Source: Candidatus Endomicrobiellum trichonymphae (GTDB lineage: Bacteria; Elusimicrobiota; Endomicrobiia; Endomicrobiales; Endomicrobiaceae). Taken from it: a stretch of DNA of 64,000 nt. The number at the start of each line of letters is the position of its first letter. Position 1 is the first letter of the stretch. Positions 1 to 64,000 of the stretch are shown here, one piece after another. A program made the translations under genes and the position numbers. The stretch lies in assembly GCF_002355835.1 (NCBI RefSeq), contig NZ_AP017459.1:558001-622000 (forward strand), in the 5' to 3' direction. Under the pieces are notes generated by a model that saw nothing but the letters and a program-made list of their open reading frames with translations, ran no database searches and was not told where the DNA came from.

Positions 1-465
1 TTTAAGAAAATTAATCGCGGCAATTCGATCTTTTTCTACGAATGTATGTTTAAATGTCACATAAACATAAGCAGCCTCATTATCTAAACAGTCTCTAATA
101 GCAGGTTTTAGTTTATTTTTTATCTCATGTGTCCGTTTGGGGGGATCTCTCGTTAATTTATCAATTTCTTCAATATTGCAGCCAAATAATTCGTTTACAA
201 TAGTACTTTTATTCCAAGGCTTGCTACCAGATTCTGTCTTTATTTGAAAACGAACATCATCAGCAATAATAATATCGCTTCTTATACCATTCATGCTTTT
301 TATAACAGCATCAATGCCGCCATCAGGACATGTTATATCTTGGGAGCAATTAATGTAAGTCAGCGGAATGCCATTTTTGACTGCTTCCAAACGAAGAAGT
401 TCTTTAAATAAATTAACAGCTTCTTCAGGTTTATAATTTGACAACTCTTTGCTTAACTTGAACAT
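1..465 (-). CDS. N-terminal part of a large NTPase with PD-(D/E)XK-like nuclease domain (partial, runs off left edge)
   Basis: The reverse strand is open from an ATG at 465 to the window edge, giving 155 residues without a stop. A good ribosome binding site (AAGGAG) lies 7 bases upstream of the ATG. Residues about 49-80 carry the pattern CPDGGIDA followed by FQIKT, which fits the D...QxK core of a restriction-endonuclease-like fold. That domain is common at the N-terminus of STAND/Avs-type defence NTPases; this assignment is from memory of the family. The NTPase domain itself would lie outside the window. On the other strand, directly adjacent, lies what looks like the C-terminal half of such a protein, so the two are probably halves of one gene separated by an inversion. 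It could instead be an intact gene of which only the start is visible. Confidence 0.6.
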   Translation of the reverse strand, partial: MFKLSKELSNYKPEEAVNLFKELLRLEAVKNGIPLTYINCSQDITCPDGGIDAVIKSMNGIRSDIIIADDVRFQIKTESGSKPWNKSTIVNELFGCNIEEIDKLTRDPPKRTHEIKNKLKPAIRDCLDNEAAYVYVTFKHTFVEKDRIAAINFLK

Positions 466-479
466 ACAAATGCTCCTTG

Positions 480-2779
480 TTCCATACTATCTGTTTATGC
501 ATATACTGCAAGGAGAAACCACTTTATATATTTCTTCAAGAATTTTCCAAAACTGGCTCAAAAAAAATTGGTGGAAGAAAAATGTTCATGCATTTAAATA
601 TGAAGGATTTGCAGAAAATATGCCAGAAACTTTAGTAGAATTTTTTAATAAAGAATTGCCAGAATGCCCGACGGATGTTAAAGATAACATACTTCAAAAC
701 CAATTTGATAATTACAATGACATAAATAACAAAAAAAATTATTTCAAAGTATAGCTTGTCAACGAAATAACAATGTTTTTGAGAAACTAAAAAAAAAAAA
801 AACGAGAATTTAAATGAAGAAACTCTTTCTAGTGTAGATGGAGACATACAAGCTTTACTTACATATTATGCTAAGAGTACTGTTTATTTTACAAAAAGTT
901 GCGATTTACTATTTAAAATTGCAGTCTTTGAAAATGGAAATACAGCAGAATCATTTTTTGCAGATTTGTTCACTATTTTTTATAACTCAGTGGATATGGC
1001 AAATACATACGCTTCATTGCCGGACAAGATTGATTATTTGAATAGTTTAATTAAATTAAAAAAAACGAAAAGAGAAATACTAATAATATTAAAAGCTATT
1101 GAGCAAGGCATACAAAATCCTTTGCATAATAGCAAACACGAATATGACTCTAATAAATTTATTGTTAAAATTTTAAGACAATTCAGTTTTAAAGATGCAG
1201 AATTGAGATATATAGATGATTTATTTAAATTAACATTAACAATTTTAGGACAAAGCCCTGATGCTGAGATTATAAAAAAATGTAATTATATATTTAATAG
1301 AATTGCTTTTTATTTATTACAAAATAACGAAACATTCAAAGTTGCTTTAAATCGGTATAAAGAACTAATAAATACTAAAAAGTATGATGTTTTTGAATTT
1401 ATAAGAAGTCTTGACGATGCGTGCAGATATAATTGGATTAAAGAGTTGAATGAAGAAAATATTAGTAAACTGCGTATATTTTATGAAGATTTAAAAAACA
1501 CAAATAAACTTACAGATTTGAAGATTTTTTGTATGCAATATCCGCCTCTTCGTCAAGACGAAGAGAATGAGATATTTAATAATTTAGTGAATATTACAGA
1601 TTTAGAAGAAAATAAAATGCTTGAGTTTTTGTTTTCCGACAAATCTAATTTATCATTTGATGTCGGTATGAAAAAAGCAGCAGGCGACAACGATTTGAGT
1701 ATATTCAAAAAAATTGTAGATAAATATATAGAGTTAAAAGCTCCTAAAAACATAGATTTAATAATCGGGTACTTTCGCGGTTTATATGAAAAAAATCAAG
1801 ATACTTTTGATGATACAGTACTCAGAATTGATTGTAAGTCGCCACTATATACAATTTTGCCGGATATTATTAATACAATACCTACAGATAAAACTGTAAA
1901 ACATTTATTTAATTTGATTAAAAGCAATAAATTTTCTATTACTGATTTAAAATCAAGAATAAGTCGATGTTCAAAACAATTATTGACTGAAGTTATTGAA
2001 TACGTAATAGCAAAAGAAAAATCAGCTGTTTATCTTTGTTTAGATTTTATCTCATATAATAAAGGCAGAATTAAGTTTGATGAAAATTTAGTTCTTAAGT
2101 GCTTAGATGTTTCATTAAAACAGGTTTTTAAAAAAATAATTCTAATTATATCTATTTATGGAACAAAATATTAAATGAGTATGTTAATGCGAAATCGCCA
2201 TTAAAGTATTTATTAGAGATGTTTGAAAAAATCATAATAACCAGCGATGCTTTCAGCAATAAATCAGTAAAAAACAGCCTTTTATTTTTAGCAAAATTAC
2301 ATACACAAGAAATGTGGCAAAAACTTTCCAACATATTAGACAATATCGAACAAAATATTTCACATTTATTCAACATTAAAAATTTCTGGCTCAACAACGG
2401 TTTTTTATCAATATTTGATGAATCTTTAATTATAAAATGGATTGGCGAAAAAGAAAATAAAAGATTAAATGTAATTTTATATTTAGCCCCGGATCATTTT
2501 CTGCCGATAAAAGAAGAATTTGATATGGCTTTTTATAGGAAACTGCTTATTAAGTATCCTGATAATAAAAGATTAAAACAAGGCTTGCATTTACAAGCTA
2601 GCAGTGGTTTTTCTTGGGGAAAAATGAGTGATAATTTAAATGAGAAAATTACAAATCTTAAAAAATTAATAAAAGATGAAAAAGAAAAAATTATAAAAGA
2701 TTGGTTAGAAGAAGAACTAAATATTTGTAATGGAACATTAAAATATATAAAAGAAGAAGAAGAACGAGTAATTTTTTGA
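480..2779 (+). pseudogene. C-terminal half of a large STAND-like NTPase, frameshifted three times
   Basis: One coding trace continues through three reading frames. It starts around 480-500 with a segment containing GETTLYIS and a tryptophan-rich QNWLKKNWW stretch, which I associate with the winged-helix end of STAND-type NTPases. It continues as a long helical, repeat-like region to the stop at 2779. The frame changes at an A8 tract (731-738), an A14 tract (789-802) and an A7 tract (2130-2136). Adding one A at each place rejoins the frames (for example ...VFEKLKKK|NENLNEE... and ...KQVFK|NNSNYIYLWN...). No start codon or Walker motif is present, so the N-terminal half is missing. The function of the helical region (substrate sensing in such proteins) is inference. 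An alternative is several unrelated small genes, but the continuous trace argues against that. Confidence 0.65.
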
Positions 2780-2817
2780 TGGTACTTACATATTTAAAAA
2801 TTGGCAATATATTAATT

Positions 2818-3474
2818 CTATTTCCTGCTGCTTTCTTCAGCCCATGAGCGGCGGATATAAAGCGGCTTTATTTTTGTATAGTCCGTGCTTTTTGCAGAGT
2901 GATAAGCCATTGTCGCCAACACCTGCGCTTTAGGCATATGCATAATATAAGGCAGAGAAATACTGTATTTGCCTAGTCCTTTGGAAAGTTTTTCTTTATA
3001 AGATATTGCGGCATCTCCTATCACCAACACCTTATTTTTATATTTCTTTAAGTCTTTAATAAACAGGTCTATACTTTTAATAACGATTTTTTTTCCGTCT
3101 TTAACATAAACTTCACACCTTAAAGCATCTATTGCGGGAACTGTTTTTATTCCTTTTATTTCAACAAAAGATTTCTCTAAAATTGACAAAGTATCAACGG
3201 CTGCAATAGGCTTGTTTAATATTTGGGCAAACGTTTTTATCGCAATCATGCCGACTCTTATCCCCGTAAAACTTCCGGGACCCGTCGACACTGCAAATTT
3301 ATCTATATCCTGAAAAACATTTCCCGTATCTCTCAACAATCTTTCCACTGACGGAATGATCATTTCAGAGTGTATGCGCCCGCAGTCATAATAGAACGAT
3401 GCGGCGTGCCTGCCGTCTTCATTTAAAGCGGTGCTGAATGTTCTTCCCGAACTTTCTACAGCCAAAATTTTCAT
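2818..3474 (-). CDS. tsaB: TsaB, dimerisation partner of TsaD in t6A tRNA modification
   Basis: The 218-residue product has the ASKHA-fold start MKILAVESS and the family signature STGPGSFTGIRVG near residues 63-75. TsaB is a degenerate paralogue of TsaD that scaffolds the TsaB-TsaD-TsaE complex making N6-threonylcarbamoyladenosine at position 37 of ANN-decoding tRNAs. Length is normal for the family. It overlaps the end of tsaE by 4 bases, and the order thiL-tsaE-tsaB on the minus strand indicates one transcript. It ends 38 bases from the neighbouring convergent pseudogene, with no clear terminator between them. Confidence 0.93.
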   Translation of the reverse strand: MKILAVESSGRTFSTALNEDGRHAASFYYDCGRIHSEMIIPSVERLLRDTGNVFQDIDKFAVSTGPGSFTGIRVGMIAIKTFAQILNKPIAAVDTLSILEKSFVEIKGIKTVPAIDALRCEVYVKDGKKIVIKSIDLFIKDLKKYKNKVLVIGDAAISYKEKLSKGLGKYSISLPYIMHMPKAQVLATMAYHSAKSTDYTKIKPLYIRRSWAEESSRK

Positions 3475-3941
3475 TTTTTCTTCTCGATTTTTATTTTTCT
3501 TTCAGAACCTGCACTACTTTTAATTTCAACATTCCAGCGATTGTCGTCTTCAGCTCCTACAAGCCTATCCGCCCATTCAATAAGGGAAATATTTCCGCTG
3601 TATAGATATTCTTCTATTCCCATATCCCAGACGCTTGATGGCTTGAGTCTGTATAGATCTATGTGAAAAAGTTTTATGCCGTCTGCATTATATTCATTTA
3701 CAAGCATAAAACTTGGACTTCTTGCAAAACCCTTATTGCCGAATACTTTTACAACACCCTGCGTAAAAGTCGTCTTTCCGCTTCCTAAATCACCTTTCAG
3801 AAAAACAATGTCTCCGCTCTTTAATGCAGCTGCAAATTTTTTACCCAAATCACTTGTTTCTTTGGGAGTTTTAGTAAAAAAAATCTTTTCTTTAAAAGTG
3901 TTTGTACCCCAAATATTTAATTTTCTGTTCTTTGCCGTCAT
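3471..3941 (-). CDS. tsaE: TsaE, ATPase of t6A synthesis
   Basis: The 156-residue product has a Walker A motif (GDLGSGKTT, about residues 50-58) and the TsaE hallmarks SPSFMLVNEY and FHIDLYRL, followed by ISLIEWADR. TsaE hydrolyses ATP to recycle the TsaB-TsaD complex. The ATG at 3941 makes the gene overlap the 3' end of thiL by 50 bases. I see no better downstream ATG, GTG or TTG before the conserved region, so the overlap is probably real and implies translational coupling. The lysine-rich tail (IKIEKKK) is unremarkable. The gene belongs to the thiL-tsaE-tsaB unit. Confidence 0.92.
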   Translation of the reverse strand: MTAKNRKLNIWGTNTFKEKIFFTKTPKETSDLGKKFAAALKSGDIVFLKGDLGSGKTTFTQGVVKVFGNKGFARSPSFMLVNEYNADGIKLFHIDLYRLKPSSVWDMGIEEYLYSGNISLIEWADRLVGAEDDNRWNVEIKSSAGSERKIKIEKKK

Positions 3942-4887
3942 AAAAATATTTCACCTTTTTTGACGAATCTATTTTGCCTATATAAGAAATATGCGGAACT
4001 AATTTTTTTAAGAGCTTTGCTTTTAAGGAAGGTACGGTAAAAATAAGTTCATAATCTTCCGCGCCAAACAATGCCAGATCCAACTGTTTTTTATCTTCTC
4101 TGAAAACTTTTTTCAGGCTTGATGATACCGGGATTTTATCCATATAAATCTCAGCGCCTTTCCCGGAATCTTTTGCAAGCAAATCAACGGAAATATATAG
4201 TCCGTCGGAAGCATCTGTTAAAGAAGTTAAGTGTTTTGATATTTTCTGCGCTTCTTTAAGTCTTGCTTTAGGATTGTTTTGTTTTGAAATCAAAAAATGT
4301 TCATATTTATTATATTTATGTTTTGTTCCGTATTTATACAAAAGCGCAACTCCAGCTCCAGCATCGCCAAAAGTGTTTGTCACACCAATTAAATCGCCGA
4401 TACCTGCGCCGTTTCTTTTAATTACTCTTTCTCTTCCTATGCCGATGCCGACAATTGTGACAGAGATTATAGTTTTATCAGCTCTTACGGTATTGCCGCC
4501 CGCTATTGCCATTTTATATTTATCGCAGGCTTTCTTAAACCCCTTATACAAATTTTTAATGAATATTTCCGATGTTTTAGGCGGAAGTCCCAAGCCTATA
4601 AACGCATATTCGGGTTTTATGTTTCCCATTGCAGCTATATCGCTTACGTTTACTTCAATAGATTTCCTGCCAATTTCCTGCGGATTTGTCCAATCTTTTT
4701 TAAAGTGGACATCTTCAACCAGCATATCCTTTGTTATACAGATATTGTTTTTGCCTGACTTAAAGCAAAAACTGTCATCGCCGATGCCTGCGACGATATT
4801 TTTATTATCTTTTGAGTCTGCAAACTGATTCTTTATCATATCTATCAGTCCAAACTCGCCGATTGATGAAATATCTATATTTTTCAT
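3892..4887 (-). CDS. thiL: Thiamine-monophosphate kinase
   Basis: The 331-residue product matches ThiL of the AIR synthase-like superfamily. It has IGEFGLIDMI near the N-terminus, AGIGDDS around residue 34, the metal-binding DMLVEDVHF, and VSDIAAMG. A second Asp-rich segment, TDASDGLYIS, occurs in the C-terminal half. It phosphorylates thiamine monophosphate to the active cofactor thiamine diphosphate. It is the first gene of the minus-strand unit. The ATG lies only 8 bases downstream of a perfect TATAAT, so the mRNA may be leaderless (see the promoter entry). Length and motifs are complete. Confidence 0.94.
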   Translation of the reverse strand: MKNIDISSIGEFGLIDMIKNQFADSKDNKNIVAGIGDDSFCFKSGKNNICITKDMLVEDVHFKKDWTNPQEIGRKSIEVNVSDIAAMGNIKPEYAFIGLGLPPKTSEIFIKNLYKGFKKACDKYKMAIAGGNTVRADKTIISVTIVGIGIGRERVIKRNGAGIGDLIGVTNTFGDAGAGVALLYKYGTKHKYNKYEHFLISKQNNPKARLKEAQKISKHLTSLTDASDGLYISVDLLAKDSGKGAEIYMDKIPVSSSLKKVFREDKKQLDLALFGAEDYELIFTVPSLKAKLLKKLVPHISYIGKIDSSKKVKYFYDGKEQKIKYLGYKHF

Positions 4888-4895
4888 TAGTAATA

Positions 4896-4917
4896 ATTAT
4901 ATCAATTTTGATATAAT
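4896..4917. promoter_or_regulatory. Palindromic divergent promoter for thiL and comEC
   Basis: The 22-base sequence is a near-perfect inverted repeat: ATTATATCAA, two T, then TTGATATAAT. Each arm contains an extended -10 element (TGATATAAT), one pointing left to thiL (TATAAT at 4901-4896) and one right to comEC (TATAAT at 4912-4917). Neither has a recognisable -35 box. Expected transcription starts fall within a few bases of both ATG codons (4887 and 4929), and neither gene has a Shine-Dalgarno sequence, so both transcripts are predicted to be almost leaderless. Confidence 0.6.
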
Positions 4918-4928
4918 AAAAACTACTT

Positions 4929-6740
4929 ATGCGTTCTATAATAAGAACATTGTGCAAAAGACCGATCATAACGGTTTTTATTACTTATGTTTTTGCACTA
5001 ATTTTGTTAGATACTTTCGGATATTTTTCCTATGAAAAGCAAAGTTATCTCTACAAACTAATTGACAACAACGCTACTGTTTCAGTCGAAGGCAGAATTC
5101 TTTCTGTGCCCCAGCTTTTAAAAGACGGCAAAAGGTTTGTGATAAAAACCAATATCATAAACGGCAGAGCAGTAAGTGAAAAAATTATAGTAAATTCTCC
5201 CTCCGGATATTCCGTAACTTACGGTGACATAATAAATGTTGAGGGAAAACTGAAAAAACCTTTTTCATCTGCTTTCCCTCTCTTATTTGATTATCAGAAA
5301 TATCTTGCAAGAAGCGGAATATACGTTGTTTTAGACATATCTTCTCTTGAATATATAGACTCAAAACCCAACATCATTAAAAAATTTGCTTTTGCATTCC
5401 GGCAGGATATAATAAAAAAATTTGACGACTATTTTAAAAGACCTTACTCCGATGTTTTAAAATCACTAATTATCGGTGATAAAAGCACGCTTTCGCGGGA
5501 CATCAAAAATAGTTTTTCAGATTCAGGGATAATGCACATCTTGGTTGTAAGCGGACTTCATGTAGGCTTTATAAGCATAATTGTTCTTTTCATTTTAAAA
5601 CTGACAGGACTGTCTTTAAAAAAAGTTTCGCTGTTAAGCATTCCTTTTATATTTTTTTATTGCTTTGCAACCGGCGCAAATCCTCCGGCATTGAGATCAG
5701 CAATAATGTTTTCCTGCGTAATATTTTCTTTATCATTGGGCAGAGAACCTTTAATATACAATTCTCTTGCTTTATCCGCGTTAATCATACTCATATTCCA
5801 GCCGCAACAATTGTTTACGGCATCTTTCCAGATGTCTTACAGCGCGACAATAGGAGTTGTATGTTTCTATAAAAATGTTTTAGGATTGTTCCGAAATGTA
5901 AAAGGCAAAATACTGCGTTTTTTCTGCGGAGTACTGTCAGTTACAATTTCAGCCCAGCTGATTTTGATACCGGTTTGTATTCACTATTTCGGAAAAATTT
6001 CAATAATATCTTTTGTAACAAACATAATAGTTACGCCGCTTACGGGAATTATTCTCTATCTTGGCATTATTTTCTATATATTAACTTTTATATTTCACAA
6101 TGCTGCAGCATTGTGCTCATTTATTCTTTCGCTGCTTCTTAAATTTGTCTTGTCAGTAACAATATTTTTAGGAAATATTAAATTTGCTGTGGTATTGATT
6201 CCAAAACCGTCAGTTATACAACTTCTGCTGTTTTTTCTTTTCATGTTTTGCATAGGATATTTTGAAAATAAGAAAAAATTTATTTTTTCTGGAATTATCT
6301 TAATATCAAGTTTTTTATATTTTATTTTTCCGGCAGTGCATGAAAAAAATAAAGTATTTTTCAATGTATATAAAGGAAACAGCATAACCGCTTTACAGAT
6401 AAAAAATAATTCTGCAAACGCATTTATTCTTTATAACAAAAGCAAATATTATGACAGGTACTATATTGATTCATTTAAACAGTTTATGGCTTTTTCGGGA
6501 ATAAAAAAAGCCGACATAACGGCTGTCGGATTTGATGAAGAAAAAATATATTCCGACTTAATAAATTTTAATATCAGCACGATTGAACCCGCAGGCGCAA
6601 AAACTCTTGATTTTCATCTTAACGATTATCTTATCCGCGTTGACACTTCTGCAAAAAAACTTTATATTGATGATATCGAATTCAGTTTTAAAGATAAAAC
6701 CTCTTTTTACTACAACAAAAAAAAGAAAGTATTTAAATAA
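4929..6740 (+). CDS. comEC: ComEC/Rec2-family DNA uptake channel, without metal-binding C-terminal domain
   Basis: The 603-residue product has an N-terminal extracytoplasmic domain (about 20-170, with GDIINVEGKL), then the Competence domain starting LKSLIIGDK and SGIMHILVVSGLHVG, then about ten hydrophobic segments to residue 460. ComEC carries single-stranded DNA across the inner membrane during natural transformation. In the roughly 145 residues after the last membrane segment, a faint trace of the metallo-beta-lactamase-like domain is visible (FFNVYKGNS, FSGIKKADI), but the His/Asp ligands of HxHxDH are absent. Many ComEC proteins function without an active nuclease domain, so the channel may still work. 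It stands alone next to a divergent promoter. An intact uptake gene is of note in a genome that has gathered many foreign genes. Confidence 0.88.
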   Translation: MRSIIRTLCKRPIITVFITYVFALILLDTFGYFSYEKQSYLYKLIDNNATVSVEGRILSVPQLLKDGKRFVIKTNIINGRAVSEKIIVNSPSGYSVTYGDIINVEGKLKKPFSSAFPLLFDYQKYLARSGIYVVLDISSLEYIDSKPNIIKKFAFAFRQDIIKKFDDYFKRPYSDVLKSLIIGDKSTLSRDIKNSFSDSGIMHILVVSGLHVGFISIIVLFILKLTGLSLKKVSLLSIPFIFFYCFATGANPPALRSAIMFSCVIFSLSLGREPLIYNSLALSALIILIFQPQQLFTASFQMSYSATIGVVCFYKNVLGLFRNVKGKILRFFCGVLSVTISAQLILIPVCIHYFGKISIISFVTNIIVTPLTGIILYLGIIFYILTFIFHNAAALCSFILSLLLKFVLSVTIFLGNIKFAVVLIPKPSVIQLLLFFLFMFCIGYFENKKKFIFSGIILISSFLYFIFPAVHEKNKVFFNVYKGNSITALQIKNNSANAFILYNKSKYYDRYYIDSFKQFMAFSGIKKADITAVGFDEEKIYSDLINFNISTIEPAGAKTLDFHLNDYLIRVDTSAKKLYIDDIEFSFKDKTSFYYNKKKKVFK

Positions 6741-6766
6741 ATGGTAAAATAATAAATTAATAAAAG

Positions 6767-6780
6767 AGCGAGTGCTCGCT
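6767..6780 (+). terminator. Small GC-rich hairpin after comEC
   Basis: AGCGAG-TG-CTCGCT forms a 6-bp inverted repeat followed by TTT in otherwise AT-rich DNA, between comEC and hisD. The physical loop would be 2-4 bases and the T run is short, so it is a weak terminator candidate at best. The remainder of 6741-6843 shows no gene. Confidence 0.3.
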
Positions 6781-6843
6781 TTATGCGCGGTTATTTTTGA
6801 ACTTAACGTCAGCTTTTGAAGTATCACTGAGATCATTCATTTA

Positions 6844-8103
6844 TTGTCAAAATTCTTTGGTTTTTATATAATAAAAACAAATCAAATGGACGCTAAGCAA
6901 ATTAGTATTTATGTTTCAGATATAATTGAAGATATTAAAAATAACGGCGATGAAGCTGTTTTTAAATATCTTAAAAAATTTGATAATGTAGATTTGTCTA
7001 AAAAGGGATATAGAGTTTCCCAAAAGGTAATAGATGATGCCGCTAAACGTATCCCAAAACAGTTAAAAAATGTAATAAAATCTTCTTATTCAAATATTTT
7101 GGCATATCATAAGTATGAACGTTCTCAAATTAAAAAGAGATGGAATTATGTTAAAAATGGTTTAAAAATAGGACAATTTTATAGACCTGTAGAGTCTGTC
7201 GGTCTTTATGTTCCCGGAGGACGTTTTCCTTATCCTTCAACTGTTATTATGACTGCAGTTCCTGCTATGGCAGCAGGAGTAAAAAGAATAGTTATGGTCA
7301 CTCCGCCCAAAAATATGAACGATGCTGTTTTATTTAGCGCAAAATTGTGTGGCATAAAAGAAATATATTGTATCGGTGGCGTAGTGGCTGTAGGAGCTTT
7401 AGCTTACGGAACAAAAACATTAAAGAAAGTTGATATGATTGTAGGTCCGGGAAACGCTTATGTAAATGAAGCAAAAAAACAGGTTTTCGGGCGCGTCGGC
7501 ATAGATTCGCTTGCTGGACCGACTGAAGTGGCAATAATTGCGGATAAAGACGTTCCCACGGATTATGTTGTTGCCGACGTAATGGCACAGGTAGAACATG
7601 ATCCTTTAGCAAAAACGTATCTTTTATGCGAATCGGCAAAAAAAATGTCTGAAATAGAAAAACTGCTTCCTAAAGAAGCCTTGAAACAATTAAGAACAGA
7701 ACTTTGCTCGTTAAATAAAGCTGTTGACATAGTAAACAATATAGCGCCTGAGCATTTAGAATTATTGGTAAAAAACTATCAGATTTTGTTAAAAAACGTC
7801 AGAAATGCCGGAGCTGTCTTTGTAGGTTATCAGACACCTACGGCTTCGGGCGACTATTGGGCGGGACCTTCGCATGTTCTGCCTACAAATGGTTCTGCAA
7901 AATTCTCAAGCGGTCTTTCGGTAATGACATTTTTAAAAAGATCCGCATATATAGAAATGAATAAAAACAATAAAAAGGCATACAAAACTATTGCCGATTT
8001 TGCACAGGCGGAAAACATGCAATATCATAAAAAATCTGCAGAGGTAAGATACCTCATCCCATCTTTTTTCTCCAAATGTAAAGAGAGAACAGTGGATATA
8101 TAA
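6844..8103 (+). CDS. hisD: Histidinol dehydrogenase
   Basis: The 419-residue product catalyses the last two steps of histidine synthesis (histidinol to histidine, NAD-dependent, zinc enzyme). Visible family features are VGLYVPGGR, the MIVGPGNAYVNEAK signature, the zinc ligands in MAQVEHDP, the catalytic NIAPEHLELL, ASGDYWAGPSHVLPT and a late His (MQYHKKSAEVR). The proposed start is a TTG at 6844 without an obvious Shine-Dalgarno site. An ATG at 6889 (MDAKQI) would remove 15 residues. This is the first gene of the hisD-B-H-A-F-I run. Confidence 0.95.
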   Translation: MSKFFGFYIIKTNQMDAKQISIYVSDIIEDIKNNGDEAVFKYLKKFDNVDLSKKGYRVSQKVIDDAAKRIPKQLKNVIKSSYSNILAYHKYERSQIKKRWNYVKNGLKIGQFYRPVESVGLYVPGGRFPYPSTVIMTAVPAMAAGVKRIVMVTPPKNMNDAVLFSAKLCGIKEIYCIGGVVAVGALAYGTKTLKKVDMIVGPGNAYVNEAKKQVFGRVGIDSLAGPTEVAIIADKDVPTDYVVADVMAQVEHDPLAKTYLLCESAKKMSEIEKLLPKEALKQLRTELCSLNKAVDIVNNIAPEHLELLVKNYQILLKNVRNAGAVFVGYQTPTASGDYWAGPSHVLPTNGSAKFSSGLSVMTFLKRSAYIEMNKNNKKAYKTIADFAQAENMQYHKKSAEVRYLIPSFFSKCKERTVDI

Positions 8104-8123
8104 AATTTTTGCAGGATATTTTA

Positions 8124-8711
8124 ATGAAGCAAAGAAAAGCAAAAATTACAAGAAAAACTAAAGAGACTAATATTGTCGTTGAAATTAATCTTGACAATAT
8201 TTTGTTGCCTTCAGTGTCGACTACCATAGGTTTTCTAGATCATATGCTCGAACTTTTTGCGGTGCATTCTGGAATAGGCTTTAAAATTAAAGCTTCCGGC
8301 GATACGCATATAGATGATCATCATCTGGTTGAAGATGCGGGAATAACCATAGGACAGGCTTTAAAAGAAGCTGTTGGCGATAAAAAAGGCATTGTGCGCT
8401 ACGGACATTTTCTTTTACCTATGGACGAGACTTTAAGCTATGTAGCTTTAGATTTGGCGGGCAGATTTTACTTAAGCTATGAGGCTGATATAAAATTTCA
8501 GAAAAACGGATTTAATTATGATTTGATACAGGAGTTTTTCTATGCTCTTGCAAGTAATGCCGGAATTACACTGCATATTAAAATGATAAAAGGAAGAAAT
8601 AACCATCATATAGCAGAATCTATTTTCAAGGCTTTTGGTCGTGCTTTGAGGCAGGCAGTGTCATACTCCAAAAGTAAAAAAACCGTTCCTTCAACAAAAG
8701 GAATTCTCTAA
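8124..8711 (+). CDS. hisB: Imidazoleglycerol-phosphate dehydratase
   Basis: The product dehydrates imidazole-glycerol phosphate to imidazole-acetol phosphate, using two manganese ions bound by His/Glu clusters. Both clusters are visible: DHMLELFAVHSG with DDHHLVEDAGI, and later NNHHIAESIFKAF. It is the monofunctional form of about 195 residues, with no fused histidinol phosphatase. I prefer the ATG at 8124, preceded by AGGAT, over a TTG 15 bases upstream. It lies 20 bases after hisD. The 134 bases to hisH contain only a small inverted repeat (ATCCGC...GCGGAT) and no gene. Confidence 0.95.
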   Translation: MKQRKAKITRKTKETNIVVEINLDNILLPSVSTTIGFLDHMLELFAVHSGIGFKIKASGDTHIDDHHLVEDAGITIGQALKEAVGDKKGIVRYGHFLLPMDETLSYVALDLAGRFYLSYEADIKFQKNGFNYDLIQEFFYALASNAGITLHIKMIKGRNNHHIAESIFKAFGRALRQAVSYSKSKKTVPSTKGIL

Positions 8712-8845
8712 TCCGCATAAAATGCTCGCGGATTGTATATCGATACAAAAATTACTCGGCAGCGACAAAAATCAGTGATGAAAAGAAATATAAAATTAAA
8801 GAGGTTATAGCGCAGATAACAAAAGGGATCTATAGGTTAAAAAAA

Positions 8846-9478
8846 ATGGCAAAAAAAATTGCGGTTATAGATTACGGATTCGGCAATATTAAAAGTGTGC
8901 TAAATGCCCTGCATCACTGCAATGCAGAGGCGCATGTTATTGATTCTCCGTCAAAGATTTCAGATTTTGGTGGTGCAATACTTCCGGGCGTTGGAGCATT
9001 TGGTCCCGCGGCAGATTTTTTAAAGTCAAAAAGTTTTGATAAAGCGATATGCAGTTATGTAAATTCCGGAAAAATGCTCTATGGAATATGTCTGGGATTC
9101 CAGCTTTTCTTTAGTAAAAGTTATGAAAACGGAGAATATGAGGGATTAAATCTTATATCCGGCGAAGTAAAAAAATTTGAGTTTGAAGATAAAACTTTAA
9201 AACTTCCGCATATGGGATGGAACAATATAGAAACTACAAACAGCGCATATTCAAAAAAGATGTTTGATACAATAGTCGGCAAAGAAACTTTTTATTTTGT
9301 TCATTCGTATTACGGAATACCTAAGAATTTGTCACAAGCTTCAAGTTTCTGCAATTACGGTATAAACTTTTGTTCTTCTGTGGCACACAGAAATGTCTGG
9401 GGCAGCCAGTTTCACCCTGAAAAAAGTGGAGAAAACGGATTAAAAATTTTAAGCAACTTTATAAATGAGGTTAAATAA
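8846..9478 (+). CDS. hisH: Imidazole glycerol phosphate synthase, glutaminase subunit
   Basis: The 210-residue class I glutamine amidotransferase supplies ammonia to HisF. It has the nucleophile Cys82 in YGICLGFQ, and His190 and Glu192 of the catalytic triad in QFHPEKS. PGVGAFGPA near residue 47 forms the oxyanion region. The start is in AAAAAAATGGC with no strong ribosome site. The stop codon abuts the ATG of hisA, so HisH and HisA are probably translationally coupled. Confidence 0.95.
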   Translation: MAKKIAVIDYGFGNIKSVLNALHHCNAEAHVIDSPSKISDFGGAILPGVGAFGPAADFLKSKSFDKAICSYVNSGKMLYGICLGFQLFFSKSYENGEYEGLNLISGEVKKFEFEDKTLKLPHMGWNNIETTNSAYSKKMFDTIVGKETFYFVHSYYGIPKNLSQASSFCNYGINFCSSVAHRNVWGSQFHPEKSGENGLKILSNFINEVK

Positions 9479-10213
9479 ATGATTATAATACCGGCGGTTG
9501 ATATAAGGCAGGGAAATTCGGTAAGATTAAAACAAGGTAACATTGATGCAGAAACAATTTATTCGAAAGATCCGGTTTTCATTGCAAAACTCTGGAAGTC
9601 AAAAGGTGCAAAACGTCTGCATGTTGTTGATTTAGACGGCGCTTTCAGCGGAACAAATATAAATAAAGCTATTATTAAAAATATATGTGCGGCGGTTGAT
9701 ATTCCCGTTGAAGTCGGCGGCGGGATAAGAAATATGGATAAAATAAAAGAAGTTTTTGATATAGGCGCAGCATACGCAATTCTAGGGACTGTAGCGTTTA
9801 ATAATCCTGAAATTGTAAAAAAAGCGATAACCAGGTACGGTTCTGAAAAAATTATCGTTGCCGTTGATGCAAAAGATGGAAAAGTTGCGATAAGCGGCTG
9901 GAAAGATATAACTCCCATTGAAGCTTCAGAACTTGTAAACAAACTTAAAGAAATAGGTGTTCAGGAAATTTTATATACCGATATATCAAGAGACGGGATG
10001 TTTACCGGTCCTGATTTTGCAGGACTTAAAAAATTATCTGAAAGCGGTATGAGAATAATTGCTTCTGGCGGCGTAAAAACGATTGACAATTTGGTCAAAC
10101 TTAAAGAATATGAAAAAGACGGTGTTTTTGCCGCTATAGTCGGCAGTGCATTATATACTGATGATTTTAAACTTGAAGATGCTATAGAAGAGATAGAAGG
10201 AATAAAATGTTAG
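9479..10213 (+). CDS. hisA: ProFAR isomerase (HisA)
   Basis: This is a 244-residue (beta-alpha)8 barrel. The catalytic Asp8 lies in IIIPAVDI, and the second Asp in [10 protein letters not shown] near residue 129. The two phosphate-binding half-barrel signatures are EVGGGIR and IASGGV. It isomerises ProFAR to PRFAR in histidine synthesis. A nearby trpF is a pseudogene, which raises the question whether this HisA also carries PRA isomerase activity as PriA does in actinobacteria; the sequence alone does not decide that. The gene overlaps hisF by 7 bases. Confidence 0.95.
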
Positions 10214-10989
10214 GAATAAGAGTAATACCATGTTTAGATGTTACAGATGGACGCGTTGTTAAGGGCACAAATTTTGTTAATTTAAAAGATGCAGGCGATC
10301 CTGTTGAAGTTGCAAAACAATACAATTCAGACGGTGCGGATGAACTTGTATTCTTAGATATTACCGCGACTCATGAAAGGCGCGACACTACGGTTGATTT
10401 AGTTAGAAGAACTGCCGAAAAAGTTTTTATTCCACTCACTGTAGGAGGAGGAATAAGAACTACTGAAGATATAAGAAATCTTTTAAATGCTGGGGCTGAT
10501 AAAGTCTCACTGAACTCTTCTGCCGTTAAAGATCCATCAATCATAAAAAAAGCAAGTGATAAATTCGGAATACAATGTATAGTCGTTGCAATAGATGCAA
10601 AAAAAACAGGAGAACACAAGTGGAACGTATTTGTGCATGGCGGCAGAATTGACACCGGAATTGATGCTGTTCTCTGGGCTAAAAAAGCTGCGGAATTTGG
10701 CGCTGGTGAAATTTTACTGACAAGTATGGATAAAGATGGTACAAAAGACGGTTATGACTCAGAACTTTTAAAAGCAATTTCAAGTTCTGTAGTAATACCA
10801 GTAATTGCGTCCGGCGGTGCTGGAAAAGTTGAGCATTTTTCTAAAGCCTGCGAATACGGTGCTTCGGCAGTGCTTGCCGCTTCTTTATTTCATTATAAAG
10901 AGCTGACTATAAAAGAAGTTAAAGAGCATTTAAAATCTAAAAATATACCAGTTAGACAAATCAGAGCAGAGTTTGCAATTAACAATTGA
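10207..10989 (+). CDS. hisF: Imidazole glycerol phosphate synthase, cyclase subunit
   Basis: The 260-residue barrel enzyme has catalytic Asp11 (VIPCLDV) and a second Asp in VVAIDAKK near residue 130. The GGGIRT and IASGGAG phosphate sites are present. With HisH it converts PRFAR and ammonia to imidazole-glycerol phosphate and AICAR. The start overlaps hisA (ATGTTAG). The following 112 bases contain no gene and lead into hisI, which has its own ribosome site (AAGGAG at about 11090). Confidence 0.96.
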
Positions 10990-11101
10990 TTGCTTTTATT
11001 ATTCCGCTTTTATACGAAATTACGGTTTAATCACTGTAATCTAAAAAGGTAAATTTTTTAACGCAACTAATAATGTATTAGAGAAAAACAAGGAGCAATA
11101 G

Positions 11102-11491
11102 GTGGACAAAATTATTGAAAGCTTAAAATTTGACGATAAAGGTCTTATTCCTGCCGTAGTTCAGGACTGGAAAGATAATGTGGTTTTAATGGTGGCGTAC
11201 ATGAATAAAGAAGCCGTCAAGAGAACTCTTGAAACAAAAAAAGCTACTTTTTGGAGTCGTTCAAGGCAGTCGTTTTGGGTTAAAGGCGAAAGTTCTGGAA
11301 ACATTCAGGAACTAAAAGAATTTTATTATGATTGCGATGCTGATTGTATTCTTTTAAAAGTGAATCAAATCGGCGATGCAGCATGTCATACTGGATATAG
11401 AAGTTGCTTTTTTACAAAAGTTAAATCAGCTTTAGATACAGAAATTGTAGGCGAGAGACTTTTTGATCCTGATAAAGTTTATAGAAAATAG
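11102..11491 (+). CDS. hisI: Phosphoribosyl-AMP cyclohydrolase
   Basis: The 129-residue product opens the adenine ring of phosphoribosyl-AMP in histidine synthesis. It shows the family core [16 protein letters not shown], and the metal- and zinc-binding [11 protein letters not shown] with [11 protein letters not shown]. The start is GTG (11102), preceded by AAGGAGCAATAG. It is the single-domain form; the partner HisE activity (phosphoribosyl-ATP pyrophosphatase) is not fused. A decayed sequence directly downstream may be the former hisE. Confidence 0.95.
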
Positions 11492-11509
11492 ATTAAAGCT
11501 TGAAGCATT

Positions 11510-11765
11510 ATGTAATTGTCTTTCATTATTTTATTGCAAAGAATTCTATCAAATACAGTCTGAGAAACAAATGTCGATTCGAGATAAAAAAGAATTCCAT
11601 AATATATTAAATAAACTGTAAGAAGCTATGTAAGCAACCCTTGTTAATGGGGATAAAAAATCTTCCAATCTTGATATAACCACAGTCGCTGACACTCTTG
11701 TCATATGGCAAATTATAGCGAAAGCCTTGATAAAAGAGTGTTGTTAAAGCGCGGGCAGTAGTCGG
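11510..11765 (+). pseudogene. Possible hisE remnant
   Basis: This decayed stretch directly follows hisI, the usual place of hisE. Read across frames it gives EA(M/stop)ATLVNGDKKSSNL, then VADTL, then CHMANYSESLDKRVLLKR. That resembles the HisE pattern EEA.E...A..NGDK....E.ADLLYH. Several stops and at least one frameshift interrupt it. The match is short, and I made it by eye, so the call is tentative. If right, PR-ATP pyrophosphohydrolase must be encoded elsewhere or the pathway is open at this step. Confidence 0.35.
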
Positions 11766-11854
11766 GGATACAAAATAACGAAATAGGAATAAAGTTTTCA
11801 GTATTTAGACTGATAAAGCCTTTTCCGCGTTTGGTTGAAGTAATGTTTAAGGAA

Positions 11855-12267
11855 AATAAATAAGATACCGATTATTATATTGGGGAATACTCCAATAGCC
11901 AACAATTATCAGCATAAAGTATATTTTCTTAAAACTGCTGGCGTTATACAGGGTTTTTGGTCATTAAATCCAGCGCCTACAAATAGTGATTGTATTGAAA
12001 AAACAGAAAATAATCCAAATAATTAAAAATTTCATTATGTTACAAAGCTATATCGACAAACTACTAAATAATGAATTAAATTACTTTTCATCAATGATTT
12101 CAAAATCAAAACTCGGGGAATACATTCGCATATCTAGCCAAGAAAATTCTGATGAGGTAAAAGCAGAAAGATTTTTAAAATTGATATAGAAAGGATATAA
12201 CCCGGCTCGCATATGCAAAAATTTTGAAAAATTTATGTGAAATAAAACGAGTTCTTTTGGAACAAAC
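11855..12267 (+). pseudogene. Unrecognised decayed gene upstream of a methyltransferase
   Basis: Two or three reading frames hold protein-like stretches: one ends at 12025 and contains KTAGVIQGFWSLNPAP. The next contains YIDKLLNNELNYFSSM and QENSDEVKAERFLKLI (to 12189). A further frame continues RKDITRLAYAKILKNL to about 12267. They appear to be pieces of one broken gene of at least 130 codons. Its position just ahead of a type II methyltransferase suggests a restriction-system partner, but I recognise no motif. The stretch 11766-11854 shows nothing. Confidence 0.35.
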
Positions 12268-12273
12268 GGAAGA

Positions 12274-13110
12274 GTGAATCATGATTCTTCCAAGTTTTAT
12301 AATTCAAAACTGTACAAAACTTTAAACAATAATAAAAATATTTCACAGGAAGTAAATAATTCCCCATCTGAATATTTAAATAAAATAATTTTAGGTTCAG
12401 GTACAAATATGAAAGAAATTCCTGATAACTCCTTGCACTTAATGATAACATCTCCGTCATATAATGTATCCAAAGAATACGATGAAGATTTATCATTAGA
12501 TGAATATTTAGAATTATTAAAACAGGCTTTTGCTGAAACATATAGAGTGTTAGTTAATGGAGGCAGAGCCTGCATTAATGTTGCCAATTTGGGGAGGAAA
12601 CCATATATACCACTTTCAGATTACATATCAAAAATGATGATAGACATTGGATTTAATATGAGAGGAGAAGTTATATGGAATAAAGCTTCTAGCGCAAGTC
12701 CTTCAACTGCTTGGGGAAGTTGGCTAAGCGCGGCTAATCCTATTTTAAGAGATATTCATGAATATATTTTAATCTTTTCAAAAGGTGAATACAGAAGAAT
12801 AAGAACAAAAAAAGACTTAAAAATCAAAGACAATACAATAACAAAAGAACAATTTATGGAATGGACAAAATCAATTTGGACTATAAACGCTGAAAGTGCT
12901 AAGCGAATTGGACATCCTGCCCCATTTCAGGTAGAACTTCCAAATAGACTGATTCAGCTCTATTCTTTTACAGAGGATATAATTCTTGATCCTTTTATAG
13001 GCAGCGGGACGACAGCTGTCGCTGCAGTGAAGACGAGAAGAAATTTTATAGGGTATGAAGTCAATGATAAATATGTCAGATTAGCAAATAAAAGAGTTGA
13101 GAGTTTTTGA
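12274..13110 (+). CDS. Beta-class DNA methyltransferase with altered catalytic motif (SPSY)
   Basis: The 278-residue product is a type II DNA methyltransferase (N4-cytosine or N6-adenine). The order is substrate-transfer motif IV first (TSPSYNV, about residue 50) and the SAM-binding motif I late (LDPFIGSGTT, about residue 238), which is the permuted beta class. The normal motif is TSPPY; here the second proline codon has become TCA, a single C-to-T change, so catalysis may be lost even though the frame is open. The start is GTG. The frame is open further upstream to 12239 with SSFGTNGRVNHDSS, typical N-terminal sequence for this family. It lies upstream of a broken restriction enzyme. Confidence 0.8.
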   Translation: MNHDSSKFYNSKLYKTLNNNKNISQEVNNSPSEYLNKIILGSGTNMKEIPDNSLHLMITSPSYNVSKEYDEDLSLDEYLELLKQAFAETYRVLVNGGRACINVANLGRKPYIPLSDYISKMMIDIGFNMRGEVIWNKASSASPSTAWGSWLSAANPILRDIHEYILIFSKGEYRRIRTKKDLKIKDNTITKEQFMEWTKSIWTINAESAKRIGHPAPFQVELPNRLIQLYSFTEDIILDPFIGSGTTAVAAVKTRRNFIGYEVNDKYVRLANKRVESF

Positions 13111-13275
13111 AATATTTCAGTAAATAAAAAAGTTTTACTATGTATATCATTTTAAAGTTAAAAGCGAGTTAAACCGGCAGTACGGCGCAAAACACCGCTT
13201 ATATTGACTGGATATGCGGGAACCGTAAGCTTTAAAGATACTTAATAAGTTTATGAAAAATAGAGCGAAAAATAA

Positions 13276-13895
13276 TTGAAGATTATGACAATATTTGAAA
13301 AAGGGAATTATAAGCCCGTCTCAGCTGAATTTAGATTGCTTGGAATGAATGCATTATATGAGTTATCAAAGTTTCAAAGTAAATTTGAAATTTACGATAC
13401 GGATACGACTATAAATACAATTAGAGACGCTATAATTGCAAACTATCTTGGTTATGATTTATTGAATAGAGATAAGATGCAAAGAAAAGAAATGAAAATA
13501 CATTCTTAGAAGTTAAGCAGTGTTCAATATCAAGCCGTTCTTGGGGCGGGACATGGAACGATACGAATGAAGAAAAAGCGCTGGCTTTTTCTGATAAAAG
13601 ACTCTTTGCCGTTGTGGGCGTCTGGAAAGAAGCAAGCGATTTACAGTTTATGGTTTACGGACAACATTCTAAATTAGGTAGTGATTTGCATAAACTGGTA
13701 GTTAACAGGAAGAAAGGGAGTCGTTCAACGCAGTCCGTTTCTATACAAAAACTGATTAAAGATTATAAGTTCAACGTTATTTGCCCGCCTGACAAAAATA
13801 AAAACTTTGTTTATAAATTACTGGTTAATTATCAAAGAATTTTAGCTGATATTTTACGAAAAAATGAAATTAGAACAATACAAAGTATACAATAA
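13276..13895 (+). pseudogene. Type II restriction endonuclease, frameshifted
   Basis: A first frame (13276-13509) gives 77 residues ending ...GYDLLNRDK. The trace then continues in another frame as DAKKRNENTFLEVKQCS (about 13480-13530) and runs through GGTWNDTNEEKALAFSD to the stop at 13895. FLEVKQ fits the E-x-K half of a PD-(D/E)XK active site, and the Asp just before it fits the D. A small deletion near 13478-13485 breaks the frame. The gene overlaps the start of the next methyltransferase by 32 bases, typical of a compact restriction-modification pair. The recognition sequence cannot be read from the sequence. Confidence 0.7.
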
Positions 13896-14816
13896 ATCCT
13901 GCTATGGATTGCAAGAAATAGAAAATAATTCTATTGACGCCCTGATAACAGATCCTCCTTATGGAATATCTTATCAAAATAATTATTGGGATAAAGATTT
14001 GCCTGATAAAGAAATATGGAAAAATTCTTTTAATGTATTAAAAGACGGAAGTTTTGGTTTAATATTTTCTTCAATAAGATTGATGCATCGTCTTATGGCT
14101 AATTTAGAGGATAGCGGTTTTCTAATCAAGGATGTTCTTTTTTGGTCATATTTAAACGGAATGCCCAAAAGTCGAGATATTGCGTTGGATATTGATAAAG
14201 AGTTAAACGTAGAAAGCAAGATTGTAGGTATATATAACTATGTACAGGGCTATAAAAAAAACGGCGCAAATAATTATTATGCTACCAATTTAAAATATAA
14301 AAAAGAACCAAAATTTGAATTAGGGGACAAATATAAAGGATGTGGACTGGCTTTAAAACCGTCTTATGAACCAATAATCTTAATTCAAAAACCGATAAGC
14401 AAAAATTTAACAGTAGCACAAAACGTTATGCAGACGGCGAAAAAAAAGTAGGGCATAATCCGCATCCAAAGGACAGAGTGCCTTCAAATATAATTAGAAC
14501 TCAAGAGTACCGCGACAAGTATGATAAATTTTTTTTAGTTCCAAAAGTCAGGCAAAAAGCGGAAGAGTTCAATAATCATCCCACGCTGAAACCTGTGGAG
14601 CTGATGGAACATTTGGTAAAATTGGTATCTTTTGAAAATCAGATAATCTTAAACCCTTTTTCAGGTAGCTGCAGTACGGGAGTTGCAAGTTTGAAAAATA
14701 AAAGAAAATTTGTAGGATACGAGTTAGACGGTAAATATTATAAAATATGTAAGAAAAAAATGGAAAATATTGAACGCGAGATGTCAAGTTGTCAAATTAA
14801 TTTAAGAGGAATAAAT
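13864..14816 (+). pseudogene. Type II DNA methyltransferase, one-base frameshift and lost stop
   Basis: The first part (13864-14451) carries motif IV DPPYGISYQNN near residue 32. The second part continues in another frame as VGHNPHPKDRVPSN, then HPTLKPVELM and the SAM-binding motif NPFSGSCSTG. An A8 tract (14440-14447) lies at the break, and one more A would restore one protein. The same frame then runs without a stop into the following nuclease gene, so the original stop also seems to be lost. The gene is the likely modification partner of the restriction enzyme at 13276-13895. The protein as written ends shortly after position 14450 without its SAM-binding motif and should be inactive. Confidence 0.75.
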
Positions 14817-15800
14817 ATGCCTGCACTATTCTCAAGCAATAGCAAAAAGTTTTTATCACAAATAGATAAGCCGGAGAGAGAATTAAATAAATTTATTTCT
14901 GAGAATTGGAAAGACTTGTTTCCAAAAAACTATAAGTTTATTACTAATGAGTTCTACTTAAAGGGTAATGTTCGCAGTTTGGGAGATAAGAGCGGTAAAA
15001 TTGATATTTTCGGGTTCAATTCTAAAACAAAAAAATTCATAATCGTTGAATTAAAAAAAGATTGTGCTATAAATATTACAGACCAAGTGGCTGATTATAG
15101 GGATTTTGTACAAAAAAATTTTTCTGCAGTTTACCTGCTTGTACTGCAAAATTATAAAATTAAATTTAACTTACCAAAATCCCAACATATGTCTAAAGAC
15201 CCAGAGATTATCATGATAGCGAAAAAATTCAGCATGGGTCAAATTGATAGAGCAATTGAAAAAAATATTACATTGATAAAATATTATTGGTTTAAGGATT
15301 TCATTTTTATTGATTATTTAAATAATGCCCTTGATAGTAAAATAGAGATTGCAGATACTAAAAATAAGGAAATCAACAAAATTAAAAATATCATTAGTTC
15401 TGAAAAAGAAGCTCAGGATGAAATAGATGAATTTTTTGGAGAAAAAAATCAAAGTAAAGCGGCGTTTAGAATTTTCCTTGAATTTTTAGAATCAAACGGA
15501 CAAGTCAATTTAAAGTTCAGTAGAATATGTATTGGAATAGAATTCAATAACACAACATTTACTGCCATCAGTCGTAGAGGAAAAGGACCGCGTAAAACCA
15601 TTTTGCTAGTTGTGACGAATATAGATGTAACTGCGCTGAGCAAACAAATAATAGTGGATGATAGATATCGTGGAAAAAACATTAAGATGAAAGGTAGTTG
15701 GGGAAAGGAACGATTCGAAGTTTATTTTCGTAATGCAGACGAGGTAAAAGAATTTTGCAACTACATAAAGGATAAAGAGTTTCAACCTTTGCAAAAATAA
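14817..15800 (+). CDS. PD-(D/E)XK nuclease-like protein (DUF91/DUF5655 type)
   Basis: The ATG at 14817 has its own ribosome site (AAGAGGA at 14804-14810) and gives 327 residues. The N-terminal half has KIDIFGF followed by FIIVELKKD (about residues 62-80), the D...ExK pattern of a NucS/DUF91-like endonuclease fold. The C-terminal part (about 215-327) resembles DUF5655-type domains that often follow it. The role is unknown; such proteins often sit with restriction-modification genes. The upstream methyltransferase frame reads straight into this one, so a translated fusion is possible, but the internal ribosome site argues that this was a separate gene. Confidence 0.65.
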   Translation: MPALFSSNSKKFLSQIDKPERELNKFISENWKDLFPKNYKFITNEFYLKGNVRSLGDKSGKIDIFGFNSKTKKFIIVELKKDCAINITDQVADYRDFVQKNFSAVYLLVLQNYKIKFNLPKSQHMSKDPEIIMIAKKFSMGQIDRAIEKNITLIKYYWFKDFIFIDYLNNALDSKIEIADTKNKEINKIKNIISSEKEAQDEIDEFFGEKNQSKAAFRIFLEFLESNGQVNLKFSRICIGIEFNNTTFTAISRRGKGPRKTILLVVTNIDVTALSKQIIVDDRYRGKNIKMKGSWGKERFEVYFRNADEVKEFCNYIKDKEFQPLQK

Positions 15801-15845
15801 AAAAGCATACTTAAGGAATAATGACAAACTTAGAAAATACTAACG

Positions 15846-16471
15846 ATGAAAGTTAAAATATGCGGACTTGCAAATTATAATGACGCTTTGAATGCGACAA
15901 ATTTGGGAGCTGATTTTTTGGGGATTTCATTTTATCAAAGACTCTTCTAGAAAAGTATCGGAAAAATTAGTGTCGGACATAGTTTCCAAACTTCATCCTT
16001 TTGTCGCTCCCATAGCCGTTTTTTCTGGTCAAGATGAGAAAGCTGTATCCAAGATAATAAAAAAATGCAGCATAAAAAATATTCAGTTTAACGGAAATGA
16101 AGCGCCTGAATTTTGTAAGTTTGTCCGTGACAGACAATGCGTGAAAATATTTAAGTTTTTTAAACTTGACAATGAAACCGATATTTTAAAATTATACAGA
16201 AAGCGTAGATTATTTTGTTTTAGACGTGTCTTATTCAGACGTCGAAATTGCGAAATTTAATCACACTCTTATTTCAAAAGCAGGGGAATTAAAGATTCCG
16301 TTTTTTGTCTCCCTCAGCGCCAGCGCTGACGCAAAAAATATTGAAAGCTTTTTGAAAGAAGTTACCCCGTACGGATTTAATGCAGATTCGTCTATAGAAA
16401 GATCGCCAAAAAGAAAAGATTATGATATAATGAGCGCATTTATCAAAGGTATTCGCAGATTAAAAATTTAA
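15846..16471 (+). pseudogene. trpF: Phosphoribosylanthranilate isomerase, two frameshifts
   Basis: The start MKVKICGLANYNDAL is characteristic of TrpF (catalytic Cys in KICG). The first frame stops at about 15948 (SFYQRLF-stop). The trace moves to another frame (KDSSRKVSEKLVSDIV...), then at about 16188-16191 (AAAA) to a third (YTESVDYFVLDVSY...), ending in NADSSIERSPKRKD at 16471. Between the breaks the sequence is well preserved, so inactivation is fairly recent. TrpF converts phosphoribosylanthranilate to CdRP in tryptophan synthesis. No other trp gene is visible in the window. Confidence 0.85.
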
Positions 16472-17013
16472 AATTCCAAGAGAAATTCTTAAACTTGAAG
16501 CTCAGACTGTAAGAGAACAAATAAAACATTTGGATTTAAACTTTGACAAAGCCGTTTTAAAAGATTTTAAGAAAGAAAATCTGGCAATTTTACATCCTTT
16601 GGGAACGATAGGTAAAAAACTTATTATGCGGGTAAGCGATCTTATGAGAAAAGGAAAGCAAAATCCAGTTGTAAAACAAACGGCAACCGTTAAGGATGCT
16701 CTTCTTGTATGTATGACAGGCACAAGAGAGTCGAGGCAACAAGTATTGTTGACAACAAGGGCAAAATTATAGGTTTTTTCACGGATGGAGATTTGCGCAG
16801 ATATATTCAAAATGACGAAAAAATACTAGAAAAAAAATGTAGCGTCTGTTATGACAAAGCACCCTAAAATTGTGACGCCTGAAATGATGAGCTGTAGAGT
16901 CGGCAACAATTTTAAAAAAGTACGATATAGACAATATTCCTATTATAGGTAAAGATAAAAAATCTCTAGGTATTTTAGATCAAGGGGATTTGTTAGCAGA
17001 AGGAGTCTCTTAA
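16472..17013 (+). pseudogene. kdsD: Arabinose-5-phosphate isomerase (KdsD/KpsF), SIS domain deleted and CBS region frameshifted
   Basis: The first codons give IPREILKLEAQTVREQIKHLD...FDKAV, the usual N-terminus of KdsD. The sequence then jumps directly to KENLAILHPLGTIGKKL, which normally follows about 150 residues later. The sugar-isomerase (SIS) catalytic core is therefore missing. Next come two CBS domains spread over several frames (VSDLMRKG, FFTDGDLRRYIQ, IDNIPIIG, GILDQGDLL). KdsD makes arabinose-5-phosphate for Kdo in lipopolysaccharide. It ends 66 bases before accD. Confidence 0.85.
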
Positions 17014-17078
17014 CGGTAGCAGAGAACGAAGCCTTTTGACAGAATTAAAGGCAAAGGCAGGCTGGAGGAAAAACAGAA

Positions 17079-17885
17079 ATGAAAATGACAATTGATAATA
17101 TATCTGAAAAAAAAGGGGTTCCTGAAGGCATTTGGACGAAATGCAAAAAATGCGATTATATTCTTCTGCAAAAAGACTTTGAAGAAAATCTTATGGTATG
17201 CCCTAAATGTGGATATTGTACAAGACTCAACGCGCGAAAAAGAATTGAGTTTACTGTGGACAAAGGAAGTTTTAAAGAAATGGATGAAGCTATTCAGCCC
17301 GTAAATTTTTTGTGTTTTCCGGGCTATTCTGATAAAATAAAAAAATCTGAGATGAGCGACGCCGTTGTTACGGGTGAGGCAAAAATCAACGGATACAGCG
17401 TTGTAATTGCAGTTATGGATTTTGAATTTATGGGTGGCAGTATGGGTTCTGTCGTAGGCGAAAAAATAGTAAGAGCAATAGAAAAAGCCTTGAAAAAAAA
17501 ACGACATATAATCATCATTTCCGCTTCAGGCGGAGCAAGAATGCAGGAAGGGACAATATCTCTTATGCAGATGGGCAAAACAAGTGCCGCTCTTGCAAAG
17601 CTCGCCGATAACAGACTTGCATTCATTTCAATTCTAACAGACCCTACAACCGGCGGTGTTGCCGCAAGTTATGCAATGCTTGGAGATATAAATATTGCAG
17701 AGCCTAAAGCTTTAATAGGTTTTGCGGGACCCAGAGTTATTGAACAGACCATAAGACAGCAACTTTCGGAAGAATTTCAACGCTCCGAATTTCTAGAGAA
17801 ACACGGAATGGTTGACATTGTTGTAGAAAGGAAAAATATAAGAGACGTTTTGACTAAAGCGTTGACGTTTTTTTACAATAGGTAA
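17079..17885 (+). CDS. accD: Acetyl-CoA carboxylase carboxyltransferase subunit beta
   Basis: The 268-residue product has the N-terminal four-cysteine zinc ribbon (Cys22, 25, 41, 44) and the crotonase-like carboxyltransferase domain with [22 protein letters not shown] and [16 protein letters not shown]. With AccA it transfers the carboxyl group from biotin to acetyl-CoA, making malonyl-CoA for fatty-acid synthesis. A strong ribosome site (GGAGG) precedes the ATG. The stop codon overlaps the folC start by one base, the classical accD-folC pairing. Confidence 0.96.
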
Positions 17886-19150
17886 TGTTTTTTAAAATTT
17901 TAAAAGAATATGAGGGAATGACACCGGGTCTTTCAAGGATAAAAAAATTTTTCAAAAGCATAGATAATCCTCAGAATAAATTAAAAGCAGTCCATATAGC
18001 AGGCACTAACGGAAAAGGGTCAACAGCAGCTTTCATATCTGAAATTTTAAAAGCAGGCGGATATAAAACGGCTTTGTACTCTTCTCCTCATTTAATTGAT
18101 ATTACCGAAAGAATTAAAATTGACGGGGAAAATATACCGTCAAAAATCTTTAATGGTTTATCAAAAAAATACTTAGAAAGGGCGGTAAAATATAAACTTT
18201 CATATTTTGAATATTTGACTGCATTAGCTTTTATATATTTTGCAGAGCAGAAAACCGATATTGCCGTAATCGAAACAGGACTTGGCGGACGGTTTGATGC
18301 AACAAATGTTATAAAAAAACCTTTAATTTGTGCCATAACGTCGATTGCAAAAGAACATCAGGAAATACTTGGAGCAGAGACTGAAAAGATAGCTTTTGAA
18401 AAAGCCGGGATAATAAAGGGCGCCGCTTATGTTGTCTGCGGAAAACTGCCTAAAAGAGCAATAACCGTAATAAAAAACAAATCAAATCCATACTACCTAT
18501 ACGGAAAAGATCTTAAAGTTGCAAACAATAAAAGCAGTAGAAGCAGGCAAAAATTTGATTATACAAGCAAAAATGCAGAACTGAAAAATATTGAAATAGG
18601 GCTTTTAGGCAGACATCAGGCTGTAAATGCTTCAATTGCTATTTTTGCTGCAGGGCTTTTAAATAAAAAAGGATATTATTTAAGCGAAGCACATATAAGA
18701 ACAGGTTTAAAAAACGCAGTCTGGCAGGGCAGGTTTGACATAAGAAAAATCCATAGTAATAATAAAAATTTTGAATTAATTATAGACGGTGCGCATAATA
18801 TTCAGGGGTTAAATGCATTTTTTGAAACATTTGAGCAACTTGGTTTTTCAAAAAAAAAGAGAATTTTCATTTTTACCGTAATGAAAGAAAAAAAATATAA
18901 ATATATGGTAAAAAAGACAGCCTCTTTTGCCAAAAAAGTAATATTGCCGCGGATAAATAATGATAGAGCTTTAAATCCTGAAGTTTTAAAAAAAGAATTT
19001 TCAAAGTATATTGCACAAAATAAAATATGTACGGCAGACTCTGTAAAAAACGCTTGTGCTATGATAAGCGACAACGAAACATCGGTAGCAGTAGGTTCTC
19101 TTTATCTTGTAGGAGAAATTTTAAAATATATAAATGAGACAATGGAATAA
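17885..19150 (+). CDS. folC: Folylpolyglutamate synthase / dihydrofolate synthase
   Basis: The 421-residue Mur-ligase-type enzyme has the ATP loop GTNGKGST (about residue 41), the SSPHL motif, IETGLGGRFDATN, and a late DGAHN. It adds glutamate to dihydropteroate and/or folates, completing and retaining the cofactor. It starts inside the accD stop codon, so translation is coupled. Downstream, 19151-19186 is short spacer leading to a run of 14 G and the truncated lptD copy. Confidence 0.94.
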   Translation: MFFKILKEYEGMTPGLSRIKKFFKSIDNPQNKLKAVHIAGTNGKGSTAAFISEILKAGGYKTALYSSPHLIDITERIKIDGENIPSKIFNGLSKKYLERAVKYKLSYFEYLTALAFIYFAEQKTDIAVIETGLGGRFDATNVIKKPLICAITSIAKEHQEILGAETEKIAFEKAGIIKGAAYVVCGKLPKRAITVIKNKSNPYYLYGKDLKVANNKSSRSRQKFDYTSKNAELKNIEIGLLGRHQAVNASIAIFAAGLLNKKGYYLSEAHIRTGLKNAVWQGRFDIRKIHSNNKNFELIIDGAHNIQGLNAFFETFEQLGFSKKKRIFIFTVMKEKKYKYMVKKTASFAKKVILPRINNDRALNPEVLKKEFSKYIAQNKICTADSVKNACAMISDNETSVAVGSLYLVGEILKYINETME

Positions 19151-19186
19151 AAATATCAAAAGGACTATATTTTTGTATAGATATGA

Positions 19187-19200
19187 GGGGGGGGGGGGGG
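19187..19200 (+). repeat. Run of 14 G
   Basis: An uninterrupted G14 homopolymer sits 37 bases after folC in AT-rich DNA, 26 bases before the start of the 3.15 kb duplicated block. It is unlike anything else in the window. It could be a slippage-prone tract, a scar of the rearrangement, or an assembly artefact at a repeat boundary. Confidence 0.9.
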
Positions 19201-19210
19201 TAAGGATAGC

Positions 19211-21337
19211 TATTGTTATTTCTTATCTAGGAAAATTGCTGTTTGTGTTGCGATATTATTATTAGCAGTTTTAAAAGTTTTTGGTTATGAGATTAATATA
19301 TTTGCGGATAATCTTGAATACGATGAACGCAGCAATCAGCTTTTTGCAAAAAGCAATGTCATTTTGGGATGGGAAGGAAAAAAAGTATTTGCAGATTATG
19401 TTGAATTTGAAAAAAAGACTATAAAAGCCCACGGCAACGTCAGGGTTGAAGAGTCAGAAAATACAATTTATGCAGACAATGTTGCATATAATTATGATGA
19501 GAAAAACGGAAGTATAGAAGAAACTTTCGGGAATCATCATTCTTCTAATGTGTTTATTCGTGCAAAATCTATGGAAATAAAGAATAAAGATACGTACGCA
19601 ATAAACGGCATCAAACTTTCAAAGTGCGATTTGGACAATCCCCACATTCATATCAGGGCAAAGCATGGAAAACTTATATTAAATAAAAGATTGATCATTT
19701 ACAACGCTGTCTTTTATATCGAAAAAATTCCCATATTCTATCTGCCTGTATTTACAAAATCTTTAAAAAGCGACAAATCTTTTGGATCAGACTTAAAATT
19801 TGAAATCAATCCGAAATTTACAGATAAGAAAAGTATATATTTAAATATGCTGATCTCATGCGCGTTAAGCGAGTCTTTAAAAGCAAAAGTTTCAGCTGAC
19901 TTTTTTAACAAATCAGGAAATTCTCAGGAAATAAAAATTGATTATAAAGAAAAAGATGCAAGCGGAAGCATCTCTGTTAATGAACCCCAAAATTTACTAA
20001 AGGCCGATTACTTCCGCAGGATAGACAGTATATGGAACGTACGATCTAAAGTATGGATTACAAAGGATAAAGGTATTGACAACTATCGACATGAACATAA
20101 TAAATGGGATATTTGGGATTCATTTCTGTCGCTTAAAAACTTTTATCCTTATTCTTATTCTTATGTTACTACAACAAGACATGGAAATGATACAAATTTA
20201 AATATCAGCGTCGAGCATAAAGCCTATAACGATAGCGCTAACGAACATAAAGTGTCGTATACATTACTTCCAAAGATAGAATTAACATCTCATTACAGAA
20301 ATATTTTCATGGGGATAATGCGCAAGTTCTCTTTTATGTACCAAAACGTTTATAGGCGATATCAATATAAACAAGTTTATTATTCTGACGATTATGAAAC
20401 TTATGATAAATCTTTTTATCAAAGCAAAAGTCGTTTAAATTACAAACTGCTGAGAGCTTTTAAAGTCGGCAATCCGCTTACATTAGTTCCCGCTCTAAAA
20501 ATTGTGTTAAAACCGTCCAGCACAGGCGATTTCGGGCAAAAAGAATATAGAGGGCTTTTTACAAAATATTCAGGTTCCTTAAATACAAGATTTAGAGTTA
20601 ATGATTGGATGGACTGGAATATCAAGTATTCCTTAAGAGCAAGAACGAAAAAAAATTCTTTATGCGTGGAAACTTTAAGCGGCGGCAACGGCATTGAAAA
20701 AAATTCTGTCTCTTTCAACAACGATATGTATTTAGGAAAACAAACTATGGTTCAAAACTCTTTTTCTTACAATTTACAACGTAAAAACAACAGACTGTCG
20801 CCGCTTATCACCGAAGTAACATACATGTTAAACGATTATACGACCGTATTCGCAAAACAAACGCAGGTTTTATATCCACTTAGACTTGGCTCTCTGAATC
20901 TGGATTTAGCAGTCGGACAGCTGGATAAAGCCTACTTAAATTTCGGCGCTTTTTACCAAGAGTATCAGTTTGACAAAATACAGATGGATGATAAAGACTA
21001 CTTAAAACATATTACTCTTTCTCAAAGATATGATAAATCTGGGTTTTACAAAACCCGCGAAATCAATAATACTTTAGGATTTGGATTATGCCTTACTCCT
21101 AAATGGAGAATGGATTACAACATAAAAGCAACGATTCCTCTTAATATATCACGCATCGCAATAGGTGAACAGAAACTCAAGATTTACAGAGATTTACACT
21201 GCTATATTTTCAGCATAGCTTTGAAACACTCCATAAAAGACAATAAGTCAGAAATATTTTTTAAATTTACTCCGAAATCAAAAGCGTCTTCTAATAAAGA
21301 AAAAAAAGCAGCATGGTGGAGTTCGAAAGAAGAATAG
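19211..21337 (+). pseudogene. lptD: lptD copy A, lacking a start codon
   Basis: This copy codes for the same LPS-assembly protein as 24787-26925 but has no ATG, GTG or TTG at the right place. Upstream of the identical region, codons still read FLSRK as in the intact copy, but MKN is replaced by YCY and preceded by the G-run and a TGA (19184). The signal peptide therefore cannot be started normally. The first in-frame alternative start (TTG at 19364) would remove the signal peptide and part of the OstA-like domain. It also lacks four residues (EKRT) present in the other copy. The rest of the frame is open to the stop at 21337. Confidence 0.85.
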
Positions 21338-21523
21338 AAACAATCATATTCATAACAACTATAGAATAGTATGTTATTATAAATTTATGAGAGTATTCGT
21401 TATAATCAAAAATTCATGTGTTTGTAGAGATGTTGCACAGATGTCTACAAGACGGAAACTAAAACTCTTTACAGCTCGGAATTTGAATCACGAGTTATTA
21501 TATTTTAAGTTCGATATTTCAAC

Positions 21524-21611
21524 GGAGAAGTAGCCGAGCTGGTTTAAGGCGTCAGTCTCGAAAACTGATATACGGGAAACCGTATCGAGGGTTCGAATCC
21601 CTCCTTCTCCG
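21524..21611 (+). tRNA. tRNA-Ser (anticodon CGA), copy A
   Basis: The gene folds as a class II tRNA. The acceptor stem is GGAGAAG/CTTCTCC, the anticodon stem-loop is TCAGT-CTCGAAA-ACTGA with anticodon CGA, the variable arm is long (TACGGGAAACCGTA), and the T-loop is GTTCGAATCCC. G is the discriminator base and the CCA end is not encoded. It reads UCG serine codons. It lies between lptD and coaD in the duplicated block. Confidence 0.95.
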
Positions 21612-21781
21612 CATTACTTCTTATATAACTATAATTTTAAAGAATATAAATAAATTATATATTCGATATGCGTGTGAATGTAAAGCATTAAATTGTTTGC
21701 ATTTCCCTGTTTTTTATTAACCAAGTTTTAAACCAGCTGCTTTGTTTTTACTCCGTACTTTTCTTTGCACAATAGTTTTTG

Positions 21782-21811
21782 TTGCCAAAACAGTTAAAAA
21801 ATTAATATAAT
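21782..21811 (+). promoter_or_regulatory. Promoter of coaD copy A, leaderless
   Basis: TTGCCA (21782-21787), 18 bases, then TATAAT (21806-21811). The coaD ATG is at 21819, where transcription would be expected to begin, and no ribosome binding site precedes it. A leaderless mRNA is therefore predicted. The same arrangement is duplicated at 27369-27398. Confidence 0.6.
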
Positions 21812-21818
21812 ATTCAAT

Positions 21819-22331
21819 ATGACAAAAGGAATTTTGGCAGTCTATCCGGGAAGTTTTGACCCGCCCACAAACGGACATTTAGATATAATAATAAGGGCTT
21901 CGCATCTATTCCCAAAAATAACAATTGCGGTAACAAAAAGTATAAACAAAAAACATATATTCTCCTTGCAAGAAAGAATTAATTTGCTACAAAAAATTAT
22001 AAAGAACTTGAAAAATGTAAAAGTAGCATCTTTTTCTGGTCTCTTGGCAAATTACCTTGCAAAAATTAATTCTTTTGTGCTAATAAGAGGATTAAGAGCT
22101 CTTTCTGATTTTGAATATGAGTTTCAAATGGCTTTGATGAATAGAAACCTAAACAAGAAAATTGAGACAATATTCTTAATGCCGGATCAGTCTTATACAT
22201 TTCTTTCTTCAGGCATGGTAAGAGAAATTGCAATGCTCGGAGGAGATACTAAAGATTTTGTACCCGAATGCGTTAAAATAGAATTAAAAAAACGCTCTCT
22301 TGACTTGTTAAAAGATAATTTTATTGAATAA
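21819..22331 (+). CDS. coaD: Phosphopantetheine adenylyltransferase, copy A
   Basis: The 170-residue nucleotidyltransferase has the ATP-binding PGSFDPPTNGHLDI (T/HxGH motif), the LIRGLRALSDFEYE signature and the late SSGMVREIAMLGG. It transfers AMP to 4'-phosphopantetheine, the penultimate step of CoA synthesis. It is intact and identical to the second copy at 27406-27918. Initiation is probably leaderless. Confidence 0.96.
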   Translation: MTKGILAVYPGSFDPPTNGHLDIIIRASHLFPKITIAVTKSINKKHIFSLQERINLLQKIIKNLKNVKVASFSGLLANYLAKINSFVLIRGLRALSDFEYEFQMALMNRNLNKKIETIFLMPDQSYTFLSSGMVREIAMLGGDTKDFVPECVKIELKKRSLDLLKDNFIE

Positions 22332-22431
22332 TGATAACGATACCGTCTTAATCCCTTCGCTCTAATTAAATTCTTTATTGGCATTATTGGCAAAGTAAAA
22401 AAGATGAATAGAAGTTGTATAATCATGTTGA

Positions 22432-22635
22432 GAGACTTACGCGATAAACTTTCAAGCAGAAATTAATGCTATATCGCAACCTATTATTAAGCCACAACAG
22501 GTAATAACAACTGTAGCAACACCGCATTCAATAAAAAAATCTCATGCCAAATTAGCAAAGGCAGTTTCATCATCTGGTGTAAAGAATAGTAGCTGTGTTA
22601 AAATCTATTACTCCTATTGTGTTGTGAACAAATAA
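22432..22635 (+). pseudogene. Unrecognised open stretch without a start codon
   Basis: A 68-codon open frame follows a TGA and has no plausible start codon. It reads like protein (QAEINAISQPIIKPQQ, then KSHAKLAKAVSSSG) but I recognise no family. It lies just after the right boundary of repeat copy A, so it may be a gene fragment left by the rearrangement. The rest of 22380-22682 shows nothing except the ribosome site of the next gene. Confidence 0.25.
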
Positions 22636-22682
22636 AAGAGTTGTTCTAAAATTAAACAATTTATTATTCTAAGGAGAAATAG

Positions 22683-23048
22683 GTGAATAAAATGAAAAAA
22701 CTAATATTACTGGTTTTAGTCGGATTGATGCTGCAGTCTTGCACTAAACAAACATCTGCAAAAAGTTTTCTAAAAGGTCTCACACAAACATCTGCAGGGG
22801 ACATCAAGTTAATAGGTGACAACGATCTACCACCAGGAGATAACGACAACCTTGGTTTGGATTTTCCTGACAGCAACAATCTACAAAAGGATAAAAACAA
22901 CAACTATCTTGTGTGGGTTATACCAGTAGGATTGCCTGCAATAATAATGATTGCTGTTATGGCGACGAGAAGTTGTAGGGTGGGGACACCGCCGAACTCG
23001 AATGATAATAATCAAGCAGTCGATAATCAACAAGAAGCTACACAATAA
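22683..23048 (+). CDS. Small predicted lipoprotein
   Basis: The 121-residue product starts at a GTG (22683) with AAGGAG six bases upstream; an ATG lies at 22692. Its N-terminus is a lipoprotein signal (MKKLILLVLVGLMLQSC, lipobox LQSC, mature Cys20 counted from the GTG). The middle is acidic and Asn/Asp-rich. A hydrophobic segment near residues 78-98 (VWVIPVGLPAIIMIAVMA) is followed by a polar Asn/Gln tail. I recognise no family. It is one of a cluster of small exported proteins and decayed relatives around the lptD repeats. Confidence 0.65.
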   Translation: MNKMKKLILLVLVGLMLQSCTKQTSAKSFLKGLTQTSAGDIKLIGDNDLPPGDNDNLGLDFPDSNNLQKDKNNNYLVWVIPVGLPAIIMIAVMATRSCRVGTPPNSNDNNQAVDNQQEATQ

Positions 23049-23351
23049 AAAAATAAAAAGTGTACGAGCGAGCTAGAAATCAGATACATTAATAGCTTTA
23101 CTTTATAGGCTGTAGTGTCAGACTTCTCTTAAGCATTTACTTTTAATTGAATTAAGGATTTAAAAGAATTAAACAGGGCGAGGATACGTCTGAGCGTTTG
23201 TTATATATTGAAATTGAAGCCGATTAGCAAATACAAGACTGGTGGGGTATTTTGGTTAAGTTTGTATTGCAACGTCGGATCTTATTTACATAGGCTTATA
23301 TGCCGTGTGTAACTATGCGAGTATCGAGTATCTAGTGAGTTTCAAAAAAGG

Positions 23352-23387
23352 ATGAAAATAACAGTAATGAAAAGTTTAAATAAATGA
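23352..23387 (+). promoter_or_regulatory. Conserved 11-codon leader peptide overlapping the next start
   Basis: A tiny frame, MKITVMKSLNK, ends at TGA 23385-23387 and overlaps the ATG of the next gene (ATGA). In the decayed paralogue at 28791-28826 the same arrangement is kept as MKITIIKSLNK, although the downstream gene has been broken. The gene it leads has no Shine-Dalgarno site, so translation coupling through this leader is plausible. Confidence 0.35.
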
Positions 23388-23620
23388 AACCGTATTTAGT
23401 GATATTAATAGCAGTTATATTTTTGATGACGGGAACTGGTTACGGAAGTGAAAAGATAATTGAGGTGCAGAACGCTGAAACCAATCAGAAAACATTTGAG
23501 GAAAAGAGAGAAACCTTAAGGGAAGTTGCCGGAGGTGTTGCGGTATTTCTTGTGTTAATTTTTATTTCTATTGAATGTTTCTCTAAACAATCATTAATTA
23601 ATTTCTCTTTTAGTTTTTGA
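23384..23620 (+). CDS. Small exported protein with signal peptide and membrane segment
   Basis: The 78-residue product has a signal peptide (MKPYLVILIAVIFLMTGTGYG) and a charged stretch (NQKTFEEKRETLREVAG). A hydrophobic segment follows (GGVAVFLVLIFISIEC, about residues 50-65). No family is recognised. A decayed relative at 28823-29180 shares its flanking DNA, showing an older duplication. About 335 bases upstream (23049-23351) hold nothing I can call a gene. Confidence 0.5.
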   Translation: MKPYLVILIAVIFLMTGTGYGSEKIIEVQNAETNQKTFEEKRETLREVAGGVAVFLVLIFISIECFSKQSLINFSFSF

Positions 23621-24227
23621 TAAATAAATATGCGTTCTTTCTAATTACCTTTTGTTTATAGTATCTGAGAGATACAGCGAAAGTACTATTCAAAAAATAA
23701 TGAAAAATGAAAAAATTTATATGTTGTCGTTTGGGTAGGCTGTAAAAACCTTAACAACCAGATTAACGTGAAAGTTGAATAGGGAATCTGCAGGAAGCAA
23801 CTGTCCTATCTGTGAGAAAAGGGAAGTGGAAATGTCGTCTTAATTTTTAATTCTCGGAATTTATTCTGTTTTTGTTTGTCATATACTATTTACCATACCT
23901 ATAGTAGAATACTGAGATGGGAAGTAATCGCAACCTGTTTTTCGGGGATATTAATTGCTTGTTATAAGAATAATAATAAGAAAATATGAAACGTGGTCGG
24001 ATATCTGTTGCTCTTATAACGGCTGTGGCAGTATCGTTTATTATGGTATAAGTTTATATGTTGTCATACTGCGGTAATACGGCATTGCAGATACTTATTT
24101 GATGAATTTATATAAAGAGACGAAAAAATGTATGGAGCAGGCAAATAGAAATGCGAAAGGTATTACGATGTCTATGTTGGCTTATATTGGGAATTAAACA
24201 GTGACAAGGACTGGTTGGCAATATAAA
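23621..24227 (+). other. Non-coding or decayed stretch, partly repeated at 29200-29400
   Basis: No gene is visible in these 600 bases. The last part (about 24035-24170, with GGTAATACGGCATTGCAG and CTTATTTGATGAATTTATAT) is clearly related to 29215-29385. It is therefore the diverged flank of an older duplication of this lipoprotein region. Confidence 0.6.
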
Positions 24228-24473
24228 ATGAAAAAACTAATAAGCATTTTTACAGTATTTGCTTTTATTTCAATGTTTTTAACAGGTTGCAGCAAGACAG
24301 GGTTGGTGGCTTTAATGTCGGCAGGTGTTATATCGGGGTTATGCTATAAGCAGACAGTACAGGCAAAAGAGTGCGTGTGCCGAGCAGAAAATGCGGCGAG
24401 ACTTGTAAATCAAGAGAATATATACCTTAAACAAACTGTAGAGAAATTAAAACACAAATTAACTAAAGCGTAA
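24228..24473 (+). CDS. Small predicted lipoprotein
   Basis: From the ATG at 24228 the product is 81 residues with a clear lipoprotein signal (MKKLISIFTVFAFISMFLTGC, lipobox LTGC, mature Cys21). A short hydrophobic stretch (GLVALMSAGVISGLC) follows, then KECVCRAENAAR and a helical tail. An upstream GTG at 24201 would extend it but would spoil the signal peptide. Fragments beginning with the same MKKLIS codons recur at 24513 and 29401. Function unknown. Confidence 0.55.
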   Translation: MKKLISIFTVFAFISMFLTGCSKTGLVALMSAGVISGLCYKQTVQAKECVCRAENAARLVNQENIYLKQTVEKLKHKLTKA

Positions 24474-24512
24474 CCGCTGTATTAATTTGACAGGTAAACA
24501 GCAATATCTGAA

Positions 24513-24590
24513 ATGAAAAAACTAATAAGCGTTTATGAGGATGTTTACTTTTATTTTAATGTCCTTAATAGGTTACGGTTACTCCTAATG
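24513..24590 (+). pseudogene. Fragment of a small lipoprotein gene
   Basis: ATGAAAAAACTAATAAGCG repeats the beginning of the lipoprotein gene at 24228 but the frame fails within a few codons. Across frames it still reads like a signal peptide (MFTFILMSLIGYGY). A similar fragment lies at 29401-29460 (MKKLITTYMILMPLMGTEV). The stretch 24591-24786 shows no other gene. Confidence 0.45.
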
Positions 24591-24786
24591 AGGCAGTAAA
24601 GAGATAACGAAGGGAATGGCACATGCATAAATCCTCGTTATGGCAAAGACAGGGAACATTTCTGAAGCGGGATAAACTAAACCAAAACTATATATACTGT
24701 AATAGAACAAATAAAATGTGGATTTTATTTTCAAGAAAAGAAATTTATAGAGCGGAAAACATAACCAACGAAACAGTAAACTTTCA

Positions 24787-26925
24787 ATGAAAAACTTTTT
24801 GTCTAGGAAAATTGCTGTTTGTGTTGCGATATTATTATTAGCAGTTTTAAAAGTTTTTGGTTATGAGATTAATATATTTGCGGATAATCTTGAATACGAT
24901 GAACGCAGCAATCAGCTTTTTGCAAAAAGCAATGTCATTTTGGGATGGGAAGGAAAAAAAGTATTTGCAGATTATGTTGAATTTGAAAAAAAGACTATAA
25001 AAGCCCACGGCAACGTCAGGGTTGAAGAGTCAGAAAATACAATTTATGCAGACAATGTTGCATATAATTATGATGAGAAAAACGGAAGTATAGAAGAAAC
25101 TTTCGGGAATCATCATTCTTCTAATGTGTTTATTCGTGCAAAATCTATGGAAATAAAGAATAAAGATACGTACGCAATAAACGGCATCAAACTTTCAAAG
25201 TGCGATTTGGACAATCCCCACATTCATATCAGGGCAAAGCATGGAAAACTTATATTAAATAAAAGATTGATCATTTACAACGCTGTCTTTTATATCGAAA
25301 AAATTCCCATATTCTATCTGCCTGTATTTACAAAATCTTTAAAAAGCGACAAATCTTTTGGATCAGACTTAAAATTTGAAATCAATCCGAAATTTACAGA
25401 TAAGAAAAGTATATATTTAAATATGCTGATCTCATGCGCGTTAAGCGAGTCTTTAAAAGCAAAAGTTTCAGCTGACTTTTTTAACAAATCAGGAAATTCT
25501 CAGGAAATAAAAATTGATTATAAAGAAAAAGATGCAAGCGGAAGCATCTCTGTTAATGAACCCCAAAATTTAGAAAAAAGGACACTAAAGGCCGATTACT
25601 TCCGCAGGATAGACAGTATATGGAACGTACGATCTAAAGTATGGATTACAAAGGATAAAGGTATTGACAACTATCGACATGAACATAATAAATGGGATAT
25701 TTGGGATTCATTTCTGTCGCTTAAAAACTTTTATCCTTATTCTTATTCTTATGTTACTACAACAAGACATGGAAATGATACAAATTTAAATATCAGCGTC
25801 GAGCATAAAGCCTATAACGATAGCGCTAACGAACATAAAGTGTCGTATACATTACTTCCAAAGATAGAATTAACATCTCATTACAGAAATATTTTCATGG
25901 GGATAATGCGCAAGTTCTCTTTTATGTACCAAAACGTTTATAGGCGATATCAATATAAACAAGTTTATTATTCTGACGATTATGAAACTTATGATAAATC
26001 TTTTTATCAAAGCAAAAGTCGTTTAAATTACAAACTGCTGAGAGCTTTTAAAGTCGGCAATCCGCTTACATTAGTTCCCGCTCTAAAAATTGTGTTAAAA
26101 CCGTCCAGCACAGGCGATTTCGGGCAAAAAGAATATAGAGGGCTTTTTACAAAATATTCAGGTTCCTTAAATACAAGATTTAGAGTTAATGATTGGATGG
26201 ACTGGAATATCAAGTATTCCTTAAGAGCAAGAACGAAAAAAAATTCTTTATGCGTGGAAACTTTAAGCGGCGGCAACGGCATTGAAAAAAATTCTGTCTC
26301 TTTCAACAACGATATGTATTTAGGAAAACAAACTATGGTTCAAAACTCTTTTTCTTACAATTTACAACGTAAAAACAACAGACTGTCGCCGCTTATCACC
26401 GAAGTAACATACATGTTAAACGATTATACGACCGTATTCGCAAAACAAACGCAGGTTTTATATCCACTTAGACTTGGCTCTCTGAATCTGGATTTAGCAG
26501 TCGGACAGCTGGATAAAGCCTACTTAAATTTCGGCGCTTTTTACCAAGAGTATCAGTTTGACAAAATACAGATGGATGATAAAGACTACTTAAAACATAT
26601 TACTCTTTCTCAAAGATATGATAAATCTGGGTTTTACAAAACCCGCGAAATCAATAATACTTTAGGATTTGGATTATGCCTTACTCCTAAATGGAGAATG
26701 GATTACAACATAAAAGCAACGATTCCTCTTAATATATCACGCATCGCAATAGGTGAACAGAAACTCAAGATTTACAGAGATTTACACTGCTATATTTTCA
26801 GCATAGCTTTGAAACACTCCATAAAAGACAATAAGTCAGAAATATTTTTTAAATTTACTCCGAAATCAAAAGCGTCTTCTAATAAAGAAAAAAAAGCAGC
26901 ATGGTGGAGTTCGAAAGAAGAATAG
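24787..26925 (+). CDS. lptD: LPS-assembly protein LptD, intact copy
   Basis: The 712-residue product has a signal peptide (MKNFLSRKIAVCVAILLLAVLKVFGYE). An OstA/LptA-like domain follows (about 28-150: IFADNLEYDE, KTIKAHGNVRVEE, ENTIYADNVAYNYDE), then a long region rich in aromatic and alternating residues expected of an outer-membrane beta barrel. LptD with LptE inserts lipopolysaccharide into the outer leaflet. It differs from the start-less copy at 19211-21337 by its proper ATG and four extra residues (EKRT, bases 25573-25584). A tRNA-Ser and coaD follow. Confidence 0.88.
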   Translation: MKNFLSRKIAVCVAILLLAVLKVFGYEINIFADNLEYDERSNQLFAKSNVILGWEGKKVFADYVEFEKKTIKAHGNVRVEESENTIYADNVAYNYDEKNGSIEETFGNHHSSNVFIRAKSMEIKNKDTYAINGIKLSKCDLDNPHIHIRAKHGKLILNKRLIIYNAVFYIEKIPIFYLPVFTKSLKSDKSFGSDLKFEINPKFTDKKSIYLNMLISCALSESLKAKVSADFFNKSGNSQEIKIDYKEKDASGSISVNEPQNLEKRTLKADYFRRIDSIWNVRSKVWITKDKGIDNYRHEHNKWDIWDSFLSLKNFYPYSYSYVTTTRHGNDTNLNISVEHKAYNDSANEHKVSYTLLPKIELTSHYRNIFMGIMRKFSFMYQNVYRRYQYKQVYYSDDYETYDKSFYQSKSRLNYKLLRAFKVGNPLTLVPALKIVLKPSSTGDFGQKEYRGLFTKYSGSLNTRFRVNDWMDWNIKYSLRARTKKNSLCVETLSGGNGIEKNSVSFNNDMYLGKQTMVQNSFSYNLQRKNNRLSPLITEVTYMLNDYTTVFAKQTQVLYPLRLGSLNLDLAVGQLDKAYLNFGAFYQEYQFDKIQMDDKDYLKHITLSQRYDKSGFYKTREINNTLGFGLCLTPKWRMDYNIKATIPLNISRIAIGEQKLKIYRDLHCYIFSIALKHSIKDNKSEIFFKFTPKSKASSNKEKKAAWWSSKEE

Positions 26926-27111
26926 AAACAATCATATTCATAACAACTATAGAATAGTATGTTATTATAAATTTATGAGAGTATTCGTTATAATCAAAAA
27001 TTCATGTGTTTGTAGAGATGTTGCACAGATGTCTACAAGACGGAAACTAAAACTCTTTACAGCTCGGAATTTGAATCACGAGTTATTATATTTTAAGTTC
27101 GATATTTCAAC

Positions 27112-27199
27112 GGAGAAGTAGCCGAGCTGGTTTAAGGCGTCAGTCTCGAAAACTGATATACGGGAAACCGTATCGAGGGTTCGAATCCCTCCTTCTCCG
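27112..27199 (+). tRNA. tRNA-Ser (anticodon CGA), copy B
   Basis: This is identical to the tRNA at 21524-21611: acceptor GGAGAAG/CTTCTCC, anticodon CGA in loop CTCGAAA, long variable arm, no encoded CCA. It lies in the second copy of the duplicated block. Confidence 0.95.
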
Positions 27200-27368
27200 C
27201 ATTACTTCTTATATAACTATAATTTTAAAGAATATAAATAAATTATATATTCGATATGCGTGTGAATGTAAAGCATTAAATTGTTTGCATTTCCCTGTTT
27301 TTATTAACCAAGTTTTAAACCAGCTGCTTTGTTTTTACTCCGTACTTTTCTTTGCACAATAGTTTTTG

Positions 27369-27398
27369 TTGCCAAAACAGTTAAAAAATTAATATAAT
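27369..27398 (+). promoter_or_regulatory. Promoter of coaD copy B, leaderless
   Basis: Same as the copy A promoter: TTGCCA, 18 bases, TATAAT, with the coaD ATG at 27406 where transcription should begin. No ribosome binding site is present. Confidence 0.6.
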
Positions 27399-27405
27399 AT
27401 TCAAT

Positions 27406-27918
27406 ATGACAAAAGGAATTTTGGCAGTCTATCCGGGAAGTTTTGACCCGCCCACAAACGGACATTTAGATATAATAATAAGGGCTTCGCATCTATTCCC
27501 AAAAATAACAATTGCGGTAACAAAAAGTATAAACAAAAAACATATATTCTCCTTGCAAGAAAGAATTAATTTGCTACAAAAAATTATAAAGAACTTGAAA
27601 AATGTAAAAGTAGCATCTTTTTCTGGTCTCTTGGCAAATTACCTTGCAAAAATTAATTCTTTTGTGCTAATAAGAGGATTAAGAGCTCTTTCTGATTTTG
27701 AATATGAGTTTCAAATGGCTTTGATGAATAGAAACCTAAACAAGAAAATTGAGACAATATTCTTAATGCCGGATCAGTCTTATACATTTCTTTCTTCAGG
27801 CATGGTAAGAGAAATTGCAATGCTCGGAGGAGATACTAAAGATTTTGTACCCGAATGCGTTAAAATAGAATTAAAAAAACGCTCTCTTGACTTGTTAAAA
27901 GATAATTTTATTGAATAA
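27406..27918 (+). CDS. coaD: Phosphopantetheine adenylyltransferase, copy B
   Basis: This second, identical 170-residue CoaD (see 21819-22331) has PGSFDPPTNGH, LIRGLRALSDFEYE and SSGMVRE all present. Two intact copies of an essential single-copy enzyme in a shrinking genome can only be a recent state. Downstream, 27919-28151 holds the end of the repeat and a stretch without a recognisable gene. Confidence 0.96.
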   Translation: MTKGILAVYPGSFDPPTNGHLDIIIRASHLFPKITIAVTKSINKKHIFSLQERINLLQKIIKNLKNVKVASFSGLLANYLAKINSFVLIRGLRALSDFEYEFQMALMNRNLNKKIETIFLMPDQSYTFLSSGMVREIAMLGGDTKDFVPECVKIELKKRSLDLLKDNFIE

Positions 27919-28151
27919 TGATAACGATACCGTCTTAATCCCTTCGCTCTAATTAAATTCTTTATTTTTATTTACCAACATTTTTAAACACTCGGAAAGA
28001 AATTGCTGATACTTTGTACGAGAGAAAACTGAGGAATAAGCGATTGCATAAGAACTATGAAAGAGAATATAGTCGTTTAAAAGCGCTAGAGCGGTGGTTT
28101 AGTTTGTAGTTCCTTAGTTAGGATGTTAGAGAAATTAACTTAAGGGTACAA

Positions 28152-28463
28152 ATGAGAAAAATAACACTTATCTTAATAGTGGAATTAATGATAATATCTG
28201 CATGCGCTAGATATTTTAAAAGTCCCATCCCCAATCGTTTTCAAGAGGGGCATTTGCAAGGATACATAAACGGACAGGCAGTATTAGCAAGTTCTTGGTG
28301 TGCTACTGATTTTGAGGAGGAACGAGAAAAGTTTGAGGATATCGTTATTAGAAATCCTATAATTGAGAGAAAATTGTTAAAGGAAAGTTATGATAGACTA
28401 AATAATAAGAAAAAGGCTGAAGAAGCTGAACAAATAGAAAAGACTAAGAATAAGCAACAGTAG
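28152..28463 (+). CDS. Small predicted lipoprotein
   Basis: The 103-residue product has an N-terminal lipoprotein signal (MRKITLILIVELMIISAC, lipobox ISAC, mature Cys18). It continues with HLQGYINGQAVLASSWC and ends in a charged, probably helical tail (KKAEEAEQIEKTKNKQQ). AAGGG precedes the ATG. I recognise no family. It occupies a position after copy B similar to the lipoprotein after copy A, but the two proteins are not obviously alike. Confidence 0.6.
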   Translation: MRKITLILIVELMIISACARYFKSPIPNRFQEGHLQGYINGQAVLASSWCATDFEEEREKFEDIVIRNPIIERKLLKESYDRLNNKKKAEEAEQIEKTKNKQQ

Positions 28464-28790
28464 GGGAACCAGGATATAAAATTAGTGAGCGTTAATATAT
28501 AGAGAGAAGAGAAGCAGGATTTAGTTAAAGAGTCGGTAAGGCGGGATATGAGTTTATAGGACATGTTAATCTTATACTAGAAATTGCCTAAAAAATACCT
28601 TCGATGTCTGTTAATTATTATTAGAGATGATATTTTTGAGTGAAACTGGTGTTTGTTATGATTATCCGTTGTTTCATTGCACGGAAAGAGCATCGAAACC
28701 GAAACCGAGAAAACTTAAGTGGTGGGAGCGACTTCTTGAACACGTAGATATTAATTTCCACATTGAAATCTTGTGAGTTTCAAAAAAAAG

Positions 28791-29180
28791 ATGAAAATAA
28801 CAATAATAAAAAGTTTAAATAAATGAAAAAAATATTTAATGCTATTAATTTTTGATTACGGAAGTGAAAAGACAATTGACGTGCAGAACGCTGAATCCAC
28901 AGTCAGAAAACATTTTGGGAAAAGAGGGAAATCTTAAGGGAAGTTGCCGGAGGTGTTGTGTATTTCTTGTGTTAATTTTTATTTTTGTTGAATGTTTCTC
29001 TAAGCGATCATTAATTAGTTTCTTTTTTATTGTTGCTGTTAAGGGATGAGGAAAAATGATTTGCTTTATAATATTGGAAAAGTAAATAAACAGGTATTGC
29101 AAATGTCTGCGGAAGCAACATCACAAAGAAAAGAAGCAAGAATGCAAGTGTGCGCAGAACCTGCAGCAGAGGACAGCTGA
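28791..29180 (+). pseudogene. Decayed relative of the small exported protein at 23384
   Basis: The leader MKITIIKSLNK (28791-28826) and its overlap with an ATG at 28823 are kept, but the main frame stops after ten codons. In other frames the relation to 23384-23620 is plain (TEVAG-like GCCGGAGGTGTTG, VFLVLIF, VECFSKRSLIS). It continues to a protein-like stretch QMSAEATSQRKEARMQVC ending at 29180. The divergence is far greater than in the 3.15 kb block, so this is an older duplicate. 28464-28790 shows no gene. Confidence 0.6.
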
Positions 29181-29199
29181 TTGGATTTGGTTTGGGTAT

Positions 29200-29460
29200 C
29201 GACATCTGTCAGCAGCTCTTTAACGGCTATGGTAGTATCGTTATTGTGGTATATAGCAGGGCAGGGTAGTATATATATTTTGTCCGTACCGCAGTAATAC
29301 GGTATTGCAGGTACTTATTTGATGAATTTATATTTTGTATAGAGCAGGCAAATAGAAATGTGAAAGGTTATTACGATTATCTATATTGGCTTCATAACAT
29401 ATGAAAAAACTAATAACCACTTATATGATTTTAATGCCCTTAATGGGAACAGAAGTATAA
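29200..29460 (+). repeat. Diverged repeat of 24020-24230 with lipoprotein gene start
   Basis: Sequence such as GTAATACGGTATTGCAGGTAC and CTTATTTGATGAATTTATAT matches the stretch upstream of the lipoprotein at 24228. An ATG at 29401 starts the same signal-peptide codons (MKKLITTYMILMPLMG) but stops after 19 codons. Confidence 0.5.
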
Positions 29461-29489
29461 TTTACTTGACCAAATCCGGGATAAACTTC

Positions 29490-29740
29490 TCAACCTTTCA
29501 TTTCAAGAATTTCTTGCCTCTGAGCATCGCAAAATGCTTTTCTATGTCCCTTGTGATATATCGTTCCATCCATCTCTATACCAAGAACAAATCGTTTCTT
29601 TTTCGGCGAATATATGCCAATATCTAATTTAAAACCAATATGTTTTATGTTTTTCACTCCACTATCATCATCAGGAGCAAGTATACGCTTTCCAATTCCA
29701 CAATATATTTTGATATCTTTTCCAGATTTTGAAAGAATTC
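29490..29740 (-). pseudogene. Fragment of a restriction-endonuclease-like domain from a defence helicase
   Basis: On the minus strand an open stretch reads GFKLDIGIYSPKKKRFVLG, then IEMDGTIYHKGHRKAFCDAQR, then QEILEMKG before a TGA at 29492. It resembles the C-terminal Vsr/MTES-like domain (LGIECDG.TYH....RDRDR...L...GW) found at the end of large DNA/RNA helicases of defence islands. This is from memory of that family. Nothing of the helicase remains, so the fragment is non-functional. Confidence 0.5.
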
Positions 29741-29802
29741 GTGTTCATTCTTGTTATCACGCTTTGAATAAATTCAAGATGTTGTCGTTTTTCTTCGTTC
29801 AT
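29738..29802 (-). pseudogene. N-terminal fragment of a small unknown protein
   Basis: From an ATG at 29802 the minus strand reads MNEEKRQHLEFIQSVITRMN. I associate this with the start of a family of small membrane proteins of unknown function. It runs directly into the nuclease-like fragment, so two unrelated gene pieces appear joined here. 29830-30292 shows no gene that I can support. Confidence 0.35.
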
Positions 29803-30292
29803 AAAAACCTATGTAAAATCAACCTTTAAAATTTTTGTAAATTCTTACAAGTATTCAAACGCTCAAAATACAAGTACCAAGTACTAAATTTATGTATTTT
29901 TGTCAATCGCTAATATTCTTCAAGTGCTACAATATTTACGAATGATACTTAAGAAAGAGAATATAAATACAAAACAATACCATCTGGTTTTCTAACTTGT
30001 ATTAGATTAAACTCTGGATTAAATATATTTGTTAATTATATATCCGCATATTTAAGACATAAATAAAAGAATATTATCAATACAAAAAATATCACAATCA
30101 CAGAAGAAAATAACAAGAAGCCAAAAATCCAATTAAAATTATCTGGTATTTAACTATATCGTGTTTATATAATGGAAATAAATTTACTATAATTACTATA
30201 GTCAAAGAACAGTTTAAAGATAACCGATTTAAGTTCTGTCAAAATATAACGTTAAAGTAACAAAACTCAGATTTTCGGAGTAAATTATAACA

Positions 30293-30949
30293 ATGATATC
30301 TTTTATTCTGGAAATAATTTTAGTTTCTTACGCGGGTTTTAAAATTGGAAACGGTATATGTAAAACTTCTTTTATTAAATTTCTTTCGGCATTGTCTTTT
30401 GCATTGCTTTTCTACAGGTTCTCTTTTTCATTTCAATTCATCTTATTTGCTTTTCTTACATTTTCACTGATTTCTGTTTCGACAACGGATTACTTTCACA
30501 GAATAATACCTGCAATAGTTCCAATTTTTTTAATTATTACAGGCTTTATATTTAGTTTTATGAATTCAGCTCTGGGCGAAACATATCCATCAAGATTTAT
30601 CAATTCTGTTTTAGGCATTCTTACCGGCGGAGGCGTTTTACTTGCTGCCGGATTCTTAGGACAGCTTATTTATAAAAAAGAAGCCATTGGCGGCGGAGAT
30701 ATTAAACTTATGGCGGGCGTTGGCGTTTTTATCGGGTGGGAAAAAGCGTTATTTGCAGTTTTTATTGCAGCAGTTATGGGCGGCATAGCAGGCTTAATAC
30801 TTTTGGCTGCAAAAAAAATAGAAAAAAAAGGATATATTCCATTCGGTCCGTTTTTATCGGCAGCATCTTTTATAACTCTATTTCTTCCGCAGCCTTATAT
30901 GTTTTTTATATGGGGAACGCTTTTAATAAGAAAAATTACGGCTTTATAA
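30293..30949 (+). CDS. pilD: Prepilin peptidase (A24), lacking the N-terminal methylase domain
   Basis: The 218-residue membrane protein has both catalytic aspartates of A24 peptidases: STTDYFHRIIP (about residue 67) and GGGDIKLMAG (about residue 143). Six or so hydrophobic segments are present, and a ribosome site (CGGAG) precedes the ATG. Full PilD proteins carry an extra N-terminal domain with a CxxC zinc site that methylates the new N-terminus. Here only a trace is left (LVSYAGFK...CKTSF). The protein can probably still cleave prepilin-like leaders. In a genome with comEC this may serve DNA-uptake pili, but no pilin gene is in the window. Confidence 0.85.
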   Translation: MISFILEIILVSYAGFKIGNGICKTSFIKFLSALSFALLFYRFSFSFQFILFAFLTFSLISVSTTDYFHRIIPAIVPIFLIITGFIFSFMNSALGETYPSRFINSVLGILTGGGVLLAAGFLGQLIYKKEAIGGGDIKLMAGVGVFIGWEKALFAVFIAAVMGGIAGLILLAAKKIEKKGYIPFGPFLSAASFITLFLPQPYMFFIWGTLLIRKITAL

Positions 30950-31093
30950 GGTCAATCAGCCTGCAGAATAAATATTATATATAATAGAAATATTCAATTT
31001 CTTGTGTTTTTATTTTTTTCTGCTTTTCTGCGGCGCTTATTGTCTAGGTTTTTCAGAGTATTTTTGTGTTACTCAATGACACAGACAATGACT

Positions 31094-31120
31094 GGATTCT
31101 TCACTTCGTTCAGAATGACA
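31094..31120 (-). repeat. Dispersed intergenic repeat (TGTCATTCTGAACGAAGTGA core)
   Basis: Reading on the minus strand, TGTCATTCTGAACGAAGTGA followed by AGAATCC matches the element at 45379-45405 almost perfectly, and less well 46632-46665. It lies in a 600-base gap (30950-31552) between pilD and miaB that shows no gene. Confidence 0.7.
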
Positions 31121-31552
31121 GACAAAGACTGATATGAAGCATGAGAGTGCGGAGCAAAAATATTTGGGCTATACTAAAACAGCTGAATTATTATTAAACT
31201 CTTAAAGACTATAAAAAACATATATTTTATATTGCTTTTCTATAAATAAATTCGCAGAAAGGAAATAAGACTTAGCCTCTCAAAACCTGACGGCAAAACA
31301 GATAAAAAATATCTTTGTTGAATAATACGATTTTCAGTTCTTTAAGACTTTTAAATATCTTTGAGCTTTATATGTTGCCAATGCTATACAAAACCAACGC
31401 CAGTCGCCGCTCGGCCGTATACAAAAAACAAAAATAAATAAAGCGCAGTTATGACAGTATAGTTTACCATTTTAAAGAGCTGTAAATTACTCTGTTATGC
31501 AATACAATTTTGTATAATATAGTAATATAGTAAATTTATACAGGGTAAATTA

Positions 31553-32809
31553 TTGAATTATTTAATTGAAACAATAGGCTGCCAGATGAATGTATGCGAC
31601 TCTGATATGCTTGTTTCTATTTTTTCGGCTTATGGAGCGTCAAAAGCAAACAATCTGTCAGAGGCGGATGTAGTTATACTAAACACCTGTTCTGTACGAT
31701 CACAGGCGGAACAAAAAGCTTTTTCTTATCTTGGCAGAGTAAAAGAGTTCAAACAAAAAAATCCCTGTATAAAAATAGTTGTTATAGGCTGCATGGCGGA
31801 GAGACTCGGTCCTAATATTAAAAAGCGTTTTAGCAGCGTTGATTTAATTATAGGCGCAAAAGATATTGGCAATGCCGCTTTAAAAATTATGAACTTGTTC
31901 CGCACGGACTATTCTGCGAAAAAAGTAAATTCTGAAATAAAATCTAAAATTGTAAGATATGTCACTATTATGAGAGGATGCGACAATTACTGCTCGTACT
32001 GCGCAGTACCTTTTGTAAGAGGAAGAGAAGTAAGCATTAACTGCGAGACAATAGTAAATGAATGTTCCTCAATGGTAAAAAACGACGCAAGGGAAATAAT
32101 ACTTTTAGGACAGAATGTAAACTCATATCAATATGAAGACGTAAACTTTGCTTCGTTAATTAAAAAAACTGCGGCAATAGAAAATCTTGAAAGAATAAGA
32201 TTCATGACAAACCATCCTAAAGATTTAAGCGATGATCTGATAAAAATCATGGCGACAGAACCGAAAGTATGTCCTCATATTCATATTCCTATGCAGTCTG
32301 CATCCGACAAAATTCTTAAAGCCATGAACAGAAAATATTCTTACGAACATTATCTGGGATTAATTAAGAAATTAAGAACTGCTGTGCCCGACGTAAGCGT
32401 AACAACTGACATTATTGTAGGTTTTCCCGGAGAAACCGATGAGGATTTTGAGGATACTTTAAAGGCGGTAAAGACAATAAGATTCGGCGGACTGTATGTT
32501 TTCAGGTATTCTCCGCGTCCTGATACAAAAGCGGCAGAAATGATTGACGACGTGCCTTTTGAAGAAAAAAAGAGACGCCATGCAGTTATACTTAAAGAAT
32601 CAAATAAAATTTCCATTGAAATTGTTTCGGAAATGCTGGGAAGCACCCAGCAGGTTTTAGCCGAAGAAATTAAAAACGGCATTATAAAAGCAAGAACGAA
32701 AAACGGGCGTAAAGTTTTTGCAGAAGGCAGAAAGGAATATATCGGTAAGCATATCAATGTTAATATCAAAGAAGCAAAGATAAATTCATTATTCGGAGAT
32801 ATTGTATGA
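31553..32809 (+). CDS. miaB: tRNA 2-methylthio-N6-isopentenyladenosine synthase
   Basis: The 418-residue radical-SAM methylthiotransferase has Cys10, Cys46 and Cys80 for the auxiliary cluster (IGCQMN, NTCSVR, IGCMAER). The radical-SAM triad is CDNYCSYC at residues 143, 147 and 150, and a C-terminal TRAM-like region follows. It adds the ms2 group to i6A37 in tRNAs reading UNN codons, acting after MiaA, which is also present here. The start is TTG with GGG eight bases upstream. A TATAAT at 31513-31518 could be its promoter. It overlaps the next gene by 4 bases. Confidence 0.95.
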   Translation: MNYLIETIGCQMNVCDSDMLVSIFSAYGASKANNLSEADVVILNTCSVRSQAEQKAFSYLGRVKEFKQKNPCIKIVVIGCMAERLGPNIKKRFSSVDLIIGAKDIGNAALKIMNLFRTDYSAKKVNSEIKSKIVRYVTIMRGCDNYCSYCAVPFVRGREVSINCETIVNECSSMVKNDAREIILLGQNVNSYQYEDVNFASLIKKTAAIENLERIRFMTNHPKDLSDDLIKIMATEPKVCPHIHIPMQSASDKILKAMNRKYSYEHYLGLIKKLRTAVPDVSVTTDIIVGFPGETDEDFEDTLKAVKTIRFGGLYVFRYSPRPDTKAAEMIDDVPFEEKKRRHAVILKESNKISIEIVSEMLGSTQQVLAEEIKNGIIKARTKNGRKVFAEGRKEYIGKHINVNIKEAKINSLFGDIV

Positions 32810-33375
32810 AAAGAATTATCGGATATATTATCTTAGTTTTGATAATTTTCATCATTTTTAATATTGGGAAAAAAGTTGAAAAAAAAGTCGGATCATTTAA
32901 TAAAAATCCGTATGAAATTTATATAAGTAAATACTCTAAACGCTTTGCCGTCGATTCTCTGCTTATAAAAGCCGTTATGAAAAAAGAATCTAATCTAAAT
33001 CCCAGAGCCGTTTCAAGCACAGGTGCCGTCGGTCTTATGCAGATAATGCCCAAAACCGCGCGGGAAATTGCGAATCAGTTAAATATTATGAATTATTCCG
33101 GCAAAAACCTCAAAGAAGCTGAAATAAACATAATGTTTGGAACATATTATCTGAAAAAGCTGTTAAATTCTTATAACAATAATCTGATTCTGGCTTTAGC
33201 CGCATACAACGCGGGAATAGGGAATGTTGAAAACTGGTACAGCAAAGATCCAGAAATAGAAGAAAAAATATATAAAATACCTTTTAAAGAAACGAGAGCT
33301 TATGTCCGGTCTATAATATCTATTTATAAAATCTATCACGGAGCGGAGAAATTAAAAACTTTTCTAAGAATTTAA
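32806..33375 (+). CDS. Membrane-anchored lytic transglycosylase (SLT domain)
   Basis: The 189-residue product has an N-terminal membrane anchor (IIGYIILVLIIFIIFNIG). A Slt-type lysozyme-like domain follows with the catalytic Glu in MKKESNLNPRAVS and the signatures TGAVGLMQIMP and ALAAYNAG. It cleaves peptidoglycan to anhydro-muropeptides. It starts within the miaB stop (ATGA overlap) and is followed by mutS after 8 bases, so the three genes should be one transcript. Confidence 0.9.
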   Translation: MKRIIGYIILVLIIFIIFNIGKKVEKKVGSFNKNPYEIYISKYSKRFAVDSLLIKAVMKKESNLNPRAVSSTGAVGLMQIMPKTAREIANQLNIMNYSGKNLKEAEINIMFGTYYLKKLLNSYNNNLILALAAYNAGIGNVENWYSKDPEIEEKIYKIPFKETRAYVRSIISIYKIYHGAEKLKTFLRI

Positions 33376-33383
33376 CGCCGTTA

Positions 33384-35918
33384 ATGAAGCAATACTGGAA
33401 TATTAAAGCTAAATATTCAGGTATGGTGTTGTTTTTCCGCTTAGGCGATTTTTATGAGATGTTCGGCGATGATGCTGTGAAAGCAGCGCCTGTTCTTGAA
33501 GTTGTGCTCACACGGAGAGTTGGAATTCCTATGTGCGGGGTTCCTTACCACTCGGTAAACTCTTACATAAGAAAACTTATAACAAAAGGCTTTAAAGTTG
33601 CCATTTGCGAACAGCTTGAAGAATCCGGAACCACAAAAGGCATTGTAAAACGCGGAGTCACAAAAGTTCTAACTCCCGGAACAATCTTAGAAGATACTCT
33701 TTTGGAATCAAAAGAAAATAATTTTTTGATGTCAGTTATTTTTGACGATACTGCAGCATCTGCAACGTTTGCGGCGGCTGACATATCAACAGGCGAATTT
33801 TTTGTTTCAGAAACAACATTAAAATCTATTGAAGCTGAAGTATTAAAATATAATCCAGGCGAACTTATTATATCCGCCGGCAGCAGGCAAAACAAGCATA
33901 TATCAGATTTTACGGCAAAACTTAAAGTGACTGTTTCCGATATAGACAATTCTTTTTTTGATATTGAAAAAGCTCAAAATATAACAGCGGAACTTTTCGG
34001 CGGCAACGCCGTAAAAAAGTTCGGACTTAATAAAAAAGAAATAGTCTGCGCCTGCGGGGCTTTGCTTGCTTATATAAAAGAAATGCAGCCGCAAAGCGTC
34101 AGTATTTTTTCAGAAATAAAATATATAAGAAACTCAGATTTTATGTATTTAGACACCGCCGCAATAAAAAATCTTGAACTTCTCAATTCTATGACGAGCG
34201 GAAAAACTGAAAATTCGCTGCTTTCGGTTATGGACTCTACAAAAACGCCTATGGGCGCAAGAACTATACGACAGTGGCTTATAAAACCGCTCTTAGACAT
34301 TTCAAAAATTAAAAACCGCCAAAATATTGTAAGATTTTTTATAAAGAATCCAAATGTGCGGAAAGAAATTGTTGAAAAATTGAAAACCGTTTCCGATATT
34401 GAAAGAATAACAGCAAGAGTTTCTTCCGGCAGCGCAAATCCTAAAGATTTAACGGCATTAAAAAATTCATTAAAGACAATAAATAACATTTCGGAAATTA
34501 TAAAATCTGCAGAGGGATTAGGCTTTAACATTCCTGAAAATGCTCAAATAACAAATAAAATTTCCTCGTATCTGTCTGATGAACCGCCCGTGTCCGTAAA
34601 AGACGGAAACGTAATTAAAAACGGTGTTGCCGCAGAACTTGACGAATTAAGAAAAATCTCAACTGATACAAAAGCCTATATATCCAATCTGGAAGCTAAA
34701 GAAAGAGCCACATCCGGAATAAACAATCTTAAAATAGGTTATACTTCGGTGTTCGGTTATTATATAGAAATCAGCAAATCAAACGCTGCATCGGCGCCAA
34801 AACATTACGTGCGCAAGCAGACCGTTACGGCAGGTGAAAGATATATAACTGAAGAATTAAAAATTCTTGAAGAAAAAATATTATCCGCGCAGGAGAAAAC
34901 TCTAAGGCTTGAAAACAGTCTCTTCAATAATTTAGTACAGGAAATATCCGTTTTTACAGCAGATATTCTAAAGACTTCGCAGATTATTTCAGAAATCGAC
35001 ATTTTTTGCGGATTTGCCGAAAACGCAACAGAATATAATTATGTCTGTCCTAAAATTTCAGAAGGCAGAGAGCTTTCTATTAAAGACGGCAGGCATCCCG
35101 TTGTGGAAAGAATATTAAAAAACGGCGAATTTACGGCAAACGACATTGCTTTTGGCGAAAATTCAAAAATAATGATTCTTACCGGTCCCAATATGTCCGG
35201 GAAATCCACTTATTTAAGACAAACGGCTCTTATTGTGATAATGGCTCAGATTGGATCTTTTGTTCCGTCTCAAAGCGCGGAAATAGGACTTGTTGACAAA
35301 ATATTTACAAGAATCGGTGCGGGGGACAATCTTGCAGGCGGAGAATCAACTTTTATGGTTGAAATGTCGGAAACCGCAAACATTATGAACCAATATACGC
35401 AAAGAAGCCTTATTATTCTTGACGAAGTAGGTAGAGGAACGTCAACTTATGACGGAATGTCTATAGCATGGGCAATAATAGAATTTTTTGCAGACGATAA
35501 AAGAAAAGCAAATACGGGCGCAAAAATACTTTTTGCGACGCATTATTTTGAACTCACAGGACTTTCCGAAACGCTCAAGGGAGTGGTAAATTACAGCGTT
35601 GACATTAAAGAATGGAACGGCGACGTCATATTTTTACATAAAATAGTTAAGGGCAGCGCCGATAAATCTTACGGGATATATGTTGCAAAAATTGCCGGAA
35701 TGCCTCATCAGGTTATAGAGAGAGCTTATGAAATTTTAAGCAGACTGGAAAAAAATTCCGTTGAATATTCAAAACGTGACGAAAGCCCGCAGATTGAATT
35801 TTTCCGCGACAGCGGCGATCCTCAGATCTTAACAGAGTTAAAAAATATTGATATAGACTCTTTAAGTCCTATAGAAGCGTTCAATATCATGCATAATTGG
35901 AAAAACAAATACAAATAA
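33384..35918 (+). CDS. mutS: DNA mismatch repair protein MutS
   Basis: The 844-residue product has the mismatch-reading FYEMF (residues 23-27), the connector and clamp domains, and the ABC-type ATPase with Walker A GPNMSGKSTYLRQ (about residue 601). STFMVEMSE and Walker B LIILDEVGRGTSTYDG follow, then a late helix-turn-helix (SYGIYVAKIAGMP). Length and domain order are complete. It recognises mispairs and recruits MutL. In many bacteria mutL follows directly; here 7.6 kb of defence genes lies between the two. Confidence 0.97.
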   Translation: MKQYWNIKAKYSGMVLFFRLGDFYEMFGDDAVKAAPVLEVVLTRRVGIPMCGVPYHSVNSYIRKLITKGFKVAICEQLEESGTTKGIVKRGVTKVLTPGTILEDTLLESKENNFLMSVIFDDTAASATFAAADISTGEFFVSETTLKSIEAEVLKYNPGELIISAGSRQNKHISDFTAKLKVTVSDIDNSFFDIEKAQNITAELFGGNAVKKFGLNKKEIVCACGALLAYIKEMQPQSVSIFSEIKYIRNSDFMYLDTAAIKNLELLNSMTSGKTENSLLSVMDSTKTPMGARTIRQWLIKPLLDISKIKNRQNIVRFFIKNPNVRKEIVEKLKTVSDIERITARVSSGSANPKDLTALKNSLKTINNISEIIKSAEGLGFNIPENAQITNKISSYLSDEPPVSVKDGNVIKNGVAAELDELRKISTDTKAYISNLEAKERATSGINNLKIGYTSVFGYYIEISKSNAASAPKHYVRKQTVTAGERYITEELKILEEKILSAQEKTLRLENSLFNNLVQEISVFTADILKTSQIISEIDIFCGFAENATEYNYVCPKISEGRELSIKDGRHPVVERILKNGEFTANDIAFGENSKIMILTGPNMSGKSTYLRQTALIVIMAQIGSFVPSQSAEIGLVDKIFTRIGAGDNLAGGESTFMVEMSETANIMNQYTQRSLIILDEVGRGTSTYDGMSIAWAIIEFFADDKRKANTGAKILFATHYFELTGLSETLKGVVNYSVDIKEWNGDVIFLHKIVKGSADKSYGIYVAKIAGMPHQVIERAYEILSRLEKNSVEYSKRDESPQIEFFRDSGDPQILTELKNIDIDSLSPIEAFNIMHNWKNKYK

Positions 35919-35977
35919 CCGGTTCAATATTTTAGTTGCAGCTTTGAAAAACTAATTGTTAAAATTAATTTATATAA

Positions 35978-36145
35978 GAGCTATTCAGGAGTAGAGAGTT
36001 TTTATATTGGAGAGATTATATCAAAGTAAAATTTAAAAATACTCAAAAAAATATATACAGTTACAAGCAAGCGGGCGCTAATCATATAGAAAAAATGAAG
36101 AAATTAGCTCGAAGAGGCAATGGTTTAAGTCGTTATGTTATATAG
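35978..36145 (+). pseudogene. KTSC-like small gene remnant without start codon
   Basis: A 56-codon open frame without ATG, GTG or TTG at its start reads VKFKNTQKNIYSYKQAGA, then IEKMKKLARRGNGLSRYVI. This resembles the KTSC domain pattern (F.n....Y.Y...g...v..mk.la..G.GL..Y). KTSC domains are small and occur near nucleic-acid enzymes. It lies 22 bases ahead of the GIY-YIG gene and may be a decayed fourth member of that module. The remaining bases of 35919-36166 hold nothing else. Confidence 0.35.
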
Positions 36146-36166
36146 ATAAACATGTAAAAGATAAAT

Positions 36167-36625
36167 ATGATAAACAATATAGTCGATATATATTTTGATG
36201 CTCCTATGTCATTTGAAGCAAGGAATATTAGCACATTAAAAGGGATAGTAGGTTTATATTTTATTTTCAGCTCAAACATTTTTATCAAATATCCTTTTGG
36301 TTGCTCAAAATTACTTTATGTAGGTATGAGCGAGAAAAAAACGAATAGTATAGGAAGTAGACTTATTGGGCATTTTGAAGGCAAATCAAAAAATGCAGGG
36401 TTAGTTAATTATCGGAAAGCAGAACCATTAAAATTTACATATATAAACTTTGATATGTTAAAAGATATTTGGAAATTTAGAATTGAGGATTTGGAAAGTT
36501 ATTTTATATTAAATTTTGTTGAAAATTTTGGAGTATATCCAATCTGCAATAATAAAGCCGGATTTGAAATTCTTAATAGCGACATTACAACACATTTCAA
36601 AATTGATTGGAGTTATTTTAAATGA
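36167..36625 (+). CDS. GIY-YIG nuclease-like protein
   Basis: The 152-residue product shows a divergent GIY-YIG core. GLYFIF (residues 29-34) stands for GIY, LLYVGMS (49-55) for YIG. The helix IGSRLIGHF supplies Arg65 and a later glutamate is available in EDLESYFILNF (about 112). These residues fit a metal-dependent single-domain nuclease. It overlaps the next small gene by 4 bases (ATGA) and that one overlaps the SMC-like ATPase, so the three form one tightly coupled unit. Unlike most defence genes in the window, the frame is intact. I know no described system by this exact composition. Confidence 0.65.
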   Translation: MINNIVDIYFDAPMSFEARNISTLKGIVGLYFIFSSNIFIKYPFGCSKLLYVGMSEKKTNSIGSRLIGHFEGKSKNAGLVNYRKAEPLKFTYINFDMLKDIWKFRIEDLESYFILNFVENFGVYPICNNKAGFEILNSDITTHFKIDWSYFK

Positions 36626-36810
36626 GTGAAGAAAATACAGTTAAAACAGGCAAAGAAATTTTAGATACTTTCTTCCAATCTATTCTTTCTATCGAGGGCA
36701 TAGATAGTGAAATTGCAAATGCGTTGCTTGAATTATATAACGAAGGCAAATTTACTGAAAGCAATGTTTTAAACAAGATTAGAAAAATAAGGGAAACAAA
36801 TGCCAATTAA
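36622..36810 (+). CDS. 62-residue protein between nuclease and ATPase
   Basis: This acidic, helical small protein (MSEENTVKTGKEILDTFFQS, then IANALLELYNEGKFTESNVL) has no recognised family. Its start overlaps the stop of the GIY-YIG gene and its end overlaps the ATPase start by 11 bases, which supports that it is translated. It could be an adaptor or inhibitor of the nuclease/ATPase pair, but this is inference from position only. Confidence 0.6.
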   Translation: MSEENTVKTGKEILDTFFQSILSIEGIDSEIANALLELYNEGKFTESNVLNKIRKIRETNAN

Positions 36811-39220
36811 AATAAACAATTTAACTATCTCTGGGATTAGAGGCATTCAAAACACTATAAATCTTCAGTTGAATGGAAAATCAATATTGCTTTATGGCGA
36901 AAACGGCTCTGGAAAAAGTAGTATCACAGACGCTATTGAATGGTTGTATAAAGACAGCGTGTCGCATTTAGAAAATACTGAAATCAATTTAAAAGACGCT
37001 TTGCGAAATTCATATACTGATAAAGCTATAAACTCTGAAGTTTACATCAAAGATAATCAGAATTTTAATATCTCAAAAAAACTATTTTATAAAGGCAGCA
37101 AACTTGTTTCTGACTTATCTAATACATCAGAAACATATATGCTTGCCTCCGAAAAAGAAAATTTATTGATTAGGTATTATTTGCTTAGAAATTTTGTCAG
37201 TCAAACAAAAAGCGATAAGTTAAAACTCCTCTCAGACATTATCGGCTTCTCGGAAGTTACTAAAACAAAAGAAATTTTAAAGAAAACTTTCAATTCAGTA
37301 AAAAATGAAATTAAAAACCAAAATTTTGAAAGCCTAATAAATATTCAAAAAGAAACGCTTATTTCAAAAATAGGAGCGACAGTAAGCCAAGAGAATAACT
37401 TAATTGAAAAAATCAATGAAAAAATAAAACCATTAAATCTTGAGATTGTTGCTGCAACAATAAAAGATATTGATATGATTTTGGAACAAATATCAAAGCA
37501 ATCTGTAAATAAAGAACTTCTGTCTTCACAGGCTTTCCTTGAAACTACAAAAGAAGACCTTGCTTCTCTAAAAAACGATAGAATCCTTATTGATAAAGAA
37601 TATAAAGAGTTTTACGCAAAATTTAATGAAATTGTAGCTGATACTCAAAGCGTAATGCAGACATATTTAGCAGAATTGTTAAAGACTGGAAATCTTCTTA
37701 TAGAGAAAAAGTATCCTAATGATAACACTTGTCCTTTATGCCTACAACAAAAAGATCTCGCAAAGTTAAATGCAGAAATAAATCAAAGACTTGAGGAAAT
37801 AAAAGCCTCTTCACAAATTAAAGACAAATTTGACAATGCAAAAAAATCGGTTTCTGATATTTCATCAAAACGAATAAAAAGAATAGAAGTTATGTTAAAT
37901 AATCTAATATTATTAAAACCTGAAAATACCACTATTAAGAAAGCATTAGAAAATCTAAAAATAAAATTTAAAAATTATTATGAAACAACTGAAAAGAAAG
38001 TTATTGCCGGCGATAAATTGCCAGACAACAATGAGCTGCTCATTACGGACAATGATTTTGAAATTCATACGGAAATCCTAAAAAGATTAGAAATCATAAA
38101 CAACACTATAAAAAATAATAAAGCAACTGAAATTTATTCAAATATATCTGCCTCAAAGGACGCATTTTTAAAAATTAAAAGATTTGAAAACGAAAAATCT
38201 AAATTAGAACATCAAAGAAAATCTTTAGAGTTGACTTATAACGAATTTACAAAGCAGCAAAAAGAAGTGTTAGAGATTTTTATAAATAATTTTTCTGCTA
38301 AAATAAACGAGTTTTATCAATATATGAACCCGGGCGAGTTATTCCAAGAAATACAAATTGTTCCAATTGGAGAAGAAGATGAGCTGAAAGGTATTACTAT
38401 TGAATATAAATACAATGATGAAAGGGTATATCCGCCCCAGAAATATTTCAGCGATGGTCATTTGAATTGTTTGGGTATAGCATTTTTCTTGGCTTCTGTG
38501 ATTGCATTCAATAAAAAAAACAAATTTATTGTTTTCGATGATGTAATTTCAAGTTTTGATACAGAACATAGAAAACGATTTGCAGATTTGCTTTTTGATA
38601 AGTTTTCAGATTATCAAATAATATTATTAACGCACGAGACGGAATGGTTCAATTATGTGAGCCAGATAGCAAAAAAGAAGGGCTGGTTAATCAACACTGT
38701 CAAATGGAGCGAAACAAAAGGAACATATTTGGAAGAAAAACCGTCAGATTTAAAAGAATTTATTGAAAAAGAACTTGCCGATGGAAGAGCGGAAACTCTC
38801 GGTAATCCTATAGGACAGCATTTAGAACATATTTTAAAAGATATATGTTTCAATTTAAAAGCTCAGGTAAATTTTCGTTTTAATGATATCAATGAAAAAA
38901 GAATGCTGGATGAATTACTCAACAGTCTAAAATCAAGGATTAACGAAAAAGGGAAATCTTGTTGGGCAGAGCAACTGAAAACTATAGATAATGTTGCAAA
39001 TTCTGCCATTCTTAGAAATCTGCTTTCGCACGATAATCCTTTTAATCCTAAATTAGGCGATTTAAGAGCATTTTGGGTAGATATACAAAATCTGAAAAAA
39101 ATATTTTTTTGCCAAGATAAAGACTGCAAAAAACCTAAAGTCTCAATGAAAAATTACGATACCGTAAATAATAAAATAAGATGCGGCTGCGGAAAGACTG
39201 AATATTATTGGAAAAAATAA
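36800..39220 (+). CDS. SMC/RecF-like ATPase with CxxC hook and C-terminal zinc motif
   Basis: The 806-residue product has an N-terminal RecF/SMC half-ATPase with Walker A YGENGSGKSSITDA (residues 33-46). A coiled-coil region of some 450 residues is broken by a zinc-hook-like CPLC (Cys311, Cys314). The C-terminal half-ATPase has Walker B FIVFDDVISSFD (about 575-587) and LTHETEW. Beyond the ATPase is a roughly 180-residue extension (HLEHILKDICF, AILRNLLSHDN) and a four-cysteine motif near the end (CQDKDC...CGCG). The ribosome site (GGGAAACAA) lies inside the preceding gene. Similar ATPases drive Lamassu, PARIS and other defence systems, but the extension and its partners differ from what I know of those. 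Confidence 0.75.
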   Translation: MPIKINNLTISGIRGIQNTINLQLNGKSILLYGENGSGKSSITDAIEWLYKDSVSHLENTEINLKDALRNSYTDKAINSEVYIKDNQNFNISKKLFYKGSKLVSDLSNTSETYMLASEKENLLIRYYLLRNFVSQTKSDKLKLLSDIIGFSEVTKTKEILKKTFNSVKNEIKNQNFESLINIQKETLISKIGATVSQENNLIEKINEKIKPLNLEIVAATIKDIDMILEQISKQSVNKELLSSQAFLETTKEDLASLKNDRILIDKEYKEFYAKFNEIVADTQSVMQTYLAELLKTGNLLIEKKYPNDNTCPLCLQQKDLAKLNAEINQRLEEIKASSQIKDKFDNAKKSVSDISSKRIKRIEVMLNNLILLKPENTTIKKALENLKIKFKNYYETTEKKVIAGDKLPDNNELLITDNDFEIHTEILKRLEIINNTIKNNKATEIYSNISASKDAFLKIKRFENEKSKLEHQRKSLELTYNEFTKQQKEVLEIFINNFSAKINEFYQYMNPGELFQEIQIVPIGEEDELKGITIEYKYNDERVYPPQKYFSDGHLNCLGIAFFLASVIAFNKKNKFIVFDDVISSFDTEHRKRFADLLFDKFSDYQIILLTHETEWFNYVSQIAKKKGWLINTVKWSETKGTYLEEKPSDLKEFIEKELADGRAETLGNPIGQHLEHILKDICFNLKAQVNFRFNDINEKRMLDELLNSLKSRINEKGKSCWAEQLKTIDNVANSAILRNLLSHDNPFNPKLGDLRAFWVDIQNLKKIFFCQDKDCKKPKVSMKNYDTVNNKIRCGCGKTEYYWKK

Positions 39221-39335
39221 TTATACAATAAATAAAATTGGCTCGTTCTGCAATATGGAATGTAAAAAAGATAGTTCAACGCTTCCGAAAGTATGTTAAA
39301 TGTAGTAATTTGTTGTTTTAAATAAAAGGCGGATT

Positions 39336-40840
39336 ATGCCGACTCTTGACTGGTTAAACAAAAAAGAAGCAGTAAAAACAGCGAATAAAATACCTTATAA
39401 ACTGCTGAATATAAAACCTGAATTATCTTGCGGAGAACAAAATGGAAATATGATAATTAAAGGAGATAATTTAGAAGCGCTGAAAACCCTGCTGCCATAC
39501 TATAAGGGACAGGTAAAATGTATCTACATCGATCCTCCGTATAATACAGGCAGCGCATTTGAACATTATGACGATAACTTAGAACACTCCACTTGGCTTT
39601 CTATGATGTATCCAAGACTTGAACTGTTGAGAGAACTGCTTGCGGAAAACGGGAGCATTTGGATAAGTATTGATGATGACGAACAGGCATATTTGAAAGT
39701 TATTTGTGATGAAATTTTTGGAAGAAAAAATTTTGTAAATAATGTGGTTTGGCAGAAGAAATACTCACCTGCAAATGATACAAGGTGGCTTTCAGATAAT
39801 CACGATTTTATAATAGTTTATGCAAAAAATAAAAATTTATGGGAGCCAAATTTATTGCCTCGTTCAGATACAATGAATGCAAGATATAAAAATATAGATA
39901 ATGATCCAAGAGGTCTTTGGAAACCCGGCGGTTTTTCTGTAAAAACATATACCAAAGAATATGATTATTCAATCACTACTCCTACAGGGAGGATTGTTTA
40001 TCCACCATCGGGTTCTTGTTGGCAAACTTCAAAAGAAAATTATGAAAAGAAGTTAGCAGATAATAGAATTTATTTTGGCAAAAATGGAGATTCAAAACCT
40101 CAGATTAAACAATTCCTGTATGAAGTTCAGCAAGGTATGGTATCAAAAACTATATGGCTATATGATGAGGTTGGACATAACCAAATAGCTAAAAAAGAAG
40201 TGCAAATATTAAATGCTGCTGATGTTTTTGCCACTCCAAAACCAGAACGGCTTATTGAACGCGTTTTAACGTTAGGAAGCAACCCCGGCGATTTAGTTTT
40301 AGATTCATTTTTAGGCAGCGGAACAACAGCGGCAGTCGCTCAAAAAATAGGCAGGCGTTATAGGGCGAACATGCAATAACGCACGCTGCGCCAAGACTTA
40401 AAAAAGTTATAGACGGGGAACAAGGCGGCATAAGCAAGTCTGTAAATTGGCAAGGCGGCGGCGGGTTTACATTTTATGATATGGGAGAAGCCATTTTTGA
40501 TGAAAAAGGAAATATAAACAAACGAATTGATTTTAAATCGCTGGCTTTTCATATATGGTTCAGCGAAACAAAAACGGCAATGAGAGAATACAAGAAATCG
40601 CCTCTGCTCGGAGTATTTGACAACGCGGTTTATTATTTATTATATAACGGCATTTTAGGTGACAAAAAGGTAAACGGAGGAAATGTTTTGACAAGTAAAA
40701 TTCTTGAAATTTTGCCAAAACCTGACAATAGAAAGCATAAAAAAGTTATTTACGGCGAAGCCTGCCGATTAAGTTCAGACAAGCTAAGAAAAGAGAATAT
40801 AACTTTCAAACAAACGCCCTACGACATAAAAGCAGGATAA
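39336..40840 (+). pseudogene. mod: Type III DNA methyltransferase (Mod), broken near two thirds
   Basis: The first frame (39336-40379) has GDNLEALKTLLPYYKG, the catalytic IDPPYNTG (about residue 68) and the SAM-binding DSFLGSGTTAAVAQ, and stops after GRRYRANMQ. The normal continuation (IG.E.GEHA.TH...RL) reappears as GEHAITHAAPRLKKV in another frame, on to 40840. A deletion of a few codons together with a frame change at about 40364-40370 explains this. Both catalytic motifs lie in the first part, so a truncated enzyme is conceivable, but it lacks about 160 C-terminal residues. It should modify the sites that the downstream Res cleaves. Confidence 0.8.
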
Positions 40841-40880
40841 AGCCATACCTTTTACCTTTCTTTCCCGAGTACTGCCCGTA

Positions 40881-40920
40881 TGTCATACTGAGGAGAACGG
40901 AGTTCCCGAAGTTATCTATA
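40881..40920 (+). repeat. Diverged copy of the dispersed TGTCAT element
   Basis: TGTCATACTGAGGAGAACGG followed by AGTTCCCGAAG lies in the 130-base gap between mod and res. It resembles the intergenic element at 45379, 31094 and 46581, but less closely. Confidence 0.35.
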
Positions 40921-40972
40921 ATGATTTAGCATAAAATTTTACACAGCGGCTTTTCAAGCGCGGAGATAGTAC

Positions 40973-43543
40973 ATGTTCACATTAAAACAATATCAGCAAA
41001 GAACTTTAGACACTCTGACATCTTTTTTGAAAAAAGCGCGTATTTTCGGGGCAGAAACTGCATTTGAAGAATATGCGGCAATGCCAAACAAAACATACGA
41101 ACCTATCGCCGAACTGCCTTTAACTCCATATATCTGCTTAAGACTTCCTACCGGCGGCGGAAAAACATACCTCGCTGCAAATGCGGTAAAGGTTGCCGCT
41201 CAAAATTATTTAGATAAAGATTTTCCCATTGTTTTATGGCTTACGCCTACCACAACAATAAAAGAACAGACAATAGAAACATTAAAAAATTCCAGTCATC
41301 CAAACAGAGAGATTTTAGATGAAACTTTTGCCGGAAATGTTGAAATTTACGATATATCCGAATTTGAAAGAATAAAACCTCAAGATATAAAAGCAAATGT
41401 ATGTATAATCGCGGCGACAATTCAGTCTTTTAGAGTTGATAAAACAGAGGGAAGACTGATATATTCTCATAACGAAAATTTAGAAACGCATTTTGTAAAT
41501 ATACTTGACAATAAACCGCTAAGTTTGGAGAGAATAGAAGACAGCCGCCCTGACAGCGGAAAAATTAAGTGCTCTTTCGCGAATCTGCTTAATATTCACA
41601 ATCCTTTAGTAATTGTCGACGAAGCCCATAATGCAAGCACAAAATTGAGTTATAAAGTAATGGAAAGAGTAAACCCCGCATGTATTATTGAATTTACGGC
41701 TACTCCTGCTGCCAACAGCAATGTTTTAGTTAAAGTTTCAGCTATGGAACTTAAAGCTGAAGAAATGATAAAACTCCCTATCATTTTAAAAGAAAATCAG
41801 ACTTGGGAGGAATCTCTTGCCGACTCTGTTTTAATGCGCAGAAAACTTGCCGAAACTGCCATAAAAGACGAACATTATATACGACCTATCGTTTTAATTC
41901 AGGCAGAAAATGAAAACAGAGAAATAACCGTAGATGTTATAAAAAAATATCTGATGGAAAATGAGAAAATAGAGCCGGAACAAATTGCAATTGCAACCGG
42001 AGAACAGAGAGAACTTGATAATATTGACATTCTAAGCAAAGACTGTAAAATACAATATATTATTACAAAGCAGGCATTAAAAGAAGGCTGGGATTGTCCT
42101 TTTGCATACATATTCTGCTCTGCTGCAAGTACAAAGTCTGCTAAAGATGTGGAACAACTGCTCGGCAGAGTTCTGCGTATGCCGTATGCAGCCAAAAGAA
42201 ACGATGAGGACTTGAATAAGGCTTACGCTTTTGTTTCAAGATCATGCTGGACTAATTCCGTAAGTTTTCTGCAGGATAAACTTGTACGTATGGGGTTTGA
42301 AAACTGGGAAGCTGAAAATGCGCTGCAGGCGAACTTAATGCTTGATGCTGGAAAAATTCAGAATAGGAACGAGTTTTCTTTTACAGCTAAATTAGATACG
42401 TCTTATTTCGCCCAGACGGAAATAAAAATACTTGAACTTAGAGAAAACCAAAACGGATATGCAGTAATGAAATTAAGTAAAGACACTCCCAGGGAATTAT
42501 TTGAAAAAATACAAACTAATCTCCCCGAAGCTGACAAAAAAGTTTTTAAGAATATTGCAGATTTTATATCTAAAGCTTCAATTCTATCGCCAGCGCAAAG
42601 AGGGGAAGAAATAAGCGTCCCGCAGCTTTGTCTTAACATATCCGGAGAATGGGAAGCTGTAACCGATAAAGAACAATATCTGCCAGACGGATGGAATCTG
42701 CTTGACTGTAAAGCTGAACTTTCGCCATCGGAATTTAGTATTGAAAATAAAGGAAAAATTTTTGAAATTGATATAAACGACAATAAAATAACAAACAGAT
42801 ATATTCAAGAAACATTGACGATAGACTTAGATAATCTTGAATCAGACTGGACAAATTCAGAACTTTCAAGATGGCTTGACAAAAATATAAGACAACCGGA
42901 TATTGAACAGCCTATTTTGCTTGAATTTCTAAGAAAAATGATTGAATACCTAAATTTAACAAGAAATATTCCTTTAACGTCTTTGATAAGAACAAAATTT
43001 ATTTTAGCCGAAGTCATAAATAATAAAATAGGCAAATACAGGACTGAAGCGTATGTAAAAGCCTATAGAGACTTATTTGTCAGTTTGAGCCAAAATATTG
43101 AAACGAAATCTGAATCTAGCTTTCTTTTTAAGTTCGGGCAAGAATATCAGCCTCTGTCTATATATGAGGGCACAACAAAATTCAATAAACATCTCTATGA
43201 ACATATCGGCGCTATGAACAAAGAAGAAGAAAACTGTGCCGCTGTTATTGATAGTTTGGAAGAAGTTAAATACTGGGTGCGTAACATTGAAAGAAGCAAT
43301 TATTCGTTTTTTCTGCCGACTTCAACAGACAGATTTTATCCTGATTTTATAGCTTTGTTAACCGACGGCAGAATTTTAGCCGTAGAATATAAGGGCGGAC
43401 ATTTATTGTCAACTGACGATACAAAAGAAAAAGAAAATATCGGCAGACTCTGGCAGGAAAAAAGCGGCGGAAAATGTCTATTCATGCTATCATCAAAAGA
43501 GAATTTAGAGCGGCAAATTATTGATAAAATAAAAGAGGAATAA
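40973..43543 (+). CDS. res: Type III restriction enzyme (Res)
   Basis: The 856-residue product is an SF2 translocase fused to a nuclease. Walker A is PTGGGKTYLAAN (about residue 58), the DEAH box VDEAHNAS (about 215), and the helicase motif VI region is LLGRVLRMP. Near the C-terminus YPDFIALLTDGRILAVEYKGG (about 785-805) is the PD-(D/E)XK active site. The frame is intact. Res works only in complex with Mod, which here is broken. The stop is 3 bases before the mutL ATG. Confidence 0.92.
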   Translation: MFTLKQYQQRTLDTLTSFLKKARIFGAETAFEEYAAMPNKTYEPIAELPLTPYICLRLPTGGGKTYLAANAVKVAAQNYLDKDFPIVLWLTPTTTIKEQTIETLKNSSHPNREILDETFAGNVEIYDISEFERIKPQDIKANVCIIAATIQSFRVDKTEGRLIYSHNENLETHFVNILDNKPLSLERIEDSRPDSGKIKCSFANLLNIHNPLVIVDEAHNASTKLSYKVMERVNPACIIEFTATPAANSNVLVKVSAMELKAEEMIKLPIILKENQTWEESLADSVLMRRKLAETAIKDEHYIRPIVLIQAENENREITVDVIKKYLMENEKIEPEQIAIATGEQRELDNIDILSKDCKIQYIITKQALKEGWDCPFAYIFCSAASTKSAKDVEQLLGRVLRMPYAAKRNDEDLNKAYAFVSRSCWTNSVSFLQDKLVRMGFENWEAENALQANLMLDAGKIQNRNEFSFTAKLDTSYFAQTEIKILELRENQNGYAVMKLSKDTPRELFEKIQTNLPEADKKVFKNIADFISKASILSPAQRGEEISVPQLCLNISGEWEAVTDKEQYLPDGWNLLDCKAELSPSEFSIENKGKIFEIDINDNKITNRYIQETLTIDLDNLESDWTNSELSRWLDKNIRQPDIEQPILLEFLRKMIEYLNLTRNIPLTSLIRTKFILAEVINNKIGKYRTEAYVKAYRDLFVSLSQNIETKSESSFLFKFGQEYQPLSIYEGTTKFNKHLYEHIGAMNKEEENCAAVIDSLEEVKYWVRNIERSNYSFFLPTSTDRFYPDFIALLTDGRILAVEYKGGHLLSTDDTKEKENIGRLWQEKSGGKCLFMLSSKENLERQIIDKIKEE

Positions 43544-43545
43544 AA

Positions 43546-45336
43546 ATGCCGATAAACATCTTATCTCAGGAAACAGTCAATAAAATAGCTGCAGGCGAAG
43601 TTGTGGAACGCCCGTTAAACGCCGTTAAAGAACTTGTAGAAAACTCTTTAGACGCTTTTGCGTCTTCTATAACAGTTGAAATAGAAGAAGCGGGGAAAAA
43701 GCTTATAAGAGTTTCCGATAACGGTTTCGGCATGGACAAAAAAGATTTGGAACTATCTATATTAAGACACGCCACGAGCAAAATAGACGATTTTAAAGAT
43801 TTGATGCATATTCATTCTTTAGGATTTAGAGGAGAGGCTCTTGCTTCTATAGCAGCCGTTTCAAATTTTGAAATAAAAACAAGAAAAAAAGGCGAGAACT
43901 CCGGCTGGAAACTTTCAGTCGCAGGCGCTAAAGACATTAAAGTTATGCCATGGTCAGGTGCGGAAGGAACAATAACAGAAGTTAAAAGCTTATTTTTCAA
44001 TACTCCGGCGAGACAAAAATTTTTAAAAAGCGATTCTACCGAACGTTCAAGAATTATAAATTCGCTCGAAGAAACGGCTCTTGCAAACTATGATATATCT
44101 TTTAAAATATTCTCTGAAAACAAAACTGTTTTTTCTGCGGCTCAGACGGATAGCAAAACAGAGAGAATTGCAGATATTTTGGGTAAAGATTTCGCAAAAA
44201 CTCTCAAAAATATAAAAATAGACCATCCTAAAATTTCATTAGATGTTTATTTTACAGGCAGAGATAATTCTTTGCCTAACAAAAAATATCAGTATCTTTT
44301 TGTAAATTCCAGACCGGTAAATTACCCTAAACGGCTTATGCATTGTGTTTATCAGTCTTATAAGGAATCTATCCCCCGCGATAAATATCCGGGAATCTTA
44401 ATTTATACCGATGTTGATCCATCGGAAATCGATGTAAACATACACCCGGCAAAAAGAGAAGTAAAGTTTGCAGATGAAAACGGCATATATGATATACTTT
44501 TTAAGGCGTTAAGAAATGCGCTTATGTCGCAAGGTCATCCGGAAATTAAAATAACTTATCCGCCGCTAGATAAAGAAAAATCCGCAAAGCAAGAGGTTGA
44601 GGGGAGTACCGCTCCTCGCTTTACCCCTAAAATACAACAGCCCGTCATTTATGCCAGAGAGCCTAAACCAAAGTACAACTATGCTTCTTTAAAACAAACC
44701 TGCAGTATAGACAAATATGCAGACGTTTTTGCAAAACAGGAGGAGCTTACGCCTGAAAATTTTGACAGCAACATAAAAGTTATCGGACAGGTTTTTGATA
44801 CTTACATTATTGCTTCAAATAAAGGCGACTTATATATTTTTGACCAGCATGCCGCTGCAGAAAGAGTGAGATACGAATTTTATCTTTCGCAGATGAAAAG
44901 TCAGACTATTAAAATACAGCAAATGCTTATGCCAGAAAATTTTGACCTTTCTCCGAGTATTTCGGAACTTCTTAAGGCAAATATAAACATTTTCAATGAA
45001 TTAGGGATAAGTATTGAAGAATTCGGACAAAATTCTTTTAGAATTACAGCATATCCGGCACTGCTTGGAAATATATCAATGGAACAAATAGTTAAGACAA
45101 TAATTTCAGATATTGAAGATGATAAACATGCAGAAATAGAGCAGAAAAGGGATAAAATTATACGGTTGGCATGCCGTGCAAGCATAAAAGCGGGCGATAA
45201 TGTTTCGTTTATTGAAGCCAAAAAACTGATAAACGATCTCTTTAAATGCAAACAGTCTTTTACATGTCCGCACGGCAGACCTACAGCATATAAAATTTCA
45301 TTAAACGAGATAGAAAAGTTTTTTAAAAGAAAATAA
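43546..45336 (+). CDS. mutL: DNA mismatch repair protein MutL, endonuclease type
   Basis: The 596-residue product has the GHKL ATPase motifs KIAAGEVVERP, VENSLDA, DNGFGM and HATSKI. FRGEALASIAAVS follows, and the C-terminal dimerisation domain carries the latent endonuclease motifs FDQHAAAERVRYE (about residue 432), ACRASIKAGD and CPHGRP (about 574). This class nicks DNA itself and needs no MutH. It sits 3 bases after res, which must supply its upstream transcription. Confidence 0.97.
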   Translation: MPINILSQETVNKIAAGEVVERPLNAVKELVENSLDAFASSITVEIEEAGKKLIRVSDNGFGMDKKDLELSILRHATSKIDDFKDLMHIHSLGFRGEALASIAAVSNFEIKTRKKGENSGWKLSVAGAKDIKVMPWSGAEGTITEVKSLFFNTPARQKFLKSDSTERSRIINSLEETALANYDISFKIFSENKTVFSAAQTDSKTERIADILGKDFAKTLKNIKIDHPKISLDVYFTGRDNSLPNKKYQYLFVNSRPVNYPKRLMHCVYQSYKESIPRDKYPGILIYTDVDPSEIDVNIHPAKREVKFADENGIYDILFKALRNALMSQGHPEIKITYPPLDKEKSAKQEVEGSTAPRFTPKIQQPVIYAREPKPKYNYASLKQTCSIDKYADVFAKQEELTPENFDSNIKVIGQVFDTYIIASNKGDLYIFDQHAAAERVRYEFYLSQMKSQTIKIQQMLMPENFDLSPSISELLKANINIFNELGISIEEFGQNSFRITAYPALLGNISMEQIVKTIISDIEDDKHAEIEQKRDKIIRLACRASIKAGDNVSFIEAKKLINDLFKCKQSFTCPHGRPTAYKISLNEIEKFFKRK

Positions 45337-45378
45337 ATGCTGTTATTCTCAACGGACTTGAATAATCGATCCCTTATC

Positions 45379-45405
45379 TGTCATTCTGAACGAAGTGAAT
45401 AATCC
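45379..45405 (+). repeat. Dispersed intergenic repeat
   Basis: TGTCATTCTGAACGAAGTGA followed by ATAATCC lies between mutL and miaA. The same core occurs in reverse at 31094-31120, with diverged copies at 46581-46665 and 40881-40920. Similar TGTCATTCTGA... elements are widespread in intergenic DNA of several bacterial phyla. Confidence 0.7.
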
Positions 45406-45508
45406 ACAGTAAACAAACTGGTTAAGAAGAAAGAAAGATTAAATTAATTGAAAACTGCAATAGGACTGGAGCGATTTAGACAATTGCTTAGTATAGGCGG
45501 ATGCTTCA

Positions 45509-46408
45509 ATGACTTTGTACTTTCACTATAACAGGAACGATACAAAAATTATAGACATAATTGTTATTTCAGGACCAACTGCGAGCGGAAAGACAAAAAA
45601 AGCTGTCGAGTTTTGTAAAGAAAAAAACGGCGAGATAATTTCCTGCGATTCAAGACAGATTTATAAATATTTAGATACCGGTACAAATAAAGAGGGAGTT
45701 TTTTTACAAAACGGACTCCGCAGAATTGACGGAGTCTTACAGCATTTAACTGATATTTTAAATCCTGATCAAAATTACAGCGCTGCAAAATTTGTAAAAG
45801 ATGCCGATTTAAAGATTTCAGAAATTTTAAAAAAGGGAAAAGTTCCCGTTGTAACAGGCGGGACGGGACTATACATTAAAGCTTTGCTTTACGGACTTGA
45901 TGAGATGCCGAAAGCGGATAAAACGTTAAGAAAAGAATTAAAGACTAAATCTCAAGACGAACTTTATAGTGTACTCTTGAAATCAGACCCGGAAGCTGCC
46001 GAAAAGAACAAAAAAAATCCGCAAAGACTTCTTAGAGCGCTTGAAGTTAATATTCTTTCAGGCAGAACCATGCAAGAACACTTTAAGTCTAAAAGTCCGA
46101 GATATAATTTTGGACATTACAGCATATCCGTTGATAATAAAATTCTCTATAAAAAAACTAATGAGAGATGTAAATATATGATTGAAAACGGAATGATCGA
46201 GGAAACGCAAAAAGTTTTAAATATGGGGTTTGATAAAAACTGTTCTGCGTTAAGCGGCATAGGGTACAGACACATAATACAGTACCTTGAAAAAAAGATT
46301 TCAAAAGAGGATTTAATTTTAGAATTTTCAAAAGATACAAGGCATTATGCCAAACGACAAAATACATGGTTTAAAGCTCAGCCTGATGTTGATTTTATGT
46401 TCTACTAA
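45509..46408 (+). CDS. miaA: tRNA dimethylallyltransferase
   Basis: The 299-residue product has the P-loop GPTASGKT (about residue 22), CDSRQIYKYLDTGTNK and VTGGTGLYIKALLYG. A late SGIGYRHIIQYL and the TRHYAKRQNTWFK motif complete the family pattern. It adds the isopentenyl group to A37 of tRNA, which MiaB then methylthiolates. mutL-miaA order is common. The start at 45509 gives about 15 residues ahead of the conserved core; no other start is clearly better. Confidence 0.95.
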   Translation: MTLYFHYNRNDTKIIDIIVISGPTASGKTKKAVEFCKEKNGEIISCDSRQIYKYLDTGTNKEGVFLQNGLRRIDGVLQHLTDILNPDQNYSAAKFVKDADLKISEILKKGKVPVVTGGTGLYIKALLYGLDEMPKADKTLRKELKTKSQDELYSVLLKSDPEAAEKNKKNPQRLLRALEVNILSGRTMQEHFKSKSPRYNFGHYSISVDNKILYKKTNERCKYMIENGMIEETQKVLNMGFDKNCSALSGIGYRHIIQYLEKKISKEDLILEFSKDTRHYAKRQNTWFKAQPDVDFMFY

Positions 46409-46580
46409 AAAATATTCAGCCAGTTTAAAGACGATTACAGTTTGAAAGCTTTTATTTTTACGAGGGAAAATAATAATTATTTTGATTTGATAAAATAATT
46501 TGTTATTCTATTTTATAGAAACAAAAAGCAGGAAACCTTATTAACTATGCCGGTAAACCGCAGGAATTTTAATCTTTACT

Positions 46581-46665
46581 TGTCATGTTGAGGCGGATGA
46601 AGTCCCAGAAACATACACTCTCTTTTTTCTAGATTCTTCAAAGGTTTTGTCTTTTCAGAATGACA
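46581..46665 (+). repeat. Repeat element with inverted ends between miaA and gajA
   Basis: TGTCATGTTGAGG at the left and TTTCAGAATGACA at the right are roughly inverted. The right half (GATTCTTC...CAGAATGACA) is a reverse copy of the dispersed repeat. The whole could fold as an imperfect hairpin. The remaining 46409-46786 shows no gene. Confidence 0.5.
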
Positions 46666-46786
46666 GATAAGTTCAGAAAGTCTCTTGTGCGTTTGAATAA
46701 GAATCTCAAATGAGTTCGGTGATTAAGATAGTAATGATTTATTAAAGCTTTATACCTAATTAAAAATATTTAATGGTTATCAAAAT

Positions 46787-48450
46787 ATGAATTATATTAA
46801 AAAAATTAAAATTGAAAATTATAAATGTTTTAGAGAGTTCTCTCTTGAATTAAATAAAGATATGAACATTATAGTAGGATACAATGAATCGGGTAAATCA
46901 ACTATTCTCGAAGCAATACATCTTGTTTTATCAGGCTATTTTCTCAATGGGAAGTATTTGAGCAATAATGAATTGTCAGAGTATATTTTTAATAAAGAAA
47001 TAGAGAAAGAGTACTTAGATAGTTTAAATGGAATAGATAACCATCAAAATCCGCCGAGGGTTTTAATCGAGATTTTTTTTGACAGCAATGATTTGCCAGA
47101 ATTTGAAGGAGATGGTAATAGTGATAAAGAGAAGAATTGCGGACTTTGTTTAAAAATTGAATTTAATGATGAATATCAGGGGGATTACAACGAATTAATA
47201 AAAACAAAAATAACTAGCATTCCAATTGAATATTATAAAATTGTGCGGATGTCTTTTGCTCGTGACAATATTATTAAAAAGAAAATACCCATTAAATCTG
47301 TTTTAATAAATTCTACTTCTATATCTGCCCGAAGTTCTAATATATACATCTCTAAAATTAAGGATGATTTAACTGTACGAGAATCAGCCACATTATTACA
47401 GACTTATAGGAAATCAATAGAAGAAACATTTATAAATGACTCAAAAGAAACACTAAATAGAAAAATTGATGAAAATCCTGATATTTCTAAAAAAAAATTG
47501 AAATATCTGTTGATTTATCAGTAGAGAATACTTGGGAAAACGCTTTAATGACTTATTTTAACGGCATTCCGTTTCATCAAATAGGAAAAGGAGAACAATG
47601 TTTAATCAGTACTAATCTTGCATTGGCGCATAAAAGGGCAAAAGAATCCAACTTAATTTTAATAGAAGAACCTGAAAATCACTTGTCACACACAAAGTTA
47701 AATCAACTTATTAAAAGTATTAATGATAAATGCAAAGAAAAACAAATAATTATTACAACGCATAATAATTTTGTAGCAAATAAATTAAAACTTAAAAATC
47801 TAATTTTGCTAAATGAAGAAAAAGATAAACGGACATCTTCTTCATTTAACTCTTTAGAAGAAGAAACTTATAAATTTTTTGAGAAGTTGCCGGGTTATGA
47901 GACTTTAAGGATGATATTATGCAAAAAGGCAATACTTGTGGAAGGAGCATCAGATGAATTAATTATCCAAAGAGCGTTTATGGATAAAAACAACAACGCA
48001 TTGCCAATAGAAAAAGAGATAGATGTTATTTCTGTAAAAGGTCTTGCTTTTAAACGTTTTTTAGATGTTGCAAAAATGATAAAAAAGCCTGTTGCTGTTG
48101 TTGCCGATAATGATGGAAATTTTGAAAAAAACATTGAAAATAAGTATAAAGGTTATAAACAAGATGAGTTTATTAAGATATTTGCAGATAAGAGAGTAGA
48201 ATTCCCTACTTTAGAACCTCAAATAGCAGATGCAAACAAAGATGAAGATAATTTAAAGCTTCTTTGCAAAGTTTTACAAATTAATTCTAGTAAATATCAC
48301 ACGCCAAAATCAGTTGCTGATTATATGGAGCAGGAGCATAATAAAACTGAATGTGCATTGAAAATCTTTAATGCAAATGCAAAAGAAAAAATTAAATATC
48401 CTGACTATATTAATAATGCAATAGACTGGTGTAATGAACAAAAACAATAG
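46787..48450 (+). pseudogene. gajA: Gabija-like GajA (OLD-family ATPase/Toprim nuclease), one-base frameshift
   Basis: The first part (46787-47524) has the ATPase start IKIENYKCFREF and Walker A VGYNESGKSTILEA. The second part (to 48450) has the ABC signature region GKGEQCLIST, Walker B LILIEEPENHLS, and a Toprim domain with VEGASDELIIQRAF and VVADNDG. The frames meet at an A9 tract (47489-47497); one more A would give one protein of about 550 residues. The fit of OLD-Toprim plus UvrD-like helicase to Gabija is from family knowledge. Function would need slippage or reversion. Confidence 0.8.
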
Positions 48451-49648
48451 ATTAATCATAGCAGTTGCTGGTTCCGGCAAAACAACATTTCTTGTGAATG
48501 AAGCAATGAAAATCAAAAATGAGAAAATATTGTTTACAACATATACAGATAATAATGCTGATGAAATAAAACAAAAATTTATTAGTGAATATAATTGCAT
48601 TCCAGAACTTGTGACAATTCAACCATGGTTTTCTTTTTTGATTCAACACGGTGCAAGACCGTATCAAGGTTCATATAATGGGGCAATGTTTGAATATAAT
48701 ATAAAAGGTTTAACTCTACTTAATGAAAAATCCGGTTATAAATATAATAAAAATGATAAGCCTATTATTACAGATTCTGCAGAGAAAAAGGATTTTAAAA
48801 AGCATTTTTTTGACAACAGAAATAAAATATTTTCTGATAAGCTGGCAAAATTTGTTTTTAAAGCAAATAAGTCCTCAAATAATGAAGTTATAAATAGAAT
48901 TACGAGAATTTATTCCTACATATTTATTGATGAAGCTCAAGATTTGGCGGGATATGATTTAGATATTATAAAATTGTTGCTCAAAAAATCTTCTAATATT
49001 GTATTAACAGCTGATCCTCGTCAAGTAACATATTCGACACATCGAGCAGTTCGAAATCAGAAATATAAAGGTGGTAAAATAAAAGATTTTCTTGATGAAA
49101 ATTGTAAAAATTTAATTAAAATTGATTATACTTCTTTAAACGTATCACACCGTAATAATCAAGAAATATGTGATTATTCATCAGATCTTTATCCAGAGTT
49201 TCCCAAAAGCAATACATGTGCATGTTGCAATAATAATAATATAAGTCATAATGGTATTTTTCTTTTGAGGAAAAAAGATATTGAACCATATATGCATATT
49301 TATAATAATGTAATTCAACTCAGATGGAATAGAAATGTAGAAATGGTGAAAACCTATCGTGTTTTTAATTTTGGAGAATCCAAAGGAAAAACATTTGAAA
49401 GAGTGCTTATTTATCCAACGACGGATATGAAAAAATGGATAGTTGATAATAAGAGTACTTTAACAAATGAAGCAAGAGCTAAATTTTATGTAGCAATTAC
49501 ACGTGCTAAATACAGTGTTGCTATTGTTGTTAATGACGATGATATTGATATTAAAAGAGCTGAAGAGAGAGGAATATCATTTGAAAAGATTTATGATGAC
49601 GTTAAAAGAGAGGTTCAACTATATAAATTATATAAAAAGAATTTTTAG
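48434..49648 (+). CDS. gajB: Gabija-like GajB (UvrD-type helicase)
   Basis: The 404-residue product has Walker A IAVAGSGKTT (about residue 10), Walker B FIDEAQDLAGYD, ADPRQVTYSTH, and the late YVAITRAKY motif of SF1A helicases. A CACC cysteine pair lies in the middle. It overlaps gajA by 17 bases, so the two were co-expressed. The frame is intact. In Gabija the helicase-like GajB works with the GajA nuclease complex; with gajA broken its use is unclear. It is shorter than typical GajB proteins as I remember them. Confidence 0.75.
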   Translation: MNKNNRLIIAVAGSGKTTFLVNEAMKIKNEKILFTTYTDNNADEIKQKFISEYNCIPELVTIQPWFSFLIQHGARPYQGSYNGAMFEYNIKGLTLLNEKSGYKYNKNDKPIITDSAEKKDFKKHFFDNRNKIFSDKLAKFVFKANKSSNNEVINRITRIYSYIFIDEAQDLAGYDLDIIKLLLKKSSNIVLTADPRQVTYSTHRAVRNQKYKGGKIKDFLDENCKNLIKIDYTSLNVSHRNNQEICDYSSDLYPEFPKSNTCACCNNNNISHNGIFLLRKKDIEPYMHIYNNVIQLRWNRNVEMVKTYRVFNFGESKGKTFERVLIYPTTDMKKWIVDNKSTLTNEARAKFYVAITRAKYSVAIVVNDDDIDIKRAEERGISFEKIYDDVKREVQLYKLYKKNF

Positions 49649-49989
49649 AAACTTAAATTTGAATAGATTTGGAAAGGAAATAGATAAACTACAATAAAAT
49701 TTTTTGAACAAAAAACTCTTCTATAATAAACAATATCTTAATCTTACCAAAATCACTGAAACCGAGAAATTATTTCGTATAATATTAATAATTTAGAAAT
49801 TTGTCAGCTGAAATATTTGCTACCGAAATATCTAAAGTAAACCATCTAAAAATCGCATTATTGCAAAGCATATCCAAAGCATATCTAAAATGCTGCGGAG
49901 ACTTGCAAAAAACTGGAACTAGAAAGGGATAAACCTGTAATTATAGTCCGCAGACTAAAAAGGAAGAATAAGTTCCGCTTAAAGTAAAT
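49649..49989 (+). other. Spacer without a recognisable gene
   Basis: The 340 bases between gajB and murJ hold only a short protein-like trace (LSAEIFATEISKVNHLKIAL, then ISKAYLKCCGDLQKTG) that I cannot identify. It may be the end of a lost gene. Confidence 0.4.
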
Positions 49990-51531
49990 ATGGGAAATAA
50001 AACGCTTGCAAAAAACGCCGTAAAAACAGCTTTCGGCACTGCTCTTTCAAGAATTCTCGGATACATAAGAGATATGCTTGTCGCTAATTTATTCGGCATC
50101 GGCATGTCTGCCGATGCTTTTTATGCGGCTTTGAAAATTCCAAGCCTTTTCAGACGTCTATTCGGCGAAGGTTCATTTTCAGCGGCTTTTATACCGGTAC
50201 TCAGCGAATACCTGAACACAAAGGAAAAAACAGAAACACAGAAATTTTTAAATGCAATATTTACAGTTTTATTGTTGATACTTGCAGCAATATCTATTTT
50301 AGGAATATGTTTTGCTCCTGCCCTTGCAAAATTGACAGCGTGGGGATTTGCAAATAATCCCGAAAAAATGCAACTTACAATAGAACTCACAAGACTGTTG
50401 TTTCCTTTAATTCTTTTCATATGCCTTGCCGCTTTTCTGCTTGCAGTATTAAACACTTTACATTCGTTTTTTATTCCGGCGCTTGCTCCGGGGGCAATAA
50501 GTTTTTCTGAGGTTTTTTATATGCTTATTTTTGCTCCGGCAATTATACAAGGAAATCAGCTTAAAGGACTTGCCGTAAGCATTGTTGCCGGCGGAGCGCT
50601 GTATTTTTTTATACAGTATCCTAAACTTAAAAGTCTGGGCTGGCATTTAAAATTCAAAGTTGATTTAAAACATCCGGGCATAAAGAAAATCGCATTTCTT
50701 ATGATACCTTCGATGATAGGCTTATCTGCAGATCAGATAAATGCTTTTGTTGACAATGTATACGCATCTTTTCTTGGGGACGGACCCGCAGGAGTGCTTT
50801 ATTATTCCAACAGACTTATGCAGATGCCGCTGGCGGTTTTCGGACTTGCTTTTGCGACTGCTTCTCTTCCTGCAATGTCAAAAGCTTATATTCAAAAAGA
50901 TATAACAGCGCTTAAAAATTCTCTCAATTACTCTATACGGTTTACAGTTTTTATCCTTCTTCCCGCAGCGGCAGGACTTATGGTTATAGGACTTCCTATA
51001 GTAAAACTTTTATTTGAGCACGGAAAATTTAATTATTCTGGATCTTTAATGACGTACAACGCCTTATTTTATTATTCTTTAGGACTTCCAGCTTATGGTG
51101 CCGCAAAAATTTTTGCAAATGTATTTTACTCGTTTCAAGATACAAAAATGCCTGTCAAAATAGCTATAAGCGCTATGATTTTACACGTTATTTTATGTTT
51201 TTTATTAATGCGTCCTATGGGTGTCGGCGGATTTGCGCTTGCAACAGCAGCGTCATCTTACTTTAATCTGTTCCTACTTGCCGCATATCTCAGAAAACGC
51301 ATAGGTAAACTTGGTCTCAAAAAAATATTACTTTCATCTTCAAAATCCCTGTTTGCATCCGTTATTACCGGCATTACAGCTTGGAATGTATGCAGAATTT
51401 CAGAAAATTTATTTATCTCAGTCCCTATTTCAATAATTTCAGGTTTAGCCGCATTTGCAGCAGTTTCATACATATTAAAATCTGAAGAATTAAATTCATT
51501 TATGCAGTTTTTATCAAGAAAACAAAAATGA
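49990..51531 (+). CDS. murJ: Lipid II flippase MurJ
   Basis: The 513-residue integral membrane protein of the MOP superfamily has about 14 hydrophobic segments. Family signatures are SRILGYIRDMLVANLFG, FFIPALAPGAISF, and NAFVDNVYASFL. It also has YYSNRLMQMPLAVFGLAFATASLP. It moves lipid II across the inner membrane for peptidoglycan synthesis. Complete length. uvrC follows after 21 bases. Confidence 0.95.
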   Translation: MGNKTLAKNAVKTAFGTALSRILGYIRDMLVANLFGIGMSADAFYAALKIPSLFRRLFGEGSFSAAFIPVLSEYLNTKEKTETQKFLNAIFTVLLLILAAISILGICFAPALAKLTAWGFANNPEKMQLTIELTRLLFPLILFICLAAFLLAVLNTLHSFFIPALAPGAISFSEVFYMLIFAPAIIQGNQLKGLAVSIVAGGALYFFIQYPKLKSLGWHLKFKVDLKHPGIKKIAFLMIPSMIGLSADQINAFVDNVYASFLGDGPAGVLYYSNRLMQMPLAVFGLAFATASLPAMSKAYIQKDITALKNSLNYSIRFTVFILLPAAAGLMVIGLPIVKLLFEHGKFNYSGSLMTYNALFYYSLGLPAYGAAKIFANVFYSFQDTKMPVKIAISAMILHVILCFLLMRPMGVGGFALATAASSYFNLFLLAAYLRKRIGKLGLKKILLSSSKSLFASVITGITAWNVCRISENLFISVPISIISGLAAFAAVSYILKSEELNSFMQFLSRKQK

Positions 51532-51552
51532 GCGAGAACAGCGTGAATTTGT

Positions 51553-52851
51553 ATGACAGATCATAAAAATAAAAAACTTGAAAATATTCCAAAACTTCCC
51601 GGGGTTTATATAATGCGCGATGGAGTCGGCAGCATTATATACATCGGTAAAGCAAAAAGTCTTAAAAACAGAGTATCATCATATTTTAACGCCGATATAA
51701 ATTCAAAAGCTGCCTCTATTATAACGGCAATGCGTAAAATTGATTATATTTTATGTACTTCCGAAAGAGAAGCGCTGATAATTGAAAGACAGCTGATAAA
51801 CAAAGTCCAGCCCTATTTCAATTCAATGTGGAAAGATGACAAATCCTATCCGTACATAAAATTTTCAATAGACGAAGACTTTCCGCGTTTGGCGCTTACA
51901 AGAAAAAAACTTAAAGACGGCGCTTTGTATTTCGGACCGTATCCGCAGGTTTTTTATATAAAAAAATTTGTCCGATGGCTTGTAAAACTTTTTAAAATCC
52001 GTCCGTGCAAGATGGATTTATCGGAAGAATCTCTTCCCGAAGAAAAAAAGGTTAAATCATGCCTTTACCATCATACGGAAATGTGTACCGGTCCGTGTCT
52101 CGGTAAAATTATGTCAAAAGATTATAAAAAAAAAATCAAAGATATTGAGTTATTTTTAAATGGCAAATTTAAAAAACTTGAAGACGACTGGAAAACGCAG
52201 ATGTTTGACTTAAGCGAAAATATGCGTTATGAAGAAGCAAAAGAAATAAGAGACAGGCTTTATGCGCTGCAAAATATGTCTGAAAGAGTTATTATAAGCG
52301 AAATTACGCAGGACGAAATAAATAACTCTGTCAAAAGAGCAAACAGCATAAACGAATTAAAAAATGTTTTGAGATTAAAACACCAGCCGGCGGTAATAGA
52401 AGGCTTTGACAATTCAAATATACAGGGGACGAATGCCGTTGCTTCCATGGTAAGATTTCAAAACGGTATTGCCGACAAAAAAAACTATAGAAGATTTAAA
52501 ATCAAAACCGTTGCCGGCGCAGACGATTTTGCAAGCATGAAAGAAGTCGTTTTCAGAAGATATTCATCATTAATAAGAAAGAATGAAAAACTGCCGGATC
52601 TGATTTTAATTGACGGCGGAAAGGGACAGCTTGGAGCCGCGGTAAGCGCGCTTGAAGAGCTTCAGTCGCAAATTCCTATAATTTCGCTTGCAAAAAAGAA
52701 TGAAGAAATTTTTTTACCAAGCAAAGATAGCGCGATGCTTTTAAGCAGACATTCGGCAGCTTTAAGACTTTTACAGTCCGTAAGAGATGAAGCGCACAGA
52801 TTTGCCGTAAGCTATCACAGAAAACTCAGAGCAAAAGAGTTCGGAGTATAA
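51553..52851 (+). CDS. uvrC: Excinuclease UvrC, short form
   Basis: The 432-residue product has the N-terminal GIY-YIG nuclease (PGVYIMRDGVG...YIGKAKSLKNR, residues 12-40) and a cysteine cluster (CLYHHTEMCTGPCLGK). A UVR motif (MRYEEAKEIRDRLYALQ) and the RNase H-like second nuclease (VIEGFDNSNIQGT, LILIDGGKGQLGAA) follow. It stops right after SYHRKLRAKEFG, where UvrC normally continues with two helix-hairpin-helix motifs. About 100 residues between the UVR and RNase H parts are also missing compared with usual 600-residue forms. Both nuclease domains remain, so incision in nucleotide excision repair is plausible. Confidence 0.9.
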   Translation: MTDHKNKKLENIPKLPGVYIMRDGVGSIIYIGKAKSLKNRVSSYFNADINSKAASIITAMRKIDYILCTSEREALIIERQLINKVQPYFNSMWKDDKSYPYIKFSIDEDFPRLALTRKKLKDGALYFGPYPQVFYIKKFVRWLVKLFKIRPCKMDLSEESLPEEKKVKSCLYHHTEMCTGPCLGKIMSKDYKKKIKDIELFLNGKFKKLEDDWKTQMFDLSENMRYEEAKEIRDRLYALQNMSERVIISEITQDEINNSVKRANSINELKNVLRLKHQPAVIEGFDNSNIQGTNAVASMVRFQNGIADKKNYRRFKIKTVAGADDFASMKEVVFRRYSSLIRKNEKLPDLILIDGGKGQLGAAVSALEELQSQIPIISLAKKNEEIFLPSKDSAMLLSRHSAALRLLQSVRDEAHRFAVSYHRKLRAKEFGV

Positions 52852-52941
52852 AATTTATATCATTCTATTGATCAGTCAGAAGACGGTTTTACAACGCTGA
52901 TCAGCATTAATAAAACTAAACTTCTAATTATAGGATAAACT

Positions 52942-53265
52942 GTGAAAAAAATACCAAAAGACATTATTGAAAAGATGAAAAACTATCCAGACTTTTACGT
53001 AAAAGTCTGGAAAGCGTGCTTTAAAATATCCGCAGGAAAAACTTTAACTTACTTACAGCTTGCAAAAAATATAGGAGCGCCTAAAGCTGCAAGAGCGGTA
53101 GGCACAGCGTTAAGCAAAAATCCCTTTGCGCCGGTAATTCCCTGCCATAGAGTCATAAGAACTAACGGAAAAATGGGCGGCTATTCTGCAGCCGGCGGAA
53201 TAAAGAAAAAATTAAAAATGCTTAGATACGAAAATGAAACCGGAAAAGATGCTTCGCTGGATTGA
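52942..53265 (+). CDS. ogt: O6-alkylguanine-DNA alkyltransferase, single domain
   Basis: The 107-residue product contains only the DNA-binding/active-site domain: ISAGKTLTYLQLAK, RAVGTALSKNPFAPVIPCHRV (nucleophile Cys68), and GGYSAAGGIKKK. It removes alkyl groups from O6 of guanine in a suicide reaction. The usual N-terminal RNase H-like domain is absent. The start is GTG. It overlaps the next gene by 32 bases if the first ATG of that gene is used. Confidence 0.9.
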   Translation: MKKIPKDIIEKMKNYPDFYVKVWKACFKISAGKTLTYLQLAKNIGAPKAARAVGTALSKNPFAPVIPCHRVIRTNGKMGGYSAAGGIKKKLKMLRYENETGKDASLD

Positions 53266-53905
53266 CGATATTCCAAGAAATGCGGCAATGAATATGGCGC
53301 TTGATGAAATGCTGTTTAATGAATATAAGAACAATCCCGTATTAAGAACTTATTACTGGGACAATGCATACACAACAATAGGATATTTTCAAAAAGCTAA
53401 AGATGCGGGCGAATCCGGACTCGTAAGAAGATTTACCGGAGGGCTTACGGTAAACCATCATAACGATATATCATACAGTGTTATTACATCATCAGACTTT
53501 TTCAACGTGTACAACCAGCAGGAAATCTACAGAAACATTCATTTGGCAATACAAAAAGCTTTGCAGGCGCTTGGGATTAATTCTATAATTTTAAATAAAA
53601 AGACGAGAAATACAAGCATTATATGCGTCCAGACTTTCTGCGAAAACGATTTGATTTTAAACGGCAAAAAAATTGCAGGATCGTGTTTGCGAAGACGAGG
53701 TAGCAAACTTATAGTACAGGGATCAATTCATATACGCCTAAATATCGCCGAAAAAAAAGTTTTTTCCGTAAACTTTGCAAAAAATACGGCTGAGTTTCTT
53801 AAAACTGAGATAAAAACTTCAAGTTTTGACAATAACGACATTAAGCAAGCCCAAAAGATTGCCGGGAAAAAATACTCAAATCTGCAATGGAATAACAAAT
53901 TTTAA
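53234..53905 (+). CDS. lplA: Lipoate-protein ligase A family protein
   Basis: The 223-residue product of the biotin/lipoate ligase fold has ALDEMLF and the nucleotide site LVRRFTGGLTVNHH. The catalytic lysine lies in LNGKKIAGSCLRRR. It should attach lipoate (or octanoate) to lipoyl domains of dehydrogenases or the glycine cleavage system. The C-terminal accessory domain of E. coli LplA is absent, as in many short homologues. The start at 53234 overlaps ogt; ATG 53249 is an alternative that shortens the overlap. Confidence 0.8.
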   Translation: MKPEKMLRWIDDIPRNAAMNMALDEMLFNEYKNNPVLRTYYWDNAYTTIGYFQKAKDAGESGLVRRFTGGLTVNHHNDISYSVITSSDFFNVYNQQEIYRNIHLAIQKALQALGINSIILNKKTRNTSIICVQTFCENDLILNGKKIAGSCLRRRGSKLIVQGSIHIRLNIAEKKVFSVNFAKNTAEFLKTEIKTSSFDNNDIKQAQKIAGKKYSNLQWNNKF

Positions 53906-54491
53906 TATAAAAATGTTAAGACAAAGAAAAGCAGAATGGAATATAAATATTAAATATCAAAACTTGCCTATAAAATATTTTTTAACGTCACATACGTTCA
54001 TTGACTAAACAGCATTTAATAAGTAAAATACATCAATATCATAATATAATAATTCAAATAAAATTTCAATGGATAACTTTTAAACTATAAAATATAGAAA
54101 AAGAAAATAAATGCAGGCTTGCTCTTGTTTATATTGCAAAAAAGTTTAAAAAATAGTTTTTTACGGCATACCGGTTCTGTATTTTTTTACGGTGGTATGT
54201 TTTTACTTTAGTAATTATGATTCCGGCGGGATAAAAATTACTAATTTTTAACACAGTCGGTTTGCTATAATAATAATCTATCTGCTTTTAAAATATTCAA
54301 AAGAGACGGAGTTGCACCTAATTTGTCTTGCAGCACGTATTTAGAGAGTAATCAAAGCAATAGGTTTAAAACACAACGTTCAGACGCAAAAAGCATATAT
54401 TCGGCAACAGTCGTTTACTTATATACTAACGCAATACTTAAAGCGATATCCGTTTAATAAGCCGTAAATAAAATTGAGGCATATCTTTAAG
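53906..54491 (+). other. Spacer ahead of the ATP synthase operon
   Basis: The stretch between lplA and atpB has no recognisable gene. One 50-codon open stretch (RDGVAPNLSCSTYLESN..., ending about 54456) lacks a start and family. The probable atp promoter lies in it. Confidence 0.5.
54263..54271 (+). promoter_or_regulatory. Extended -10 promoter candidate for the atp operon
   Basis: TGCTATAAT is a perfect extended -10 element (TG-N-TATAAT), without a clear -35 box. It lies about 220 bases before atpB on the right strand. It is the best promoter candidate in the spacer. Confidence 0.4.
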
Positions 54492-55450
<959 letters not shown>

Positions 55451-55469
55451 TTAATAAAAAGAGATAAAA

Positions 55470-55979
55470 ATGGAAATAATACAAAAATTCGGTTTAGAAG
55501 CAAAATTATTTTTATTTCAGCTGATAAACTTTTTAATCATAGTATTTATTCTTAAGAAATTTTTATTTGCGCCTTTAAAGAAAATACTTGATGAAAGAAA
55601 ACGCAAGATAGAACAATCTTTGCAGGATGCTGAAAATGCAAAAATTGTCTTGGAAAATGCATCCGAAGAGAAAAAGAATATTCTCGCGAAAGCTAAAAGC
55701 AGTGCTGATACGCTTATGGCAACGGTAAAAGTTTCAATCAAAGAAACAAAGGAAAAGGCGGTTATAGAAGCAAAGCAGCGTTCGGAACAGATTATAGACG
55801 AAGCGAAACAGAAAGCGGCAACAGAGTTTGAAAGTATGAATAAAAAAATCGGAAAAATATCCGTAGATATTTCCGGAAAAGTTATGTCAAAAGTTTTGTC
55901 AGATTTATTTACTGAAACCGAGAAGCAAAAACTTATGTCGCGAGCGTTGGAAAAGATAGATGAAAATATCAAAAATTAG
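55470..55979 (+). CDS. atpF: ATP synthase F0 subunit b
   Basis: The 169-residue product has one N-terminal membrane helix (LINFLIIVFILKKFLFAPL) and a long charged coiled coil (KKILDERKRKIEQSLQDAE onward). It forms the peripheral stalk linking F0 to F1. The end overlaps atpH by 20 bases. Confidence 0.93.
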   Translation: MEIIQKFGLEAKLFLFQLINFLIIVFILKKFLFAPLKKILDERKRKIEQSLQDAENAKIVLENASEEKKNILAKAKSSADTLMATVKVSIKETKEKAVIEAKQRSEQIIDEAKQKAATEFESMNKKIGKISVDISGKVMSKVLSDLFTETEKQKLMSRALEKIDENIKN

Positions 55980-56316
55980 AGAACTCACAAAATCTATTGT
56001 AAAATACGATGAACTGAGTACAAAAGATTTGGAGTGGATTTTTTCAAATTTTTCAAGGCAGGAGCTTAAACTGTTTATGCGGTTATTGTCAAAAGAAATA
56101 AAAAATAACACTGTCACCGCTAGTTTTGCCGGCGAGTTAAGCTATGAAAATAAAAAGAAAATTAACGCTATGTTTCCAAATAGAAAAATTTTGTTTAAAC
56201 GAGACGATGAGAATATTTCCGGCGGAGTGCGGTTTGAATACGGCGATTTTGTTTTGGATTACAGCGTTTCCGGAATAATAAAAAGAATTTTAAACGGTAT
56301 AAGAGAGAACTTATGA
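55960..56316 (+). CDS. atpH: ATP synthase F1 subunit delta, short
   Basis: The 118-residue product keeps the C-terminal part of delta/OSCP (ASFAGELSYENKKKINAMF, then GGVRFEYGDFVLDYSVSG) but has only about 45 residues ahead of it. The family usually has about 100, forming the helical bundle that binds the alpha subunits. There is no sign of a broken upstream frame, because atpF overlaps its start. This looks like true shortening, with consequences for stalk binding unknown. Confidence 0.85.
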   Translation: MKISKIRELTKSIVKYDELSTKDLEWIFSNFSRQELKLFMRLLSKEIKNNTVTASFAGELSYENKKKINAMFPNRKILFKRDDENISGGVRFEYGDFVLDYSVSGIIKRILNGIRENL

Positions 56317-57828
56317 AACCAGAAGAAATAATACAAAAAATTGAAAAAGAGCTGTATTCTACTCAGGCAAAACCGGAACTTATAAATTTTGGAGTTATTG
56401 AGACTGTCGGCGATGAAATCGTAAAAGCTTCAGGTCTTTCCAATGCGGGCTATTATGAAGAAATAGAATTTGAAGATGAATCTATAGGTTTCGTTTTAAA
56501 TATTGATGAAGATTATGTTTCAATAGTGTTGCTTAAAAATTCAGGACATATTGTGCGCGGAATGAAAGTAAAATCTACAGGAAAAGTTTTAAGCATTGCT
56601 GTTTCCTATAAATTGATAGGAAGGGTTATAAACACTTTGGGACAGCCTATAGACGGCAACGAATTGAAACATATAGATTCCGTCCATTATCCGGTTGAAA
56701 AAATAGCTCCCGGCATCATTCAGAGAAATTCTGTTGACAACCCTTTAAAAACCGGCATTAAAGCCATCGATGCAATGACTCCGATAGGAAGGGGGCAGCG
56801 AGAACTCATAATAGGAGACAGAGGTACGGGAAAAACTGCGATAGCAGTTGACACTATAATAAATCAGAAAAAGCTCGATATGGGTTTGAAAAGCGTTATA
56901 TGCATATACTGCTCTATAGGACAGAAAAAGTCTAATTTAGCCTCAATTACGGCAAAATTGAAAGAAGAAGGCGCAATGGATTATACTGTTGTCATTGCAG
57001 CTACAGCTTCAGATCCAGCTTCAATGCAGTACATTGCACCTCTTGCGGCTTGCGCAATCGGCGAATACTTTATGGATAAAGGTAAAGATGTTTTAGTTGT
57101 TTACGACGATTTAACAAAACATGCATGGGCATACAGACAGATTTCTCTTTTAATTAAAAGACCTGCAGGACGTGAAGCGTACCCAGGCGATATTTTTTAT
57201 TTACATTCAAGACTTTTGGAAAGAGCCGCAAGAATGTCTGATAAAAACGGCGGAGGAACTCTTACAGCACTTCCCATTATTGAAACTCAAGGGAACGACA
57301 TGTCCGCGTATATTCCTACAAACGTCGTTTCAATTACCGACGGACAAATATATCTTGAAGCCGATTTATTTAATTCAGGCATACGTCCGGCAATCAACGT
57401 CGGTCTTTCTGTTTCACGCGTAGGAGGAGCGGCACAAACTAAATCAATGAAACAATTAGCCGGACCCGTAAGACTCGAACTTTCGCAGTTTAGAGAATTG
57501 CAGGCTTTTACGCAGTTCGGAAGCGATTTGGATGAATATGCACTGAAAAGACTCGAAAGAGGAAAAAGAATTACTGAAATTTTAAAACAACAGCAGTACA
57601 AGCCTTATGACGAAATTTCAGAAATATTATCGATTTTTGCCGTAACATCCGGTCTCTTTGACGACATAAATGTAAATAAAGTTCTCGAAGCCGAACAACA
57701 GATGACAGAATTTATAAAGAAAACATATCCTGAAACTGTTAAAAAACTTGCAACAGGCGAAAAAATAGACGACTCTTTAAAAGCAGAACTTGAACAAGAA
57801 ATAAAAGAGTTTAAAAAAATAAATAACT

Positions 57829-57854
<26 letters not shown>
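56313..57854 (+). CDS. atpA: ATP synthase F1 subunit alpha
   Basis: The 513-residue product has the nucleotide-binding GDRGTGKTAIAVDT (about residue 169) and the alpha-type signature PAINVGLSVSRVGGAAQ. It forms the alpha3beta3 hexamer with non-catalytic nucleotide sites. It overlaps atpH by 4 bases and atpG by 26. Confidence 0.97.
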
Positions 57855-60089
<2,235 letters not shown>

Positions 60090-60114
60090 AATAAGAAAAA
60101 TAAATAAATTTAAA

Positions 60115-60540
60115 TTGGGAATTATGAACAAGTTTGAAGTAGAGATTTTATCGCCGGAAGGAATCGTTTTTAAAGGGGCAACTCCATCGGTTTCTTTCCC
60201 TACTACAAGAGGTATAATCACAGTGTTGTCCGGGCATATAAATCTTATAACAAAATTAAATAGCGGCGAAATAATAATTGAAGCTACCGACGGCATAAAA
60301 AAGATTATCGTCAGCGGCGGATTTATAGAAATTGTCAACAATAATGTAAACGTTGTTACCGAATTTGCGGCTCACTCTGATGAAATAAGCAGACAAAAAA
60401 TAAAACAGGCGATAGATCATGCAAAAGATATGAAAAACAAGAGAAAAGAATTTGTCAATATGTATGCTATTGAGTCACAGTTGAAAAAATCGGCAGTTGA
60501 TTTAAAATCCGGTTTGGAAATTAAGCGGAAAAAAATATAA
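60115..60540 (+). CDS. atpC: ATP synthase F1 subunit epsilon
   Basis: The 141-residue product has the N-terminal beta-sandwich (FEVEILSPEGIVFKGATPS, TVLSGHINLITKL, VSGGFIEIVNNNVNVVTE). A C-terminal helical pair follows that can inhibit ATP hydrolysis. It is the last gene of the atp operon. The 75 bases to yebC show no clear terminator. Confidence 0.94.
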   Translation: MGIMNKFEVEILSPEGIVFKGATPSVSFPTTRGIITVLSGHINLITKLNSGEIIIEATDGIKKIIVSGGFIEIVNNNVNVVTEFAAHSDEISRQKIKQAIDHAKDMKNKRKEFVNMYAIESQLKKSAVDLKSGLEIKRKKI

Positions 60541-60615
60541 TTATAAAAAAGTAATATTGCTATTTTACGTTAAACTTCAAGGCACAATGAAAAACAAAAT
60601 TAAGGAGTTAAAGAT

Positions 60616-61371
60616 ATGTCAGGTCATAATAAATGGTCGAGTATTAAACACAAAAAAACTGCAACAGATGTAAAAAAAGGCAAGGTTTTCACAAAAATTA
60701 TCAGAGAAATTGTAGTTGCAACTAAAGAAAGCGGGGCACAAATTGAAAACAATGCACGCTTGAGAAAGGCTATAGAGGATGCCAAAGAAGCAAATATGCC
60801 GCAGGATAATATAAAGAAAGCTATACAAAGAGGCACCGGCGAAATACCCGGAGCTATTTACGAAGAAATGGTCTATGAAGGTTACGGTCCTGCAGGAGTA
60901 GCGCTGATTGTTGAAGTAACAACCGACAACAAAAACAGAACAGCATCGGATATAAGAAAAATGTTCTCAAGTCATAACGGAAACCTCGGCGAAGCGGGCT
61001 GCGTAGGATGGATGTTTGAGAGAAAAGGTTATATAACTGTCAAAAAATCTGCCGCAGACGAAGAAATCGTAATGAATACAGTTTTAGAGGCAGCAGTAGA
61101 GGATTTTAAAAGTGAAGCAGATAGCGATGTATATGAAATTATTACGCTTTCTTCAGACTTAGAAACCGTAAAAAATGTTTTAAAAGAAAAAAACATAACG
61201 GTTGAGTCAGCCGAAGTTACGATGGTTCCGCAGACTCAGATTGCTCTTAAAAGCGACAATGCAAAAAATATGTTGAAACTTATGGATGCGTTGGAAGATC
61301 ACGACGATGTTAAAAATGTCTATGCAAATTTTGACATTTCCAGCGAAGATATGGAGAAATTAAATGCTTAA
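60616..61371 (+). CDS. yebC: YebC/TACO1-family protein
   Basis: The 251-residue product starts with the family signature SGHNKWSSIKHKK and has YEGYGPAGVALIVE, TASDIRKMFSSHNGNLGEAGCVGWMF and a late DHDDVKNVYANFDI. The family acts in translation of difficult (proline-rich) stretches and was earlier annotated as a transcription regulator. AAGGAG precedes the ATG. The order yebC-ruvC-ruvA is common. Confidence 0.95.
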   Translation: MSGHNKWSSIKHKKTATDVKKGKVFTKIIREIVVATKESGAQIENNARLRKAIEDAKEANMPQDNIKKAIQRGTGEIPGAIYEEMVYEGYGPAGVALIVEVTTDNKNRTASDIRKMFSSHNGNLGEAGCVGWMFERKGYITVKKSAADEEIVMNTVLEAAVEDFKSEADSDVYEIITLSSDLETVKNVLKEKNITVESAEVTMVPQTQIALKSDNAKNMLKLMDALEDHDDVKNVYANFDISSEDMEKLNA

Positions 61372-61393
61372 GTGCCTTTGGACATAACATAAA

Positions 61394-61966
61394 ATGATAA
61401 TACTCGGAATTGATCCCGGTCTTTCGCTTACCGGATGGGGCGTTGTTGAAGCTTTCTCCAGAGACAAAGTCAATCCCTTGCAATACGGTTGCATCAAAAC
61501 AATGCCGTCAGTACCCCTTATACAAAGATTACAAACCATCAATACAAAACTTCAGTCCGTTATAGATAAATATAAACCCGAAGTTGCTTCAATAGAAGAG
61601 TTGTTTTTTTTTAAAGCAACAAAAAGTATCGCGGCTGTCGGGCAGACAAGAGGGGCAATTATTTTAACCGCGTCATTAAACAAAATACCGTTATTTGAAT
61701 ATAATCCTAAAAGCGTCAAAACAGCATTAACGGGATACGGATCGGCAGATAAGTATCAGATGCAGCGTATAGTAAAAACTTTTTTAAGACTTAAAGAGAT
61801 ACCTAAGCCTGATGATGCCGCGGATGCTCTTGCGATTGCAGTGTGCCATGTTAATACTATAAACTGGAATGCAAACAACAACAATAATGCATCTGTCTTT
61901 CTGAAAAACAAAGTTTTTAAAGAATCTGCAAAGCCAAATCTCTTAAAGAAACTCTTTTCTTTATAA
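61394..61966 (+). CDS. ruvC: Holliday junction resolvase RuvC
   Basis: The 190-residue product has the catalytic Asp7 in GIDPGLSLTGWG, a Glu in SIEELFFFKATKSI, and the C-terminal acidic pair in PDDAADALAIAVCH. It cleaves Holliday junctions in the RuvABC complex. It is followed by ruvA after 27 bases with the ribosome site AAAGGAC. Confidence 0.95.
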   Translation: MIILGIDPGLSLTGWGVVEAFSRDKVNPLQYGCIKTMPSVPLIQRLQTINTKLQSVIDKYKPEVASIEELFFFKATKSIAAVGQTRGAIILTASLNKIPLFEYNPKSVKTALTGYGSADKYQMQRIVKTFLRLKEIPKPDDAADALAIAVCHVNTINWNANNNNNASVFLKNKVFKESAKPNLLKKLFSL

Positions 61967-61993
61967 TATTCAAAATAAAAGAAAGGACTTATA

Positions 61994-62608
61994 ATGATAG
62001 ATTACTTATATGGAACCCTTGATTCAAAATCAACAGATGGCATAACCATCGATGTTAACGGCATCGGTTATGAAATATCAGTCCCGATTTCAACTTTTTT
62101 AAAACTTCCTGAAACTAGAAATCCGATAAAAATATATATAGTTGAATCTACCGCGGGAATGTATGGCGGAGTTATCTCTTTGTACGGTTTTTTTACAATA
62201 GAAGAAAGAGAGATGTATCTTCTCATAAAAGATAAAGTTCATGGAATCGGTGCCAAAAAAGCTATGGAATATACCGACAAAATTTCCAAATCTTTTGCGA
62301 ATTTCAAAACTGCGATAATTTCAAAAAATCCGTCAATGCTAAATGAAATATTTGGTTTTACAAAAAAAACTGCGGACAAACTTATTGTCGCTTTAAAAGA
62401 CAAAATATCCACAGTAAATGTTTTAAACAAAGAAAAACAGACAGGTGCAGAGACAATTAAAAATACTATGGTTTCGGAAGCCATAGCAGGTCTTATAACT
62501 TTGGGGTACAAAATGCAGCAGGCAAGAGTTGCAGTAACCAATGTTTACGAAAACAATGAAAATATTACTCTGGAAGACTTAATAAAAAAATCTCTGCAGT
62601 ATTTATAA
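61994..62608 (+). CDS. ruvA: Holliday junction DNA helicase subunit RuvA
   Basis: The 204-residue product has an N-terminal OB fold (MIDYLYGTLDSKS...), helix-hairpin-helix region (KDKVHGIGAKKAMEY and FGFTKKTADKLIVALKDK) and the C-terminal RuvB-binding domain (EAIAGLITLGYK). It tetramerises on Holliday junctions. ruvB should follow directly but is separated by a 1 kb pseudogene. Confidence 0.94.
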   Translation: MIDYLYGTLDSKSTDGITIDVNGIGYEISVPISTFLKLPETRNPIKIYIVESTAGMYGGVISLYGFFTIEEREMYLLIKDKVHGIGAKKAMEYTDKISKSFANFKTAIISKNPSMLNEIFGFTKKTADKLIVALKDKISTVNVLNKEKQTGAETIKNTMVSEAIAGLITLGYKMQQARVAVTNVYENNENITLEDLIKKSLQYL

Positions 62609-62681
62609 CCTGAAAATATCTCATTCTCAAAACTTATTATTTGAAATTTGTTTTTGTTATTTTAAAAAGTAAAAGAACACA

Positions 62682-63727
62682 GTGAAGTCATTGCTTATGA
62701 CTACGATTGTTAGACAATCTGATTTAGCGCAGGCATTTGAAGAAGTGAAGGACGAGTATGTTAAAAAAGAACCAAAAACAAAAGAAGAAATTGAAAAAGC
62801 GTTGAAGAAATATCCGGGACCAAAAAAACTTGCGCTACCCAAGGGTTCAGACGTCGATACTGTTGACAAGCTATTCAGCGACATACAAATGGTGCGGCTT
62901 GCGTTATTAAAATCAATAATAAAAAAGCAGAAAAATGAAAATATTAAAAGTTCATTATTATTGATGTTTTCAGGACTGGTCACAAGAGTTAATTTAACTT
63001 ATCATGCTTCAAGCTATGTAAAAACAGAAAATGGCGGCAATGTTGCTGCATTTCAGTATTATCGATATAGGATAGCTCCAGTTCCTAAAGATGTGAATTT
63101 CATTAAAACTTTTGAACTTCGCTATAAAAAGGTAAGCGAGGCAAAAAAAGAAATGGAATATTTTATAAATGATAAAACAATTTCAAACGTACAGATTTTA
63201 AAAGGTACGGCGGCAGATTTATCTTTTTGGGATAATGAAAGCGAATTTAGGTATGGATATAGCTGATATAGTTACGCAGACGATAGAGGGGATAATTGCA
63301 AAAAACAATGGCGCAACTTTAGAACAGATAAACGACGAGTTAATTATTAAGGGACTGGAGCTTGGTTTTCTTGATTTGTTAAAGAAGGAATATTCAGATC
63401 TTACGACTTTGCTTCGTGAAAGTTTTGACTACGACGAACAAACAAAAATTTTTACAATAAAAGAGAATGCAAAATTTCAGACGCATATTGACGTTAAATT
63501 GCGTATTAGATATTACCTAATTAGCTATCTGCGCAGAATGGAAAGAGAAAAAAGAAATCCGACTTTTGACGAAACAGTGTTACATATATTGCCGCTTTTG
63601 AAAAACGGTGTAACGACTGAAAATCAAACTATATTGAACGTACTTGAAGATTATTGCCGATGAAGTAGGTAACAACGACTGGAAACTTAAACAAGATGGA
63701 CAGCTTTCATTGAGCGGGCTGTACTGA
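62682..63727 (+). pseudogene. Large DNA methylase, catalytic part deleted and frameshifted
   Basis: The first part (62682 to about 63240) reads LLLMFSGLVTRVNLTYHASS and YYRYRIAPVP, up to LKGTAADLSFWDNES. In the family, as I remember it, this leads into the catalytic (T)DPPY motif. Instead the sequence jumps to ANLGMDIADIVTQTIEGIIA in another frame, continuing with KLRIRYYLISYLRRMEREKRN and LPLLKNGVTTENQTILNVLED. One extra T near 63653 then shifts to IADEVGNNDWKLKQDG, ending at TGA 63727. The catalytic region is gone, so the gene is dead. It splits ruvA from ruvB. Confidence 0.7.
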
Positions 63728-63772
63728 TATAGACGACAATTACGTTCTGAGAGTACTTAAAAGGGTTAAATT

Positions 63773-64000
63773 ATGAACGAAATAAAAAGAATTGTAGAAG
63801 GTTCAAAACTTACTGAAGAAAACAGAATAGAAAATTCTTTAAGACCTCAGATTCTTGACGATTTTATAGGTCAGGATAAACTCAAAAATAATCTTAAAAT
63901 TTTTATAGAAGCTGCAAAAAAAAGACATGAAGCTTTAGATCACTGCTTGTTTTATGCGCCACACGGACTAGGCAAAACAACTCTTTCTCATATAATCGCA
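63773..64000 (+). CDS. ruvB: Holliday junction helicase RuvB (N-terminal part, runs off right edge)
   Basis: The 76 visible codons give the RuvB start: [19 protein letters not shown], then [20 protein letters not shown] and Walker [14 protein letters not shown]. The usual GPPGLGKTT reads APHGLGKTT here, a mild change outside the invariant GKT. RuvB is the AAA+ motor of branch migration. The ribosome site AAAAGGG lies about 8 bases upstream. Confidence 0.93.

Follow-up and report, generated by a model that had tools for sequence, protein, structure and literature searches.

A Conserved Trio of Genes for a GIY-YIG-Type Nuclease, a Small Acidic Protein, and a Rad50-like ATPase as a Candidate Defense Module in Candidatus Endomicrobiellum trichonymphae

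Gene Content and History of the Locus

The window analyzed in this study, i.e., the whole stretch of 64,000 nucleotides taken from contig NZ_AP017459.1, originates from a member of the Endomicrobium group with a genome of 1.13 Mb. Between mutS and mutL, it harbors a trio of genes encoding a putative GIY-YIG-type nuclease, a small acidic protein, and a Rad50-like ATPase, accompanied by the remains of a fourth gene and by genes of a type III restriction-modification (R-M) system (Table 1). The three overlapping genes with clean frames named in the preliminary description were recovered as open reading frames (ORFs) at exactly the same coordinates; the nuclease gene and the small gene overlap by 4 bases, the small gene and the ATPase gene by 11 bases, and all three frames are intact. 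At the base composition of the window, the probability that 806 codons stay open by chance is approximately 1e-27. Taken by itself, the ORF of 62 codons is not significant (P ~0.008), but a conserved counterpart is present in each of 15 further complete loci. The isoelectric points were calculated to be 8.8 for the nuclease, 4.6 for the 62-aa protein, and 8.6 for the ATPase.

Table 1. Features of the locus between mutS and mutL (coordinates refer to the window).
Feature	Coordinates	Strand	Basis or remark
Insert between mutS and mutL: trio, dead fourth gene, type III R-M genes	35919..43545	.	7.6 kb; site empty in at least 12 other Endomicrobium genomes, insert also in L011
Decayed copy of the gene for a ~72-aa protein that accompanies the trio elsewhere	35985..36147	+	tblastn
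GIY-YIG-type nuclease gene, 152 aa, putative effector	36167..36625	+	Homologues match Pfam GIY_YIG_2; invariant core residues; predicted element order
Gene for 62-aa acidic protein, putative middle subunit/adaptor of the ATPase	36622..36810	+	Kept in all complete loci
Rad50/LmuB-like ABC ATPase gene, 806 aa, putative sensor	36800..39220	+	PADLOC LmuB, Pfam SMC_N, ATPase motifs
CPLC zinc-hook motif at the coiled-coil apex of the ATPase	37730..37741	+	C311, P312, C314 invariant in 20 relatives
C-terminal extension of the ATPase: helical domain, N-x-x-SHDN motif, four-cysteine end	38660..39217	+	Invariant residues
Type III mod, N-terminal part of the broken gene	39336..40379	+	PADLOC MTase_III, E 1e-133
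Type III mod, C-terminal remnant	40481..40840	+	PADLOC PDLC03644, positions 421-541
Type III res, 856 aa, open	40973..43543	+	PADLOC REase_III, E 1e-172

The neighboring mod gene, correctly recognized as broken at the outset, consists of two separate ORFs (347 and 119 aa), and res is open. The dead fourth gene was detected by tblastn with homologues from loci L010 and L017 (E 2e-14 and 2e-13, respectively) and contains frame breaks. Intact copies of this gene, encoding approximately 72 aa, precede the trio in L009, L010, L016, and L017 and follow it downstream in L015 and L041. Its product looks KTSC-like by eye; this assignment was discarded, as Pfam gave no match up to E 5.

Elsewhere in Endomicrobium, mutS adjoins mutL and miaA directly or nearly so in at least 12 genomes, and the intervening region of the window therefore represents one single insert, which is absent from most Endomicrobium genomes. 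Neither the dead fourth gene nor the fact that the trio and the type III R-M genes belong to one insert had been noticed in the preliminary description. The insert is shared, at an identical position between mutS and mutL, by a sibling species (L011). The pattern of the window is reversed in L011, where the mod gene is intact (565 aa) and the ATPase gene is interrupted at codon 678. At the corresponding site of genome G041 (L074), a short segment retaining part of res was found, which is likely a deletion scar.

The insert is older than the split between the organism of the window and L011. Recent arrival or selection had been proposed to explain why the trio is intact among mostly dead defense genes. 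As the insert is shared with L011, intactness is no sign of recent arrival; the second part of the proposal stands, since dN/dS values between Endomicrobium-group copies range from 0.11 to 0.19 for the three genes, and the trio is thus under purifying selection. The divergence from L011 is uneven, with identities of approximately 93% for mutS, approximately 80% for the nuclease, 96% for the small-protein region, and 79-93% for the ATPase. Patches of low identity are located at positions 36150-36600 (nuclease, ~80%) and 38850-39000 (C-terminal domain of the ATPase, 65%). This pattern suggests recombination or local diversification, possibly under diversifying selection.

Features of the Three Predicted Proteins

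The assignment of the first protein to the GIY-YIG family as a divergent member, already made in the preliminary description, is based on its motifs together with weak Pfam scores. Across 18 nuclease sequences with identities down to 40%, residues G29, Y31, Y51, G53, R65, H69, E110, and N128 do not vary, and the GIY, YIG, and catalytic R, E, and N residues stand in the order of the GIY-YIG fold. Pfam GIY_YIG_2 was matched by 16 of the 18 nuclease homologues (best E 2.4e-4); the protein of the window itself, with E 0.005, fell short of the cut-off. In the structure model (pLDDT 82), the core follows the strand-strand-helix-helix-strand-helix order of GIY-YIG domains. Foldseek matches were non-significant; several GIY-YIG or homing endonucleases ranked at the top of the viral ones, and T4 EndoII was among those to the PDB. 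Furthermore, the homologue from Aliiroseovarius was annotated as a GIY-YIG nuclease by PGAP. PADLOC yielded no match of the nuclease to LmuA; its 152 aa are filled by the nuclease domain and thus leave no room for the C-terminal docking domain of LmuA.

The ATPase was matched to the PADLOC model LmuB (PDLC03859, E 2e-26, residues 1-623; second LmuB model, E 3e-23) and to Pfam SMC_N (E 4e-16). LmuB was also matched by the ATPases of all nine close relatives scanned, and the same model matches distant relatives described below. Walker A (residues 33-40), the signature (~549), a DD-type Walker B (~580), and the H-loop (~612) were identified, and the hook motif CPLC occupies residues 311-314, its C311, P312, and C314 being invariant across the 20 relatives, including distant ones. 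Among close relatives, N740, S743-N746, and the four C-terminal cysteines C771, C776, C795, and C797 are invariant. These results bear out the original assignment as a RecF/SMC ATPase with a CxxC hook, a C-terminal extension, and a four-cysteine end. For the extension of ~180 aa, no Pfam match was obtained at E 5, and the AlphaFold model of the ATPase is poor (pLDDT 66), being readable only as a Rad50/SMC fold. A catalytic HEPN domain at the C-terminus was considered on account of the suggestive RNLLSH of the window; judged by the requirement for a conserved Rx4-6H motif, it was rejected, because the arginine is replaced by S, G, or A in relatives.

The 62-aa protein appears to be helical by its conserved pattern. 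No family match was found in Pfam, PADLOC, or NCBIfam, and its profile did not match the LmuC chains of solved Lamassu structures. Profile similarity to the plant GARP (Myb-like) DNA-binding domain 1irz (E 3.5e-4; weaker to other GARP domains) was, given the acidic nature of the protein, retained as no more than a lead, and this likeness is probably convergent.

Distribution of the Trio in Other Genomes

To evaluate the spread of the trio, 84,980 genomes were scanned with the ATPase as seed, and nuclease-seeded scans were carried out for Elusimicrobiota, Bacteroidia, Flavobacteriaceae, and Sphingobacteriaceae. In total, both approaches yielded 16 complete loci (the window, L009, L010, L012-L017, L035, L041, and L053-L057) from Elusimicrobiota, Bacteroidota, and one alphaproteobacterial plasmid. 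The co-occurrence of all three genes, through which the preliminary description had sought to establish the module, was thus found in three phyla. The closest named relative in the ATPase-seeded scan was Endomicrobium sp. Hs463_bin80. Nuclease-seeded matches, with seed genomes counted, were obtained in 8 of 295 genomes of Elusimicrobiota (decayed copies included), 1 of 395 of Bacteroidia, 2 of 397 of Flavobacteriaceae, and 6 of 301 of Sphingobacteriaceae. The ATPase gene is interrupted in L018 as in L011, and further trio copies of the Endomicrobium type are decaying.

Of the three proteins, the nuclease is the best conserved, with 71-80% identity to the copy of the window, against 55-68% for the ATPase and 46-92% for the small protein. 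The nuclease and ATPase trees have 7 of 15 splits in common, and the copies from the Endomicrobium group branch within those of Bacteroidota, a pattern consistent with lateral transfer. Phage records and IMG/VR contained no match to the trio, so that carriage by phages is unsupported. On the Aliiroseovarius plasmid (L035:3309-9980), the trio adjoins genes for TniQ, TniB, and a Mu-type transposase, possibly representing a Tn7/Tn5053-like carrier. The trio is a conserved unit that keeps all catalytic motifs and moves together between distant bacteria, mostly beside R-M genes.

Distant relatives of the ATPase, with 20-22% identity, were found on plasmids of Halorhabdus, Phaeobacter, Fibrella, and Natrinema. 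Directly upstream of each of these four genes lies a short ORF, which was matched by position and not by sequence, and no nuclease of the trio type was detected anywhere on these plasmids. On plasmid pHTIA of Halorhabdus tiamatea (L036:3805-6469), the small ORF and the Rad50-like ATPase gene are located between pglX and pglZ of a BREX-5 locus. Since the distant ATPases keep an upstream short ORF without the nuclease, the small protein and the ATPase are suggested to form the core, to which the GIY-YIG nuclease was added as effector.

The same observations bear on a toxin-antitoxin-like mode of action, with the 62-aa protein as a putative inhibitor of the nuclease and the ATPase lifting the inhibition. 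The acidic nature of the small protein (pI 4.6) and the translational overlap of its gene with the nuclease gene would fit such an arrangement; however, on the four plasmids the small ORF goes with the ATPase where such a nuclease is missing, and in L035 the small gene and the ATPase gene stay together, adjacent to a nuclease gene that is divergently transcribed. This explanation is therefore considered very improbable.

Association with Restriction-Modification Genes

R-M genes were found within approximately 5.5 kb of the trio in 11 of the 17 loci with flanking sequence, about one third of the loci being without them. The neighbors comprise type III systems (window, L011, L053, and L055), type I systems (L014, L016, and L054), a type II system (L041), a type II methylase match (L009), an MmeI-like IIG enzyme (L013), and a type ISP enzyme (L056). 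In two Bacteroidota, the genes form a res-mod-trio array, with the trio starting only 5 (L053) and 4 (L055) bases past mod. In addition, GmrSD domains are encoded near the trio in L013 and L014, and a gene of the AAA_13 (PrrC/RloC) type in L015. Two Sphingobacteriaceae encode, upstream of the trio, related uncharacterized proteins of ~360-380 aa (L012:4226-5302 and L056:4985-6124), which by eye contain a stretch resembling a PD-(D/E)XK nuclease; the L012 protein has no Pfam match.

With an E cut-off of 1e-20, 281 PADLOC families, mostly methylases and restriction enzymes, were recorded among 54 flanking proteins, whereas 64 control proteins yielded 7 families and neither a methylase nor a restriction enzyme. 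The controls represent 16 arbitrary stretches from eight of the same genomes, and flanking as well as control proteins were hand-picked from the larger ORFs. The enrichment in defense islands suspected initially is thus seen as R-M genes in 11 of 17 loci versus none in the control stretches. A match to MADS mad3 was dismissed as generic, one control protein scoring better (E 1.5e-34).

PrrC, RloC, and PARIS are known as guards residing beside other R-M systems. The analogy, drawn also from PMC12839542, leads to the main rival reading, according to which the complex of ATPase and small protein would monitor the R-M or anti-restriction proteins and unleash the nuclease once restriction is blocked. 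R-M genes of five kinds in 11 of 17 loci, the tight spacing behind type III mod in L053 and L055, the co-insertion with type III R-M genes in the window and L011, and the distant pair embedded in BREX between pglX and pglZ speak for such a role. Yet the R-M types are unrelated, making a specific protein contact with each of them unlikely, five loci (L012, L015, L017, L035, and L057) have no R-M neighbors, and defense genes cluster anyway. Taken together, a guard function appears rather unlikely.

The Rad50/SMC fold of the ATPase and the position of the insert between mutS and mutL might also point to a non-immune DNA repair or processing complex (SbcCD- or SLX1-like), with the ATPase bringing a structure-specific GIY-YIG nuclease to breaks caused by restriction or phages. 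This explanation is regarded as improbable, given the very patchy spread (0.25-3% of genomes), the restriction of the mutS-mutL site to the lineage of the window, and the frequent decay of the trio as well as its clustering with R-M genes.

Comparison with Known Systems

No such gene set was found in PADLOC 2.0 (2023), Pfam, NCBIfam, or openly searchable papers. The claim of an undescribed system is therefore upheld against the PADLOC models as far as complete systems are concerned, with the qualification that the ATPase alone matches LmuB. Menshen, put forward earlier for comparison, resembles the trio in being a multi-gene system with one ATPase. It is defined by DUF262 plus an OLD nuclease (PMC10952713), and was dismissed, as DUF262 and OLD/TOPRIM nuclease domains were found in none of the three proteins.

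The closest resemblance concerns the gene layout. Some Lamassu systems are devoid of LmuC. In Lamassu, the genes are arranged as LmuA-LmuC-LmuB, and in Lamassu/ABC-3C systems a Rad50-like sensor and a small middle protein control the effector (PMC10586767); according to the addendum of PMC12409362, the nuclease is liberated and oligomerizes upon activation. Like Lamassu type II, ABC-3C, and DdmABC, the trio consists of three overlapping genes: that for the effector nuclease comes first, followed by those for the small middle protein and for a Rad50-like ATPase that has a CPxC-type hook and matches LmuB models. The trio differs in that GIY-YIG is outside the effector list of the review PMC10586767, the nuclease is devoid of the LmuA-type C-terminal domain, the 62-aa protein is unrelated to LmuC by profile, and the ATPase carries an extra domain of ~180 aa with four cysteines. 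Because two of the three defining components (LmuA and LmuC) were searched for and not found, the trio is, judged by these sequence comparisons, classified as a Lamassu-like layout with a different effector and not as Lamassu proper.

PbeABCD (CxC ABC-ATPase/DndE) and Dnd neighborhoods feature exchangeable nucleases, including URI (GIY-YIG) (PMC10853773). PbeABCD shares with the trio a zinc-hook ABC ATPase, an obligate small partner, and exchangeable nucleases, but the hook of the trio is CPLC instead of CxC, its 62-aa partner has neither a Pfam match nor the two RHH units of DndE, and HKD-helicase and phosphorothioation genes are missing. PARIS, Septu, and Gabija (OLD/AAA_21 ATPase plus nuclease) likewise combine an ABC ATPase sensor with a nuclease; the similarity is confined to the head domain, their nucleases belong to other families, and a middle protein is absent. 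GIY-YIG nucleases also act in the phage defense systems PD-T4-3 and PD-lambda-1, for which the accessible part of PMC10952713 describes neither a Rad50-like ATPase nor a small partner.

Proposed Function and Implications

Based on gene order, ATPase family, and genomic context, the trio is proposed to represent a three-component defense module resembling Lamassu/ABC-3C with a GIY-YIG effector, a reading to which a probability only slightly above one half (approximately 0.5) is assigned. The Rad50-like ATPase would dimerize through its zinc hook, associate with the 62-aa protein, and sense abnormal phage or plasmid DNA such as ends, forks, hairpins, or fragments released by a neighboring restriction enzyme. 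ATP-driven closure of the complex may then activate or release the nuclease for DNA cleavage, and the invader would be destroyed or, as in Lamassu, the infected cell would be stopped. A broader and unlikely extension would regard the trio as part of an unnamed family of immune modules, in which varied effectors and host systems (GIY-YIG, BREX, and R-M) are plugged into a core of small protein and Rad50-like ATPase, serving as a second line triggered when, or because, neighboring restriction attacks an invader or fails to stop it.

If the proposed three-component defense module is confirmed, GIY-YIG would be added as an effector class of Rad50-like immune complexes, and the small partner would work without the LmuA-type docking domain. 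With approximately 3 kb, the trio would also offer a compact system for studying nuclease activation by Rad50-like sensors. Finally, the repeated tight link to all R-M types provides a route to ask whether ATPase modules guard restriction or feed on it.
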